Origin: Chloroflexota bacterium
Lineage (GTDB): Bacteria > Chloroflexota > Dehalococcoidia > Lucifugimonadales > HRBIN23
DNA: 46,838 nt
Reading direction: 5' to 3'
Assembly: GCA_016210325.1 (NCBI GenBank)
Contig: JACQUK010000043.1
Location: 1 to 46,838 of the forward strand
The notes under the pieces are model-generated. The model ran no database searches. It was not told where the DNA came from and saw only the letters and a program-made list of their open reading frames with translations. Position numbers and translations under genes: made by a program. This document shows, piece after piece, positions 1 through 46,838 of this stretch; within the stretch, counting starts at the first letter, position 1, and each line of letters opens with the position of its first letter.

Positions 1-93
1 AGCCATGTGTCCACGGGAGGCGGCGCCTCGCTCGAGTTCCTCGACGGGCGGGAGCTTCCTGGCGTGGCCGTCCTTTTGGACAAAGAGGGCTAG
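1..93 (+). CDS. pgk: Phosphoglycerate kinase, C-terminal end (partial)
   Basis: The first 30 codons read from base 1 ([20 protein letters not shown] and ten more residues) and stop with TAG at 91-93. The [11 protein letters not shown] stretch is the conserved C-terminal signature of phosphoglycerate kinase, the glycolytic enzyme that interconverts 1,3-bisphosphoglycerate and 3-phosphoglycerate with ATP; its Gly-rich loop lies at the nucleotide/phosphate site. Only the tail is inside the window, so nothing can be said about the rest. It runs in a different frame from the long open frame that starts at base 5, which argues that this upstream part of that open frame is not translated. Confidence 0.9.
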
Positions 94-124
94 TACTTCC
101 TTGCGAAAAGAGCGGTATGAACAG

Positions 125-188
125 CCGCTCGTGGTGAGCCTGTCGAACCATGAGCGGTTCACCCTTCGACAAGCTCAGGGTGAGCGGG
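125..188. repeat. Pair of REP-like palindromes (GCTCG..CGAGC family)
   Basis: Two imperfect palindromic units stand side by side: one built on GCCGCTCGTGGTGAGCCTG and one on CCCTTCGACAAGCTCAGGG. The same two modules recur at 2554-2659, 8006-8120, 18965-19058 and 34444-34557. The remaining sequence between pgk and the aminotransferase (189-345) shows no gene that I recognise. Confidence 0.7.
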
Positions 189-355
189 GCCGGGTAGGGC
201 CGTGTGTACGCGGATTTACGGAACTAAGTACTAGCCGCCGTTCAGGCGGGCGCTGTCCTGCCGGGCGGCGGGGACACACGCTTATGTCACGCTCTGGAAA
301 GCGCGGCCGGCCTGACCAAGGCGGGCCCGGCGACGCCCGTAAGAAGGAGGGGACC

Positions 356-1759
356 ATGGCCCAGAGGATTCCAACTCAGCATGAGCCAGCCATGGATGCC
401 CAGCAGCTCCGCCAGGCTGCCCTGGACCACCTCTTCGTCCCCATGCGCGAGCCTTCGGAGATGGCGGAGAAGGGCGAGCCGCGCATCATCGTCGAGGGCC
501 ATGGCGTCATGGTCACGGACATCAACGGCAAGGAGTACATTGACTGCCTGGCCGGCCTGTGGCTGAAGAACATCGGCCACGGCCGCCGCGAGGTGGCCGA
601 CGCCGCCTACCAGCAGATGCTCAAGCTGACCTATACCCCTATGGGCACCACCACGGTGCCCACCATCCAACTGTCCGAGAAGCTGGCCCAGATTACCCCA
701 GGCTCCCTGTCCCGCACCTTCTTCGTCAGTGGCGGCTCCGAGGCGGTGGAGACGGCGGTGAAGCTGGCCCGGGCCTACCACCGTCGGAACGGCGAGGGGG
801 GGCGGTACAAGATCATCAGCCGCAAGTTCTCCTACCACGGGGCCACCGGCGTGGCCACGTGGCTGGGCGGCAACCCCGTGTACGCCCGACAGGACTTCGA
901 GCCGGCCTATCCCGGCATGGTCTACGCGCCTCAGCCGTTGCCCTACCGCTGTGAGTTGGGCGGGCGCACACCATCCGAGTGCGCCGTAAAGTGCGCCAGG
1001 GCGGTGGAGGAGCTTATCCTGTTCCACGGGCCTGAGACGGTCTGCGCTGTCATTGCCGAGCCTATCGCCGTGCCCGCGGGGCCGGCCGTCCCCGGCGACG
1101 AGTACTGGCCCATGCTCCGCGAAATCTGCACCAAGTACGGCGCCCTGCTCATTGACGACGAGGTCATCTGCGGCTTCGGACGCACCGGGAAGATGTTCGG
1201 CATCGAGCACTGGGGGGTAGAGCCGGACATCATGACCGTGGCGAAAGGCCTGACCAGCGGCTACCTACCCATCGGCGCCGCCATCGTCAGCAAGAGGGTG
1301 GCAGACTCCTTCGTGGGCAACGAGAAGGTCATGTTCCGCCATCTCATCACCTTCGGCGGACACCCGGTGTCGGCCGCCGCAGCCCTCAAGAACATCGAGA
1401 TTCTGGAACAAGAGAAGCTGGTGCAGAACTCCGCCACGATGGGGGAGTACCTGCTGGAGCAGCTTCAGGACATCAAGGAGCGTCACCCCATCGTGGGCGA
1501 CGCCCGTGGTAGGGGGCTGCTAGCCTGCCTGGAGCTGGTGAAGGACCGGGGGACCAGGGAGCACTGGCCCGCCGAGGCGGCCCTGGGCAAGCGGCTGACC
1601 CAGAAGTTCATTGACCGAGGCCTGATGCTCCGCCCGCCGGGGGACTCCATCAGCCTCTCGCCGCCGCTGTGCATCAACCGCTCGGAGATAGACGAGATTT
1701 GCCACGTAATGGACCGCTCACTGGGCGAGCTGGAGCAGGAGCTCGGAGTCAGAAAGTAG
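356..1759 (+). CDS. Class III PLP-dependent aminotransferase (omega-aminotransferase type)
   Basis: A 467-residue fold-type I aminotransferase. The start at 356 is chosen because AAGAAGGAGGGG (341-352) precedes it at good spacing and the alignable protein begins soon after; the open frame continues upstream to base 5 but overlaps pgk. Visible motifs: SGGSEAVE (125-132, PLP phosphate binding), LLIDDEVICGFGRTG (264-278, Asp binding the pyridine nitrogen) and TVAKG (294-298) with the Schiff-base lysine K297. Length fits the class. Related enzymes move amino groups from omega-amino acids, taurine or diamines to pyruvate or 2-oxoglutarate; the substrate here cannot be read. The next gene starts 13 bp downstream on the same strand, so both may act in one catabolic route. 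Confidence 0.88.
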   Translation: MAQRIPTQHEPAMDAQQLRQAALDHLFVPMREPSEMAEKGEPRIIVEGHGVMVTDINGKEYIDCLAGLWLKNIGHGRREVADAAYQQMLKLTYTPMGTTTVPTIQLSEKLAQITPGSLSRTFFVSGGSEAVETAVKLARAYHRRNGEGGRYKIISRKFSYHGATGVATWLGGNPVYARQDFEPAYPGMVYAPQPLPYRCELGGRTPSECAVKCARAVEELILFHGPETVCAVIAEPIAVPAGPAVPGDEYWPMLREICTKYGALLIDDEVICGFGRTGKMFGIEHWGVEPDIMTVAKGLTSGYLPIGAAIVSKRVADSFVGNEKVMFRHLITFGGHPVSAAAALKNIEILEQEKLVQNSATMGEYLLEQLQDIKERHPIVGDARGRGLLACLELVKDRGTREHWPAEAALGKRLTQKFIDRGLMLRPPGDSISLSPPLCINRSEIDEICHVMDRSLGELEQELGVRK

Positions 1760-1772
1760 GGGGTGTCGTGCC

Positions 1773-2507
1773 ATGCAGGAAACGCTGCGCCTCGGTCTGC
1801 TCATTCCGCCGGTGAACACCGTCATGGAGGACGACTTCAACGCCTGGAAGCCCCAGGGTGTCTGCGTCCACGCTCACCGGCTCTACCGCTCCCGGGCGGT
1901 GACCACCCTGAACGACCTGGGGGAGATGGCGCAGCACCTGGAAGAGTCGGTCCGCCTCCTGGCCATGGCGCGGCCCGCCCTCATCATCTACGGCTGCACC
2001 AGCGGCAGCCTGATGGGCGGTGTGGGGTGGGAGCGAGGGCTGGAGGAGCGCATCCAGAAGACCACGGGCGTCCCAGCGGTGACCACAGCCACAGCGGTGG
2101 TGGAGGCGCTGCGGGCCATGGGGATGCGTCGCCTTGCCGTGGCTACCCCCTACATTGACGAGATTAACGAGCGGGAGCGGACGTTCCTGGAAGGCCACGG
2201 CTTCACGGTCCTTAGCCTGGAGAGCCTGGGCTACGCCGAGAGCTACAAGATCCCGTCCACTGACCCGGAGACGGTCTACAACCTGGGTCGGAGCGCCGAC
2301 CGCCCGGAGGCCGACGGGCTGTTCATCTCCTGCACCAACTTCCCCACGTTGGAAGTCATTGACCGGCTTGAGCAGGCCCTGGGCAAGCCAGTGGTCACCT
2401 CCAACAGCACCTCCCTGTGGGCCTGCCTGCGCCGCCTGGGAGTAGATACGCCAGTGTCCAACGCGGGGAGCCTGCTGCGCCGTCCCAGGGTGGGCGTAGC
2501 GGTCTAG
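1773..2507 (+). CDS. Maleate isomerase-like protein, Asp/Glu racemase superfamily
   Basis: A 244-residue protein of the Asp/Glu/hydantoin racemase superfamily, closest by eye to maleate cis-trans isomerases and arylmalonate decarboxylases. It starts RLGLLIPPVNTVMEDDF, typical of that branch. Two cysteines sit in the expected pseudo-symmetric sites: C75 in IIYGCTSGS and C187 in FISCTNFPT. Retention of both favours isomerase or racemase over arylmalonate decarboxylase, which keeps only one. Cytoplasmic, no signal peptide. It lies 13 bp after the aminotransferase, probably co-transcribed; together they suggest turnover of a dicarboxylate or amino acid. Exact substrate unknown. Confidence 0.8.
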   Translation: MQETLRLGLLIPPVNTVMEDDFNAWKPQGVCVHAHRLYRSRAVTTLNDLGEMAQHLEESVRLLAMARPALIIYGCTSGSLMGGVGWERGLEERIQKTTGVPAVTTATAVVEALRAMGMRRLAVATPYIDEINERERTFLEGHGFTVLSLESLGYAESYKIPSTDPETVYNLGRSADRPEADGLFISCTNFPTLEVIDRLEQALGKPVVTSNSTSLWACLRRLGVDTPVSNAGSLLRRPRVGVAV

Positions 2508-2553
2508 CCGGTCCTGGGGCTGTGTGGAAGCTCGGCTTTCGAGTAGCCTGGCA

Positions 2554-2659
2554 CTGTTGAAATCATCCGCTCGCCCTTCGACAAGCTCAGGGTGAGCGGA
2601 CCTGGGACTCCCCGCTCATGGTGAGTCCCGACCTGTCGGGATCGAATCCATGAGCGGGG
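2554..2659. repeat. Composite REP/MITE-like repeat
   Basis: Starts CTGTTGAAATC and continues with CCGCTCGCCCTTCGACAAG, then a second palindromic module ending in ATGAGCGGG. It contains the nested palindrome GTCCCGACCTGTCGGGAT. It is a member of the family best seen at 8006-8120. The gap 2508-2730 between the converging maleate-isomerase-like and MFS genes holds nothing else that I see. Confidence 0.7.
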
Positions 2660-2730
2660 GAAACAGCAGGTTGGCCAACACGGCCGAGTAGCCCCTAGAG
2701 GCGCCCCGTGCGGGTTGGTTCGCCGCAAAC

Positions 2731-4053
2731 TCAGGGCCTGGGGCCTGCCGCCGTAGGGGTGGGCTGGACCTCGCCACGACGCGGTGGCGACGGCCTGCGC
2801 GCCAGGACGAAAAAGAGGGTGCCTGCCCCTGCCAGGACAGCCAGGATGGCAAAACCGAGCTGGTAGTTCCCCGTGCGGTCGGCCAGTGCCCCTGCCAGCA
2901 GCGGCCCAGTGACGGTCCCCAACACCACCACCATTGATGAGAACCCCATGATGAGGCCCAGGTGCCGCCTGCCAAAGTAGTCGGCGCGGATGGCGCTCAT
3001 GAGGGGGCCGCGCACACCCCAGGCCAGGCCGTGCAGCACGGCAAAGGCCAGCACCCAGGCCAGCGAGGTGGCAAAGGCCAGGGCAAGCATACCCAGGGCG
3101 TGGCCACCCATTGATATTGCTGCCAGCACCCGTTTGTCCATCCGGTCGGCCACCAGCCCTCCGGCTACCTGTCCCACCAACGTGAGCACGGTCATGATGG
3201 CCAGCATAGTGCTGGCCAGCTCTACGGACATCCCTAGCCGCTCCACCAGGTGTGGGATGAGAAAAACGTTGACTGCTGACACCACCAGCACAGCGAAGGC
3301 GTGCCCCAGGCTGATGAGCCAGAACGACGATGCGCGCAGGGCCTCACGCAGAGTAAAGTCGGAGCTGCTGACGCTCCCCGCGGGCGCAGCGCGACCGGCG
3401 ACGCCCACCCTGGGCGCCGCTGGCGACGTTCCGTCAGGGACCAGCCCGAGGTCCTCAGGGCGGTCCCGCATCCACTGGGTGACAGGCAGCCCCACCAGCA
3501 GGACCAGCACCCCAGAGCCGAAGGCGGTCACCCTCCACCCGAAGGCGGTCAGGGACAGGGCCAGGACCGGGATCAGCAGCCCACCTATCGCCTGCCCAGC
3601 AGAGACCAGCCCCATAGCGGCGCCTCGGCGGCGGTAGAACCAGTTGGCCACTGCCACGTTGATGGTGATCCAGCCCGCCAGCGTGGAGCCAACGGCGATG
3701 ACAAAGAAAGCGCCGTAGAACTGAAGAACGTTTTGGGCGAAGCTGAGCAGCATGAGCCCAAGGGCGAAGAGGACCAGCCCTGCGCGGATGACTGCCCGCG
3801 AGCCAAACCGGTCGATGAGCCAGCCCTGGAGCGGGCCAAGCAGGCCGTTTTCCACCTGCGTCATCGAGTAGGAGCCTGACAGGAGCTTCCGGCTCCACCC
3901 GAACTCCTCGCGCCAGTGGACGAAATAGGCGCCAAAGGCCTGGTTCAGCAGCCACCCGTTGAGGAGCAGCAGCACAGCGCCAGATAGGACCACCCACCAG
4001 CCGGAGAAGAGCGTGCTGACGCGCCTGGGTACAAGCCCGTTCACCAACGACAC
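2731..4053 (-). CDS. Major facilitator superfamily transporter
   Basis: A 440-residue polytopic membrane protein with about 12 hydrophobic segments arranged as two sixes. The loop between helices 2 and 3 (GWLIDRFGSRAVIR) carries the MFS G-x-x-x-D-R-x-G-x-R pattern, and its counterpart in the second half is GGLVADRMDKRVL. The FGWSRKLLSGSYS region and general layout resemble the oxalate/formate and monocarboxylate exchanger branch, so a small organic acid is a reasonable but unproven substrate. The start is GTG at 4053. It converges with the aminotransferase/isomerase pair. Confidence 0.85.
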   Translation of the reverse strand: MSLVNGLVPRRVSTLFSGWWVVLSGAVLLLLNGWLLNQAFGAYFVHWREEFGWSRKLLSGSYSMTQVENGLLGPLQGWLIDRFGSRAVIRAGLVLFALGLMLLSFAQNVLQFYGAFFVIAVGSTLAGWITINVAVANWFYRRRGAAMGLVSAGQAIGGLLIPVLALSLTAFGWRVTAFGSGVLVLLVGLPVTQWMRDRPEDLGLVPDGTSPAAPRVGVAGRAAPAGSVSSSDFTLREALRASSFWLISLGHAFAVLVVSAVNVFLIPHLVERLGMSVELASTMLAIMTVLTLVGQVAGGLVADRMDKRVLAAISMGGHALGMLALAFATSLAWVLAFAVLHGLAWGVRGPLMSAIRADYFGRRHLGLIMGFSSMVVVLGTVTGPLLAGALADRTGNYQLGFAILAVLAGAGTLFFVLARRPSPPRRGEVQPTPTAAGPRP

Positions 4054-4240
4054 CAGGGGTCCCCCCGCGACACAATGGCCCCATCAATGCTAGCACAGGC
4101 AGTGGGTGGGTGGACGGGCCGGCGTGACGGACTACGGCGGGACCGCGGCACTGCGCACCGGTCTTCGCACAGCGCGACCGGCGGTCGTGCCGCTCCAGCG
4201 CGGGTGCACCAGGGGCACGGTGCCGCAACGACACCAGCCA

Positions 4241-4837
4241 CTACCCCAGCCATCGCCCCATAAGGACCAGCGAAGCGCTGCTGAGCAGCGGCACCTTCAC
4301 GTTGTCATCCAGCGGGTCCGGTGACAGCTCGGCCAGCGCCGCGACCCCTGCCGCAATCACCGCCGGGAGGTCGAACTCCAGCGGCGTGGCCGCGGCCAAG
4401 AGGGCGGCCAGCGCCACGCCCACGGCGAAAAAGGCGGCCGTCCCCACCGGTGACTTGCCCCGCAGCCGCGGGCCAGGCGCCCTCCCACCGGCCAGCGCCG
4501 CTATGGGGTCGCCCACCGAGGCCAGCAGCAGCCCCAGGGCAGCGACCTCACGCGGGAAGATAAGGAAGCAGGCCAGGGCCGCCAGGGCCAGGTAGGTGGC
4601 CGCGGTGGGCTGGCGGTGCTCCTTCTCCTTGAACAGCACCCCAAGCCAGCGGAAGGCCCAGCGGTTCACCGCAGGGAGGCTGAGCCGCAGCCCCTCCAGC
4701 AGCAGGGCCAGACCGCACAGTCCAGCTAGCAGGCCCACCGTCCAGCCCCAGGGGAGCAGCAGGCCCACAACTGGCATGGTAGAGCCCGCCGCCAGGTGGA
4801 AGAGACGGCGTGGGAGGTGGACCTTGTTAGCGATCAC
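4241..4837 (-). CDS. Membrane CTP-dependent lipid/polyprenol kinase-like protein (dolichol/phytol kinase family)
   Basis: A 198-residue integral membrane protein with several hydrophobic helices. The N-terminal PRRLFHLAAG (9-18), the GDPIAALAGGR segment (109-119) followed by GKSPVGT (127-133), and DPLDDNVKVPL (174-184) are the conserved cytosolic motifs of the CTP-using family that includes dolichol kinase, phytol kinase and phosphatidate cytidylyltransferase. It probably phosphorylates an isoprenoid alcohol or diacylglycerol at the membrane. The start is GTG with GGGAGG immediately upstream. The gap 4054-4240 up to the MFS start holds nothing that I recognise. Confidence 0.72.
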   Translation of the reverse strand: MIANKVHLPRRLFHLAAGSTMPVVGLLLPWGWTVGLLAGLCGLALLLEGLRLSLPAVNRWAFRWLGVLFKEKEHRQPTAATYLALAALACFLIFPREVAALGLLLASVGDPIAALAGGRAPGPRLRGKSPVGTAAFFAVGVALAALLAAATPLEFDLPAVIAAGVAALAELSPDPLDDNVKVPLLSSASLVLMGRWLG

Positions 4838-4898
4838 GTCCTCCCGGTGCTGTTCCCCGGCAGCATGGCGGTGCGGATGGCGAGCAGGGTGTTTCGGT

Positions 4899-5018
4899 TG
4901 TCATGCTGAACGCAGTGAAGCATCTCGCCCTGGAACTCACACCAGTCCCGCCTTTGGAAGGGCAACTGGTGCAGATGCTTCGGTCGTCCCGACTTGTCGG
5001 GACTTCCTCAGCATGACA
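4899..5018. repeat. 120-bp inverted-repeat element (TGTCATGCTGA ends)
   Basis: The ends are perfect inverted repeats: TGTCATGCTGA (4899-4909) and TCAGCATGACA (5008-5018). Subterminal GAAGCATCT and AGATGCTTC also pair, and a nested palindrome GTCCCGACTTGTCGGGAC lies inside the right arm. This family differs from the CTGTTGACATT repeats. It fills most of the gap before hicB. Confidence 0.75.
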
Positions 5019-5153
5019 CGACATATCCAACACCGGACAACCGAAAGACTCTGGGATGACGAGAGCCTCCTCTGCCGCAAAGACTGGAAACTATGGTAGC
5101 ATCAACGTGATGTGGCAGCGAACTCTATCTTGGTGGGCTGTTGGGGAGACGCT

Positions 5154-5366
5154 ATGTTGGTCAAAATGGAAGTCTACTTTGATGGCGAGTCCTGGTGTGC
5201 ACGGGGAATAGGAGAGGACATATTCACCCAGGGCCAAACGCTGGATGAGCTTCACGAGAACATCAAGGAGGCCGTGTCTGCCCACTATGGCGCGACCCGC
5301 GAGCCCATCACCGTCCTCACCCTCTCCGAGGTGAGGCTAGCCGATGCCCAAGCTCCCGGTGACTAG
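5154..5366 (+). CDS. hicB: HicB-family antitoxin
   Basis: A 70-residue protein starting MLVKMEVYFDGESWCARGIG and continuing DIFTQGQTLDELHENIKEAV, the compact partial RNase H-like fold of HicB antitoxins (UPF0150). The start at 5154 is preferred over the GTG at 5112 because GGGGAG lies just upstream and the family begins with this beta strand. In hicBA operons the toxin hicA follows directly and overlaps; here the next start codon (5344) overlaps by 23 bp as expected, but the downstream protein is a kinase with only a HicA-like beginning. The antitoxin therefore has no visible intact local toxin. Confidence 0.82.
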   Translation: MLVKMEVYFDGESWCARGIGEDIFTQGQTLDELHENIKEAVSAHYGATREPITVLTLSEVRLADAQAPGD

Positions 5367-6912
5367 TGGGGCTGCACTGGTCAGGCTCGCGGAACGTCAA
5401 TACCGCGAACAACGGAGTACGCCGAGAATGTCAGTAATCGCTCTTAGACGGACTTGGGAACTTGGTAGCCCTCTCGCTGTGGGTGGCTTTGGGAAAGTGT
5501 TCGAGGCTAAGGCAGATGACGGAAAGGCAGCCGTGGTGAAACTCGTTCCTAAGGCACCAGGCGCGTCGAGGGAGCTCCTGTTCGAAGAACTGTCTGGGCT
5601 ACCTAATATCGTGCCAATTGTTGATTCCGGCGAGTGGGGAGACTACTACGTCCTTGTGATGCCTCGCGCCAAGAAATCGCTGCGCCAGCATGTAGAAGAA
5701 GCTGGTGGGAAGCTCTCGGTTGAAGAAACAGTGACAGTGTTGAACGACGTAGTGGAAGCTCTCGCGTCACTGAAAGCAGGAGTAGTCCATCGCGACCTCA
5801 AGCCAGCGAATATCCTTCTCCTCGGTGATCATTGGTGTCTCGCAGACTTCGGGATAGCCCGTTACGCCGAGGCGACCACAGCCCCAGATACCCACAAGTA
5901 CGCGATGACGCCACCCTACGCTGCTCCTGAGCAATGGCGCGGAGAGCGAGCAACGGCTGCCACAGACGTTTACGCCTTGGGTGTGATAGCATTTGAGCTT
6001 CTCCAAGGCAGACTTCCTTTCCCAGGGCCAGACTTTCGGGAACAGCATCTTAAGCAACCATGTCCCGCCATTGGTGGTTGTCCACCATCCCTTGCCAGCT
6101 TAGTCAATGAATGCCTTTTCAAGGCTTCGCCGGCACGGCCTACACCAGCCAACATCCTCGCTCGTCTTCGGGCCAGCCAAAGGGCGCAATCTCCGGCTGC
6201 GGCTAGGCTCCAGGAGGTGAACAAGTCCGTTGTCCAACGGCAGGCTGAGCAGGCTGCAAAGATGTCGGCACAGCAGTCCAGGGCAGCAGTCAGGCAGGAC
6301 CTTTTCGTGGATTCTCAGCAATCGTTCAACCGGATTCTGGCGATGCTCCGAGAGCGCGTTCTGGAAGCGGCTCCATCTGTGAATGTCTCTACGAATCGTG
6401 CGTTGGTCTTCCACCTTGGAGACGGCACTTTGATCGTAGACCCCGTGCAGACCGCACCGGCAGATTGCCTCGCCACACCCGGCTACGAGCCGCCGTTTGA
6501 CGTTATTGCCTACGCCGCCATCGCAGCTCGTAAATCAAGAGACCGATACGGGTATGAGGGGCGTGCGCATTCGTTATGGTTTTGCGATGCCCACGAGGAA
6601 GGGGCGTACCGCTGGTATGAGTTGGCTTTCATGGTTCGACCGGGGATCCCCCAGCGGCCTACGCTTAATCCGTTCGCGCTGTCCCCAACGGATACGGATG
6701 CTGCCGGTGCCTTCACACCGGTCATGGGCGTTCGCCAGATTGCATGGAAGCCGGTTCCATTCGATCAAGGCGACGAAGAGCCTTTCATTGAACGCTGGCT
6801 CAGATGGTTTGCTGCGGCCGCAGACGGGACTCTCAACCACCCGTCCACCATGCCGGAGAAGTCAGAAGGAAAGTTCCGATCACCACGTCGCAAATCCGGG
6901 GCTCGCTTCTAG
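5344..6912 (+). CDS. Serine/threonine protein kinase with a HicA-like N-terminal stub
   Basis: A 522-residue protein. Residues 1-18 (MPKLPVTSGAALVRLAER) look like the start of HicA mRNA interferases, which commonly open with MPKLPV-x-SG. From about residue 37 it is a eukaryotic-type kinase: glycine loop VGGFGKV (46-52), lysine K66, HRDLKPAN (149-156), DFG (168-170) and APEQ (194-197), with a subdomain XI arginine near 266. All catalytic residues are present, so activity is likely. Residues from about 300 to 522 form an unrecognised C-terminal region beginning with an Ala/Gln-rich helix and without transmembrane segments, so the protein is probably soluble. An alternative start is M29 (5428), which would give a plain kinase. 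Base composition looks less GC-rich than the metabolic genes around it, suggesting acquisition. Confidence 0.82.
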   Translation: MPKLPVTSGAALVRLAERQYREQRSTPRMSVIALRRTWELGSPLAVGGFGKVFEAKADDGKAAVVKLVPKAPGASRELLFEELSGLPNIVPIVDSGEWGDYYVLVMPRAKKSLRQHVEEAGGKLSVEETVTVLNDVVEALASLKAGVVHRDLKPANILLLGDHWCLADFGIARYAEATTAPDTHKYAMTPPYAAPEQWRGERATAATDVYALGVIAFELLQGRLPFPGPDFREQHLKQPCPAIGGCPPSLASLVNECLFKASPARPTPANILARLRASQRAQSPAAARLQEVNKSVVQRQAEQAAKMSAQQSRAAVRQDLFVDSQQSFNRILAMLRERVLEAAPSVNVSTNRALVFHLGDGTLIVDPVQTAPADCLATPGYEPPFDVIAYAAIAARKSRDRYGYEGRAHSLWFCDAHEEGAYRWYELAFMVRPGIPQRPTLNPFALSPTDTDAAGAFTPVMGVRQIAWKPVPFDQGDEEPFIERWLRWFAAAADGTLNHPSTMPEKSEGKFRSPRRKSGARF

Positions 6913-7118
6913 CAACTCCAAGGCGAAAGCGCGTTGTTCGAATAATAATCTTGGTACCAGCATCCTGTTTGGCGCCGCCATGGTTTGGAAAGCAGTGACG
7001 TTACCCGGGGCCAATCGCTCTATCCGCCCGCATGCTGCTTTATCACGCTTTGCCTTCAAACTACTGAACTAGGTGAGTGCAGCGACCATGTCCGATAACC
7101 CCGATCATGGCAATGCAA

Positions 7119-7325
7119 CTACCTTCTGGTGCCCTTCATCTCCCCCCTCACCCTCCGCGTCCCCTTCACGTCCATCTCCAGCGACGCCGGGTCTATGACC
7201 GCGCCGTACTCGCGGCGGGCGTAGTCGGCGGTCAGCACGCCGTTGCGCACGTCCCGCAGCACGGCCTCGGGGTCCCGCTCCAGGGGGTTGCCCCAGCCGC
7301 CGGCGGTGGTCAGGCCGGTTGCCAT
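7119..7325 (-). pseudogene. Relic of the 3' end of a second hyuB (hydantoinase B) gene
   Basis: The frame encodes WGNPLERDPEAVLRDVRNGV and on to a Lys/Arg-rich end, matching the last 60-odd residues of the intact hydantoinase B at 9296-11035. The best stretch, roughly 7206-7300 against 9379-9473, differs at only about two bases; outside it similarity falls. There is no N-terminal nine tenths of the gene, so it cannot be functional as a hydantoinase. The 206 bases before it (6913-7118) contain no gene that I recognise. Confidence 0.85.
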
Positions 7326-7411
7326 GCTATCACGCCCTCCAACAGGTGCCTACCTGGAATGCCGGCGTGGTACGATAGGTGTCTGCTTGACAGTCTGCAC
7401 CAGGAGCACCG

Positions 7412-8002
7412 ATGGAACGTCCTGCTGACGCCACGCTGGCCGGACTCGCGCAACAGGTAGAGCTTCTGACCCCTGACCCTCAATACCCACATGACACGTA
7501 TGTCATCGAGGCCCTGCGCGAGGCTATCGCGTCCGCGAAGGAGGGCAACTTCGGCGTCGGCGCGGTGCTGGTTGACCCATCGGGCAGCATCATCGAGCGC
7601 GGACGTAACCGGGTATTCTACCCACAGTTCCGCAGCGACCTCCACGCCGAGATGGACCTCATGACCAGGGTTGAGAAACAGGCCGGGAGCGCGTCCCGAT
7701 GGCCATCGGGACTGGCCCTGTTCTCGTCGCTGGAGCCATGCCCAATGTGCCTCACCAGGCTGATCACGTCCGGGGTCGGGAAAGTCTACTACGCCGCCCG
7801 CGACGAGCGGGGCGGCATGGTGAGCAGGCTTCACCTGATGCCCCCGGAGTGGCAGGAGCTAGCCGAGGGGAGGCAGTTTGGCTTTGCAGACTGCTCACCC
7901 CACCTGCGAGACCTCGCCTGGCGGGTCTTCGAGACGACCGTGACAGTAAACGACCAAAGGTTGAAGGAGAGGGCCCAACAGCGCCATCGGCCCGAGGGCT
8001 AG
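7412..8002 (+). CDS. Cytidine/deoxycytidylate-type zinc deaminase
   Basis: A 196-residue zinc deaminase. The zinc and catalytic residues are visible: H78-A-E80 in SDLHAEMDLM and the EPCPMC motif with C110 and C113. Core elements VLVDPSGSIIERGRN and KVYYAARDE also fit the CDA/TadA superfamily. The ligand set HAE plus PCxxC is shared by tRNA adenosine deaminase, guanine deaminase and riboflavin-type enzymes; the N-terminal 25 residues and C-terminal 60 do not let me choose. AGGAG sits 6 bases before the ATG. It stands alone on the plus strand between the hyuB relic and a repeat element, so context gives no pathway. Confidence 0.8.
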   Translation: MERPADATLAGLAQQVELLTPDPQYPHDTYVIEALREAIASAKEGNFGVGAVLVDPSGSIIERGRNRVFYPQFRSDLHAEMDLMTRVEKQAGSASRWPSGLALFSSLEPCPMCLTRLITSGVGKVYYAARDERGGMVSRLHLMPPEWQELAEGRQFGFADCSPHLRDLAWRVFETTVTVNDQRLKERAQQRHRPEG

Positions 8003-8005
8003 GTT

Positions 8006-8120
8006 CTGTTGACATTCTGCCGTTTCTTCCGCTCATGGTTCGACAAGCTCACCACGAGCGGATGGCCGTTTGGTCCGCTCACCCTGAACTCGTCGAAGGG
8101 CGAGCGGACAATGTCAACAG
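8006..8120. repeat. MITE-like composite repeat with CTGTTGACATT ends
   Basis: The most complete copy of the main repeat family. It has perfect 11-bp terminal inverted repeats, CTGTTGACATT (8006-8016) and AATGTCAACAG (8110-8120), enclosing two palindromic modules, CCGCTCATGGTTCGACAAGC and CCGCTCACCCTGAACTCG. It encodes no protein. The rest of the gap to 8326 contains another imperfect palindrome at 8193-8228 (TCCCGACACGTCCCGAT and its near complement) and nothing else I recognise. Confidence 0.78.
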
Positions 8121-8325
8121 AGCGGAGGGCCTAGTGTCATATCTGGCCAATACCTGCACTTATCTGGGACACCCAGTTTCTGGCGTAGGGCATCCCGACA
8201 CGTCCCGATTCATCGGGACACGTCGGGACCAACCTGCCCCAGCACGGTCGGGTTAGGAAACCCGACCTACGGTTGCTTGGAAACAATGGCATTTATTTGT
8301 CAGACAGGACACCAGGCCGCCACGA

Positions 8326-9264
8326 CTACCCCTGTCGGCCGTCTCGTTTGGCCTCCGAGGAACCCACAGCACCTATCGCCCGTCCCAGCAGCCCGAAGGC
8401 CAGCTCGTCGCTGAATCCCGCGATGAAGGAGATGCTCAGGAACACGAGGGTGGTCTCACTCCTCGTAAAGTCAATGGCACCGCCTGGAGCATCTGGCTGG
8501 ACGAGCGGTGCCAGGACCAGGCCTGAGGCGAGGACGAGGAAGACGCCAAGGGCAAAGAACCCCCCAAGGACCGGCCGCACCAGCGCCCGAATCAACCCTT
8601 CCGCGAAGATCCGCCTGACCACCGCGTTTTGTATCGTCGTGACCTCTTTGCCGGGCTCGGGAGGGTTGAAATAGACCTCGACGCCAGACTGCAAGCGGTA
8701 GACGCGCCACAGCACGGTTATGGCGCTCCCGGCGATGCCGGCCACGAAGACGCCAGCCCATATCTGCACAGGGATGCCGAGGACGGGCTTTGGGCCGCCT
8801 GCCTCGCCTATGGCAGGCAACGCCCGCACCAGGTAAAAACCTACGACGCCCCAGCCTATCCCCGCGACCAGCCACGCAAGGCCAAACAACAGCGGGTACC
8901 ACCGGTAGACAAGCTCGGCAAGAAGCACATGCTGCTGAAGGCTGGCAAGGAGCGGCAGCCTGATAGTCACTCCTTGCGGAGGCACCGGACCGCCTGTCGC
9001 AGCGGCCTGCCTCGATGGGGCAGCCGGGCTGCTCGCCCCAGCGGCCTGGACACCAGCGGGGTCCCCCCTGGGCGTCTGCGAAACAAGAATGGACCCTATA
9101 GTGTTGAGCCACTGCTTGAGGGAGGCCTGGACTTTGCCTGATGGCATCCCCGAGACCCGCAAGTCCAAGTCCACCAGCCTGTCCACAACGGCGTCTGGCA
9201 GGACAGCCTCTCCGCTGCTCAACACCCCACGCCAGTCCAGGGATGGTGCCTGCTCCTGCGTCAT
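8326..9264 (-). CDS. Membrane protein of unknown function
   Basis: A 312-residue protein not assigned to a family. Residues 1-70 are soluble and acidic, 70-100 are Ala/Pro/Gly-rich like a linker, then four strongly hydrophobic stretches follow: around LLFGLAWLVAGIGWGVVGFY, WAGVFVAGIAGSAITVLW, FFALGVFLVLASGLVLAPLV and LVFLSISFIAGFSDELAFGL. The last (phi-AGFSDELAFGLL) resembles the terminal helix of several bacterial membrane proteins of unknown role. The start at 9264 is supported by GGAGG eleven bases upstream. It begins 31 bp after the hyuB stop on the same strand and could be co-transcribed with it. A structural or sensing role is a guess only. Confidence 0.6.
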   Translation of the reverse strand: MTQEQAPSLDWRGVLSSGEAVLPDAVVDRLVDLDLRVSGMPSGKVQASLKQWLNTIGSILVSQTPRGDPAGVQAAGASSPAAPSRQAAATGGPVPPQGVTIRLPLLASLQQHVLLAELVYRWYPLLFGLAWLVAGIGWGVVGFYLVRALPAIGEAGGPKPVLGIPVQIWAGVFVAGIAGSAITVLWRVYRLQSGVEVYFNPPEPGKEVTTIQNAVVRRIFAEGLIRALVRPVLGGFFALGVFLVLASGLVLAPLVQPDAPGGAIDFTRSETTLVFLSISFIAGFSDELAFGLLGRAIGAVGSSEAKRDGRQG

Positions 9265-9295
9265 GGGCCAACCTCCGTCGAGTCTGGCACGATTG

Positions 9296-11035
9296 CTATC
9301 GCAAGGACCGCATCTCCCCTCTTACCCTTCGAGTCCCCTCCCAGTCCAACTCCAACGTCGCCGGGTCCACCACCACGCCGTACTCGCGGCGGGCGTAGTC
9401 GGCGGTCAGTACGCCGTTGCGCACGTCCCGCAGCACGGCCTCGGGGTCCCGCTCCAGGGGGTCGCCCCAGCCGCCGGCGCCCGCGGTGACGTGGTGGAAC
9501 ACGTCGCCGCGCTTGATGCGGAGCAGCCCCTTGGAGGGCGGCACCGTTGGACTGGTCTCTGGATTCATGACGTTGTGGGATGGCGTGCCTGGCTTGCCGC
9601 CCCACAGGCCGTAGGGCATCACTTTCTGACGGTCGGTGCGGAGCTGCAAGATGGCCTCCTCGGCCAGCAGGCGGTAGCGCCGCTGGAGGGCCAGGCCGCC
9701 GCGGTACTTGCCCGCGCCGCCACTGTCCGGCACGAAGCCGTAGGCCTCGATCATCAGCGGCTGCTCGTGCTCGGCCACCTCCACCGGCACGTTGGAGTAG
9801 TTGCTGTGGGGCGAGGTGGCCGCGTCGTTGCCATCGCGGTCTGGGCCGCCGCCCCAGGAGACGTACAGGAACTCCATGAACACGAAGGGCTTGCGGTCCG
9901 GGTGGTAGCCGGCGATGGTCACGCCGGTGTCCAGACCGGCCTCGCAGGCGGGCAGACGGTCGGGCACCATCTGGGCCAGGGCGCCGAAGACCGCCTCGGT
10001 GATGCGCATCCCCGCCAGGCCACGGGCGGCCACCGGCCCTGGCAGCAGCGGGTTCACGAAGCTGCCCTCTGGTGTGATGACCTCCACCGGCCGGAAGAAT
10101 CCGGCGTTGTTGGGGATGGCAGAGGACAGGATGGAGCGCACGCAGGCGTAGCAGATGGAGCGGGTGTAGGAGCGGGTGGAGTTGATGGCACCGCGCACCT
10201 GCTTACTGGTGCCCGTGAAGTCAACGGTGATGCGGTCGCCCTGCTTGGTGACCTTGGCATGGATGGGGATAGGCCCCGGGTCGAAGCCGTCGTCGTCAAT
10301 GTAGTCGGTGAACTCCCAGGAGCCTTCTGGCAGGGCACGTATCTCGGCGCGGGCCACCTCCTCGGCGTAGTCCAGCAGGTCCTTCAGCAGGCCCCGCAGC
10401 CGCTCCGGCCCGTACTGGCGGGCCAGGGCTACCAGGCCCTGCTCCCCGGTGCGGCAGGCGCTCACCTGGGCTGCCAGGTCGCCCAGCAGCTTGTCGGGCA
10501 CCCGCACGTTCTTCTCCAGGATGCGGAACAGGGTCTCGTTGGGCTGGCCTCGGTCGTACAGCTTGAGGGGCGGGATGCGCAGCCCCTCCTGGTAGATCTC
10601 GGTAGAGGTTGAGGCGTTGCCGCCAGCCACCGAGCCGCCGATGTCGGTGTGGTGAACCACGGCGCACGCGAAGCCCACATGTGTCCCGTCCTCCAGGAAG
10701 ACGGGCTTGAACAGGTAGACATCGGGCAGGTGGGTGCCGCCCTCGTAGGGGTCGTTGAGGATGTAGATGTCGCCGGGGGCGTACTTTCCCGCGTACCGGG
10801 CCTGCAAGGCCTCCACTGCTGTGGGGATGGCGCACATGTGGCGCGGCTGACAGAGGCCCTGGGCCACCACCTCGCCGTCGGCGTCGCACAGGGCAGTGGA
10901 GAAGTCCATGTTCTCCTTGACCAGGGTAGCCCGCGCGGTGCGGACCACCGTCAGCGCCATCTGGTCAGCGACGGACTCGGCGGTATTGCGCAGCAGCTCG
11001 GTGACGATGGGGTCGTACTTGCGCTTAGGTTGCAT
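9296..11035 (-). CDS. hyuB: Hydantoinase B / oxoprolinase beta-type subunit
   Basis: A 579-residue member of the HyuB family, the partner of HyuA in ATP-dependent hydrolysis of hydantoins, 5-oxoproline or related cyclic amides (and homologous to acetone carboxylase subunits). Typical segments are RHMCAIPTAVEALQ, DIYILNDPYEGGTHLPDV, VHHTDIGGSVAGG and the C-terminal AGAGGWGDPLERDPEAV. Length fits the family. The start at 11035 follows GGAGGGAGAGG. Unusually, hyuA is not adjacent: it lies 5.8 kb away, divergently oriented at 16853, with unrelated genes between. A relic of the 3' end of a second hyuB lies 2 kb downstream. Confidence 0.92.
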   Translation of the reverse strand: MQPKRKYDPIVTELLRNTAESVADQMALTVVRTARATLVKENMDFSTALCDADGEVVAQGLCQPRHMCAIPTAVEALQARYAGKYAPGDIYILNDPYEGGTHLPDVYLFKPVFLEDGTHVGFACAVVHHTDIGGSVAGGNASTSTEIYQEGLRIPPLKLYDRGQPNETLFRILEKNVRVPDKLLGDLAAQVSACRTGEQGLVALARQYGPERLRGLLKDLLDYAEEVARAEIRALPEGSWEFTDYIDDDGFDPGPIPIHAKVTKQGDRITVDFTGTSKQVRGAINSTRSYTRSICYACVRSILSSAIPNNAGFFRPVEVITPEGSFVNPLLPGPVAARGLAGMRITEAVFGALAQMVPDRLPACEAGLDTGVTIAGYHPDRKPFVFMEFLYVSWGGGPDRDGNDAATSPHSNYSNVPVEVAEHEQPLMIEAYGFVPDSGGAGKYRGGLALQRRYRLLAEEAILQLRTDRQKVMPYGLWGGKPGTPSHNVMNPETSPTVPPSKGLLRIKRGDVFHHVTAGAGGWGDPLERDPEAVLRDVRNGVLTADYARREYGVVVDPATLELDWEGTRRVRGEMRSLR

Positions 11036-11122
11036 TTGGACCCTCTCCCTCCAGCGAGCCTTTCTCCAGAGGCCTAGGTTGCGTTCACAAATTGAAGATC
11101 CCGGTTGAAACTCCTTTTGGAC

Positions 11123-11884
11123 TTAACGCCCGCGCTTATTAAGCCCCTTTGCCTTGATTCTGTCACTAACAAGCTGGATCTCTCGCGTAAGCATCTGGTC
11201 AGCCACGCTGGCTAGTTCGGGATATTTCTCAAGAGCATACCGCTTCATACTTCTTTGAGTGGGAATAACCACGAATTTAGGATCATTTATCAACTCCTCA
11301 ACTAGTCTCAACAGCTGACGTGCTTTGGTTGACTCAATTTCTGCTGTCTTTTCGAGTTCGGCTAGTCGTGCCTCCCGGACTTTATGAATCGCCTTATCCT
11401 TTTCAGCCTTGAAGTCGTGCCACCATTCCTCCTGGATGCGCAAATCTAGATTCGACGGTTCAGATACAGCAGTCAGACGAAAGGCGTATTCCGAGCCGAT
11501 ACGCCGCTTGAACTTGGCAAGTGACGGATTCATTGCTGCGAGGTCAACTTCCCTTTCTACGCTGTCGATGGCCGCGGCAGGAGTTGTGGCAGTGGGTGTC
11601 CACTCCTGCTTCACGGACCTGACTGGCTCTAATGGCCCGGACATTTCTTCATCAGGCCAGACACCGTCTTCATCATCAATGTCAGATTCATACACAAAAT
11701 CAGCTTCCTCAAGCTTGTTGGTGTAGACAAGAATCGCTTTGGCGCCTAGAACCTTCACAGCAGCAAAGTAGTTATCCAAGGAACCTGCGAATACAGGCTC
11801 GTCAAATTTGTTGGCGTCGCCTTCAACGGGGATTGGATACAAGCCTTGCGCCTTTATTAATTCTGCTAGCTCGTCAGATGTCAT
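11123..11884 (-). CDS. Hypothetical soluble protein
   Basis: A 253-residue protein that I do not recognise. It opens with a possible alpha/beta unit (LAELIKAQGLYPIPVEGD, then SLDNYFAAVKVLGAKAILVY), has an acidic, Pro/Thr-rich middle (about 65-115) and a charged, probably helical or coiled-coil C-terminal half (AEKDKAIHKVREARLAELEK). No signal peptide or membrane segment is seen. The sequence looks clearly more AT-rich than the hydantoinase and aminopeptidase genes on either side, which suggests later arrival between hyuB and the M1 gene. No ribosome-binding site stands out before the ATG. Confidence 0.6.
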   Translation of the reverse strand: MTSDELAELIKAQGLYPIPVEGDANKFDEPVFAGSLDNYFAAVKVLGAKAILVYTNKLEEADFVYESDIDDEDGVWPDEEMSGPLEPVRSVKQEWTPTATTPAAAIDSVEREVDLAAMNPSLAKFKRRIGSEYAFRLTAVSEPSNLDLRIQEEWWHDFKAEKDKAIHKVREARLAELEKTAEIESTKARQLLRLVEELINDPKFVVIPTQRSMKRYALEKYPELASVADQMLTREIQLVSDRIKAKGLNKRGR

Positions 11885-12080
11885 GAAGAATTAGGCCCTC
11901 CAGCGTCTTTAATCGCATTCCGCTTCGAGAGCAGATTATCGCCGGTGCTGGCTCAGGTCAACGGCGGCAGGCGCAGAACCAGCTAGCTTCTCTCGAGCCT
12001 CACTGTCACAGGTTGTTCGGGTGAGAGGGTGTCTCACCCCCTTCAAAAGTGAGAGTGAGAGCTGAAGCTGTGGCAGAACC

Positions 12081-14663
12081 CTACTCCTTCTTCTCCTCCA
12101 GCAGCTTCTCCAGCCGCTCCAGGCGCTCCTTGAGCTTCTTGTCCTCCTCCTCCAGCTTGGTAAAGTCCTCCTGGAGCTTCGAGAGCTGCTCCGGCGGCGT
12201 GCGCCCCTCACGGATGCGTGCGATGGCCTCGCGCGCCATGCGCACCACGCGGCCGTCCAAGTCGCGGGCAGCGCGGCGGTCCAGGGCGGGGATGGCCTTC
12301 TCGGCCTTGAGGTCAACCAGGGCGTCCACGGCCCGCGTCCGCACCCGGAGCCAGGGGTCCTCCAGCAGGTCGGTCAGGAAGTCCACGGCCTGGTCGCGCA
12401 GCGGCTCGCGCAGCTCACCCAGCTTGCCCAGGGCGCTGATGGCCGCCTCCCGGGCGCGCTGCGGCCGCCCGTAGCTGGCCCACTCTATCGCTACCGGGAC
12501 CGCCCGCTCGTCCTTCAGCTCCGCCATGCCGGCGAAGGCACCCGACCGGATGACATCGGCGTGGGACTCCCGCTCCAGAGCCTTCACCAGGGCATCGAGG
12601 GCCTTCTTCGACCGAGTCTTGCCCAGCGAGCTGGCCGCTTCCGCCGCTACGAAGTAGCTGGTGTCGCCCTCCAGGAGGCGGACCAGGGCTTCGGCGGCCG
12701 CCTCGTCCTTGAACTCGCCCAGGGCTGCGGCCACGGCGCGTCGCGCCCTGGGGTGCGGGATGCCGGTGCACTCCAGCAGCGCCTGCCTGGCAGCCTCGGT
12801 CTTGACCGTGCCCAGCGCCTGGGCCGCCTGGGACTGGACGCCCCAGAAGGGGTCCGTGAGCACCGCCTGCTTGAGGGCTTCCACCGCCTCAGGGGAGCCT
12901 AGCTTGCCCAGCCCCTGGGCCGCCTCGATGCGCCCCATGGAGTCCTCATCATGGCGGAGCTGGTAGAGCAGCAGGTCCTTGGGTTTGGTGAACTCCAGGG
13001 TCTTGGTCACCGCGCCGCCGGGGTCGAACTGGACGAGCTGCGGGCGGCCCGGCAGGGTGAACAGGAAGGTGTGCTCCTTCTCCGTCACCTCGACACGGCG
13101 GGTCTCGCGACGCCCGTCCACCACGAAGGCCACGTCCACCGGGATGCGGTAGACGGAGGTCAGCTCGTCGGGCTTCTGCGTCTGGACCACGCTCAGAGCG
13201 GCCTGTTTCTTCTCCTCGTCCCATGAGTAGCTGACTTTGAAGTCGGGATGGCCGCCCTTGTACACCCACTGGTCGAAGAACCAGTCCAGGTTGCGCCCAG
13301 TGGCCTCCTCGATGGCCCGCTGGAGGTCGGCGGTGGTGACGTTGCGCCCCTGGTAGGTGCGGGCGTAGTGGCGGATGGCCTTCCAGAACAGGTCGTCGCC
13401 CAGGATGTGGCGGACCATGCGGAGCACCAACGAGCCTTTCTCGTACAGGTGGCGGTCGAAGAGGTCAATGGGCGCGTGGTAGACGTTGTGGACGATGGGC
13501 CGGCGGTAGTGGCCGCGGTCCTCGCCCAGGTAGCCCCTGAGGTTGCCGTACATCTCGTACTTGAACTCGTCGGCCCCCTTGTGGTGCTCCGTCCAGACCG
13601 CCTCCATGAAGGTGGCAAAGCCCTCGTTGAGCCAGGCGTGTGCCCAGTCGCGGCAGGTCAGCAGGTCGCCGAACCACATGTGGGCCAGCTCGTGGGCCAC
13701 CAGCGGCTCGCTCTCGAAGTCCTGGTGGGCACGCTCGTCGTGCAGCGTTATGTCAGTGAGCGTAGTGGCCGAGGTGTTCTCCATGCCGCCGAAAATGAAG
13801 TCCTGGACACAGCACTGGGCGTACTTGTCCCAGGGATAGGGCACGCCGGTCCGCTCCTGGAACAGCCGCAGCATAGCGCCGGTGTTGCCAAACGAGCGAG
13901 GCACGTCGGCGGCCCGCTGCGACGGCACGTAGTACTCCAGGGACACGCCATCTACCCGCTCCTGAGTGCGGACGAACTCGCCGGCCACCAGGGTGATGAG
14001 GTAGTTGGAGTGGGGCTTGTCCTGGCGCCAATGGAAGACGCGCGTGCGGGCCGCCCGGTCCTCCCCCACCGCTGCCAGGGCGCCGTTAGAGACGGCCACC
14101 CACTTGGCCGGCACCGTAGCCACTATCTCGCTGGTGAGGCGCCCCTTGGGCGAGTCCAGGCAGGGGAACCAGTAGCGGTTGTCCTCGTCCTCGCCCTGAG
14201 TCCATATCTGGTAAGGCTTGTGGGGATAGCCCTTGTCCGGGCCGGTGATGTAGAGGCCCCGACGGGGCGCGGCCTCGTAGTGGACCACGACGGTGAAGGC
14301 CTCGCCGGCTTTCCGTGGCTCCCCCAGGTCCAGGTCCAGCTCCAGCTTGGCGTCGGTCACGTGGTAGGGGAGCGGCCCGCCGCCCTCCAGCGTGACCGAC
14401 TTCACGTCCAACTCCACGGCGTCCAGCTCCACGCGGCGGACGCCATCAACCACGGGGGACATGGTCAGGGTGGCGACTCCAAAGAGGCGCCTTTGCTCCA
14501 GGTTGAAGGAGAGCTCCAGCTTCACGTGGCGCATCTCCACCGGGCGGTCGGGGGCGTAGTGGGGGCGGTCGCCCGGCAGGGCGAAGGCGCGCGACTGGAG
14601 GGCCAGGAACTCGTAGTAGGTGTGGCGGCTGTCCTCAGGGAACAGGTCTCGGCTGTGGGGCAT
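12081..14663 (-). CDS. M1-family metalloaminopeptidase with C-terminal HEAT repeats
   Basis: An 860-residue zinc aminopeptidase. The start at 14663 is chosen over the longer open frame because AAGGAG lies 6 bases upstream and the protein aligns from RDLFPEDSRHTYYEF. The M1 signature is complete: substrate-binding GGMEN (292-296), zinc motif HELAH (324-328) and distal glutamate E347 in LNEGFAT. After about residue 600 the ERAP-type helical domain is replaced by HEAT-like repeats (repeating units such as AVEALKQAVLTDPFWGVQSQ), and the last 40 residues are a charged coiled coil. No secretion signal is seen. It likely trims N-terminal residues from peptides, with the HEAT array serving as a binding surface. 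Confidence 0.9.
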   Translation of the reverse strand: MPHSRDLFPEDSRHTYYEFLALQSRAFALPGDRPHYAPDRPVEMRHVKLELSFNLEQRRLFGVATLTMSPVVDGVRRVELDAVELDVKSVTLEGGGPLPYHVTDAKLELDLDLGEPRKAGEAFTVVVHYEAAPRRGLYITGPDKGYPHKPYQIWTQGEDEDNRYWFPCLDSPKGRLTSEIVATVPAKWVAVSNGALAAVGEDRAARTRVFHWRQDKPHSNYLITLVAGEFVRTQERVDGVSLEYYVPSQRAADVPRSFGNTGAMLRLFQERTGVPYPWDKYAQCCVQDFIFGGMENTSATTLTDITLHDERAHQDFESEPLVAHELAHMWFGDLLTCRDWAHAWLNEGFATFMEAVWTEHHKGADEFKYEMYGNLRGYLGEDRGHYRRPIVHNVYHAPIDLFDRHLYEKGSLVLRMVRHILGDDLFWKAIRHYARTYQGRNVTTADLQRAIEEATGRNLDWFFDQWVYKGGHPDFKVSYSWDEEKKQAALSVVQTQKPDELTSVYRIPVDVAFVVDGRRETRRVEVTEKEHTFLFTLPGRPQLVQFDPGGAVTKTLEFTKPKDLLLYQLRHDEDSMGRIEAAQGLGKLGSPEAVEALKQAVLTDPFWGVQSQAAQALGTVKTEAARQALLECTGIPHPRARRAVAAALGEFKDEAAAEALVRLLEGDTSYFVAAEAASSLGKTRSKKALDALVKALERESHADVIRSGAFAGMAELKDERAVPVAIEWASYGRPQRAREAAISALGKLGELREPLRDQAVDFLTDLLEDPWLRVRTRAVDALVDLKAEKAIPALDRRAARDLDGRVVRMAREAIARIREGRTPPEQLSKLQEDFTKLEEEDKKLKERLERLEKLLEEKKE

Positions 14664-14914
14664 GGCGGACTCCTTTTCAACGCAAGACAATGACAGGATA
14701 TGAAAGGTATGATACTGTGTCTCCACCGAGGACACCACCGAAACCAGTGCACTCCCATTCTCAAAGAACGAGCAAATGGTCCAAGCTAGGCAAGCCACCA
14801 CCTTGGCCTTGTGTCCCCCTCGGCCCCCCGGGGAAGGTGGCACAAGCGCCTGACGGCTGGTAAACTCACTATAAGGGGCCTAAGGCCTGAACACGAAGGT
14901 CTGCAGCCTACCGA

Positions 14915-15583
14915 ATGGAGCGCATGATGCCCAGGTTCGAAGACGCCGAGGTGCTGGCGCCCAACATAGTGGTGCTTCTAGACAGGAGAGGGATTGGGGG
15001 GTGGAGCCAGCCTAACTTGGAGGCGGAGTTGGGGGCCAGCATAGAAACCGCGCCAATTCAGGCATTGCCGGCCGGCGCAGGCATGATGGTGCGGGTGCCA
15101 AGGCATGGCATGGAGGGGATTGTCACAGAGAATCGACTACAAGTACGACTCTTGACCGGGGAAGTCACCGAAAAAGCGGTTAACTTCATGGCCAGGTTTA
15201 CCCACACACTCTTTCGAGGCTACCACGATTGTAGGCCGAAAGGGCTAGGGAACAACTTCACATTGGTGTTTGATGCGCCGGAGGGTCAGAAGGCCATCAA
15301 GTTCATCGCAGACCATGCCTTGGCCCCAGCTTTTCGCGAAGGCCGGCTTACATTGCCTCTCTTGGGAGGCGCGGCGTGGCTATACTTCCAGGCTGGGCAG
15401 AAGGTGCTGTGGTTCCGACTGGAGCCGAGAAACACGGACCGAGACAGCACACGCATCTTGGCGGATGCAAACTTTCACGCCGACCTGACCAACGGACAAT
15501 TGCCCAACGAAACTGAGCTGGCGAGCGGCTTCCTTGACGACTTCTCAACCTTGAAGAACGTCTTCGTGCATCTGTGGACATGA
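14915..15583 (+). CDS. Hypothetical protein, first gene of a HEPN cassette
   Basis: A 222-residue protein that I do not recognise; it looks alpha/beta and soluble (NIVVLLDRRGIGGWSQPNLE, then NFMARFTHTLFRGYHDCRP, ending DDFSTLKNVFVHLWT). An in-frame ATG at 14927, six bases after GGAG, may be the true start. It overlaps the next gene by four bases (ATGA at 15580-15583), so the two are translationally coupled and likely act together. A TATAAG box at 14870-14875 may be the -10 element, but no convincing -35 is seen. The cassette sits between the M1 aminopeptidase (opposite strand) and hyuA. Confidence 0.65.
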   Translation: MERMMPRFEDAEVLAPNIVVLLDRRGIGGWSQPNLEAELGASIETAPIQALPAGAGMMVRVPRHGMEGIVTENRLQVRLLTGEVTEKAVNFMARFTHTLFRGYHDCRPKGLGNNFTLVFDAPEGQKAIKFIADHALAPAFREGRLTLPLLGGAAWLYFQAGQKVLWFRLEPRNTDRDSTRILADANFHADLTNGQLPNETELASGFLDDFSTLKNVFVHLWT

Positions 15584-16347
15584 CTATTGTAGTTGGCCCA
15601 GGGATACAGGAACGGCCGCAGACTAGCGAGTACGTACGTATTCTTAGTGATCTTGTTCCGTACTTAATAGGTACCGCAGATACCCCCATACCTCACGAAG
15701 TTGCGTTTAGAGCATCCTCCTCTCAGTGGGTCGTCCTGTTCTTCGCCGGGACTCCTGGCGCAGGTGTGGAAGGTGCGAAAGCATCGTGGTTGTCCGTGAC
15801 CTCTACGTACGCGGTGTCCCGGCATTATGCGATTGCTCGTCCTGAGGTATCCAACGAGGCTTTCGGTGATCTTCCGCTAGCCATAGAGTTCTCGGCCGCT
15901 GTTCCTGGCAGCAGTTGGCACTCTGGAACACCTTTAGGACCGATCGCGTTCGCAGCGACAGTAGGACGGAAGGAAGAACTAACTCCATTTGCCGCACCGC
16001 TTCGAGAGCTCGGTATCGCCGTCGAAGAAGAGCCTCAGTTCCTCAGTGGCGTGGTACACAACGTGAGACAAGCCACTCTGTCGATGATTCAGGCTCTGGT
16101 GGCAGACTTGGAAAGGCATCCTCTGCTTGTCAAAAAAGTGCGCCTGGAAAGGGTGGTGTTTTCTGAGGAAGGGGAAGAAGAGTGTGAGTTGGACGTCTTG
16201 CACCTTTACACCTCGGGAAGTAATAGAGACGCCAGTACCTTGCTGGCGCGCCTATCTAGCTCTGAAGCAGAGATCTTGCGCGCCCTCGATACTACTGATC
16301 GCCTCGAGTTCATTCAGCGTTTCCGCATCCATATCTCTCCCGCCTAA
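15580..16347 (+). CDS. Hypothetical protein, second gene of a HEPN cassette
   Basis: A 255-residue protein, unrecognised. The start ATG at 15580 overlaps the previous stop in ATGA; a GTG six bases earlier is an alternative. It begins TIVVGPGIQERPQTSEYVRI and later has long helices (HNVRQATLSMIQALVADLER) and an acidic strand region (RVVFSEEGEEECELDVLHLY). No membrane segment or known catalytic motif is visible. It ends 18 bp before the HEPN start. The tight spacing across the three genes argues for one functional unit of unknown role. Confidence 0.63.
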   Translation: MTIVVGPGIQERPQTSEYVRILSDLVPYLIGTADTPIPHEVAFRASSSQWVVLFFAGTPGAGVEGAKASWLSVTSTYAVSRHYAIARPEVSNEAFGDLPLAIEFSAAVPGSSWHSGTPLGPIAFAATVGRKEELTPFAAPLRELGIAVEEEPQFLSGVVHNVRQATLSMIQALVADLERHPLLVKKVRLERVVFSEEGEEECELDVLHLYTSGSNRDASTLLARLSSSEAEILRALDTTDRLEFIQRFRIHISPA

Positions 16348-16365
16348 TTGCGGTCTAGTGGCTAC

Positions 16366-16743
16366 ATGAAGGCGTTTGACATCCTCCGCGTAAGCCGCCA
16401 TCTCTGCACTCAGCCCAACGAGGCATTCCGCCGCAGTGCCGCGAGCAGAGCATACTACGCTGCCTTCCACATCGCAGGTGAATGCTTGGAAGCAAAGACC
16501 ATGCTCGACCCTAACCCGTTCAGATGGACTGGCATCAAGAAGGGGCACAAGGACCTGCAAGATGCGTGGGCTAGCCGGTTTCCTACTGCAGTGGGACTTT
16601 ACATACAACACTGCCTTTCTAATGCCCACGATTTGAGAAAAAAGGCTGACTATGACCTTCACCAAGCATTTCTCAGTGCTGACCTTGGCTTTTGTCGGCA
16701 ATGGGTTGCTAATGCTATTCGGGCAGCTCGCAAAGTCAAGTAA
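16366..16743 (+). CDS. HEPN-domain protein
   Basis: A 125-residue all-helical protein. The segment RRSAASRAYYAAFHIAGECL (22-41) is the first HEPN helix pattern (SRAYYAAFH), and LRKKADYDLHQAF (90-102) matches the second conserved element, where many HEPN proteins have R-x(4-6)-H or RN/K-x-ADY. Here R91 and H99 are separated by seven residues, so RNase activity is uncertain. HEPN proteins are often toxins paired with a nucleotidyltransferase antitoxin, or RNA-processing parts of defence systems. No nucleotidyltransferase is next to it; two unrecognised genes precede it instead. A TTG at 16348 is an alternative start. Confidence 0.72.
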   Translation: MKAFDILRVSRHLCTQPNEAFRRSAASRAYYAAFHIAGECLEAKTMLDPNPFRWTGIKKGHKDLQDAWASRFPTAVGLYIQHCLSNAHDLRKKADYDLHQAFLSADLGFCRQWVANAIRAARKVK

Positions 16744-16852
16744 CGTCGGTTGTCGTCCCAAGAGGTCTCGCACCTGCTCCTTGAACTCGCTTCGCTTGCA
16801 CCCCCTTTCGGATTCCGCTACGCTATCTTGAGCTTTGCCTCAGGGAGCAGAT

Positions 16853-18961
16853 ATGCGCTACCGCCTGGGCGCCGACGTGGGCGGCACCTTCACCGACCTG
16901 GTGCTGCTGGACGACGATGGCACCGTGGCGGTCCACAAGCTCCGTTCCACGCCGGACGACTTCAGCCGCGCCATCCTGGATGGCCTCCACAGCCTGCTGG
17001 CACGGGAGGGTGTCCCGCCCCAGTCCGTGGCCGAGGTGATCCACGGGGCAACGGTGGCCTCCAACGCCCTGCTGGAGCACAAGGGCGCCCTGACCGGCCT
17101 CATCACCACCAAAGGCTTCCGCGACGTACTGGAGATCGGCCGTCTGCGCATGCCCCGCCTCTATGACATGACCTGGCGCAAGCCTCGCCCCCTGGTGGAA
17201 CGCTTCCTTCGCATGGAGGTGACGGAGCGGGTAGACGCCAGGGGCCAGGTGGTGACACCGCTGGACATGGCGGAGGCCGAAGCGGCGGTCCGCCATCTGC
17301 TGGAGCAGGGCGTGGAGTCGGTGGCAGTGTGCTTCCTGCACAGCTACGCCAACCCGTCCCACGAGGAGGCAGTGGGCGCCATCCTTCGCCGCCTGGCGCC
17401 TAACCTGTTCGTCAGCCTCTCGTGCCAGGTGCTGCCGGAGGTCAAAGAGTTCGAGCGGACCAGCACCACGGTCATCAACGCCTATCTCCAGCCTGTGGTG
17501 AAGCGCTACCTGGCCTCGCTGGAGGCGGGCCTGCGTGAGAAGGACGTGACGGCGCCGCTGCTGATGATGCAGTCCAACGGGGGGGTCATCACCGCCGCCT
17601 CCGCCGGGCAGAAGCCCATCCACATCATCGAGTCTGGCCCTGCGGCCGGCGTCATCGGGGCGATGCGCCTGGGGCACCGGGCCGGCATCAGCCGCCTCAT
17701 CTCCTTCGACATGGGCGGCACCACTGCCAAGGCCGCCACGGTGGAAGAGGGGCGCGTGGCCCGCTACGCCGAGTACGAGGTGGGCGGCGAGCTGAACACC
17801 GGCCAGACGCTGTCCAAGGGCGGCGGTTACCTGGTCCGGGTGCCCGCCATCGAGCTAGCGGAGGTAGGCTCCGGCGGCGGCAGCATCGCATGGGTTGACA
17901 AGGGCGGCGTGCTCCAAGTCGGGCCTCAGAGCGCCGGGGCTAGCCCCGGCCCGGCCTGCTACAACGCCGGAGGCACACAGCCCACAGTGACCGATGCCAA
18001 CGTAGTGCTGGGCTACCTGAACCCGCTGTTCCTGGTGGGCGGCGACCTGCCCCTGGACGCTGACGAGGCCCGACGCGCCGTCACCGACCACATTGCGGGG
18101 CCTCTGGGCCTCAGCACCACCGAGGCCGCCTGGGGCATCCACAGCATCGCCACGGCACGCATGGTGCGGGCGGTGCGGGCCGTCACTACCGAGAAGGGGC
18201 GCAACCCCGCCGACTTCACCCTGGTGGGTTTCGGAGGGTCAGGGCCGGTCCACGCGGCCGGCATCGCGGGGCACCTGGGAGTCCGCCGCGTGGTGGTGCC
18301 ACCCATGCCCGGCCTCTTCTCCTCGGTGGGGCTCCTCTTTGCCGACCTGGAGCACCATTATGTCCAGACCTTCTGGAGCGAGGCGGGCAAGCTGTCGGTG
18401 GAGGAGCTGGGCCATCGCCTGGCAAGGATGGAGGAAGAGGGACGTGGGGCATTGCTGCGAGAGGGATTCCCCCCGGAGCGAGTCGAAATCTCCCGCTTCG
18501 TGGACATGCGCTACGCCTGGCAGAACTTTGAGCTGAGCATACCCATCCCCAACGGCGAGCTTACCGCCCAGACCATGCAAGCGCTGACGGAGGCGTTCCA
18601 CGGAGAGCACGAGAAGACTTTTGGCTACCGCTCCCAGGAGGCTGTGCAGGTGGTGGCCCTGCGGCTGGTAGCCCGGGGCGTCCCGGAGCGACCCAGGGCA
18701 CCGGAGCGCTTGCTGATGCGGGCGCGGAGTGGATCGCGCCTGACCAGAGGCGCGCGGCGGGCCTACTTCGGCGCCGACCACGCCAGCGGCGCCGCGGGGG
18801 AGTGGCGCGACACGCCGGTCCTGCTACGTGCGGACCTTCAGGCCGGCCCGCAGCCCGGCCCGCTGGTCATCGAGGAATACGACGCCACAACGGTGGTGCC
18901 GCCAGGGGCCAGGGCATGGCTGGACGAGTGGGGCAACATCATCATAGAGATGGGGGGCTAG
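16853..18961 (+). CDS. hyuA: Hydantoinase A / N-methylhydantoinase (ATP-hydrolysing) subunit
   Basis: A 702-residue HyuA-family protein of the ASKHA ATPase fold. The start at 16853 is set by CAGGGAG five bases upstream. The N-terminal phosphate-binding loop is GADVGGTFTDLVLLD; the second domain contains VIHGATVASNALLEHKGA, GVESVAVCFLHSY and FERTSTTVINAYLQPVVKR; the Hydantoinase_A core has SFDMGGTTAKAA and GFGGSGPVHAAG. With HyuB it would open cyclic amides at the expense of ATP. Its partner hyuB is 5.8 kb away and divergent rather than directly downstream. A degraded copy of its 3' end lies at 19565-19771, beyond an SRPBCC gene on the other strand. Confidence 0.92.
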   Translation: MRYRLGADVGGTFTDLVLLDDDGTVAVHKLRSTPDDFSRAILDGLHSLLAREGVPPQSVAEVIHGATVASNALLEHKGALTGLITTKGFRDVLEIGRLRMPRLYDMTWRKPRPLVERFLRMEVTERVDARGQVVTPLDMAEAEAAVRHLLEQGVESVAVCFLHSYANPSHEEAVGAILRRLAPNLFVSLSCQVLPEVKEFERTSTTVINAYLQPVVKRYLASLEAGLREKDVTAPLLMMQSNGGVITAASAGQKPIHIIESGPAAGVIGAMRLGHRAGISRLISFDMGGTTAKAATVEEGRVARYAEYEVGGELNTGQTLSKGGGYLVRVPAIELAEVGSGGGSIAWVDKGGVLQVGPQSAGASPGPACYNAGGTQPTVTDANVVLGYLNPLFLVGGDLPLDADEARRAVTDHIAGPLGLSTTEAAWGIHSIATARMVRAVRAVTTEKGRNPADFTLVGFGGSGPVHAAGIAGHLGVRRVVVPPMPGLFSSVGLLFADLEHHYVQTFWSEAGKLSVEELGHRLARMEEEGRGALLREGFPPERVEISRFVDMRYAWQNFELSIPIPNGELTAQTMQALTEAFHGEHEKTFGYRSQEAVQVVALRLVARGVPERPRAPERLLMRARSGSRLTRGARRAYFGADHASGAAGEWRDTPVLLRADLQAGPQPGPLVIEEYDATTVVPPGARAWLDEWGNIIIEMGG

Positions 18962-18964
18962 GTT

Positions 18965-19058
18965 CTGTTGACATTGTCCGCTCACCCTGAGGCCCTCGAA
19001 GGGCGAGCGGACCCAACAGGGTTCCGCTCATGGTTCGACAAGCTCACCACGAGCGGGA
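18965..19058. repeat. Composite REP/MITE-like repeat
   Basis: Begins CTGTTGACATTGTCCGCTC and holds the modules CCCTGAGGCCCTCGAAGGGC and CCGCTCATGGTTCGACAAGC, as at 34444-34557. The right terminal repeat is lost. It starts three bases after the hyuA stop codon, so the element abuts the gene end as the 8006-8120 and 34444-34557 copies do for their neighbours. Confidence 0.75.
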
Positions 19059-19074
19059 GAAGAACTCCTCACCC

Positions 19075-19503
19075 CTATTGAGGGCGCTTCGCTTCTGACG
19101 CGCGGCAGATGGCCTCCATCTCGTCAATGAGGTCCCGCTGCACCGAGCCGCGCATCAAGCGCACCACTAGTTGTCCTATAAGCCCGCCGTACTCGCCAGT
19201 TATGCTGGCCTTGGTCGCCTCTCCATCCGGGTACAGCTCGTAGATATGGCGGACGCGGAAGCCAGGACCTTTCACAAGAAGGACAAGCCGCTCCCGTGGA
19301 CGCATCTCTACGACCGTCGAGGTGAACTGGTCTCGGTCCACCTTGAGCCTAATGCGGCTCCCAACTTGCAAGGGGCCTCCGCCCACGATCCGGGCTGCTT
19401 TGACCCTGGGCGACCAACGGGGGCGTGCCTCGAAGTCCACCACCGCTTGCCAGACCCGCTCGGCCGGCGCCGCGACCAGGGCCACTTCCTTTATCGTGCC
19501 CAT
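19075..19503 (-). CDS. SRPBCC-family (polyketide cyclase/START-like) protein
   Basis: A 142-residue protein. The start at 19503 (MGTIKEVALVAAPAERVWQA) follows GGAAGGTGGGCG. The N-terminal I-x-A-P-x-E-x-V-W-x-x-V-x-D segment, WSPRVKAARIVGG, RIRLKVDRDQFTSTVVEMRP and the C-terminal long helix (VRLMRGSVQRDLIDEMEAIC) are the SRPBCC hydrophobic-cavity fold. Such proteins bind or transform lipophilic ligands; the ligand is unknown. It lies on the opposite strand between hyuA and a hyuA relic, which suggests it was inserted there or that a duplicated hyuA was partly deleted around it. Confidence 0.78.
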   Translation of the reverse strand: MGTIKEVALVAAPAERVWQAVVDFEARPRWSPRVKAARIVGGGPLQVGSRIRLKVDRDQFTSTVVEMRPRERLVLLVKGPGFRVRHIYELYPDGEATKASITGEYGGLIGQLVVRLMRGSVQRDLIDEMEAICRASEAKRPQ

Positions 19504-19564
19504 CGCCCACCTTCCAATATGCTCTAGACCGTGAAGTACCGACGGCAGGACTCCTAAAGGCGGT

Positions 19565-19771
19565 CGCGGGCCTAGTTTGGGGCCGACCACGCCAGCGCTG
19601 GCGCGAGACAGCGCCGAGATACGCCGGCCCTGCTGCGCTCAGACCTCCAGGACAGCCCCTGCCCCGCCCCCCCCTCATCGTCAAGGAGCACGATGCCACC
19701 ACCCGGTGCCGCCAGGCGCGGGCGCCTGGCTGGACGAGTGGGGGAGAATCGTCATTGAGCTTGTAAGCTAG
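19565..19771 (+). pseudogene. Degraded relic of the 3' end of a second hyuA
   Basis: Nucleotides GGGCCTAGTTTGGGGCCGAC and following track the last 65 codons of hyuA (about 18760-18961) with several frameshifting indels. The very end, encoding PPGAGAWLDEWGRIVIEL, again reads in the hyuA frame and matches PPGARAWLDEWGNIIIEM. Because the frame is broken it is a dead fragment, and it is more decayed than the hyuB relic at 7119-7325. Confidence 0.82.
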
Positions 19772-19851
19772 CTCTTCAATAACCCTCTGGTGCACGCCTC
19801 GCCGGCAGCAACATAGACACGGATAGACTCGCCTGCCAGGATGTACCCGGT

Positions 19852-19923
19852 TGCCGGGTAGCTCAACGGTAGAGCAGCCGCCTGTCACGTGGATGGTTGT
19901 GGGTTCGAGTCCCACCCCGGCAG
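19852..19923 (+). tRNA. tRNA-Asp (anticodon GTC), atypical body
   Basis: A 72-nt cloverleaf: acceptor TGCCGGG/CCCGGCA, D arm GCTC AACGGTA GAGC, anticodon loop CTGTCAC giving GTC, T arm GTGGG TTCGAGT CCCAC, discriminator G. No CCA is encoded (CCG follows). Oddities: the first pair is U1-A72, as in bacterial tRNA-Asn rather than the usual G1-C72 of tRNA-Asp; the top anticodon-stem pair is G-A and one pair is G-U. The body as a whole resembles a tRNA-Asn. It may be a functional Asp tRNA or one derived from an Asn tRNA by anticodon change. Confidence 0.8.
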
Positions 19924-20134
19924 CCGCTCCGTCGCAGGAGTAGGTCCGCCTGCTGCTCTGGCAGTCTGGGCGCGTTCCGAGAATGTCAGTAACCTCTGAC
20001 AAGCTCATGGCAAGGTCTTTCTCAAACGATTCTAGTCAAATCCCCTTGACAAATCATCATCATCATCATTAGCGTAATAGTGTGACAGGTGGCTGCTCGT
20101 GGCTCGTTGAGTTACGGGTAACCGTCCGAGGGGC

Positions 20135-20162
20135 GAGCTTCGAAAGAAGCTCGTTTCTTTTT
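20135..20162 (+). terminator. Intrinsic terminator, possibly of a small RNA
   Basis: Stem GAGCTTC (20135-20141), tetraloop GAAA, stem GAAGCTC (20146-20152), then GTTTCTTTTT. It works on the plus strand only, since no T-run follows on the other side. No plus-strand protein gene precedes it; the nearest plus-strand genes are the tRNA 210 bp upstream and hyuA. A TTGACA at 20047 followed by an ATC triplet run suggests a short transcript of roughly 80 nt could end here. Confidence 0.7.
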
Positions 20163-20179
20163 GTCAATCGCTTCACCTA

Positions 20180-20731
20180 CTAGCCAAGCGGCAGCTCCGG
20201 CTTCACCCCCGGGTCCACCTCTACGCCCAGGGCCGCCATGCCCATGCCCAAGCATGTGTAATAGCCCACCAGCAGCACCATGTCAATGGCCTTGCGCAGA
20301 CCGTAGGCCTTCACCGCCGCCTGGTAGGTCTCGTCGCGGAGGCCGTGCTCGCGCAGCAGCTCGTGGGCCATGTGCACCGGCAGCGCCTCCTGGGGCGACA
20401 GGCCGGCTGGCGCCTTGCCATCGCGGATGGCGTTGATGGCCTCCTCCCGCACGCCCGCCTTGCGCGCCAGGCGCACGTGGGCAGTGAACTCGAACTGGGA
20501 CTGGTTCTCTCGCGACGTGGCCAGGATGGCTAGCTCTTGCGCCACAGGGTCCAGGTTGGCGTCGAAGCGAACGTACGTCCCCAGCTCCGCCACAAGGAGG
20601 GCGGCTTTCGGGCTGTGCAGCAGAAGCTGGTAGGGACGCACCACGCGGCCCCGAGTCCGAGCGATGGCGTCCCAGCTAGAGCGCTGGTCTTCGGGAAGGT
20701 CCTCTCGGCTGAGGTACGGCACACGGGCCAT
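20180..20731 (-). CDS. Carboxymuconolactone decarboxylase (CMD)-family protein, copy 1
   Basis: A 183-residue AhpD-like CMD-fold protein. The start at 20731 follows AAGGAGG. Family features: RENQSQFEFTAHVRLAR with E81 and H85, AGVREEAINAIRDGKAP, and a C-terminal helix pair containing LVGYYTCLGMGMAALGVEV. The AhpD peroxidase CxxC is absent, so this is not a classical alkylhydroperoxidase; the E81/H85 pair may be the active site of a lactone decarboxylase-like or dehydratase-like activity. It is the last of four paralogs behind an Ldh2-type dehydrogenase. Confidence 0.85.
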   Translation of the reverse strand: MARVPYLSREDLPEDQRSSWDAIARTRGRVVRPYQLLLHSPKAALLVAELGTYVRFDANLDPVAQELAILATSRENQSQFEFTAHVRLARKAGVREEAINAIRDGKAPAGLSPQEALPVHMAHELLREHGLRDETYQAAVKAYGLRKAIDMVLLVGYYTCLGMGMAALGVEVDPGVKPELPLG

Positions 20732-20800
20732 AGCGCCTCCTTGTGGCATTCACCAAGGATACCAGGGACCCTTGACCTGGGGGATGCGCCAGTTAGCAAC

Positions 20801-21349
20801 CTAGACGGGCATCTCCGGCTTCACGCCCGGCTCCAGCTCCACCGCGAGGGCATTGATGCCCATGCCCAGGGCGGTGAAATAGCCGACGAGAAGCACCAGG
20901 TCAACGGTCTTGCGGAGGCCATAGGCTTTCACCGCCGCCTGGTAGGTCTCGTCATGCAGGCCGTGCTCGCGCAGCAACTCGTGGGCCACCCGCACCGGCA
21001 GCGCCTCCTCTGGCGCCAGGCCTGCGGGGGCCTTCCCGTCCCGGATGGCAGCAATGGCCTCCTCCCGGACGCCTTCTTGCCGCCCCCGGCGAACGTAGGC
21101 GGTGAACTGGAACTGGTTCCTGTTCTCACGGGCCGTGGCCAGGATAGCCAGGTCGCTGACGACAGGGTCTAGGCCCGCTTCCCTGGTCAGATAGTGGCCC
21201 ACCGCAGCCAAACGTGCAGCGCCCTGCGGGCTATGCAGCAACGCCAGGAACGGGGGCGCCACACGCCCTCTGGAAGCCTCGATGGCACCGTAGACCTTTC
21301 GCTGCTCTTCCGAAAGCTGCTCCTTGCCAGGGTATGGTACCCGGGCCAT
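20801..21349 (-). CDS. Carboxymuconolactone decarboxylase (CMD)-family protein, copy 2
   Basis: A 182-residue paralog of its neighbours (start MARVPYPGKEQLSEEQRKVY at 21349; the codon before is also ATG and AAGGAGGAG precedes both). The core reads RENRNQFQFTAYVRRGR: Gln and Tyr occupy positions 81 and 85 where copies 1 and 3 have Glu and His. If those residues are catalytic, this copy has a different activity or is structural. It is separated from copy 1 by 69 bp and from copy 3 by 39 bp, so it is probably part of one transcript. Confidence 0.85.
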   Translation of the reverse strand: MARVPYPGKEQLSEEQRKVYGAIEASRGRVAPPFLALLHSPQGAARLAAVGHYLTREAGLDPVVSDLAILATARENRNQFQFTAYVRRGRQEGVREEAIAAIRDGKAPAGLAPEEALPVRVAHELLREHGLHDETYQAAVKAYGLRKTVDLVLLVGYFTALGMGINALAVELEPGVKPEMPV

Positions 21350-21388
21350 CATCTCCTCCTTGTATTCCGCCTGTGCGGTCAAGCCGGA

Positions 21389-21937
21389 CTACGCTGGTAG
21401 CTCCGGCTGAGTTCCCGGCTGCAACTCGATCCCCAGGGCAGCTATGCCCATACCCAGGGCCGTGTAGAAGCCGACAAGGAGCACGGTGTCAATGGCCTTG
21501 CGCAGGCCGTAGGCCTGCACTGCCGCCTGGTAGGTCTCGTCGCGAAGGCCGTGCTCCCGCACCAGCTCTTGGGCCATGCGTACTGGCAATGCCTCCTCCG
21601 GCGTCAGGCCGGCTGGCGCCCTCCCATCGCGGATGGCGTTGATGGCCTCCTCCCGGACGCCCGCGTCGCGAGCATGGCGGACGTGGGCGGTGAACTCGTA
21701 CTGGGACCGGTTCTCTCGAGACGTGGCAAGGATAGCCAGCTCTCTGGTCACCGGGTCCAGGCCGGCGTCGAAGCGGACGTACTGCCCCAGTTGCACAATG
21801 GGGACCGTCGCCTTTGGGCTGTGCAGCAGAAGCTGGAAAGGCCGGACCACACGGCCCCGGCGGCCGGCAATGGCGTCCCAATGGCCACGCTCGTCCACGG
21901 GCAGGTCTTCGCGGTTCAGGTAGGGTACACGGGCCAT
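21389..21937 (-). CDS. Carboxymuconolactone decarboxylase (CMD)-family protein, copy 3
   Basis: A 182-residue paralog starting MARVPYLNREDLPVDERGHW after GAAGGAGGCGATA. It shares with copy 1 the Glu-type core (RENRSQYEFTAHVRHAR, E81 and H85) and nearly the same AGVREEAINAIRDGRAP helix, so copies 1 and 3 are the closest pair. It is followed by copy 2 at 39 bp. Between it and copy 4 is a 232-bp gap containing a 24-bp palindrome, which may mark an internal processing or promoter region. Confidence 0.85.
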   Translation of the reverse strand: MARVPYLNREDLPVDERGHWDAIAGRRGRVVRPFQLLLHSPKATVPIVQLGQYVRFDAGLDPVTRELAILATSRENRSQYEFTAHVRHARDAGVREEAINAIRDGRAPAGLTPEEALPVRMAQELVREHGLRDETYQAAVQAYGLRKAIDTVLLVGFYTALGMGIAALGIELQPGTQPELPA

Positions 21938-22088
21938 TATCGCCTCCTTCGATGTGTGCGGAAAAGCCTGGCGCAACGCCGGCTCCGAGTAGCTTGGCAA
22001 CGCTGCTCGCCTCGATTGCGCTCCAGGGCCAGCGGATGAGGCCGACACACGTCGCAACGCCCTAGAAACTGTTTCGACCATCCCCCTT

Positions 22089-22112
22089 CCCCCTTCCTGG
22101 CCAGGAAGGGGG
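22089..22112. repeat. 24-bp perfect palindrome
   Basis: CCCCCTTCCTGG followed by its exact reverse complement, between CMD copies 3 and 4. A similar 24-bp palindrome (half-site CCCCCTCTCCTG) is at 46648-46671. A second small palindrome, TCCCGACAAGTCGGGA, follows at about 22127-22142. No T-run makes it a good terminator. These look like a third intergenic repeat family. Confidence 0.7.
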
Positions 22113-22169
22113 AATTAGTTTCTGTCTGTCCCGACAAGTCGGGAGTGAACTCCCCTTTTCAGTAACCTC

Positions 22170-22718
22170 CTAGACGGGGAGCTCCGGCTTGACCCCCGCT
22201 TCCAACTCTACCTCCAGGGCGTTGATGCCCAGCGCCAGGGCCGAGTAGTAGCCCACCAGCAACACCAGGTTGATGGCGTTGCGCAGGCCGTAGGCCTTCA
22301 CGGCCTCCTGGTAGGTCCTGTCGCTGAGGCGCCGAGTGCGCAGAAGCTCTTGGGCCACACGCACGGGCAGCGCCTCCTTCGGCGTCAACGCTGTCAGTGC
22401 CTTGCGGTCGCGGATGGCGGCCACCACCTCCGGGCGGATTCCCGCCTCGCGTGCCTGCCGAGTATAGGAGGTGAACTGGAACTGGCAGTCGTTCTCCCGC
22501 GCCGTGGACAGGATGGCTAGCACCCGCGTGGGGCGGTCTAGCCCGCCTTCTGGCTGAGCGGCGCCTCCAAACTCCGCCAGACGCGCCGCCGCCTCCGGGC
22601 TGTTCAGCAGTGCCTGGAAGGGGCGGAACATCCGCCCTCGGGACGCCACGATGGCATCCCACCACTGGCGCTCTTCCGCCGGCATGTCCTCCCGGTCCAG
22701 ATAGGGTACCCGGGCCAT
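22170..22718 (-). CDS. Carboxymuconolactone decarboxylase (CMD)-family protein, copy 4
   Basis: A 182-residue paralog starting MARVPYLDREDMPAEERQWW after GAGGAGGAG. It carries the Gln/Tyr-type core (RENDCQFQFTSYTRQAR, Q81 and Y85) like copy 2 and is the most diverged (AGIRPEVVAAIRDRKAL). It begins 10 bp after the Ldh2-family dehydrogenase stop and is almost certainly co-transcribed with it, tying the CMD set to oxidation of a 2-hydroxy acid or related substrate. Confidence 0.85.
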   Translation of the reverse strand: MARVPYLDREDMPAEERQWWDAIVASRGRMFRPFQALLNSPEAAARLAEFGGAAQPEGGLDRPTRVLAILSTARENDCQFQFTSYTRQAREAGIRPEVVAAIRDRKALTALTPKEALPVRVAQELLRTRRLSDRTYQEAVKAYGLRNAINLVLLVGYYSALALGINALEVELEAGVKPELPV

Positions 22719-22728
22719 ATTCTCCTCC

Positions 22729-23808
22729 TCACGCTGTTTCTGGGACCTCAAACGGGAACTCGACCTCCAGCTCCTGGGCCACCTTTCGCAGGTTGCGCAG
22801 GATGTTGGGGTGCAAGGGAATGCCCAGACGGCGACGCTCCTCCATGTTGTTCCACTCCAGCTCCCCCGGCACATAGACCTCCGGAACACCTGGGGCCTTG
22901 GGCAAGGCCTTGACCGACAGGATGAGGCGGTCCACCTCTTCCTTGAACTTGTCCACACTGGTGAAGGTGGCGATGTCCAGGGCCGCTACGATGCTGTTGC
23001 TGCCCGCCCTGCGGTCGAACCTGTCCCGCGGTCCAGAGACCGCAGGGCTGATGAGGGGATTCATGGACAGGAAGCTGGAGAGCACCTCGGTCATCATAGA
23101 CAGACCAGAGCCTTTGTACCCCCCGGCTGGGAGCAGCATGCCACGGAGAGCCGCCGCTGCGTCGGTAGTTGGGTCCCCATCCCTGTCCAGGGCCCACCCC
23201 TGCGGGATGGGCGCACCCTTCTGGGCAGCGTGGCGGATTTTGCCCTGGGCCACCACGCTCAGGGCCATGTCCAGCACCAGGGGGCGCTGGGACTTGGCCG
23301 GTGCGGCGATGGCCACGGGATTGTTGCCCACGGCGCGGGCCAGTGCCCCAAAGGGGGCAATGACCGGGCCGGTGCTGGTGGCCGTGATGCCCACCATGTC
23401 CTGGCGTACGGCCATCATGGGGTAGTAGTAGAGGGCGCCGGTGTGGGCGCTGCCGCGCACGTGCACCCAACCAATACCCATGTGCTGCGCCTTCGCCAGG
23501 GCCAGGCGCATGGCCTGGGTGCAGACCACCTGTCCGAAGGCGTGGTCCGCCTCCAGCACGGCCAAGGCCGGGGTTTCCACCACCGTCTCGATGCGCGGAG
23601 TCGGGTTGCTTCCACCCTTCTTGATGTCCTCCACGTACTGCGGGATGCGCAGCACCCCGTGGGAGTCCACCCCCCGCAAGTTGGCCTCCACCAGCGCGTC
23701 GGCCACGATCTCCGCATCAGGCGGCGGCAGGTTGCACCGCACGAAGACCTGAGCCGTAAACTGCTTCAGCGGCTCCCACGGCACGCGAACATCCTGCTCC
23801 GTAGCCAT
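22729..23808 (-). CDS. Malate/L-lactate (Ldh2) family NAD(P)-dependent oxidoreductase
   Basis: A 359-residue protein of the Ldh2/MDG2 family, unrelated to Rossmann-type malate dehydrogenases. Signature segments: ANLRGVDSHGVLRIPQYVED, GWVHVRGSAHTGALYYYPMM (NAD-binding neighbourhood and catalytic His), VGNNPVAIAAPA, and LLPAGGYKGSGLSMMTEVLS. Members oxidise malate, lactate, ureidoglycolate, delta-1-piperideine-2-carboxylate or 2,3-diketogulonate, so the substrate cannot be fixed. It is the first gene of the minus-strand operon with four CMD genes; the divergent gene is the Fe-S carrier at 23998. Confidence 0.88.
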   Translation of the reverse strand: MATEQDVRVPWEPLKQFTAQVFVRCNLPPPDAEIVADALVEANLRGVDSHGVLRIPQYVEDIKKGGSNPTPRIETVVETPALAVLEADHAFGQVVCTQAMRLALAKAQHMGIGWVHVRGSAHTGALYYYPMMAVRQDMVGITATSTGPVIAPFGALARAVGNNPVAIAAPAKSQRPLVLDMALSVVAQGKIRHAAQKGAPIPQGWALDRDGDPTTDAAAALRGMLLPAGGYKGSGLSMMTEVLSSFLSMNPLISPAVSGPRDRFDRRAGSNSIVAALDIATFTSVDKFKEEVDRLILSVKALPKAPGVPEVYVPGELEWNNMEERRRLGIPLHPNILRNLRKVAQELEVEFPFEVPETA

Positions 23809-23920
23809 AGCGCCCCCTTACGTTGCGGGTCCGACCAAGCGGGCAGACGGGCACCATAATACACGCTGTCCCCAAATGGCGCTACAGTCCTGCAAGTCAC
23901 CTGAGCGCCCAGGGCTGCTT

Positions 23921-23949
23921 TTGACACCGAGGGTGGCACCCGTTAGAAT
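23921..23949 (+). promoter_or_regulatory. Sigma-70-type promoter for the Fe-S carrier gene
   Basis: TTGACA (23921-23926), a 17-base spacer and TAGAAT (23944-23949), close to consensus at ideal spacing. The start codon is at 23998, giving a leader of about 40 bases. The spacer contains a small palindrome, GGGTGGCACCC, that could be an operator. Confidence 0.75.
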
Positions 23950-23997
23950 GAGTTTGTTGACTCGTACGCTCTTCTTGTGTCTTGAGGGAGGTGGCCT

Positions 23998-24351
23998 GTG
24001 ACAACGAAACCTGCTGAGCCCCTCACCGTGACCATCACGGAGAAGGCCGCCGACAAGGCGAAGCATTTCGCTCAGAAAGAGGGGAAAGCAGAGGCCTTCG
24101 TGCTGCGCGTTGCCGTGAAGGGCGGCGGCTGCTCCGGGCTGCAATACGTGTTGGAGGTCGTTGACGGGCCCGGTCCCAATGATAAGGTCATCGAGCAGCA
24201 CGGCGTCAAGCTGTGCGTGGACAAGCGCTCCTTCGTCTTCCTGGCGGGCACGGTCCTGGACTTCTCTGATGGCCTCAACGGGAAGGGGTTCGTTTTCCAG
24301 AACCCCAACGCCAAGAGCGTCTGCGGGTGTGGCAACTCGTTCTCGGTCTAG
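23998..24351 (+). CDS. erpA: A-type iron-sulfur carrier (IscA/ErpA/HesB family)
   Basis: A 117-residue protein with the three conserved cysteines of A-type carriers: C45 in KGGGCSGLQY and C109/C111 in SVCGCGNSF, at the right spacing. It receives Fe-S clusters from the assembly scaffold and passes them to apo-enzymes in the cytoplasm. The start is GTG at 23998, with GGAGG just upstream. It has its own promoter and terminator, so it is a single-gene unit. The next gene encodes a YgfZ-like protein, also linked to Fe-S enzyme maintenance, a sensible neighbour. ErpA versus IscA cannot be separated by sequence reading alone. Confidence 0.88.
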   Translation: MTTKPAEPLTVTITEKAADKAKHFAQKEGKAEAFVLRVAVKGGGCSGLQYVLEVVDGPGPNDKVIEQHGVKLCVDKRSFVFLAGTVLDFSDGLNGKGFVFQNPNAKSVCGCGNSFSV

Positions 24352-24370
24352 CAGCAACGGCCCTGACCTG

Positions 24371-24406
24371 AAAGGCCGCCTTCCAGTGGCGGCCTTTGTT
24401 TTTCTT
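24371..24406 (+). terminator. Intrinsic terminator after the Fe-S carrier gene
   Basis: Perfect 10-bp stem AAAGGCCGCC (24371-24380) and GGCGGCCTTT (24388-24397) with loop TTCCAGT, followed by GTTTTTCTT. It ends 20 bp after the stop codon's neighbourhood and before the YgfZ-like gene, separating the two transcripts. Confidence 0.9.
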
Positions 24407-24456
24407 GCACCGACCCACCTGGGCAACGTCCAGCTTCGACGCAACAGGAGGGTAGC

Positions 24457-25593
24457 ATGCCCCAGCAGAGCGTTCTTGTGGAGCACCATCGGCGGGCTGG
24501 TGCACAGCTCCAAGAGGTGGACGGCTGGCTAATACCAACCGCCTTCGCGCCGCTGTTCTTGGAATACGAGGCGGCCACTCAGCGGGTGGCCCTGGTTGAC
24601 CGCTCGCCCATCGGGCGCCTGGTGGCGGGCGGCGCCGATGCCCTGGACCTGCTGAACCGCCTCTCGACCAACCGGGTGGAGGGCCTGGGGCCAGGTCAGG
24701 GGACCGCCACCGTTCTCACCACCAACAAGGGACGGGTCGTTGACCGTCTGGTGGCCCTGCGCCGCAATGACGACATTTTGTTGCTGACAGGAGCCCAGGC
24801 GCGCGGGCCGGTGATGCAGTGGATTGCCAAGTACACCATCACCGAGGATGCCTCGCTGCGAGACGTCACCCAAGAGACCGCTATGATAGGGCTGCTGGGA
24901 CCGAGGGCGGCGGTGGTGGAGAAGGTGCTGGGCGCCAAGGTCTCGGCGCTGCCTCCGTATGGCTCCCTGGAGACCACGTGGGACGGCGTGGCCCTGACGG
25001 TCGCCCGCACGGACCCGCTCCGTTCCTTGGGGTACGACCTTATTCTCCCGCTGGCCCAAGCGGAGGCCCTGTGGGAGTCCTTGCGGAAGGCGGGAGATCC
25101 CCACGGCATGTTGCCCTTGGGAGAGACCGCGTGGGAGGCGTTGCGGGTGGCTGCTTGCGTCCCCCGGCACGGGCGCGAGCTGACGGAGGCCTTCAACCCG
25201 CTGGAAGCTAACCTGCAAGAGGACATCTCTTTCGCCAAGGGATGCTACATCGGGCAGGAGGTGGTAGCCCGCCTGAACACCTACCGCAAGGTGCAAAGGT
25301 ACCTGGTGCGGCTGTGGTTGGAGAGGCCGGTGCCCCCTGGCTCCCGGCTCCGGGTCCAGGGGCAGGATGCCGGCCAGGTGACATCGGTGGCACCAACGCC
25401 GCAGGGTGGCACCGCCGCCTTGGCCTACCTGCGCACTCGCTACGTGCACCCCGCCACACGGGTTGACGTCCCGCTGGCTGACGGCAGCACGGTGGCTGGG
25501 CAGGTGAGCTGGGCACCGGAGGTGCCCCCTCCAGACGAGAGCCCCCTGGCCAAGCTGATGGCGGAGCTGGAGGAAGAGGAAGCCCAGGCGTGA
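24457..25593 (+). CDS. ygfZ: YgfZ/GcvT-domain folate-binding protein
   Basis: A 378-residue member of the aminomethyltransferase (GcvT) fold family. The YgfZ signature is present as FAKGCYIGQEVVARLNTYRK, with K261 and C263, and the N-terminal folate-binding half contains VDRSPIGRLVAGGADALDLL and LLNRLSTNRVEGL. YgfZ-type proteins use tetrahydrofolate to support assembly or repair of certain Fe-S enzymes, fitting the adjacent A-type carrier. The start at 24457 follows AGGAGGG. A true glycine-cleavage T protein is less likely because no gcvH/gcvP genes are present and the Cys signature is of the YgfZ kind. Confidence 0.82.
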   Translation: MPQQSVLVEHHRRAGAQLQEVDGWLIPTAFAPLFLEYEAATQRVALVDRSPIGRLVAGGADALDLLNRLSTNRVEGLGPGQGTATVLTTNKGRVVDRLVALRRNDDILLLTGAQARGPVMQWIAKYTITEDASLRDVTQETAMIGLLGPRAAVVEKVLGAKVSALPPYGSLETTWDGVALTVARTDPLRSLGYDLILPLAQAEALWESLRKAGDPHGMLPLGETAWEALRVAACVPRHGRELTEAFNPLEANLQEDISFAKGCYIGQEVVARLNTYRKVQRYLVRLWLERPVPPGSRLRVQGQDAGQVTSVAPTPQGGTAALAYLRTRYVHPATRVDVPLADGSTVAGQVSWAPEVPPPDESPLAKLMAELEEEEAQA

Positions 25594-25730
25594 GTTGGGG
25601 CGGGATGGCCCCAGGCCCTTCAAGCCACCCCCTGTGCCAGAGAGGGCCAGCGGCGCTCCTTGAGGCTGCGGCATGATGCCCCTGCCCCGACACATCGGGG
25701 CGGGGGTAGAGTGATTCCTTAGCGAGAGGA

Positions 25731-26366
25731 CTAGCCCCCTTGGCCGCCCGCGAGCATACCCGCGCCTTCACCGCGGCCCAAAGCCAGCAACAGGTGGTTC
25801 CTGGCCTCCACCGAGGCCGGGTGCAGCAGCGCCCCTTGGCGCAACAGCCTTTGCAGACTCAGAGTCAGGTACTCCAGCACCGCGCGGTCCAGGTCCCGCC
25901 CCATCAGGCGAGCTATCCGCCCTAGCTCGCGGTCCCCTTCGATCTTCTCAGGCTCCAGCTTGTCAGCCAGGAATACCAGCTTGCCAATAGGGCCCAGGCC
26001 AGGGCAGGCCGTAGTGTGCCAACGCACCGCCTCCACCACCTCCGGGTCGTCAATGCCAAACTCGCTCCGTAGCCGCTCCGCTGCCACTGGCCCGTGAAGC
26101 AGGATAGGGACCTGCTGCTCCACCCAGTCAACGGAGATGCCCAGGCGTCTGGCCTCCTGGAGCAAGGTCGCTCCCTGCATAGCCCGGTAGATGTCGTGGG
26201 CAGCGACAGCCACGTCTGTCTTGAGCGGGTCCAGCCCCAGCCCCTGCGCTGCTTCACGCGCCATCCGCCGCGCCCGTTCGATGTGCTCGCGCAGCCCATC
26301 GGGCAGCGCCTCCACCGCCGCCTGAAGACGCCCCGGCAGCGGCGGTAGCTCTAAGGCTCGTTCCAT
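25731..26366 (-). CDS. YqeK-like HD-domain phosphohydrolase
   Basis: A 211-residue HD hydrolase. Metal-ligand residues are visible: H29 in LREHIERARR, H57-D58 in VAAHDIYRA, H91 in LLHGPVAAERL, H117 in VRWHTT and D135 in KLVFLADKLEPEKI. This order and the ADKLEP ending match YqeK, which splits diadenosine tetraphosphate (Ap4A) symmetrically and is often next to rsfS or nadD; neither is here. The start could be 26369 (GTG/ATG pair); ATG at 26366 is used. It follows the HIT gene by 15 bp, and HIT proteins also act on dinucleotides, which supports the assignment. Confidence 0.78.
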   Translation of the reverse strand: MERALELPPLPGRLQAAVEALPDGLREHIERARRMAREAAQGLGLDPLKTDVAVAAHDIYRAMQGATLLQEARRLGISVDWVEQQVPILLHGPVAAERLRSEFGIDDPEVVEAVRWHTTACPGLGPIGKLVFLADKLEPEKIEGDRELGRIARLMGRDLDRAVLEYLTLSLQRLLRQGALLHPASVEARNHLLLALGRGEGAGMLAGGQGG

Positions 26367-26381
26367 CACACTGCTCCCCAG

Positions 26382-26726
26382 CTAGCCCATAGTCCCCAGG
26401 TGCTTTCCGCCCAGCAGGTGGAGGTGCAGGTGGGCCACCTCCTGCCCGGAGTCCTTGCCCTGGTTCATGACCAGGCGGTACCCATTGGCGCCCAGGCCCT
26501 CCCGCTTGGCCATCTCCTCGGCCACGGTAAAGAGGTGCCCCACCATAGGCTCTGTTGCCTGGTTCAAGTAGGTGAGGTAGGTGAAATGCTGGACCGGGAT
26601 GATAAGCAGGTGGACAGGTGCCCGCGGCCGAATGTCGCGGATGACGAAGGCCTGCCCGTCGTTGTACAGGACCTCGCCCTTGACCTCGCCCCGAAGGATC
26701 CGGCAGAAGATACAGCCCTCAGCCAT
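26382..26726 (-). CDS. HIT-family nucleotide hydrolase (HinT-like)
   Basis: A 114-residue histidine-triad protein. The N-terminal GCIFCRILRGEV and the C-terminal triad AHLHLHLLGGKHLGTMG (H99, H101, H103) are diagnostic, and the spacing fits the HinT branch, purine nucleoside phosphoramidases that remove AMP from phosphoramidate or aminoacyl adenylates. Cytoplasmic, full length. It lies in a minus-strand row with rsmG, a flippase-like gene and a YqeK-like hydrolase. Function in this organism is inferred only from the family. Confidence 0.9.
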   Translation of the reverse strand: MAEGCIFCRILRGEVKGEVLYNDGQAFVIRDIRPRAPVHLLIIPVQHFTYLTYLNQATEPMVGHLFTVAEEMAKREGLGANGYRLVMNQGKDSGQEVAHLHLHLLGGKHLGTMG

Positions 26727-26800
26727 AGCCCCTCCTGCGCCAGGGTCCCCTATTGTACTCTTTGTACTCTACGCCACAAAGCTAAGAAAGGCTCGCCCCG

Positions 26801-27856
26801 CTAGGGCTCGCTCTGCGTCGTCAAAGGCCCCTTCGCTCTGCGACGCGCCAGCACTGCCTGCCGAATCCCAAAGGCAAGCGCGCCGAACAGGATAACACTG
26901 ACGTAGCTGATGGAGCGGTCCAGCACCGCCACCGAGATAGCGCTGTCCCTGGGTAGCGCCAGCACCAGGAGGCCCACAATCCCCGGCTCCACGATGCCCA
27001 AGCCACCAGGGGTGAAGGGGACGGTAGTCAGGATGGCGTTGACCAGCCCCACAAACAACACCAACGGCAAGGGCACCGAGAGCCCCAGGGCCTGGATGAC
27101 CAGGAAGAGCCGTCCCACTTCGAACAGCCATCCCAGGGTCCCCAAGAACCCCACCTGGGGCAACTGCCTCAGGCTGCCCAGGGCGCCTTGGTGGAAGTGC
27201 CCATAGGCCCGCCGCAATGGCCCTGGGAGCAGCCGCGCCAGCCGGTGCCCAAAGCGGGCCATAACGAGCAGTGCCAGCACCCCTGCCACTACCAGCACCA
27301 GCGCCAAGAGCAGAAAGAAGGGCGAGGGGCTGGCCTCGCGGAGTCCCACCATGCCAGCCACAGCCACCAGCAGCAGGAAGAAGACCACCATCACATCCAG
27401 CACCCGCTCGGCCGCTACCGTCCCCAGGGAGGCGGAGAAGCTGGCCTTGGATGACTCGGCGAAGGCATAGGCGCGGTAGGCGTCGCCCATACGGAGCCAG
27501 CCCACTGAGTTGGCAAACCAGCCAATGAGAATAAGAAGGGATGCCTGCCACGCTGACGGGAGGCGCTGGCCCGGCCCCTTCCCAATCCCCGCGCTGCCTG
27601 CCATGATGCGCCACCGCAAGCCACGCGGCGGGAAGCTCAGGTAGTAGCAGAGCAGTGCTGCCAGGTACAACCACGGGTTGCTGCCGCGGACCTGGTCCCA
27701 GGTGGCCCCCAGGTCCACGTTGAACCGCGACACCAGGAAGTAGAGGAAAGCCGCAGCAACGACGAAGGAGATAACGGCCGGGACCGAGAGCAGCCTCCCC
27801 AGCGGCCGGACCCCCTGCTTGGCGCTCGGGCTGCTATTGACCTTGCCGGTGGTCAT
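26801..27856 (-). CDS. Flippase-like membrane protein (UPF0104 / LPG-synthase TM domain family)
   Basis: A 351-residue polytopic membrane protein with about eight hydrophobic segments. Patterns such as YLAALLCYYLSFPPRGLRWR, NSVGWLRMGDAYRAYAF and PFTPGGLGIVEPGIVGLLVL are those of the lysylphosphatidylglycerol-synthase transmembrane family (AglD/YbhN-like), often flippases of lipid-linked molecules. The cytoplasmic LPG-synthase GNAT-like domain is absent, so it is not MprF. It lies 46 bp after rsmG and 74 bp before the HIT gene on the minus strand. Confidence 0.8.
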   Translation of the reverse strand: MTTGKVNSSPSAKQGVRPLGRLLSVPAVISFVVAAAFLYFLVSRFNVDLGATWDQVRGSNPWLYLAALLCYYLSFPPRGLRWRIMAGSAGIGKGPGQRLPSAWQASLLILIGWFANSVGWLRMGDAYRAYAFAESSKASFSASLGTVAAERVLDVMVVFFLLLVAVAGMVGLREASPSPFFLLLALVLVVAGVLALLVMARFGHRLARLLPGPLRRAYGHFHQGALGSLRQLPQVGFLGTLGWLFEVGRLFLVIQALGLSVPLPLVLFVGLVNAILTTVPFTPGGLGIVEPGIVGLLVLALPRDSAISVAVLDRSISYVSVILFGALAFGIRQAVLARRRAKGPLTTQSEP

Positions 27857-27902
27857 CGGTCTCCCATATGAAAAGCTGTCTTGTGCGGCACGCCGCCATC
27901 GC

Positions 27903-28628
27903 CTACCGCAAGGGCCGTTTGGCCGGGATGCCTGGACGGCGCGGGTACTGCTCCGGCGTCGGCGCTATCTTCTGGACCACCACCAGGGCACGCGGGCCCT
28001 CAAGCCCAGGCACAGTGACCGCTTGCACCCGCAGCAATGCTCCGCCTAGCAGGTCCAGCGCCTTCTGGGCGCCCTCAAGCTCGGCCTGGAAATCACCCTG
28101 CTTCGGCAGGACGACCAGGCCCCCTACTTTAGCGAAGGGCAGGGTAAGTTCCAGGGCCACGGGCAGCTTGCCCAGCGCCCTCGCCAACACGGCATCGAAG
28201 CGCTCCCGCAGGTCTGGGCGCCGCGCCGCCTCCTCGGCCCGCCCGGCCACCACCTGCACGCTCTGGAGGCCCAGTGACTCCACCACGTGGCAGAGGAAGC
28301 GGGCCTTCTTGCCCACCGATTCCACCAGGGTCACCGCACAGGCTGGAAAAGCGAGCTTCAAGGGCAGACCAGGGAAGCCCGCACCGCTGCCAATGTCCGC
28401 CAGGCACCCCCCGGCGGTCACCCCAGCGGGCAGGGCTGCCGCCACGCTCAGGGAGTCCAGGAAGTGTACCACCTCGGCGCGCTCTAGGGCCCTGGCCGAG
28501 GTGAGGTTAAACCGTTGGTTCCACTCCGCCAGGAGCTGGGCATAGCGCTCAAGGTGTTCTATCTGCGCCGGGGTCAGCACCACGCCCAAGGCCGCAGCTC
28601 CCCGCAGCAGCCGGTCCACCCATGACAC
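27903..28628 (-). CDS. rsmG: 16S rRNA (guanine527-N7)-methyltransferase
   Basis: A protein of about 241 residues of the RsmG/GidB family. The N-terminal YAQLLAEWNQRFNLTSAR and VVHFLDSLS, the SAM-binding loop LADIGSGAGFPGLPLKLA and TLVESVGKKARFLCHVVE are all characteristic. It methylates N7 of G527 in 16S rRNA; loss gives low-level streptomycin resistance in many bacteria. The start is uncertain: GTG at 28628 or GTG at 28619, the latter better spaced from GAAGGGG; the open frame continues upstream without support. It is first in a minus-strand row of four genes. Confidence 0.9.
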   Translation of the reverse strand: MSWVDRLLRGAAALGVVLTPAQIEHLERYAQLLAEWNQRFNLTSARALERAEVVHFLDSLSVAAALPAGVTAGGCLADIGSGAGFPGLPLKLAFPACAVTLVESVGKKARFLCHVVESLGLQSVQVVAGRAEEAARRPDLRERFDAVLARALGKLPVALELTLPFAKVGGLVVLPKQGDFQAELEGAQKALDLLGGALLRVQAVTVPGLEGPRALVVVQKIAPTPEQYPRRPGIPAKRPLR

Positions 28629-28753
28629 CCCTTCGCTCGAAACCCGCCGCTGTGAATTATAGCACGAGCCTTCGTTTGCCCCTCGTAAGTGGACCCTGTT
28701 GCCCCGCGGTCTCCAGGCGAGTCCCCAAACGCCTGCCGTCGCCTGAGAACGCC

Positions 28754-28782
28754 TTGACTTCCCCCTGATGTTGTGGGATAAG
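28754..28782 (+). promoter_or_regulatory. Candidate sigma-70 promoter for the CoA-transferase pair
   Basis: TTGACT (28754-28759), 17-base spacer, GATAAG (28777-28782). Transcription would start about 20 bases before the ATG at 28811, leaving room for GGGGAGCGAC as the ribosome-binding site. It lies in the divergent gap with rsmG. Confidence 0.6.
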
Positions 28783-28810
28783 TGGGGACACTCTGTCCCT
28801 GGGGAGCGAC

Positions 28811-30061
28811 ATGGGGCAGCCACCCCTGTTCCTGGCGCCCTACCGCGTCCTGGACCTGACGCTGGAGCACGGCCACGTGGCGGGCCGGGTCCTGAGCGAC
28901 CTGGGTGCCGATGTCATCAAGGTGGAGCCTCCAGGGGGCGACCCGGCCCGGCGCCGCCCGCCCTTCCACCGTGGGGTGCCCCACCCGGAGCGCAGCTACC
29001 TCTTCTGGTCCTACAACCTGAACAAGCGCGGCATTACGTTGGACATCAACGTGCCTGAGGGGCGCGAAATGCTGCGGCGACTGGCGCAGCGGTCGGACAT
29101 CCTGCTGGAGTCCTTCCCGCCGGGCCACATGGAGAGGCTGGGAATAGGCTACGAGCACCTGCGCCAGCCCAACCCGAGGCTCATCTACGCCTCCATCACC
29201 GACTTTGGCAGCACCGGCCCCTACGCCGACTTCCAGGCCCCGGACATTGTGGTCCAGGCCATGGGCGGCCTGATGTTCCTGGCCGGCGACCCGGACCGGG
29301 CTCCCTTGCGCATCCCATTTCCCCAGGCCTACCTGCACGCCGGCGCCCAGGCCGCCGTGGGCGCCATGATTGCTCTCTTCAGCCGCCAGCGCACGGGCCA
29401 GGGCCAGCGGGTAGACGTCTCGGCCCAGCAGAGCATGGCCTGGACCCTGATGAACGCGGCCCCTACCTGGGACCTGAACCGGCGCAACATCACCCGTCTG
29501 GGGCCGTTCCGCAGCGGGGGCGCTTCTCAGGGCCTGCGGCTCCTGTGGCCCTGCCAGGACGGCCACGTGTGCTTCTCCCTTCTGGGCGGCTTCACGGGAG
29601 GCAATTCCTCCAACAACCTGGTCCGCTGGATGGCCCAGGAAGGCCAGGCCCCCGACTACCTCTCGCTGTACGACTTCCGGGCACTGGAGGTCCGGGACCT
29701 ACCTCCCGAGGAGGTGGAGCTCATCTCGGCAGCCGTGGACGAGTTCTTCCGGAGCCGGACCAAGCAGCAGCTTTTTGAGGGTGCCCTGAAGCACCGGGTG
29801 ATGCTCTACCCCGTGAGCACCATGCGGGACTTGGCTGAGAACCAGCACCTGGCGGCCCGGGGCTTCTTCATCCGTGTCCACCACCCAGAGTTAGGAGAGG
29901 ACATCATCTATCCAGGCCTGGTGCCGCGCTTCAACGACGATATGCCTGCGGTGCGGCGCCGCCCGCCCTTGCTTGGCGAACACAACCAGGAGGTCTTCTG
30001 CGGGGAACTTGGCCTCTCGCAGACAGAGCTAGACCGCCTGAAGAGCATTGGAGTGGTGTAG
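28811..30061 (+). CDS. Family III CoA-transferase (CaiB/BaiF), likely non-catalytic partner
   Basis: A 416-residue CaiB/BaiF CoA-transferase-fold protein: YRVLDLTLEHGHVAGRVLSD, LGADVIKVEPPGGDPAR, NLNKRGITLDIN, DILLESFPPGHMERLGIGYE and RQRTGQGQRVDVS follow the family order. In the helix where the active-site Asp is expected (family pattern P-x-x-D-x-x-A-G), this protein reads FPQAYLHAGAQAAVG, so Tyr appears to stand in its place. The next gene, 71 bp downstream, keeps Asp. Two-subunit family III transferases are known, so this may be the non-catalytic partner. The start at 28811 follows GGGGAGCGAC. Confidence 0.85.
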   Translation: MGQPPLFLAPYRVLDLTLEHGHVAGRVLSDLGADVIKVEPPGGDPARRRPPFHRGVPHPERSYLFWSYNLNKRGITLDINVPEGREMLRRLAQRSDILLESFPPGHMERLGIGYEHLRQPNPRLIYASITDFGSTGPYADFQAPDIVVQAMGGLMFLAGDPDRAPLRIPFPQAYLHAGAQAAVGAMIALFSRQRTGQGQRVDVSAQQSMAWTLMNAAPTWDLNRRNITRLGPFRSGGASQGLRLLWPCQDGHVCFSLLGGFTGGNSSNNLVRWMAQEGQAPDYLSLYDFRALEVRDLPPEEVELISAAVDEFFRSRTKQQLFEGALKHRVMLYPVSTMRDLAENQHLAARGFFIRVHHPELGEDIIYPGLVPRFNDDMPAVRRRPPLLGEHNQEVFCGELGLSQTELDRLKSIGVV

Positions 30062-30132
30062 CACAGGCACGCCTCGGCACCCTGCACTAGAGAGCAAGCA
30101 GCAGGACTCGCCAGAAGTCCCGGGGAGGGAAC

Positions 30133-31347
30133 ATGACACAACAAGCCCTGGAAGGGCTGAAGGTCGCCGACTTTACCTGGGTCGGCGTGGGGCCGGTCAC
30201 GATGAAGTACCTGGCGGACCACGGCGCCACCGTCCTGCGTATCGAGAGCGCCGTCCGCCCCGACAACCTTCGCCTGGCGCCGCCCTTCAAGGACGGCGTG
30301 TCCGGCCTGAACCGGTCCGGCTTCTTTGCCGACTACAACTCCAGCAAGTACGGCATCTCACTCAACCTGGACCACCCCCGGAGCAGGGAGGTGGCGCAGC
30401 GTATCATCGCCTGGGCCGATGTGATGGCCGAGAGCTTCACCCCCGGCGTCATGGCCCGCTGGGGCCTGGACTACGCGAGCGTCTGCCGCTGGAAGCCGGA
30501 GGTCATCTACCTCTCCACCTGCCAGTTGGGCCAGACGGGGCCCTGGGCGGGCCAGCCCGGCTACGGCCTGCAACTGGCCGCCTTCTCCGGGTTCTACTAC
30601 CTGACCTCCTGGCCGGACCGGGGGCCTGCCGGCCCCTACGGGGCATACACCGACTTCGTCAGCCCCATGTTCGCTGCGGCCGCCGTCCTGGCCGCCTTGG
30701 ACCACCGCCGCCGCACCGGCCAGGGGGCCTATCTGGACCTCTCCCAACTGGAGGCCGGCCTTCAGTTCTTGGCACCGCTGCTGATGGACGAGCTGAACAA
30801 CGGCGTCGAGGCGAGGCCCGCCGGCAACCGAGACCCCCAGGCCTGCCCCCACGGGGCCTTCCCCTGCTGCGGCAACGACCGCTGGGCCGCCATCGCCTGC
30901 TTCACCGACGCCCAGTGGGAGGCCCTGTGCCGGGCCATGGGCAGCCCAGCATGGTCCTCTTCGCCGGAGTTCGCCACGCTCACGGGGCGCAAGGCCCACG
31001 AGGATGCCCTGGAGGAGCGCATTGCTGCCTGGACCAAGGAGCAGGACGCCTACGAGCTGATGGCCCACCTCCAGCGGGAGGGGGTGCCCGGCGGCGTGGT
31101 GCAGTCCTGCGAGGACCTGTTCAACGACCCGCAGCTTGCGCACCGGGGCCACTTTGTCCGGTTGCAGCACACCGAGATCGGCCTGCACTCCTACAGCGGC
31201 ATCCCATTCCAGCTTTCAGAGACGCCCGGCAGGCTGTCAAAAGCGGCGCCCTGCCTGGGCGAGGACAACGATTATGTCTACAAGACGGTGCTGGGCTTCT
31301 CCGAGGCGGAGTACGCGGAGCTGAAGGCAGCCGGGGTATTGGCGTAA
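30133..31347 (+). CDS. Family III CoA-transferase (CaiB/BaiF), catalytic type
   Basis: A 404-residue CaiB/BaiF protein: LEGLKVADFTWVGVGPVTMK, YLADHGATVLRIESAVRPDN, NSSKYGISLNLDHPRSREVA, ADVMAESFTPGVMARWGLDY. The expected active-site aspartate is present in YGAYTDFVSPMFAAAAVLAA. These enzymes move CoA between organic acids through an enzyme-bound mixed anhydride, for example activating carnitine, oxalate, mesaconate or benzylsuccinate. It starts after GGGAGG and lies 71 bp behind the paralog lacking Asp; they likely form a heteromer or a two-step pair. Two acyl-CoA dehydrogenases 3.4 kb downstream on the other strand could use the product. Confidence 0.88.
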   Translation: MTQQALEGLKVADFTWVGVGPVTMKYLADHGATVLRIESAVRPDNLRLAPPFKDGVSGLNRSGFFADYNSSKYGISLNLDHPRSREVAQRIIAWADVMAESFTPGVMARWGLDYASVCRWKPEVIYLSTCQLGQTGPWAGQPGYGLQLAAFSGFYYLTSWPDRGPAGPYGAYTDFVSPMFAAAAVLAALDHRRRTGQGAYLDLSQLEAGLQFLAPLLMDELNNGVEARPAGNRDPQACPHGAFPCCGNDRWAAIACFTDAQWEALCRAMGSPAWSSSPEFATLTGRKAHEDALEERIAAWTKEQDAYELMAHLQREGVPGGVVQSCEDLFNDPQLAHRGHFVRLQHTEIGLHSYSGIPFQLSETPGRLSKAAPCLGEDNDYVYKTVLGFSEAEYAELKAAGVLA

Positions 31348-31426
31348 AGCTTCTGGTGTGCCTCCAGGGTAGTGGGTAGCGTTGCCTAACAATCTTCGAT
31401 TGGCACACTAAGGGTTAGGTGGTATC

Positions 31427-31455
31427 CTAGACGTCTAGAAGGCTAGACATATAAG
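31427..31455 (+). promoter_or_regulatory. Operator/promoter of the RHH-RelE module
   Basis: Three direct copies of CTAGA at an 8-base period (CTAGACGT, CTAGAAGG, CTAGACAT) run from 31427 to 31450; the first two also form the palindrome CTAGACGTCTAG. A -10-like TATAAG follows at 31450-31455, so the array overlaps the -35 position. Tandem short sites are typical operators for ribbon-helix-helix antitoxins, which suggests autorepression. Confidence 0.68.
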
Positions 31456-31478
31456 CATGCAAGCGTATGGAGGCAGTC

Positions 31479-31724
31479 ATGGCAAAACGAATGACAGTCA
31501 TTTTCGAGGATGAGGAGCTCTATACATCCTTGAAGGTGGAGGCAATACGGAAAGGCCTCCATGCCAAGGACATTGTTGCTGAGGCCGTCCGCGAGTGGTT
31601 GGAGGCCAGGGAAGACGAAGAGCTACGGGCCGGCCTGGAGGAGGCCCGCCATGAGTGGGAGCGCCAAGGAGGCGCGGAAGTCGGCGAGTTCTTGCGTCAC
31701 CTGAACGCCGGTCCAACATCGTAA
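31479..31724 (+). CDS. Ribbon-helix-helix-type antitoxin
   Basis: An 81-residue acidic protein beginning MAKRMTVIFEDEELYTSLKV. The beta strand then two helices (RMTVIFEDEELYTSLKVEAI, then HAKDIVAEAVREWLEA) fit a ribbon-helix-helix DNA-binding domain, and the charged C-terminal helix (EEARHEWERQGG) would wrap the toxin. The start at 31479 follows GGAGG at 31469-31473; an upstream ATG at 31467 is less well placed. The toxin begins 3 bp after the stop. It should bind the CTAGA repeats in front of it. Confidence 0.78.
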   Translation: MAKRMTVIFEDEELYTSLKVEAIRKGLHAKDIVAEAVREWLEAREDEELRAGLEEARHEWERQGGAEVGEFLRHLNAGPTS

Positions 31725-31727
31725 GGA

Positions 31728-31991
31728 ATGGCTTACCGAGTTGAGCTGGCCCCAGCAACCCAGCGAGAGCTGCGGCAACTGCCCCGAATAGTGCAGGCCA
31801 GGCTTGCAGCGCCCATTCAAGCTCTGGCGAAGAGCCCTCGACCGGTGGGTGGACGCAAGCTCCGTGGAGAGGAGCGGACATGGCGCATTCGGGTTGGACC
31901 CTACAGGGTCGTCTACGACATCTATGACGACCAAGCGCTAGTTGTCGTCCTCAAGATAGCCCGACGGAGCGAAACGACATACAGACGGTAG
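31728..31991 (+). CDS. RelE/ParE-superfamily toxin
   Basis: An 87-residue basic protein: MAYRVELAPATQRELRQLPR, LRGEERTWRIRVGPYRVVYD, IYDDQALVVVLKIARRSETT. This is the RelE fold with the conserved arginines on the central sheet (WRIRVGPYRVVY) and the C-terminal R-x-x-x-Y, as in ribosome-dependent mRNA interferases. The preceding antitoxin stop is three bases upstream. It is full length and shows no defects. Confidence 0.88.
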   Translation: MAYRVELAPATQRELRQLPRIVQARLAAPIQALAKSPRPVGGRKLRGEERTWRIRVGPYRVVYDIYDDQALVVVLKIARRSETTYRR

Positions 31992-32133
31992 CTGCTTATA
32001 GGCCTTTCACAACAAACCCACGAGGTTGCCGACCACATTCGGTTCGAACCGGCGCAGGGTCTCCAATGCCAACGCAGGCAAGTACCCACGACCCGGACAC
32101 ACATATGAGCTTCACTCAGAACCGTGGATATCA

Positions 32134-33594
32134 TTACTTTGCAGTTTCCAAGGCGCGTCTAATCGTAGCAACTACATCACGTTTGAGTGCGTTTATTCCA
32201 TCATAGGTGATGCGGTAGATGATTACCCGTCGATTGCGCAGGTCAAATGGTACATCCTCTACGGTTTGCGAGAGCAATACTACCTCTTTTCCCAGAACAT
32301 CTGCCATTCCAACTTCATAGAATACATTAGGATTCCGTCCTGTAAGGTCAGCGACGACGAGTCGAGCGGTCAGGAGGGAATCCCAGATAGATTGCATAAT
32401 GTCCCGGGTATCAAAAATGTCATCAGCCCGGACGACTCTAAGACCAAGTTCCTGTTCCATCGTCGGCCTAAGATGGTTCTGAAAAGCCCTCTCCATCTCC
32501 GAAAGGTTCTCGGAAGCATTGGGTCTGGGCAGTTGCATTAGGAAGAAGACCAAAGAGGGATCTACTTTTGTGTTAGTCGTGGACCACCTTGGTTGCACGA
32601 ACAACGCGTCCCCTTGAACAACCGATTGGAGGGCCTTTAGACGTCTCACAACGTCCTGTGCTTCGCCTTGCAGTTTCCTATATTGTCGCGCAAGCTTGAT
32701 CTTATCATCGAAAGCTGTCTCGAGGAGGCTTTCCACAAAGCGGTCGCGTTCGTGCTGGCTTAAAACAGAACCACATGCGGCTAGCAAGCGTAGGTCAAGC
32801 AAAGGAATATCTTGGTTCTTGTAGAAGTTATCTTCATCCAAGTTTCTAAACTCGATGAGTGTCGAGACCAAATCGACAGCGGGCTTCTGAGTGTTCAAAT
32901 CGGGAAACGAGCAAGCTAATTCCGCTAGATCGAAGGCAATGTAGGCACCCTGGAGGGGATCTGACCTTAGTTCAGACCGCACAGACTCATGGGTCAACGA
33001 CCGGACAATCGAGCGTACTGTTGTCTTCGCTGAGGTCTTCCCAACAACAATGCCTACCTTGTTGGCCTCCCCCAGCATGAACGCTAGAAACCCCAGGGTC
33101 GCAGGACGACGAATCTCAGCTTTGCGCCGAAGCACCCACTCCAAGCCTTTCTTGCCAGCCGGTACAGCATCTGGGCATTGAGACGCCAGCAGTATTTGCA
33201 CAGCAGTCAGCGTGGGAAACGGGTCATAACTGTCAGCTGCTTCGACAAATCCTAGAGGAAGATTGATGTTTCCCGCTCGCCCGACCATGTTCACCAGGAT
33301 TTTGTCCACAGCTTGTTTCTGAAAGTCCAGTGTGACTCCCGTTCCCACTAACGCCATGAGCCGGAAAGGGCTGACCGAGCGCGGGTTTCTATCGCGCGGA
33401 TCCTCTAGTTTTGCGAACCAGTCCAAAGCTTGATCGATATACGACTTGAATGCAACTCGGCTAATCGCCGAAAGTGCTTGTACGAAATGATATGTGTAAA
33501 CGTCACTTCCTAAGAAGTCACCGTCATCGCTTTGGTGCGCCAACACGCGGTCAAGTAGGGCCTTCGTTGTGCCAACAATGACTGCGCTGTTCAT
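32134..33594 (-). CDS. Two-domain protein with nucleoside-deoxyribosyltransferase/TIR-like C-terminal domain
   Basis: A 486-residue protein (start ATG 33594 with GGGAG eight bases upstream; the open frame runs on to a TTG at 33753, which has GGAAAGG in front, so a longer form is possible). Residues 1-330 look all-helical and repeat-like, beginning LLDRVLAHQSDDGDFLGSDV; the Q-x-x-DG-x-F pattern recalls alpha/alpha-toroid repeats. Residues about 347-486 have VFFLMQLPRP, VVRADDIFDT and VVADLTGRNPNVFYEVGMA, the fold shared by nucleoside 2-deoxyribosyltransferases and TIR-like NAD- or nucleotide-cleaving effectors. No membrane segment. Sequence is AT-richer than its metabolic neighbours. It sits beside a toxin-antitoxin pair; a defence or stress effector is my inference. 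Confidence 0.7.
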   Translation of the reverse strand: MNSAVIVGTTKALLDRVLAHQSDDGDFLGSDVYTYHFVQALSAISRVAFKSYIDQALDWFAKLEDPRDRNPRSVSPFRLMALVGTGVTLDFQKQAVDKILVNMVGRAGNINLPLGFVEAADSYDPFPTLTAVQILLASQCPDAVPAGKKGLEWVLRRKAEIRRPATLGFLAFMLGEANKVGIVVGKTSAKTTVRSIVRSLTHESVRSELRSDPLQGAYIAFDLAELACSFPDLNTQKPAVDLVSTLIEFRNLDEDNFYKNQDIPLLDLRLLAACGSVLSQHERDRFVESLLETAFDDKIKLARQYRKLQGEAQDVVRRLKALQSVVQGDALFVQPRWSTTNTKVDPSLVFFLMQLPRPNASENLSEMERAFQNHLRPTMEQELGLRVVRADDIFDTRDIMQSIWDSLLTARLVVADLTGRNPNVFYEVGMADVLGKEVVLLSQTVEDVPFDLRNRRVIIYRITYDGINALKRDVVATIRRALETAK

Positions 33595-33935
33595 CCCGCA
33601 TTCTCCCAGCCACGCTTTGCCTTCACAAGTAGAGCCTGTGGCTGTGACTCCGAGGAAGAAGCGTGTGCCTCTGATCTCTGCAACAACTGAGATAGATAGG
33701 CCAACCACTCTACAAGCATGGGTATGTGCCTTCGGTAGTGAATTGGTATCCAAGCCGCCTTTCCACCACCAGACAATGCCTCAGGGGAATCCTCCGACCT
33801 ACGGTCTAGGCACCCACTGAGCCATTGCGGTGGGGAAGCGTTCGCAAGTTTTCGTCAACCTGGTGAGCCAAGTCCGGGTGGCTCTCTGGCTACCAGACTT
33901 GCCATGCAGCGGCTCCTCATCCCTCCTGGCCCACC
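33595..33935. other. Gene-poor stretch between the effector gene and the redox gene
   Basis: About 340 bases. The first 160 may encode an N-terminal extension of the preceding minus-strand gene (the frame stays open to a TTG at 33753 and reads plausibly as VVAEIRGTRFFLGVTATGST). From 33754 to 33935 I see no gene, repeat or convincing terminator. Confidence 0.5.
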
Positions 33936-34370
33936 CTACTCCCCGCACGCCTCCTGGGCCAGCCTGGTGCCCAGGGCGATGGCGCGGGCGCAGACCCGCT
34001 GGCGCACGTCGGAGGCGCGGAACTTCTGGTAGCCCTCCGGCGTGGTGAGGTCCATCCCCGTGAGCTGGCGGCAGATGGTGCCGCCCATCTCTTGCTCAAA
34101 GCGGCTGTAGAGCTGCTGCACCCGGCTGTACACCGGGTCGGGGGACTCGCTGCCCGCCTGCCTGCCATACTTCAACCCCAGGGCCATCACGGCACCTACC
34201 AGCGCCCCGCACACGGAGCCTTGCCGAGAGATGCCGCCGCCAAAACCCGTGGCGATGCGCGGCACCGCGCCCAGGTCCAGCCCTGCCCCCTGGCCCACGG
34301 CCAGTAGCACGGTCTCCGCTCAGTTGAACCCCTTGGCGTGGATTGCCCCAACCCTTTCCTGTCCAGCCAT
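33936..34370 (-). CDS. C_GCAxxG_C_C-family redox protein with in-frame UGA (candidate selenoprotein)
   Basis: From the ATG at 34370, preceded by GGGAGGAG, the frame is open to 33936 except for one TGA at 34322-34320 (codon 17). Total length would be 144 residues, the family's usual size of about 140. The UGA falls in KGFN-x-AETVLLAVGQG, where family members have NC-A: the first conserved Cys. The other three are present: C54 (SVCGALVGAVMALGL), C100 (TICRQLTG) and C127 (RVCARAI). Five codons after the UGA, CTGGCC-GTG-GGCCAG forms a perfect 6-bp hairpin whose loop is 21 nt from the UGA, inside the range known for bacterial SECIS elements. Alternatives are a nonsense mutation or a sequencing error of TGC/TGT. 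Family members are putative redox proteins of unknown partner. Confidence 0.72.
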
Positions 34371-34443
34371 TGCTCCTCCCTTCCGTATTGCCAGGTTGTT
34401 TCCCTGCGCCAGCCCCCACGGGGCTATTCGCAACAGCTTGGTT

Positions 34444-34557
34444 CTGTTGACATCTTCCGCTCACCCTGAGCTTGTCGAAGGGCGAGCGGCCCCAGCAGGT
34501 TTCCGCTCATGGTTCGACGGGCTTACCACGATCGGAAGAAACGGCAGGATGCCAACA
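34444..34557. repeat. Composite REP/MITE-like repeat
   Basis: Starts CTGTTGACATCTTCCGCTC and holds the modules CCCTGAGCTTGTCGAAGGGC and CCGCTCATGGTTCGACGGGC. The right end, GGAAGAAACGGCAGGATGCC, is the near reverse complement of the left end of the 8006-8120 copy, so both ends are present though diverged. Confidence 0.75.
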
Positions 34558-34574
34558 CAACCAAACAGCTTCCA

Positions 34575-34619
34575 GAAAACAAAAGCGCCGGGACCCAGTC
34601 CCCAACTGAGTTCCGGCGC
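34575..34619 (-). terminator. Intrinsic terminator downstream of the acyl-CoA dehydrogenase operon
   Basis: A long stem: GCGCCGGGACCCAGT pairs with ACTGAGTTCCGGCGC around loop CCCCA, with one mismatch and one G-U pair. On the minus strand it is followed by TTTTGTTTTC. On the plus strand a T-rich run comes after nine bases, so it may act weakly both ways. It lies about 140 bases after the stop at 34757. Confidence 0.75.
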
Positions 34620-34756
34620 CTCCCCCGTTTTCTTTTTTGGGCCACCGTGCCTGTCTGCGCTGAGGGCTTCTGAAGGAACCCTGATATCTCAAAGGCGAGA
34701 TTCCTCACCCCCACGACATCAGGGTTTCGTCAGGTGCCCTGGATCCCCCTGCGCTC

Positions 34757-35896
34757 CTACAGGCCGATGGACTGGGCCACCAACTCCCGGTGGTAGTCGG
34801 CGTCGCCATACATCAGCTCGGCCCCCTTGGCACGGCGGGTGTAGAGCTGCAGGTTGTGCTCCTTGGTGAAGCCGATGGCACCATGGCACTGGTGGGCCAG
34901 GGCGCACACCCGCCGGTAGGCCTCGTTACACCAGGCCTTGGCCATCGCCACCTCCTTGGCGGCAGCAGCCGGCTCTTCGGAGACCTTCCAGGCGGCCTGG
35001 TAGGCAATGTAGCGTGCCCCCTCGACGTCCACGGCCATGTTGGCGCAGTGGTGCTGGATGGCCTGGAAGCTGCCGATTGGGCGGCCAAACTGGACCCGCT
35101 GCTTGGCGTAGTCCACCGTCATCTCTATGACCCGCTGGGCGCCACCCACCATCAAGCAGCAGGTGGCCGCAGAAGCACGGTCAATGGCGCGCTCCACGAC
35201 GGCCCAACCGCCGTCTACCTGTCCGAGCACCGCCGAGGCCGGCACCGTCACGTTCTTGAACGTGACCTCGCTCTGGCGGTCCGAGGCGATGGTCTTGAGC
35301 AGGGTCTGGCTGACTCCCTGGGCCTTGGCCGGCACGATGAAGCAGGTGATGCCCTGCTTGGGGTCCTGGCCCTGCCGGGTGCGGGCCGCCACCAGCAGAT
35401 AGTCGGCCACGCTGGCGTTGGGCACGAAGAGCTTGGTGCCGTTGATAACCCACCTATCGCCCTGCTTTGTCGCTTTCACATCCTTGATGCCAGAGGCATC
35501 CCACCTGGCGCTGGGCTCGGTGATGGCAAAGGTGAGGATGAGCTCGCCATTGGCGATCTTGGGCAGGAACTCCTGCTTCTGGGCATCGCTGCCTGCGTCC
35601 AGGATGCTGAGGCCCCCCAGCACAACCGTGGAGAAGAAGGGTCCGGGCAGCAGCGCCCGCCCCATCTCCTCCAGCAAAACGCAGAGGTCTAGGAAGGAGC
35701 CACTGGTCCCCTGGTACTGCTCAGGCAAGGCGAGGCCCAACCACCCGATGTCGGCCAGCTTCTTCCACATGTCCTGGGTGTAGCCCCGCTCGTCCTCCTC
35801 CATCGCGCGGACGTAGGTGTGGGGACACTCTCGGTCCAGAAAGTCGCGTGCCCCCGTCTTGATCATTTGCTGAGACTCGTTCAGGCCCAGGTCCAT
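34757..35896 (-). CDS. Acyl-CoA dehydrogenase, probable non-catalytic partner subunit
   Basis: A 379-residue acyl-CoA dehydrogenase-fold protein, starting at 35896 after GAGGAGTG. FAD and substrate regions are visible (TFAITEPSARWDASGIKDVK, GDRWVINGTKLFVPNASVAD, YAKQRVQFGRPIGSFQAIQH, QCHGAIGFTKEHNLQLYTRR). The medium-chain-type base (Y-E-G-T) is absent near the C terminus, and the alternative site of isovaleryl-CoA dehydrogenase (L-x-x-E-R) reads AIDRAS. Together with the neighbour 46 bp upstream, which keeps that Glu, this resembles the two-gene heteromeric dehydrogenases of steroid side-chain breakdown. FAD enzyme of the cytoplasm; acyl substrate unknown. Confidence 0.88.
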   Translation of the reverse strand: MDLGLNESQQMIKTGARDFLDRECPHTYVRAMEEDERGYTQDMWKKLADIGWLGLALPEQYQGTSGSFLDLCVLLEEMGRALLPGPFFSTVVLGGLSILDAGSDAQKQEFLPKIANGELILTFAITEPSARWDASGIKDVKATKQGDRWVINGTKLFVPNASVADYLLVAARTRQGQDPKQGITCFIVPAKAQGVSQTLLKTIASDRQSEVTFKNVTVPASAVLGQVDGGWAVVERAIDRASAATCCLMVGGAQRVIEMTVDYAKQRVQFGRPIGSFQAIQHHCANMAVDVEGARYIAYQAAWKVSEEPAAAAKEVAMAKAWCNEAYRRVCALAHQCHGAIGFTKEHNLQLYTRRAKGAELMYGDADYHRELVAQSIGL

Positions 35897-35942
35897 CAGA
35901 CACTCCTCCTGCTCAGTCTCGCACGTTGCTCGTCTACGCTGT

Positions 35943-37118
35943 TCACTCCCTGGGCAGGCCCAGACCGCGGGTGGCAATGACGTTGCGCTGGATCTCCGAA
36001 GAGCCACCCATAATCTTGTGGCCGAAGGTGGTCAGCCACCCGTTCTCGATGCGGCCCCTGAGGGGTGCCCACTTGGAGTCGGGCTCCAGGCCGCCGTACA
36101 TGCCCAGCAGTTGCAGCCCCACGTCGTACATCTTGTGGCCAATCTCGGTGCCGAAGAGCTTGGTAGCGGAGGCCTCCTTGTTGGGCACCTGGCCGTGGCC
36201 CTGCATCCATGCCACCTGGTAGCAGATGAGGCGCAGCGCCTCAGTCTCCACCGCCATCTCCGCCAGGGCGTGCCGCACCAGCGGCTTTTTGCCCAGAGGC
36301 TCGCCATCCACCACCGTCTCCCGGGCGAAGGTCACCAGCTCGTCCAGCACCCGTCTTGACCGGGTGACCCACCCCACACCGGAGCGCTCGAAGTCCAGCA
36401 GGGCAGCGCCCACGTACCAACCCCGGTCCTTCTCGCCCACCAGGTTGGCCTTGGGGATGCGCACGTTGTACAGGTACACCAGCGCCCGGTACCGTCCCCA
36501 CATCCTGGGGATCTTGGTCACCGTCACGCCGGGCATCCGCATGTCGTCCAAGAGCAGGAAGGAGATGCCACGGTGCTTGGGGGCGTCTGGGTTGGTGCGG
36601 GCCATGAGGAACATTTTGTCGGCGTCGCCGTGGGCGCCGTTCCAGATCTTGCTGCCGGACACCACAAAGTCGTCGCCGTCCTCCACCGCCCGGGTCTGGA
36701 GGGAGGCCAGGTCGGAGCCGGCACCCGGCTCGGAGTACCCCTGCGCCCAGACCCACTGGGCCTTGGAGATCCCAGAGAGATAGTAGGCCTTCTGCCTTTC
36801 AGTACCGTACATCATCAGGATAGGGCCTAGCATAGAGATGCCGTTGTCAATGGCCGGCACTCCCCAGTAGGCTGTCTCCTCGTTAAAGACCAACTGCTTG
36901 ATGTGCGAGGCAGCCTGCCCACCGTACTCCTTGGGCCAGGCCATGGTGAGCCACCCCTTGTCAGAAAGCTTCTTGCGGAACTTCCGCGCGAAGGCGACCC
37001 CGTCTTCTTCCTCGAAGTCCATGTTCCGCTCGAACCAGTCGTCGGGCAACTCCTGCTTCAGAAAACCACGAACCTCTTGGCGGAAGGCCTCTTCTTCTGG
37101 GCCGAACCGGAAATCCAT
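35943..37118 (-). CDS. Acyl-CoA dehydrogenase, catalytic-type subunit
   Basis: A 391-residue acyl-CoA dehydrogenase: GYSEPGAGSDLASLQTRAVE (flavin and substrate loop), DDFVVSGSKIWNGAHGDADK, C-terminal MGGSSEIQRNVIATRGLGLP. The usual Glu before GTSEI is Gly, but E244 in LLDFERSG lies where isovaleryl-CoA dehydrogenase keeps its base, so it is likely active. The ATG at 37118 follows GGGGAGATG. It is translated just ahead of the second dehydrogenase gene and probably forms a hetero-oligomer with it. Confidence 0.9.
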   Translation of the reverse strand: MDFRFGPEEEAFRQEVRGFLKQELPDDWFERNMDFEEEDGVAFARKFRKKLSDKGWLTMAWPKEYGGQAASHIKQLVFNEETAYWGVPAIDNGISMLGPILMMYGTERQKAYYLSGISKAQWVWAQGYSEPGAGSDLASLQTRAVEDGDDFVVSGSKIWNGAHGDADKMFLMARTNPDAPKHRGISFLLLDDMRMPGVTVTKIPRMWGRYRALVYLYNVRIPKANLVGEKDRGWYVGAALLDFERSGVGWVTRSRRVLDELVTFARETVVDGEPLGKKPLVRHALAEMAVETEALRLICYQVAWMQGHGQVPNKEASATKLFGTEIGHKMYDVGLQLLGMYGGLEPDSKWAPLRGRIENGWLTTFGHKIMGGSSEIQRNVIATRGLGLPRE

Positions 37119-37240
37119 AGCGCATCTCCCCTTCCTAAGTGGAGGTCTGTTCCGCTGTCAGCGCCGGCGCAAAGGCGCCTGTGTGCCAGGGGGACCGGGC
37201 ACAGAAGCACCCGGCCGACGGCGGGCGGGAAGGTGAGCGG

Positions 37241-37480
37241 TTACTTTACGCTCACCGACAGGCATGTCACCGTTCGCAGCACGCCACTGATGACATGGAT
37301 CTTGCCTGTCACCAGCTCGCCCACGGAGTTGAGGTCGTGGGCCTGAACCACCGCAATGAGGTCGTAGGGGCCGGTCACCGCGTCCACCGTCTCCATGCCC
37401 GGAAGGCCTTGAAGGGCGCTGAGCACCTCTTTGGTCTTGCCCACTGCTGTCTCGATGAGGACATATGCTTTGGTCGGCAT
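37241..37480 (-). CDS. Stand-alone Lrp/AsnC ligand-binding (RAM) domain protein
   Basis: A 79-residue protein starting MPTKAYVLIETAVGKTKEVL after GGAGG. The pattern VDAVTGPYDLIAVVQAHDLN and the final strand are the effector-binding domain of Lrp/AsnC regulators; the DNA-binding helix-turn-helix is absent. Such small proteins form ring-like oligomers that bind amino acids. It lies between the dehydrogenase pair and two MFS genes on the same strand and could modulate a full-length Lrp encoded elsewhere. Confidence 0.85.
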   Translation of the reverse strand: MPTKAYVLIETAVGKTKEVLSALQGLPGMETVDAVTGPYDLIAVVQAHDLNSVGELVTGKIHVISGVLRTVTCLSVSVK

Positions 37481-37597
37481 GTCGAGACCTCCGCCAAGAT
37501 TGCCCGTGCTGGTCATAAGTCGCGGGGACCTCACACACTGTCGAGAGCACGCCCCTCAGGGCAAGCTCATTCTAAGGTGCCCCAGGGTATGTGTCAA

Positions 37598-38896
37598 TTA
37601 CACTGTCTGTGCATTACCGCCAAGTTGAGAAAGCCCACGAAATCGCAGGCCCAGCGCCAGCACGAGCAGCACGGTAGCTATCCCCCCTACCAGGAGGGCC
37701 AGAGGCACGCTAAAGGCCTGGGCCAGAAAGCCTGCCAGGACGCCTCCCAGCGGCGCCATGCCTGTGCTCAGCATGAAGATGCTCATCACCCGCCCTCGGT
37801 ACCCGTCAGGCGTCGCGGCCTGAATGGAGGTCTCGGTGGTAACGATGTACATCATGTGGCACAGGCCAACGAAGTAGAGGGCAGCAAGGGCAGCAGGCAG
37901 CCAGGCCAGGCGAGAGAAGACCACCAGCATCACCCCCGCGGCCAGCGCCATGGTCAGCAGCAGCAGCCCCTTGCGCCTCACATCTCCCAGAAAGGCCAAC
38001 GCGAGCATAGCCGTGAGCGAGCCCCAGCCCAGGGCAGAGAACAGGGCACCCAGGGCCTGGGGCCCCTGCTGGAGCACCTCCCCAGCGAAAATGGGCATCA
38101 GCCCCCGCACGAAGGGCATGAGGAAGAGGGCCGGCACGACAGCCACGGCAATGACCCCAAAGATGGACGGCCGCGCCCCAACGTAGCGGATCCCTTCTAC
38201 CACCGTCTGTGCCACCGAGGCCCGGCGGGCGGGTCCGGCGGGTGGCACCGGCCGGAGCCGGGATACCATGCCAATAACGCCCAGAAACATACCGGCCTCC
38301 AGGTAGAGGTTGCTGGCAGGGCCAACCGTCACCATGAGGTAACCGGCGCCCAAGGGTACGGTGGCCAGGACGACATTGAAGACCAGGGCGTTGAGGACGT
38401 TGGCGTTGAGCAACTCGCTCCGCGGGACAAGCGAGGGTTGCATGGCCTGCCTGGTCATGGTGTTGAAGGCCCACCCCACACCGGTAAGAAAGGTGAAAGG
38501 GAAAAGGTGCCACACCCTGATGGCGCCAACATTGACTGCTATGGCGAAGGCCAGGGCCAGCAGCACCAGCACGGACTGGCTGACCAGGAGCAGCTTCCGG
38601 CGGTCCACCCGGTCCACGAGGACCCCCGCCAGCGGCCCCACCAGCAGAAAGGGGAGAGTATAGGTGCTTTCCACCGCCGCCACCAGCACCGCCGAGCGGG
38701 TCATGTCATAGGCCAGCCAACCTACCGTGACCTGCTGCAACGCCGTTGCCGAGCTGGTGAAGACCACGCTGAACCACAGGAAGCGAAAGTCCCGGCTCTT
38801 CAGAGCGGCCAGCGGGTGTCGAGGGCGCTTCCCCCACGGGAAGGCTCTAGGTTTCACTGAGAGGCCCTGCTGGTCGGGTTGCACGACACCCTCCAT
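37598..38896 (-). CDS. MFS transporter, EntS-like (copy 1)
   Basis: A 432-residue protein with about 12 hydrophobic segments. ALKSRDFRFLWFSVVFTSSA, VGWLAYDMTRSAVLVAAVES and GPLAGVLVDRVDRRKLLLVS are typical of the EntS/macrolide-efflux branch (MFS_3), with the D-R-x-D-R-R loop after helix 2. A substrate cannot be named; exporters of this branch handle siderophores or drugs. A similar gene follows upstream (38987-40291), arising by tandem duplication. Confidence 0.86.
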   Translation of the reverse strand: MEGVVQPDQQGLSVKPRAFPWGKRPRHPLAALKSRDFRFLWFSVVFTSSATALQQVTVGWLAYDMTRSAVLVAAVESTYTLPFLLVGPLAGVLVDRVDRRKLLLVSQSVLVLLALAFAIAVNVGAIRVWHLFPFTFLTGVGWAFNTMTRQAMQPSLVPRSELLNANVLNALVFNVVLATVPLGAGYLMVTVGPASNLYLEAGMFLGVIGMVSRLRPVPPAGPARRASVAQTVVEGIRYVGARPSIFGVIAVAVVPALFLMPFVRGLMPIFAGEVLQQGPQALGALFSALGWGSLTAMLALAFLGDVRRKGLLLLTMALAAGVMLVVFSRLAWLPAALAALYFVGLCHMMYIVTTETSIQAATPDGYRGRVMSIFMLSTGMAPLGGVLAGFLAQAFSVPLALLVGGIATVLLVLALGLRFRGLSQLGGNAQTV

Positions 38897-38986
38897 CGCC
38901 GGCCACAGACCTGAACGTGCGCGCTTGTGCGGCGGGTCCCAGCAGCCCGCTCTCCCTCAACAGGCAGAGCGCCCCGATGCTGGGGC

Positions 38987-40291
38987 CTAGGCCCGTCGCA
39001 GGGCCGAAAAGCGCAGGGCAATACCCACCAGTAGGGCACTGGTGACCAGGCCCCCTGTCAGCAACGCCAGTGGCGCGCCAAAGACCTGGGCAAGTCCACC
39101 AGCCAACAGACTGCCACAGAAGGAGACCCCGAAGGTGAGCGCGAAGATGCTCAGCACCCGTCCACGGTAGCCATCAGGGGTGATGACTTGAATGGCTGAC
39201 TCGACGGCGGCAATGTAGACCATGTGGCCGGCTCCCACCAGAAGCAGCAACCCCACCGAGAGGGGGAACCACGAGCTTATGGAGAAGGCCACAAGCATCA
39301 ACCCCGCGAAGATCGCTGTGCCAAACAGAAGATAGCCCTTGCGCCTCACGTCCCCCAGGGAGGCCAGGAGCATCATGCCCAGGAGGGACCCCACGCCGAT
39401 AGACGAAAGGAGGACTCCCAGGACCTCTGGCCCCTTGCCCAGTACCTCCTTGGCGTAGACAGGCATCAGGCCGTTTGCGAAGGGCATGATGAACAAGGCG
39501 GGGACCATCGCCACGCCGATGAGCCCCAGGGTCACGGGTTCCTTCAACACATAGCGCATCCCCTCCAGGATGTTGCGCATCATTGGCGCCCGTTGACCCG
39601 CTGAGAGGCCCACGGGGGTCGTGCCGACCCGCAGAATCATGGCGGCGAACCCGATGTACAGTGCTCCCTCCAGGAAGAAGTTGAGGGCCGGCCCCGCCCA
39701 GGCGATAAGAAAGCCACCAATGGCAGGCACCAGCACGCCCATGGTGCTAAAGGCGGTGTTGTTCAGGGCATAGGCGTTGAGGAGTTCACCCCTGGGGACA
39801 CTGGCGCCCAGGAGGGCCTGGCGCGGCAGGGTGTTAAAAGCCCAGCCCACGCCGCTCAGCAGCGCAAAGACCAGCAGCGGCCACACCTGCCTGGCGCCCG
39901 AAGCCACGTAGGCTGCGAAGGCGAGGACCACGACCACCAGGATGGCCTGGGAAAAGAAGAGCAGGCGTCTCCGGTCCATCCGGTCGGCGATGGCGCCAAC
40001 CAGAGGGCCTATGACCAGCAATGGCAGCGTCTGAAGGCCCTGGGACATTCCAACCAGGAACGGCGATTGTGACACGTCGTAGACCAGCCACCCCAGGGTG
40101 ATCCGTTCCAGGGTGTGGGCGGCTGCCACCAGGAAGGTACTGGCCCATAGTAGGCGAAAGTTCGGGTATCGAAGAGAAGAGAAGGTGCGTAGAGAGAGCC
40201 GGTGGCGGGGGTGAAGGGTTGGCCCAGCGGCCGGCTGTGGGGCAGCTTTGCTCATACGAGGTGCGGACATCCTCCGGGGGCGCGGGGTCAC
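38987..40291 (-). CDS. MFS transporter, EntS-like (copy 2)
   Basis: A paralog of the previous protein, about 434 residues: FSSLRYPNFRLLWASTFLVA, LGWLVYDVSQSPFLVGMSQG, GPLVGAIADRMDRRRLLFFS. The two proteins match almost segment by segment, including QVITPDGYRGRVLSIF here and QAATPDGYRGRVMSIF in copy 1. The start is uncertain: GTG at 40291 has GGGGGG upstream and is used; TTG at 40312 and ATGs at 40270 and 40255 are alternatives. An IS1-type transposon is inserted about 56 bp upstream of this start and may have separated the gene from its promoter. Confidence 0.84.
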   Translation of the reverse strand: MTPRPRRMSAPRMSKAAPQPAAGPTLHPRHRLSLRTFSSLRYPNFRLLWASTFLVAAAHTLERITLGWLVYDVSQSPFLVGMSQGLQTLPLLVIGPLVGAIADRMDRRRLLFFSQAILVVVVLAFAAYVASGARQVWPLLVFALLSGVGWAFNTLPRQALLGASVPRGELLNAYALNNTAFSTMGVLVPAIGGFLIAWAGPALNFFLEGALYIGFAAMILRVGTTPVGLSAGQRAPMMRNILEGMRYVLKEPVTLGLIGVAMVPALFIMPFANGLMPVYAKEVLGKGPEVLGVLLSSIGVGSLLGMMLLASLGDVRRKGYLLFGTAIFAGLMLVAFSISSWFPLSVGLLLLVGAGHMVYIAAVESAIQVITPDGYRGRVLSIFALTFGVSFCGSLLAGGLAQVFGAPLALLTGGLVTSALLVGIALRFSALRRA

Positions 40292-40364
40292 CCTGCCCCC
40301 CTGAGCCTGCAATTCTAGGCCAACGGCCCAGCAGGGTCAAGCGCGGTGGCGGTAGGGTAGTGTA

Positions 40365-41219
40365 TCAGTTTGAACGGTCAAGCAGTGAAACTATCTCTTC
40401 CGCTGTCCACACATGGTCAGTTAGGCCGGCGGCCATCGCCGGGGTAGTGCGGTAGGGCTTGCTGAGCGTCTGGTGTGGGCGAGCAAAGTTGTAGTGCATA
40501 AAGTGAAGGGCCAGAGCGAACATGTGGTTCTCTAGCTTCTTGGAGAAAGCGTTGGTCAACCTGGTGAACCGCCGCATGGACATCCGCATGGTAAGGTTCT
40601 GGCGCTCTACGTAGCTTGTGGAGATGTGAGCCGCGTCCGGCTTGCCCTGTATCACCCTCTTCTCTGTTCCCACGCATTCGGCGGGACTGTACCGCCGCCG
40701 GGCCTCTTTGGTAGGCTCCACAGGCCCGTAGAGCTTGATCAGCATGGCGTAGTCTATCTCAGAGCCGAACGCGCCCTCTACCGCCTCTAGGTATGGGGTG
40801 TGACCGTCAGTGGTGAGTTGGACGCGGTGGGTGAGCCTGGCCGCTAGGCCAGTGATGAACTGGTGAGCGTCGTCAGCGTTCCGTGCGCCCACGTGCCAGC
40901 ACGGAACGAGCTTGGTTGCAGCGTCTATGGCGGTCCAGGTCCACACGTCCCCATACCCAAACTCGCCCTGGTGCCGCTCCGGCACGTTCTTGGCCTTGGA
41001 GTAGACGAAGCTCCAGATTTCGTCGCACTGAAGCCGCTTGCAGGGTAGGTTGTGCATGGTCTTGTCCTGGTAGTCCAGGCACGCAGCGCCGAGTTCTCTG
41101 AGTAGCTTCACCACGGTGTTGACGGCTACCCCCATCATGCGCGAGGTGCTGCGGATGGAGTTCCCTTCGCAGAGGGCCTTCACTACCTGGGTTTGGCGCT
41201 CTAGATTCAGCTTGTTCAT
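40365..41219 (-). CDS. IS1-family DDE transposase (single ORF)
   Basis: A 284-residue transposase. N-terminal helix-turn-helix (EGNSIRSTSRMMGVAVNTVV, about 18-37), then DDE residues D66 (QCDEIWSFV), D138 (LTTDGHTPYL) and E205 (STSYVERQNLTMRMSMR). Unlike enterobacterial IS1 there is no frameshift; one frame covers all. It has a strong own promoter (41247-41275) and a hairpin over its ribosome-binding site. The final codons and the stop overlap the left inverted repeat. It appears intact. Confidence 0.93.
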   Translation of the reverse strand: MNKLNLERQTQVVKALCEGNSIRSTSRMMGVAVNTVVKLLRELGAACLDYQDKTMHNLPCKRLQCDEIWSFVYSKAKNVPERHQGEFGYGDVWTWTAIDAATKLVPCWHVGARNADDAHQFITGLAARLTHRVQLTTDGHTPYLEAVEGAFGSEIDYAMLIKLYGPVEPTKEARRRYSPAECVGTEKRVIQGKPDAAHISTSYVERQNLTMRMSMRRFTRLTNAFSKKLENHMFALALHFMHYNFARPHQTLSKPYRTTPAMAAGLTDHVWTAEEIVSLLDRSN

Positions 41220-41243
41220 GTCAGTTTCCTATCCGAAACTGAC
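41220..41243 (-). promoter_or_regulatory. Hairpin over the transposase start; possible old internal end
   Basis: Perfect 9-bp arms GTCAGTTTC and GAAACTGAC around a 6-base loop, ending one base before the ATG. On the mRNA the purine-rich GGATAG that could act as the ribosome-binding site falls in and beside the loop, so translation may be throttled. The arms also share CAGTTT with the element's terminal repeat (ATCAGTTTGAA), hinting at a former inner end of a cargo-free IS. Confidence 0.6.
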
Positions 41244-41246
41244 TAT

Positions 41247-41275
41247 ATTATGCTTGAGCGCAAATGGTTTGTCAA
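41247..41275 (-). promoter_or_regulatory. Promoter of the transposase gene
   Basis: On the minus strand: TTGACA (41275-41270), a 17-base spacer, CATAAT (41252-41247). Eleven of twelve consensus bases at ideal spacing. It lies inside the element, 28 bases before the transposase ATG, so the transposase can be transcribed independently of the cargo genes. Confidence 0.82.
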
Positions 41276-41295
41276 GCTCTCTGCGAGAGAAACGA

Positions 41296-41324
41296 GAACG
41301 AGCGGGCAATCGTCCCGCTCGTTC
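41296..41324 (-). terminator. Hairpin between cargo genes and transposase (probable terminator)
   Basis: Stem GAACGAGCGGG (41296-41306) and CCCGCTCGTTC (41314-41324) with loop CAATCGT. On the minus strand it is followed by GTTTCTCTC, a weak U-tract. It would end the cargo transcript just before the transposase promoter. Confidence 0.6.
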
Positions 41325-41348
41325 CGCAGCTACCTAGTGAGAACTGAA

Positions 41349-41555
41349 CTAATGGTGCTTGTGGAGCCTAACCCGCTGGTTAGCTTCTTTCACTAATTGC
41401 TTTATGCTCTTACCTTCCCTGAGCTCGATGGTCTCTTGCAGTCGCTCAAGTAGCTTAGCATGAAGTTCCCAGGTATCCTTGTTGAGCATCTTATCTTGCT
41501 TCTCCTCGGACGATCTGCCGTTCTTGCCCATCTGTATCTCTGCCTTGTTCATCAT
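41349..41555 (-). CDS. Small hypothetical protein (transposon cargo)
   Basis: A 68-residue, highly charged protein, not recognised: MMNKAEIQMGKNGRSSEEKQ, then a helix TWELHAKLLERLQETIELRE and a basic end (NQRVRLHKHH). The start at 41555 is set by GAGGAGG six bases upstream. It overlaps the end of the protease gene by 65 bp in another frame, so translation is coupled. It may be a regulator or accessory of the protease; nothing firmer can be said. Confidence 0.6.
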   Translation of the reverse strand: MMNKAEIQMGKNGRSSEEKQDKMLNKDTWELHAKLLERLQETIELREGKSIKQLVKEANQRVRLHKHH

Positions 41556-42576
41556 GAACAGCCTCCTCACCACTGGAAAGCCTGGCGGTCCCCGAGGATT
41601 CCTCCGACGGCTCCACAGTATACATCATCAGTTGGAAGTACGGGAACCAGCCAAGCTTTGGCCGCCAGCATATCATTCGTTGTTGGGCCATCCTTGTTAG
41701 ATGCTCGACGACTTCCTTAGTTGCTACAGATAGGCCTTCATCCATCTCATCTACTTTGAGTCCAACATCGTCGCATATGTGGAAATCCATCGGGAATTCA
41801 TGCGCCGGGGCTTCCACCACAAGCCTTCGAAGAATTCCTTCAATCTTGTCGGCGGCTTCCTCACGTGAGAACATGTACTTCCGAAGCAGTTCCTTCGCGT
41901 AATCTCGCGTGATATTCTTCTCGCGGTACAGCTTCGCAATCTCCAACACACCAAAGTCCTCGACCATCTTTACAAGCATGTCGCTTTCAACGCGAGAAAC
42001 CGCGGTGGTCCATCCCCGCCGCCGAAATTCTTCTTCTATGTCAATCCTAGCCGCTGTTGCAACGTTAATGAAATGGTCTATTGCGACTAGTTCTACCTCT
42101 TCGTCAACCTGTGCTTCATCGGGGAATTGTGGGATGTCATCTTCCTCGCTGTGAGGTGAGATGTGATGTCTATGCTCAGTGATGTCAATTGGAGAAAGCA
42201 CGGCACAATCTCCCAACAAGATGTCATTCCCCGACAAACAGATGAGAGTGCCGCCGCTATAAGCGAACTCCGGTACGAGAAACGTCACATTCTTCGAGAA
42301 ATTGCGAACAACCTGGGCCAACCGATATGCTGCTGTAGGTTCCCCTCCAGTCGTGTGGATAAGAACATCTAGAGAGTCAAGAGGCTTTGACCTGCTTAGA
42401 CCAGAGCCCCTCATGAAGTCGTTCAAGAGCTCAATGTGGTCCTCATTGATGGAAGCGCGGGCCGGGTAAAAGAAGATCAGCAAAGGATGCTCCCGCCTCT
42501 TAGCAACCTCCTCAACCAACTTATTCAGATTTGCTCTTGCCTCTTCGATGACTTTTTCCAGTTGGTCACCACTCAT
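41491..42576 (-). CDS. SDH-family ClpP-fold serine protease (transposon cargo)
   Basis: A 361-residue protein of the serine dehydrogenase proteinase (SDH_sah) family, crotonase/ClpP-like fold. The core reads SLDVLIHTTGGEPTAAYRLA, then FLVPEFAYSGGTLICLSGND with the nucleophile S107, then AVLSPIDITEHRHH. A GG pair for the oxyanion region is at 77-78. No signal peptide or membrane helix, so it is soluble. The long C-terminal part is helical and acidic near 130-165. It starts 6 bp after the preceding small gene and sits wholly within the IS1-type element. Its natural substrates are unknown; the base composition looks AT-richer than the chromosome around it. Confidence 0.85.
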   Translation of the reverse strand: MSGDQLEKVIEEARANLNKLVEEVAKRREHPLLIFFYPARASINEDHIELLNDFMRGSGLSRSKPLDSLDVLIHTTGGEPTAAYRLAQVVRNFSKNVTFLVPEFAYSGGTLICLSGNDILLGDCAVLSPIDITEHRHHISPHSEEDDIPQFPDEAQVDEEVELVAIDHFINVATAARIDIEEEFRRRGWTTAVSRVESDMLVKMVEDFGVLEIAKLYREKNITRDYAKELLRKYMFSREEAADKIEGILRRLVVEAPAHEFPMDFHICDDVGLKVDEMDEGLSVATKEVVEHLTRMAQQRMICWRPKLGWFPYFQLMMYTVEPSEESSGTARLSSGEEAVHDEQGRDTDGQERQIVRGEAR

Positions 42577-42582
42577 ACCTGG

Positions 42583-42864
42583 CTATCCCTTCTTTGCCCA
42601 CCGAAGACGTGCGGCCTTTCTTGCAATCTCCCGGCGCTGCTCAGAGGTGAGCCTTGCAGCTCTCGCCTTGCCGCCCTTCTTGCCGCCTAGCCGGCCCAAG
42701 GCGACAGCGTGGGGGTTCTTGCCCTCACTAGGCTCCGGTGCCTTCGGCTCAGGCTGCGGTTCCGTCTGGCCTTCCTCGCCCTTCTGTGTGGCCTCTTGCA
42801 CCACTCGGAAGGCAGTGACAGCGAAGTCGTGGTCCTTCTTCCTGGCTCTCGGCTTCTTGTCCAT
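42583..42864 (-). CDS. Small basic KGG/histone-H1-like protein (transposon cargo)
   Basis: A 93-residue protein: acidic Pro/Glu-rich middle (EEGQTEPQPEPKAPEPSEGK) and a basic tail NPHAVALGRLGGKKGGKARA followed by ARLTSEQRREIARKAARLRW. This LGGxKGGKARA-x-x-L-(T/S)-x-x-x-R-x-E-I-A-x-x-A tail occurs in many small bacterial proteins thought to bind nucleic acid. It is the first cargo gene, 46 bases inside the right inverted repeat, with the protease start 6 bp behind it. A DNA- or RNA-binding partner of the protease is a reasonable inference. Confidence 0.75.
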   Translation of the reverse strand: MDKKPRARKKDHDFAVTAFRVVQEATQKGEEGQTEPQPEPKAPEPSEGKNPHAVALGRLGGKKGGKARAARLTSEQRREIARKAARLRWAKKG

Positions 42865-42955
42865 GCCCTGAGCCTACCATACCGCTCAAGCATGGTCAAC
42901 CGCCTTGCCCTTCAAACTGATACACTACCGGCGGTAGGAAGCGCAGAAGCGTACC

Positions 42956-43654
42956 TCAGTGGTGGAACAGGGCCAGGAAGCGGTCCTCGTAGCGGTGGAA
43001 CAGCCCCCAGCGGTCCAGCTCGCGTTTCAGCACCGAGGGGTCCAGGCCGCGCTCCACTTCGTGGAAGAGCCGCTCAATCTCCTCGATGGCTGCCCTGGGC
43101 ACACCCGCCTCCAACTCTGGCTCCAGGAGCCCCCGGGCATTGAGCTCAGCTACATTCTGTGTCAACGATGCGGCCGTGAACTCGTAGACGAACTTCAGCA
43201 AAGACGCATCCCACAACTCGTCAACCCCGTGGATCACCGCCGTCCGCTCGTCGCCGCGTCCGTCCAGGTCCTCCTTGATCCGCTGGACCACCGCCGCCGG
43301 CGCACCGGCCACGATGTTCAGCCCCACAGGATCGTTGCGGTAGCGGTACAGGACCCCTGGGCTATTGGGGCCGTACCGCTCGGCCAGGTACTCAAGGTAC
43401 TTGCGGGCATTGTCACCAAACCCCTCCAGGTGCGCCATGTACCTGGGCGTCACTACCGTGGGGCGCTCTGAGACAACCTTTCCCTCCCGGATGACCGATT
43501 CCGTCCCACCGGGGTCCAGCTCCCGGTAGACAGGCTCCGTCACCAGAAAGTAGGAGGTGGTGGTGACGCCAAACGTCGCCAGGCGTTGCCGAGGTGTCCG
43601 CACCACGGTGGTCCGCTGAACGGCGTCCAGGACTTTGCGGTGTTCCGGGTCCAT
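42956..43654 (-). CDS. Hypothetical protein
   Basis: A 232-residue soluble protein of no family I recognise. It opens with MDPEHRKVLDAVQRTTVVRT and has the pattern PRYMAHLEGFGDNARKYLEY, then LNIVAGAPAAVVQRIKEDLD and a helical C-terminal half with KFVYEFTAASLTQNVAELNA. Base use is like the core chromosome, suggesting a native gene. Its stop codon is 18 bp from the transposon's duplicated target site, so the element has just missed it. No ribosome-binding site is obvious before the ATG at 43654. Confidence 0.65.
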   Translation of the reverse strand: MDPEHRKVLDAVQRTTVVRTPRQRLATFGVTTTSYFLVTEPVYRELDPGGTESVIREGKVVSERPTVVTPRYMAHLEGFGDNARKYLEYLAERYGPNSPGVLYRYRNDPVGLNIVAGAPAAVVQRIKEDLDGRGDERTAVIHGVDELWDASLLKFVYEFTAASLTQNVAELNARGLLEPELEAGVPRAAIEEIERLFHEVERGLDPSVLKRELDRWGLFHRYEDRFLALFHH

Positions 43655-43870
43655 AGCCTCCCCGCCACATGGTCTGCTGCCAGAATAGAAGGCTCACCCC
43701 TCGCGGCCTGACCCGGGGCCTTGAGACCCTTCTTGCAAGGCTACGCGACACGCCGCGGGTCTACCTTCCTCACAGTATACGACGGCGGTTCCTTTCTGCG
43801 AAACACCGAGAGCAGTGCCCGTCGTCATTGGCGGATCCGACTGCCAGGCGGGCATCTACCAAAGAGCAAG

Positions 43871-43900
43871 TTGACACCACCGCGCCAGGAATGGTATGGT
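43871..43900 (+). promoter_or_regulatory. Candidate promoter of the ilv T-box leader
   Basis: TTGACA (43871-43876), an 18-base spacer and TATGGT (43895-43900). Transcription would begin near 43907, just ahead of the structured leader. The 216 bases between the hypothetical gene start and this site hold no gene. Confidence 0.6.
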
Positions 43901-43924
43901 GGAGTGTCTTTTCCCATTGGGAAG

Positions 43925-44191
43925 AAAACGCGACGACGGAGAGTAGTAGCGGTCACCGCTGTCCCAGCGAACCGGCACAGGGTGAGAGGCCGGTGGCAGC
44001 AAGCCCGTGAACTCGCTCCGGAGCGGACAGCGCCAACAGGGACCCAAGGGGCATCACGGGTCCGGGTCCGCCAGTAGTGCTGTACGGGCGCCCCGTTACG
44101 GCGAGAGAGGTGGCCCCGCGAGAGCGGGGTAACCAGGGTGGTACCGCGGGTTGTACGAGCCCGTCCCTGAGCGAGGGGCGGGCTCTTTTTT
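43925..44191 (+). promoter_or_regulatory. T-box riboswitch leader with terminator, upstream of ilvB
   Basis: The diagnostic T-box AACCAGGGTGGTACCGCGG lies at 44131-44149, followed by a strong terminator: GAGCCCGTCCCT pairs with AGGGGCGGGCTC (to 44185) and then TTTTTT (44186-44191). Upstream is a Stem I-like structure (CGCTGTCC pairs with GGACAGCG; ACCGGC pairs with GCCGGT around a GTGAGAG loop). Uncharged tRNA would pair with a specifier codon in Stem I and with the T-box bulge, favouring the antiterminator and letting ilvB be read. The specifier is probably CTC (Leu) at 44012-44014 in GTGAACTCGC, tentative. Leucine or branched-chain limitation would thus raise acetolactate synthase. Confidence 0.88.
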
Positions 44192-44325
44192 ACCCAGGCC
44201 CTGCGTCCGCGTTGGTGTGGCGGCGACCCGGCCGCCTTCCAAAGGCGCCGGGTAACGCGAGCCTTTGCAACATGTCCTTGCGCGGGCCGTTGGGCGCGTG
44301 CAAGGAGGGAGGAAAGAGGACCACC

Positions 44326-46014
44326 ATGCAATTGACCGGCGCACAGATGACCTGCGAAGCCCTCTTGCGAGAGGGCGTAGAAGTTGTCTTCGGCATTCCG
44401 GGGGGGACTATCCTCCCCCTTTACCAGACGCTGCCCCAGTACCCGCAACTCCGGCACATCCTCACCCGGCATGAGCAGGGGGCGGCCATGGCCGCCGACG
44501 GCTACGCACGGGTCACGGGGAAGGCCGGGGTGTGCTTCGCAACCTCCGGCCCCGGGGCCACCAATCTGGTCACTGGCCTGGCCGGCGCCATGATGGACTC
44601 GGTCCCCGTGGTGGCTGTCACCGGCCAGGTGGCGCGAGCGGCCATCGGGAAGGATGCCTTCCAGGAGACGGACATCACCGGTATCACCCTGCCCATCACC
44701 AAGCACAACTACCTGGTGATGCAGGCGGCGGATATCCCCTATGTCATCAAAGAGGCCTTTGCCATCGCGACCACGGGCCGCCCTGGGCCGGTCCTGATAG
44801 ACATCCCCAAGGACGTCTTCACCGAGGAGGCAGAGGCCCACTACCCTGACAGGGTGGACATCCCCAACCGCTCAGTGCTGGAGGGCCACCCCCAGCAGGT
44901 GAAACGAGCGGCGCAGCTCATCGCCGAGGCCAAGCGGCCCCTGATCCTGGCAGGCCGCGGCATCATCGTCTCCCGGGCCTGGGACGAACTCAAGGAGTTA
45001 GCAGAAAAGGCCCAGGTCCCAGTCATCACCACGCTCCTGGGCAAGAGCTCGTTCCCTGAAGACCACATCCTCTATGTGGGCATGCCAGGGATGCACGGCG
45101 CCGCCTATGCCTCCCTGGCCATCAACCAGGCAGACCTGCTCATTGGCGTGGGGATGCGGTTCGACGACCGAGTGACGGGCAAGATCAGCTCCTTTGCTCC
45201 CAACGCCAAGGTCATCCACATTGACATTGACCCCGCCGAGATCAGCAAGAACGTCAAGGCCCACGTGCCCATCGTGGGCGATGCCAAGCACGTGTTGCGG
45301 CAGCTCCTGGGGGTGGTCCAGTCTGCCAACCACGGGGAATGGCTGCAACAGATCGAGCAGCTCAGACGGGAGCACCCGCTGCGGGTGCGGGAGTCGGAGG
45401 CCTTGCTGCCCCAGTACATTATCGAGCAGCTCTCCGATGCCACGGGTGGGCGCGCCGTGGTGGCTACTGGCGTGGGCCAGCACCAGATGTGGACCGCCCA
45501 GTTCTACAAGTTCGTCGAGCCCAACCTCTTCGTCACCTCAGGGGGGCTGGGGTCTATGGGGTTCGAGGTCCCCGCCGCCATCGGCGCCCAGGTGGGCAGG
45601 CCTGGCACGCCAGTCTGGACCGTGGCCGGTGACGGCGGCTTCCAGATGACGATGAACGAGCTGGCCACCATGGTGGAGCACCACCTCCCGGTGAAGATCG
45701 CCCTGTTCAACAACTTCCACCTGGGCATGGTGCGCCAGTGGCAGGACCTGTTCTACCAGAAGAGCTACATCGCCACCCATTACTCGGGTAGCCCCGACTT
45801 TGTGAAGCTGGCCGAGGCCTACGGCATCCTCGGCCTCCGGGTAAAGGAGAGGAGCGCCGTGCGCCCCGCCATCGAGCAGGCTATGGCGCACCAGGGGCCG
45901 GTGCTGGTGGACTTCTGGGTGGCGGAAGAGGAGAACGTGTACCCCATGATCCCACCTGGCACCAGCGTGGCCGAGCTCATTGAAGAGCCGGAACTCCAGA
46001 AGAAGAGGGCCTGA
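44326..46014 (+). CDS. ilvB: Acetolactate synthase, large (catalytic) subunit
   Basis: A 562-residue thiamine-diphosphate enzyme condensing two pyruvates (or pyruvate and 2-oxobutyrate) in valine, leucine and isoleucine synthesis. E50 in TRHEQGAAMAADGYAR activates the cofactor; the ThDP/Mg motif begins GDGGFQMTMNELATMVEHHL (D436) and continues to LFNNFHLGMVRQWQ; the FAD region has GVGMRFDDRVTGK. The start at 44326 comes after AAGAGG and within the aligned region; the open frame before it overlaps the T-box terminator. It overlaps the small subunit gene by one base. Confidence 0.96.
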   Translation: MQLTGAQMTCEALLREGVEVVFGIPGGTILPLYQTLPQYPQLRHILTRHEQGAAMAADGYARVTGKAGVCFATSGPGATNLVTGLAGAMMDSVPVVAVTGQVARAAIGKDAFQETDITGITLPITKHNYLVMQAADIPYVIKEAFAIATTGRPGPVLIDIPKDVFTEEAEAHYPDRVDIPNRSVLEGHPQQVKRAAQLIAEAKRPLILAGRGIIVSRAWDELKELAEKAQVPVITTLLGKSSFPEDHILYVGMPGMHGAAYASLAINQADLLIGVGMRFDDRVTGKISSFAPNAKVIHIDIDPAEISKNVKAHVPIVGDAKHVLRQLLGVVQSANHGEWLQQIEQLRREHPLRVRESEALLPQYIIEQLSDATGGRAVVATGVGQHQMWTAQFYKFVEPNLFVTSGGLGSMGFEVPAAIGAQVGRPGTPVWTVAGDGGFQMTMNELATMVEHHLPVKIALFNNFHLGMVRQWQDLFYQKSYIATHYSGSPDFVKLAEAYGILGLRVKERSAVRPAIEQAMAHQGPVLVDFWVAEEENVYPMIPPGTSVAELIEEPELQKKRA

Positions 46015-46547
46015 TGCAAGACACCCTTCACCACACCATTGTGACCACGGTCCGGGACCAGCCCGGCGTGCTCAACCGGGTGGCCAGCGTCATCCGGCGG
46101 CGGAACTTCAACATCACCAGCCTCTCGGTGGGCCCATCGGAGCAGGCCGGGGTCTCCCGAATGGCTTTCGTGGTGGAGGGAGACTCAGCCATTGCTGAGC
46201 AAGTCACCAAGCAGCTCCGCAAGCTGGTGGACGTGCTCAAGGTCTCCGATATCACCGAAGAGAACATCGTGATGCGGGAGCTGGCCATCATCAAGGTCCG
46301 GACCACTCCCTACAACCGCAGCGAAATCATCCAGTTGGTGGACATCTTCCGCGCCAATATCGTGGATGTGGCCCCCGAGTCCCTCATCATCGAGGTGACC
46401 GGGGACCAGGACAAGGTGGAGTCGCTCATCCGCCTCCTGCGCTCCTTTGGCGTCAGGGAGGTCATGCGTAGCGGCCGGCTGGCCATGACCCGTGGCGTCT
46501 TCGCCAGCACCGGCGAGGAGGGCGCCAAGCGCAGCGAGACCGGCTAG
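46014..46547 (+). CDS. ilvN: Acetolactate synthase, small (regulatory) subunit
   Basis: A 177-residue regulatory subunit with an N-terminal ACT domain (HHTIVTTVRDQPGVLNRVAS, VIRRRNFNITSLSVG) and the C-terminal ACT-like domain (FRANIVDVAPESLIIEVTGD, VESLIRLLRSFGVREVMRSG). It binds valine or other branched-chain amino acids and tunes the large subunit. The ATG shares its A with the ilvB stop (TGATG), so translation is coupled. The symbol ilvH is used for the same protein in other species. Confidence 0.95.
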   Translation: MQDTLHHTIVTTVRDQPGVLNRVASVIRRRNFNITSLSVGPSEQAGVSRMAFVVEGDSAIAEQVTKQLRKLVDVLKVSDITEENIVMRELAIIKVRTTPYNRSEIIQLVDIFRANIVDVAPESLIIEVTGDQDKVESLIRLLRSFGVREVMRSGRLAMTRGVFASTGEEGAKRSETG

Positions 46548-46647
46548 CGTAATGAGATCCAGATATGCCGAAGAACTCCGGGGGATTGGCAAGGGGGCAG
46601 AGCCTCCTTGCCCGGGGGTCTGGGGGTGCCCCCCAGGTTTCTCTCTT

Positions 46648-46671
46648 CCCCCTCTCCTGCAGGAGAGGGGG
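46648..46671. repeat. 24-bp perfect palindrome
   Basis: CCCCCTCTCCTG followed by its exact reverse complement, in the gap after ilvN. It resembles the palindrome at 22089-22112. The rest of 46548-46789 holds no gene that I recognise and no clear terminator. Confidence 0.7.
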
Positions 46672-46789
46672 CCAGGGGGTGAGGCAGCCTGTTGTGCAGG
46701 GGGATAGGTGCTTCACGGAGAACCTACCTACTGCAAGGAACTTGGGAGTCGGGACACTAGGACACCACACCAATTCAAGGACACACGAA

Positions 46790-46838
46790 TGCCGCTAGCC
46801 TACTCCATCAGCAACGGGGCCTTTCACGGGGTCCTGCG
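46790..46838 (+). CDS. Possible start of a further gene (partial)
   Basis: An ATG at 46790, seven bases after AAGGA, opens a frame MPLAYSISNGAFHGVL that runs off the window. Sixteen residues are too few to identify it; it does not look like the start of ilvC. It could be a chance frame. Confidence 0.3.

Follow-up and report, generated by a model that had tools for sequence, protein, structure and literature searches.

A tandem array of four CMD-family genes in a Chloroflexota bacterium, two of them with altered active-site residues

Why would a bacterium keep four copies of one gene side by side, two with a canonical active site and two in which the site residues are replaced? Proteins with the CMD fold are common, many of them uncharacterised. 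The question is raised by a stretch of 46,838 nucleotides (contig JACQUK010000043.1, hereafter the window) from a Chloroflexota bacterium related to the SAR202 group, which carries the following array.

20180 to 20731, minus strand: c1, CMD-family gene, 183 amino acids; site R55/E66/E81/H85, canonical
20801 to 21349, minus strand: c2, CMD-family gene, 182 amino acids; site T55/D66/Q81/Y85, altered
21389 to 21937, minus strand: c3, CMD-family gene, 182 amino acids; site R55/E66/E81/H85, canonical
22170 to 22718, minus strand: c4, CMD-family gene, 182 amino acids; site Q55/V66/Q81/Y85, altered

All four frames are open and align without internal gaps, stops or frameshifts; c2 has an additional in-frame TTG at 21382, and the frame of c3 stays open further upstream, its chosen start being backed by the alignment with c1, c2 and c4. 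Against the CMD profile PF02627 the proteins score 44.8 (c1), 28.9 (c2), 52.8 (c3) and 42.6 bits (c4), all above the Pfam cut-off of 23, and the original prediction of four tandem CMD paralogs of near-equal length is thus borne out by four intact genes. They are separated by 69 bp (c2-c1), 39 bp (c3-c2) and 232 bp (c4-c3). Protein identity is 79% for c1-c3, 66% for c1-c2, 64% for c2-c3, 62% for c2-c4, and 58% for both c1-c4 and c3-c4; such homology, combined with the tandem position, is far beyond chance. With c1 as query (E 0.001), the genome of origin, which is 82% complete, returns c1 to c4 only, while the PF02627 profile finds two further, more distant proteins on other contigs. The residues at positions 81 and 85 alternate strictly along the array, as had also been predicted (E/H in c1, Q/Y in c2, E/H in c3, Q/Y in c4). 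Two of the six possible orders of two plus two genes alternate (1 in 3), and alternation was therefore dropped as evidence.

The meaning of these residues is best seen by comparison with AhpD, whose proton relay is given in PMC3141380 as Glu118/Cys130/His132/Cys133/His137. The spacing of positions 66/78/80/81/85 in the array is exactly that of this relay. The equivalents of its Glu and His, E66 and H85, are present in c1 and c3, whereas c2 has D66/Y85 and c4 has V66/Y85. The AhpD Cys-X-X-Cys motif is missing from all four proteins (residues 78/81 are S/E in c1 and c3, N/Q in c2 and C/Q in c4), E81 or Q81 taking the place of the second Cys.

We tallied these positions in 208 distinct family domains, drawn from 247 fetched loci plus this stretch, with c1 to c4 included. 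The tally covers the fetched matches above the search cut-offs, which are a part of the matches for two of the searches; it leaves out L001, L116, L214 and L220, which repeat the c1-c4 genes, and 12 other loci found by a DNA pattern (see below). An earlier tally of 161 domains was made without loci L001-L030, L111-L117 and 38 weaker matches, which the larger one adds. E66 and H85 are both present in 193/208 domains and both absent in 12; H85 occurs without E66 in two, and one has X at position 85. This close co-loss points to E66 and H85 as the functional pair in members without Cys-X-X-Cys, and C78 together with C81 was found in none of the 208. Position 81 may also be V, I, M, P or A, and Q81 accompanies H85 in three rows, so that E81 is replaceable within the family and its change to Q by itself means little. 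R55 is absent from six rows that retain both E66 and H85. Y85, and with it the combination Q81 plus Y85, is found only in c2 and c4. In rows keeping H85, 19 positions reach a conservation of at least 88%, and c4 deviates at three of them (55, 66 and 85); c2 loses conserved residues at the same three, plus 21, 89 and 158. The residue difference behind the predicted two active-site types is real, but a better description is a canonical site in c1 and c3 and the loss of that site in c2 and c4.

A degenerate DNA pattern for Q[FY]Q[FW][ST][AS]Y was run over 250 genomes of the order and 400 of the phylum, two overlapping sets. It matched 6/250 and 7/400 genomes, the genome of origin being counted in both, and none of the 12 other matching places (5 and 7) beyond c2 and c4 lay in a locus matching the family profile at E 10. 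The Q/Y copies as representatives of a wider type are thus rejected within the sampled genomes, for members whose flanking residues fit the pattern. A scan of the genome contigs with the four-copy alignment found no relative; a second contig scan used a broader alignment (80/107 kept).

What fold do these proteins have, and does the altered kind retain it? AlphaFold2 models of c1 and c4 have mean pLDDT values of 97.2 and 96.3, and both retain the active-site helical hairpin (helices 62-75 and 79-91 in c4). Solved folds were searched with the c1 model as sole query, giving Z 20.0 for 6e8l and 11.5 for 1gu9; 2PRR is among the closest (Z 18.4, rmsd 2.7, 174 residues aligned). Like c1, M. tuberculosis AhpD, the AhpD-like PA0269 and 6E8L are all-helical with a two-helix active-site hairpin. 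The debrominase Bmp8 and the uncharacterised peroxidase-related proteins 2PRR, 2OYO and 3LVY resemble c1 in length and fold (Z 17.7-20) at an identity of only 12-17%. According to PMC4674687, 2PRR has a Cys dyad, which c1 to c4 lack. In sequence searches, phmmer against the PDB gave no match for c1 and three weak ones for c4 at E 0.01. The AhpD core profile TIGR00778 scores c1 at 22.0 and c3 at 21.1 bits, below its cut-off of 27.8, with no match for c2 or c4 at E 0.001, and all four fall below the curated cut-off of 81.8 of the peroxidase-related profile TIGR01926 (26.7, 19.8, 27.7 and 19.7 bits for c1 to c4). PcaC, the carboxymuconolactone decarboxylase (EC 4.1.1.44), belongs to PF02627 as do c1 to c4. 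PF00775, the intradiol dioxygenase upstream in its pathway, has no match in the genome of origin, at 82% completeness; 4/14 control genomes match.

With R55, E66, E81 and H85 and no Cys-X-X-Cys, c1 and c3 would most likely be cofactor-free acid-base enzymes, acting on what is most likely a small carboxylated or enolisable compound. In c2 and c4 the fold is kept and all four of these positions are replaced, so that, judging from conservation, they can hardly run the c1/c3 chemistry. We tentatively favour, at somewhat less than an even chance, the view that the array is a lineage-specific family of CMD/AhpD-fold proteins in which the Q/Y copies are altered subunits, likely to co-assemble with the E/H copies of the same cluster. 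Ring-like or dimeric assemblies are known for the CMD/AhpD fold, and the mixed assemblies would be of this kind. A precedent makes such hetero-oligomers plausible: according to PMC4674687, the active Sesn-A and the degenerate Sesn-C domain of Sestrin2, both of the AhpD fold, are arranged as in the 2PRR dimer. A unit with the catalytic residues and a unit lacking them thus lie side by side in Sestrin2, and the array likewise has both kinds.

Alternatively, the Q/Y copies may have been neofunctionalised, as enzymes or as binding proteins, and act on their own as homo-oligomers with different substrates, in line with what has been proposed for other SAR202 paralog expansions; this is quite possible if short of probable. 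Loss of E66/H85 is found in other members for which no tandem partner was seen (V/N, V/Q in f41, f10 and f4; E/Q in f29; I/Q in L251 and G066). Nine of the ten other members without E66 and H85 show no second CMD domain in the fetched locus, some of these loci being short or ended by the contig, while for the tenth, L251, the fetched flank is too short to judge; such members therefore appear not to need a partner in tandem. The fused two-domain frames L047 and L048 have E/H in each half, so that natural pairing there is not of active with altered. Elsewhere in the order, ten genomes have 4-8 family matches each, mostly dispersed, and PMC6946804 describes SAR202 paralog expansions in other enzyme families. 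Moreover, c2 and c4 are only 62% identical and changed positions 55/66 differently (T/D versus Q/V), a pattern as compatible with separate fates as with a single common role. Against solitary action, the close gene spacing and the common Q81/Y85 suggest a linked role, and neither substrate nor context sets c2 apart from c4.

A stronger version of the co-assembly reading would make the array a bacterial two-gene counterpart of Sestrin, with dead Q/Y subunits in obligate mixed rings or dimers, regulating or completing the E/H active site. We consider this unlikely. Unlike Sestrin2, the array consists of separate genes, two per kind, and has no eukaryotic targets. In Sesn-C, a helix-loop replaces the hairpin that the c4 model retains. 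A literature search, with most subscription papers outside its reach, found no report of an active plus dead subunit arrangement in the CMD family. Two canonical and two site-stripped copies, compactly clustered in one genome, offer a direct test of non-catalytic partner subunits in the bacterial CMD fold, the equivalent of the partner that eukaryotic Sestrins use within one chain.

Decay of the Q/Y copies as remnants of duplication is very improbable and was rejected: despite the loss of conserved residues, c2 and c4 keep full length and intact frames, their root-to-tip lengths match those of the E/H copies (about 0.33-0.39 within the clade, as sums of branches), the c4 model is confident, and the c2-c4 dN/dS is 0.31 (NG86). 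Pairwise dN/dS spans 0.22-0.46 over the array, a rough measure with dS near saturation and whole-gene YN00 estimates for two of six pairs only; c2 and c4 appear to be under purifying selection, with the fold kept.

The question remains as to how the array was generated. In a quick-search tree of 87 rows, c1 to c4 form one clade, which suggests local duplication after the split from the nearest sampled relatives. The c1+c3 pair predicted by the original phylogenetic check is recovered (support 98/89; 90/87 in a second tree), but the predicted c2+c4 pair is not: the best rooted topology is (c4,(c2,(c1,c3))), with 94/78 for c1+c2+c3, although a tree joining c2 and c4 is just 1.9 log units worse and is not rejected (p-AU 0.276; 0.293 in a second analysis). 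Two scenarios are considered: stepwise duplication and duplication of a two-gene unit.

In the first, which comes close to an even chance, tandem copies arose stepwise, neighbours underwent partial gene conversion, the Q/Y residues were gained once or twice, and the gene order has no functional meaning. It agrees with the best rooted topology. Long identical runs, compared with permutations, point the same way for c2-c3 (p 0.007), c1-c2 (0.036) and c1-c3 (0.047), values uncorrected for six pairs, as do silent-site runs for c1-c3 (p 0.027). These run tests are weak once corrected, however; three pairs give nothing, the silent sites of c2-c3 give p 0.99, and a stretch that is simply conserved can look converted.

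Duplication of one ancestral E/H plus Q/Y pair into [c4 c3] and [c2 c1], as originally proposed, may well have occurred, though we would lean slightly against it. It is in keeping with the alternation (for what a 1 in 3 chance is worth), with the unrejected c2+c4 clade, and with the unrooted quartet, where nine amino-acid sites support 13|24 against two and none, positions 81 and 85 being two of the nine; moreover, it takes a single Q/Y gain, where the alternative is two, or one followed by a reversal. Two gains are not far-fetched, however, as a single base change (codons read) turns E into Q and another H into Y. Had the unit been duplicated once, c1-c3 and c2-c4 should be of the same age, yet their protein distances are 0.31 and 0.76 (difference of Kimura distances, bootstrap 95% range 0.12-0.46). 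The 43 variable silent third positions (18 shared by c1-c3, 21 by c1-c4, 16 by c2-c4) are near saturation, so that the two ages are not comparable. The gaps within the supposed units also differ, 69 bp in one and 232 bp in the other, the latter with a repeat. The c1+c3 pair and the quartet support the two-gene unit; the best rooted trees lack the c2+c4 pair, and the gaps fit tidy pairs poorly.

This repeat and the gene next to c4 are as follows.

22064 to 22144, no strand assigned: dispersed repeat in the c4-c3 gap, widest shared stretch; palindromic core at about 22087-22114
22729 to 23808, minus strand: Ldh_2 gene (malate/L-lactate dehydrogenase family), PF02615 395 bits

The Ldh_2 gene ends 10 bp before c4 on the same strand and is a possible operon mate. 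The 21 proteins of the window were compared with the open frames of the fetched loci at E 1e-20: HyuA, HyuB, the START-like gene, Ldh_2, HesB and YgfZ had no match there, while the LPG-synthase-like gene, the CoA-transferase and a few others did. The neighbourhood comparison that the original prediction had put forward thus yielded no shared neighbour that accounts for function. In HR23, the family copy adjoins an amidase. Terminator-like hairpins in the c4-c3 gap were scored on the plus strand only. Stretches similar to its repeat occur at 15 other places in the genome (28 match rows, both-strand rows of one palindromic place being merged), five of them at most 100 bases from a contig start.

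Four CMD-family genes (PF02627), here named c1 to c4 and transcribed from the minus strand in the order c4, c3, c2, c1, lie next to a malate/L-lactate dehydrogenase family (Ldh_2) gene, whose end is 10 bp from c4 on the same strand:

22729-23808, minus strand: Ldh_2 gene
22170-22718, minus strand: c4, 182 aa, Q81/Y85
21389-21937, minus strand: c3, 182 aa, E81/H85
20801-21349, minus strand: c2, 182 aa, Q81/Y85
20180-20731, minus strand: c1, 183 aa, E81/H85

All four pass the PF02627 cut-off in a profile search, and the intergenic gaps measure 232 bp (c4-c3), 39 bp (c3-c2) and 69 bp (c2-c1). Re-reading of the sequence showed that the original prediction was correct in its coordinates, motifs and lengths, and the alternation of E/H copies (c1, c3) with Q/Y copies (c2, c4) at residues 81 and 85 was borne out. 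The genome (2.29 Mb, 82% complete) encodes two further, more distant CMD-family proteins (G000:C114:6832-7074 and G000:C37:441-680).

In AhpD, the proton relay consists of Glu118, Cys130, His132, Cys133 and His137 (PMC3141380), and its spacing (0/12/14/15/19) maps onto residues 66/78/80/81/85 of the CMD proteins studied here. Because c1 and c3 (E66, S78, F80 or Y80, E81, H85) have no CxxC, they are unlikely AhpD-type peroxidases and, judged by sequence, should not act as such; C78 and C81 occur together in none of 208 distinct family domains taken from 247 loci and the window. Among these domains, counted as related sequences and not as independent events, the residue 81/85 pairs are EH (128), VH (29), IH (26), MH (6), VN (5), EQ (3), QH (3), PH (2) and QY (2), with IQ, AH, VQ and EX found once each. 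The two QY domains are c2 (D66, N78, F80, Q81, Y85) and c4 (V66, C78, F80, Q81, Y85), and Y85 is present in no other. Both E66 and H85 are kept by 193 of the 208 and lost by 12; two have H85 without E66, and residue 85 is unreadable in one. R55, present in 198 domains, is replaced by T55 in c2 and Q55 in c4; of the other eight exceptions, one is L251, six retain E66 together with H85, and the last has H85 but not E66. At 19 positions conserved in at least 88% of 149 H85-keeping domains (from an earlier set of 161), c4 deviates at just three (55, 66 and 85) and c2 at six (21, 55, 66, 85, 89 and 158). The Q/Y copies thus look derived, the family's working residues having been lost while most other conserved positions are retained.

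Joint loss of E66 and H85 is also seen at ten other loci (L050, L064, L068, L083, L084, L105, L091, L093, L096 and L251), of types V/N, V/Q, E/Q and I/Q, so the pair has been lost more than once. In the tree, the losses form three groups (the window's Q/Y copies; V/N with V/Q; E/Q), to which I/Q (L251, outside the tree) is added.

The Q/Y copies look maintained, since pairwise dN/dS is 0.22 to 0.46 (NG86; rough, owing to saturation) and root-to-tip lengths are similar for Q/Y and E/H copies. AlphaFold2 models of c1 (mean pLDDT 97.2, pTM 0.92) and c4 (96.3, 0.91) both retain the hairpin helices 62-75 and 79-91/92. With the c1 model, a search of solved folds placed pneumococcal AhpD among the closest (6e8l; Z 20.0, rmsd 2.9, 175 residues aligned), together with 3lvy (20.0, 3.1, 179), 2oyo (18.4, 2.7, 173), 2prr (18.4, 2.7, 174) and Bmp8 (17.8, 3.1, 174); M. 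tuberculosis AhpD came behind these (11.5, 2.7, 133).

Our tentative proposal is that the E/H copies would be active enzymes and the Q/Y copies altered subunits, probably assembling with them. Such hetero-oligomers, already suggested in the original prediction, are reasonable by analogy with Sestrin2, in which an active and a degenerate unit of the AhpD fold are paired, the two domains overlaying the 2PRR dimer (PMC4674687). Against this, no second CMD domain was seen, in the flanks covered, beside nine of the ten other members without E66 and H85 (those other than L251), and two fused double-CMD ORFs are E/H in each half. Alternatively, and with equal likelihood, the Q/Y copies may be independent neofunctionalised proteins; each of the two readings has somewhat less than an even chance. 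No report of CMD pseudoenzymes or CMD heterodimers was found in the literature searched, mostly papers outside subscription. The dioxygenase of the protocatechuate pathway was not found in the assembled part of the 82%-complete genome.

The four copies are monophyletic (SH-aLRT 98 in an 87-row quick tree; 95/98 with 20 rows; 100/99 with 30 rows). The original prediction, duplication of an ancestral two-gene unit, called for pairing of c1 with c3 and of c2 with c4. The first pair was recovered (87, 90/87 and 98/89, respectively), with columns 81 and 85 omitted from the 20-row tree and 66, 81 and 85 from the 30-row tree. The second was not joined in the best rooted topology, (c4,(c2,(c1,c3))), supported at 75/67 and 94/78; a tree uniting c2 with c4 is worse by 1.1 and 1.9 log units and is not rejected (p-AU 0.293 and 0.276), and one uniting c1, c3 and c4 is worse by 1.5 and 2.6 (0.195 and 0.14). 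Unrooted, the quartet favours 13|24 (9 protein sites versus 2 and 0; 25 DNA sites versus 9 and 7). The c2-c4 Kimura distance exceeds that of c1-c3 by 0.28 (95% 0.12 to 0.46), which at face value argues against one simultaneous unit duplication. The same difference could arise from stronger constraint on the E/H copies, or from c1-c3 conversion; the Q/Y copies are not clearly farther than the E/H copies from outgroup L031 (0.10, -0.03 to 0.24). Silent sites are near saturation, and uncorrected identity-run tests (c2-c3, p 0.007; c1-c2, 0.036; c1-c3, 0.047; other three pairs, at least 0.24) give a hint of gene conversion among copies.

The c4-c3 gap contains one repeat:

22064-22144: repeat with a palindromic core

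Part or all of this possible small mobile or REP-like element recurs at 15 other places in the genome with 84 to 94% identity (28 match rows, both-strand rows merged). It may break the assembly, because five of these places are no more than 100 bases from a contig start. The 232-bp gap and its repeat could separate c4, with Ldh_2, from c3-c2-c1 in transcription. Hairpins in the gap are terminator-like on the plus strand only (three such sites versus 2.0 expected in 4.3 kb scanned), no minus-strand promoter-like site was found in it, and its fold is not more stable than shuffles (z -0.68). Elsewhere in the window, a near-consensus sigma-70 promoter (23921-23949, plus strand, 11/12, spacer 17) stands directly 5' of a HesB-type Fe-S gene at 23998, and the genes for hydantoinase B (9296-11035, minus) and hydantoinase A (16835-18961, plus) do not adjoin each other but lie on opposite strands with about 5.8 kb between them.

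At E 1e-20, matches to relatives summed to 140 and were spread over 67 genomes (counting that of the window) out of 98 related ones; further records from a wider search were chiefly MAGs of Chloroflexi or Dehalococcoidia, and some came from other phyla and haloarchaea. We infer that the order of the window's lineage is that of SAR202, for which paralog expansions are documented in other enzyme families (PMC6946804). In that pangenome paper's main text, COG0599, carboxymuconolactone, AhpD and tandem do not appear, and a single paper of those searched, PMC6123686, contains both CMD and SAR202, in one mention made in passing. The same-family genomes G001 and G002 have one match each (P81/H85; 54% and 52% identity to c1), that of G001 at a contig edge. 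In the match table of related genomes, CMD genes less than 1 kb apart occur only in the window and G052 (V/H beside E/H, locus L039); wider spacings occur at locus L132 (an E/H and an I/H gene about 2 kb from each other) and in G065 and G093 (pairs separated by 5-8 kb). The fused ORFs, of about 380 aa (L047, 4359-5501; L048, 6273-7412), have N-halves that group together in the tree, as do the C-halves.

A NAPRTase-like gene is a close same-strand neighbour of CMD at 17 of 96 loci (median open-frame distance 27 bp; L033, L036, L037, L040 and L043 among them), and a quinolinate phosphoribosyltransferase gene at seven (11 bp; L042, L045, L053, L203, L204, L207, L209), one representative of each group having been identified by Pfam. 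Both enzymes yield nicotinate mononucleotide, and such neighbours may hint at the CMD family's substrate. In the window, an LPG-synthase-like gene (26801-27856) shares the strand of c4 at a distance of 4 kb. Four genomes (L034, L065, L066, L071) have a relative of it immediately next to a CMD gene and in the same orientation, and two of the four also have a counterpart of the window gene at 27868-28545; the LPG-synthase-like gene and CMD may represent an old neighbourhood of the cluster.

Follow-up and report, generated by a model that had tools for sequence, protein, structure and literature searches.

A Chloroflexota member of the C_GCAxxG_C_C redox family very probably carries selenocysteine at the first of four invariant cysteine positions

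The C-GCAxxG-C-C proteins have been listed among the prokaryotic selenoprotein families (PMC9312934) and described in forms 1 and 2 (PMC13188914), and the NCBI name of model TIGR01909 is 'C-GCAxxG-C-C family (seleno)protein'. The gene described here adds a new member to this already known selenoprotein family and lies on the minus strand at 33936..34370 of a 46,838-nucleotide stretch of Chloroflexota DNA (the window). Its product matches the family over its whole length, shares the four invariant positions and, with the in-frame UGA read as cysteine or selenocysteine, scores above the curated cut-off of both family profiles (PF09719, E 3.4e-27, 95.3 bits against a cut-off of 27; TIGR01909, E 1.6e-22, 79.8 bits against 47.4). 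The family pattern C ... CG ... C ... C is present as C/U17, C54-G55, C100 and C127, all invariant in a 40-sequence alignment; conservation does not extend to a fifth cysteine, C142. The UGA occupies the first of the four invariant cysteine positions and is spanned by the PF09719 match, which begins at residue 15. Nothing essential separates the protein from the family, of which it would be a lineage-specific member with selenocysteine at the first cysteine.

Several other described proteins show likeness to the window protein. The first domain of the HUGP/GUXX-star fusion selenoprotein (NF045501) is related to it over residues 4-131, but the 55.5 bits of this match fall far short of the cut-off of 325, and the window protein is a single domain of 144 residues that reads N-U-A-E where NF045501 has H-U-G-P and lacks the GUXX-star domain. 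A homologue within the phylum (L079) has the HUGP motif with its U in the same column as U17, and through this sequence the selenocysteine of the HUGP domain appears to share the column of U17. The DVU_1555 family C-GCAxxG-C-C protein (NF045669) is likewise related (48 bits), the score lying below the cut-off of 103 and the window protein thus outside that family. Split-Soret cytochrome c was also considered: the PDB chain 1h21 gives a weak phmmer match near the second cysteine motif (E 0.022, residues 15-72) and has no cysteine at the position aligned to U17, and the profile NF047622 matches residues 43-73 (E 1.9e-5). With matches this weak and no significant Foldseek hit in the PDB for the predicted structure, kinship with the cytochrome is not established.

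The open frame comprises 144 codons, running from an ATG (34370-34368) directly preceded by a Shine-Dalgarno-like GGGAGGAG (34373..34380) to a TAG (33938-33936), and its sole internal stop is the TGA of codon 17 (34320..34322). The ribosome-binding site, the start codon, the single TGA on a conserved cysteine, the otherwise intact frame and the three remaining conserved cysteines had all been proposed in an initial annotation of this DNA, and each was borne out. Third-position G+C downstream of the UGA is 0.91, compared with 0.64 for the window, which is typical of coding sequence. Comparison with the homologue in a genome of the same taxonomic family (G001; 57% identity over the match) gave a dS of 1.1 and a dN of 0.44, with a dN of 0.42 downstream of the UGA, which indicates that the frame past the UGA is under purifying selection at the protein level. 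The 16 codons upstream of the UGA are less conserved, except for the adjoining GFN, and the two genes share GFN(U)AE across the UGA.

Relatives of the gene were found in 43 of 400 genomes of the phylum and were pooled with relatives from other phyla, giving 67 distinct sequences that cover the column of codon 17. This column holds TGA in 12 of them, TGC or TGT in 55 and no other codon, so that the Cys/UGA pairs sought among homologues occur at exactly the position of the proposed selenocysteine. The same TGA is found in both copies from G001, in two genes each from G013, G083 and G091, in single genes from G031 and G394, and in a paralogue in the host genome itself (L036, G000:C150:8939-9256), which is the only other C_GCAxxG_C_C gene found there. 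That paralogue, with a stem TCCTGCT(CGGGCTGA)AGCAGGA, is a second selenoprotein candidate. Several further stops in relatives, an outcome the initial annotation had named as speaking against its reading, were not seen: neither TAA nor TAG occurs inside the matched segments, and one further TGA, in L019, adjoins a masked stretch and lies outside the codon-17 column.

Behind the UGA lies the perfect hairpin CTGGCC(GTG)GGCCAG (34290..34304, minus strand), which we recovered as initially annotated, with its apical loop 21 nt downstream of the UGA; it sits within a longer, imperfect stem-loop in the 48-nt stretch that starts at the UGA (34275..34322). The published model of the bacterial SECIS asks for a loop of 3-9 nt, an upper stem of 4-16 bp, a G in the first two loop positions, a spacing of 16-37 nt and a minimum free energy of at most -7.5 kcal/mol (PMC13188914). 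With its GUG loop of 3 nt, stem of 6 bp, spacing of 21 nt and -21.6 kcal/mol over 48 nt, the element lies within all of these bounds, although an Rfam search of the window at the gathering cut-off found no SECIS family. Taken singly, in this G+C-rich DNA, the hairpin is only weakly significant (z -2.1; 10 of 200 dinucleotide shuffles fold at least as well, and about 10% of codon shuffles yield an equally strong stem). The case that it exceeds chance comes from the homologues, in each of which we took the best stem with a G at loop position 1 or 2 and recorded the distance of its loop from the UGA or cysteine codon. All 12 UGA genes have this loop at 17-21 nt from the UGA, nine of them in a register of 17-18 nt and the other three in one of 20-21 nt, a shift of one codon. 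A best stem with its loop at 16-22 nt was present in 12/12 UGA genes against 9/55 cysteine genes (Fisher p 5e-8), and stem strength at this site also separated the two groups (p 5e-10; p 1.4e-7 against cysteine genes with G+C of at least 0.55), these p values overstating the evidence because related sequences are treated as independent.

The components needed to decode the UGA are present in the host genome, a draft assembly (2.29 Mb, 157 contigs, 82% complete, 4.7% estimated contamination). We found selA (580 bits), selB, selD (394 bits) and a tRNA-Sec with anticodon UCA (74.8 bits), the full set for which the initial annotation had advised looking and whose absence it had held to be damaging. 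The selD gene (L015, G000:C102:592-1515) also carries a single in-frame TGA, within the motif AGUAAK, the usual selenocysteine site of SelD, and the host SelD is itself likely a selenoprotein. In this fragmented assembly the sel genes sit on contigs other than that of the selenoprotein gene and may possibly have been misplaced through a binning error, a worry tempered by two further genomes from the same taxonomic family, in which selB and tRNA-Sec also occur. Each of the seven genomes with a UGA copy reaches at least 66 bits for tRNA-Sec, and the 14 genomes whose best tRNA-Sec match is below 55 bits carry cysteine copies only. Across these 44 genomes a UGA copy is present in 7 of the 30 with tRNA-Sec and in 0 of the 14 without (p 0.053), an association in the expected direction that is borderline by itself. 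In G031 (88% complete), which has a UGA copy and tRNA-Sec, a selB above the cut-off was not found.

The sequences show an open frame, a column of TGA and cysteine codons, a stem-loop behind the UGA, the decoding machinery and a pattern of selection; together these support the reading of residue 17 as selenocysteine, and other accounts of the TGA have to be weighed against them. As one base change converts TGC or TGT to TGA and the assembly is a fragmented draft, the TGA could have arisen by a recent nonsense mutation in a cysteine codon or reflect a wrong base there. This is very improbable, as the UGA recurs independently, in the same column, in the paralogue and in homologues from six other genomes, which already contradicts it; the lack of further stops in the frame, the purifying selection seen in the comparison with G001 and a stem-loop specific to the UGA copies also argue against a pseudogene. 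A true product beginning after the UGA, with the upstream codons untranslated, is the output to be expected from a standard gene caller; the list of open reading frames indeed contains one of 124 residues with a GTG start at 34310 (33936-34310). Such a product would lack the invariant first cysteine of the family, and it would leave unexplained both the conservation of GFN(U)AE with G001 and a family profile that matches from residue 15. The strong ribosome-binding site with its ATG (34380-34368), set against none evident just ahead of 34310, points the same way, and we consider this start hardly credible.

Some bacteria use genetic codes in which UGA is reassigned, and decoding of codon 17 as cysteine or tryptophan, through a changed code or by plain read-through, would equally leave the frame open. 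UGA still terminates a Pfam-supported gene of the window (35943-37118), however, the other Pfam-supported window frames that were checked have no internal TGA, and the presence of tRNA-Sec, SelA, SelB and SelD also speaks for selenocysteine, so that this account has almost no probability in our view. The gene thus very probably encodes a C_GCAxxG_C_C redox selenoprotein with selenocysteine in place of the first invariant cysteine, as the initial annotation had claimed for residue 17 and as the machinery, the Cys/UGA pairs and the SECIS fit now support. Nothing that this annotation had named as refuting its reading was observed.

Under the selenocysteine reading, SelA, SelD and tRNA-Sec(UCA) would produce the Sec-tRNA, SelB would bind the stem-loop directly behind the UGA and deliver selenocysteine at codon 17, and the ribosome would then continue through to the TAG at 33938. 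The predicted structural model is all-helical, with a pLDDT of 94 over the whole read-through protein, and its helix 17-29 begins with Sec17. From there Sec17 may act as the nucleophilic or electron-accepting half of a selenosulfide couple, of which the partner would be one of C54, C100 and C127. Alternatively, Sec17 might join the other three invariant positions in coordinating a metal or iron-sulphur centre, rather than serve as a catalytic nucleophile, in which case the protein would be a selenolate-ligated electron-transfer protein. We regard this as unlikely, its only hint being the faint resemblance to split-Soret cytochrome c.

The genes around the locus provide no functional clue, either in the window or at nine other UGA loci, since the neighbours differ from locus to locus. 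In the window, acyl-CoA dehydrogenases lie upstream, and a 539-residue open frame with no Pfam match (32134-33753, minus strand) lies directly downstream; elsewhere the neighbours include methylmalonyl-CoA mutase with a DNA methylase, zinc dehydrogenases, a QueG-like Fe-S protein, a rubredoxin-reductase-like enzyme, glycine cleavage T protein, exonuclease VII and others. The selenoprotein gene may have a transcript of its own, as suggested by a hairpin resembling a terminator (34587..34606, minus strand) that follows the acyl-CoA dehydrogenase gene upstream; this sign is weak, 2 such hairpins having been found against 0.7 expected. A dispersed, palindrome-like 17-mer, CCTTCGACAAGCTCAGG, has four copies in the window against 0.04 expected (163-179 and 2575-2591 on the plus strand; 8083-8099, with two mismatches, and 34465-34481 on the minus strand), the last of them just upstream of the selenoprotein gene. 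Genome-wide it occurs in 46 copies with at most one mismatch, and the reversed pattern in none. Weak transposase matches (IS1 and IS240-like DDE) were also seen in a frame at 40365-41219 (minus strand).

The understanding of selenocysteine decoding is unchanged by this case. Its practical consequence is that standard gene callers would start the gene past the UGA or omit it, and the key residue would be lost. For the family, which is uncharacterised, the gene adds a clear example, accompanied in its genome by a paralogue, and the Sec/Cys pairs found inside one phylum may be used to ask what selenium contributes.
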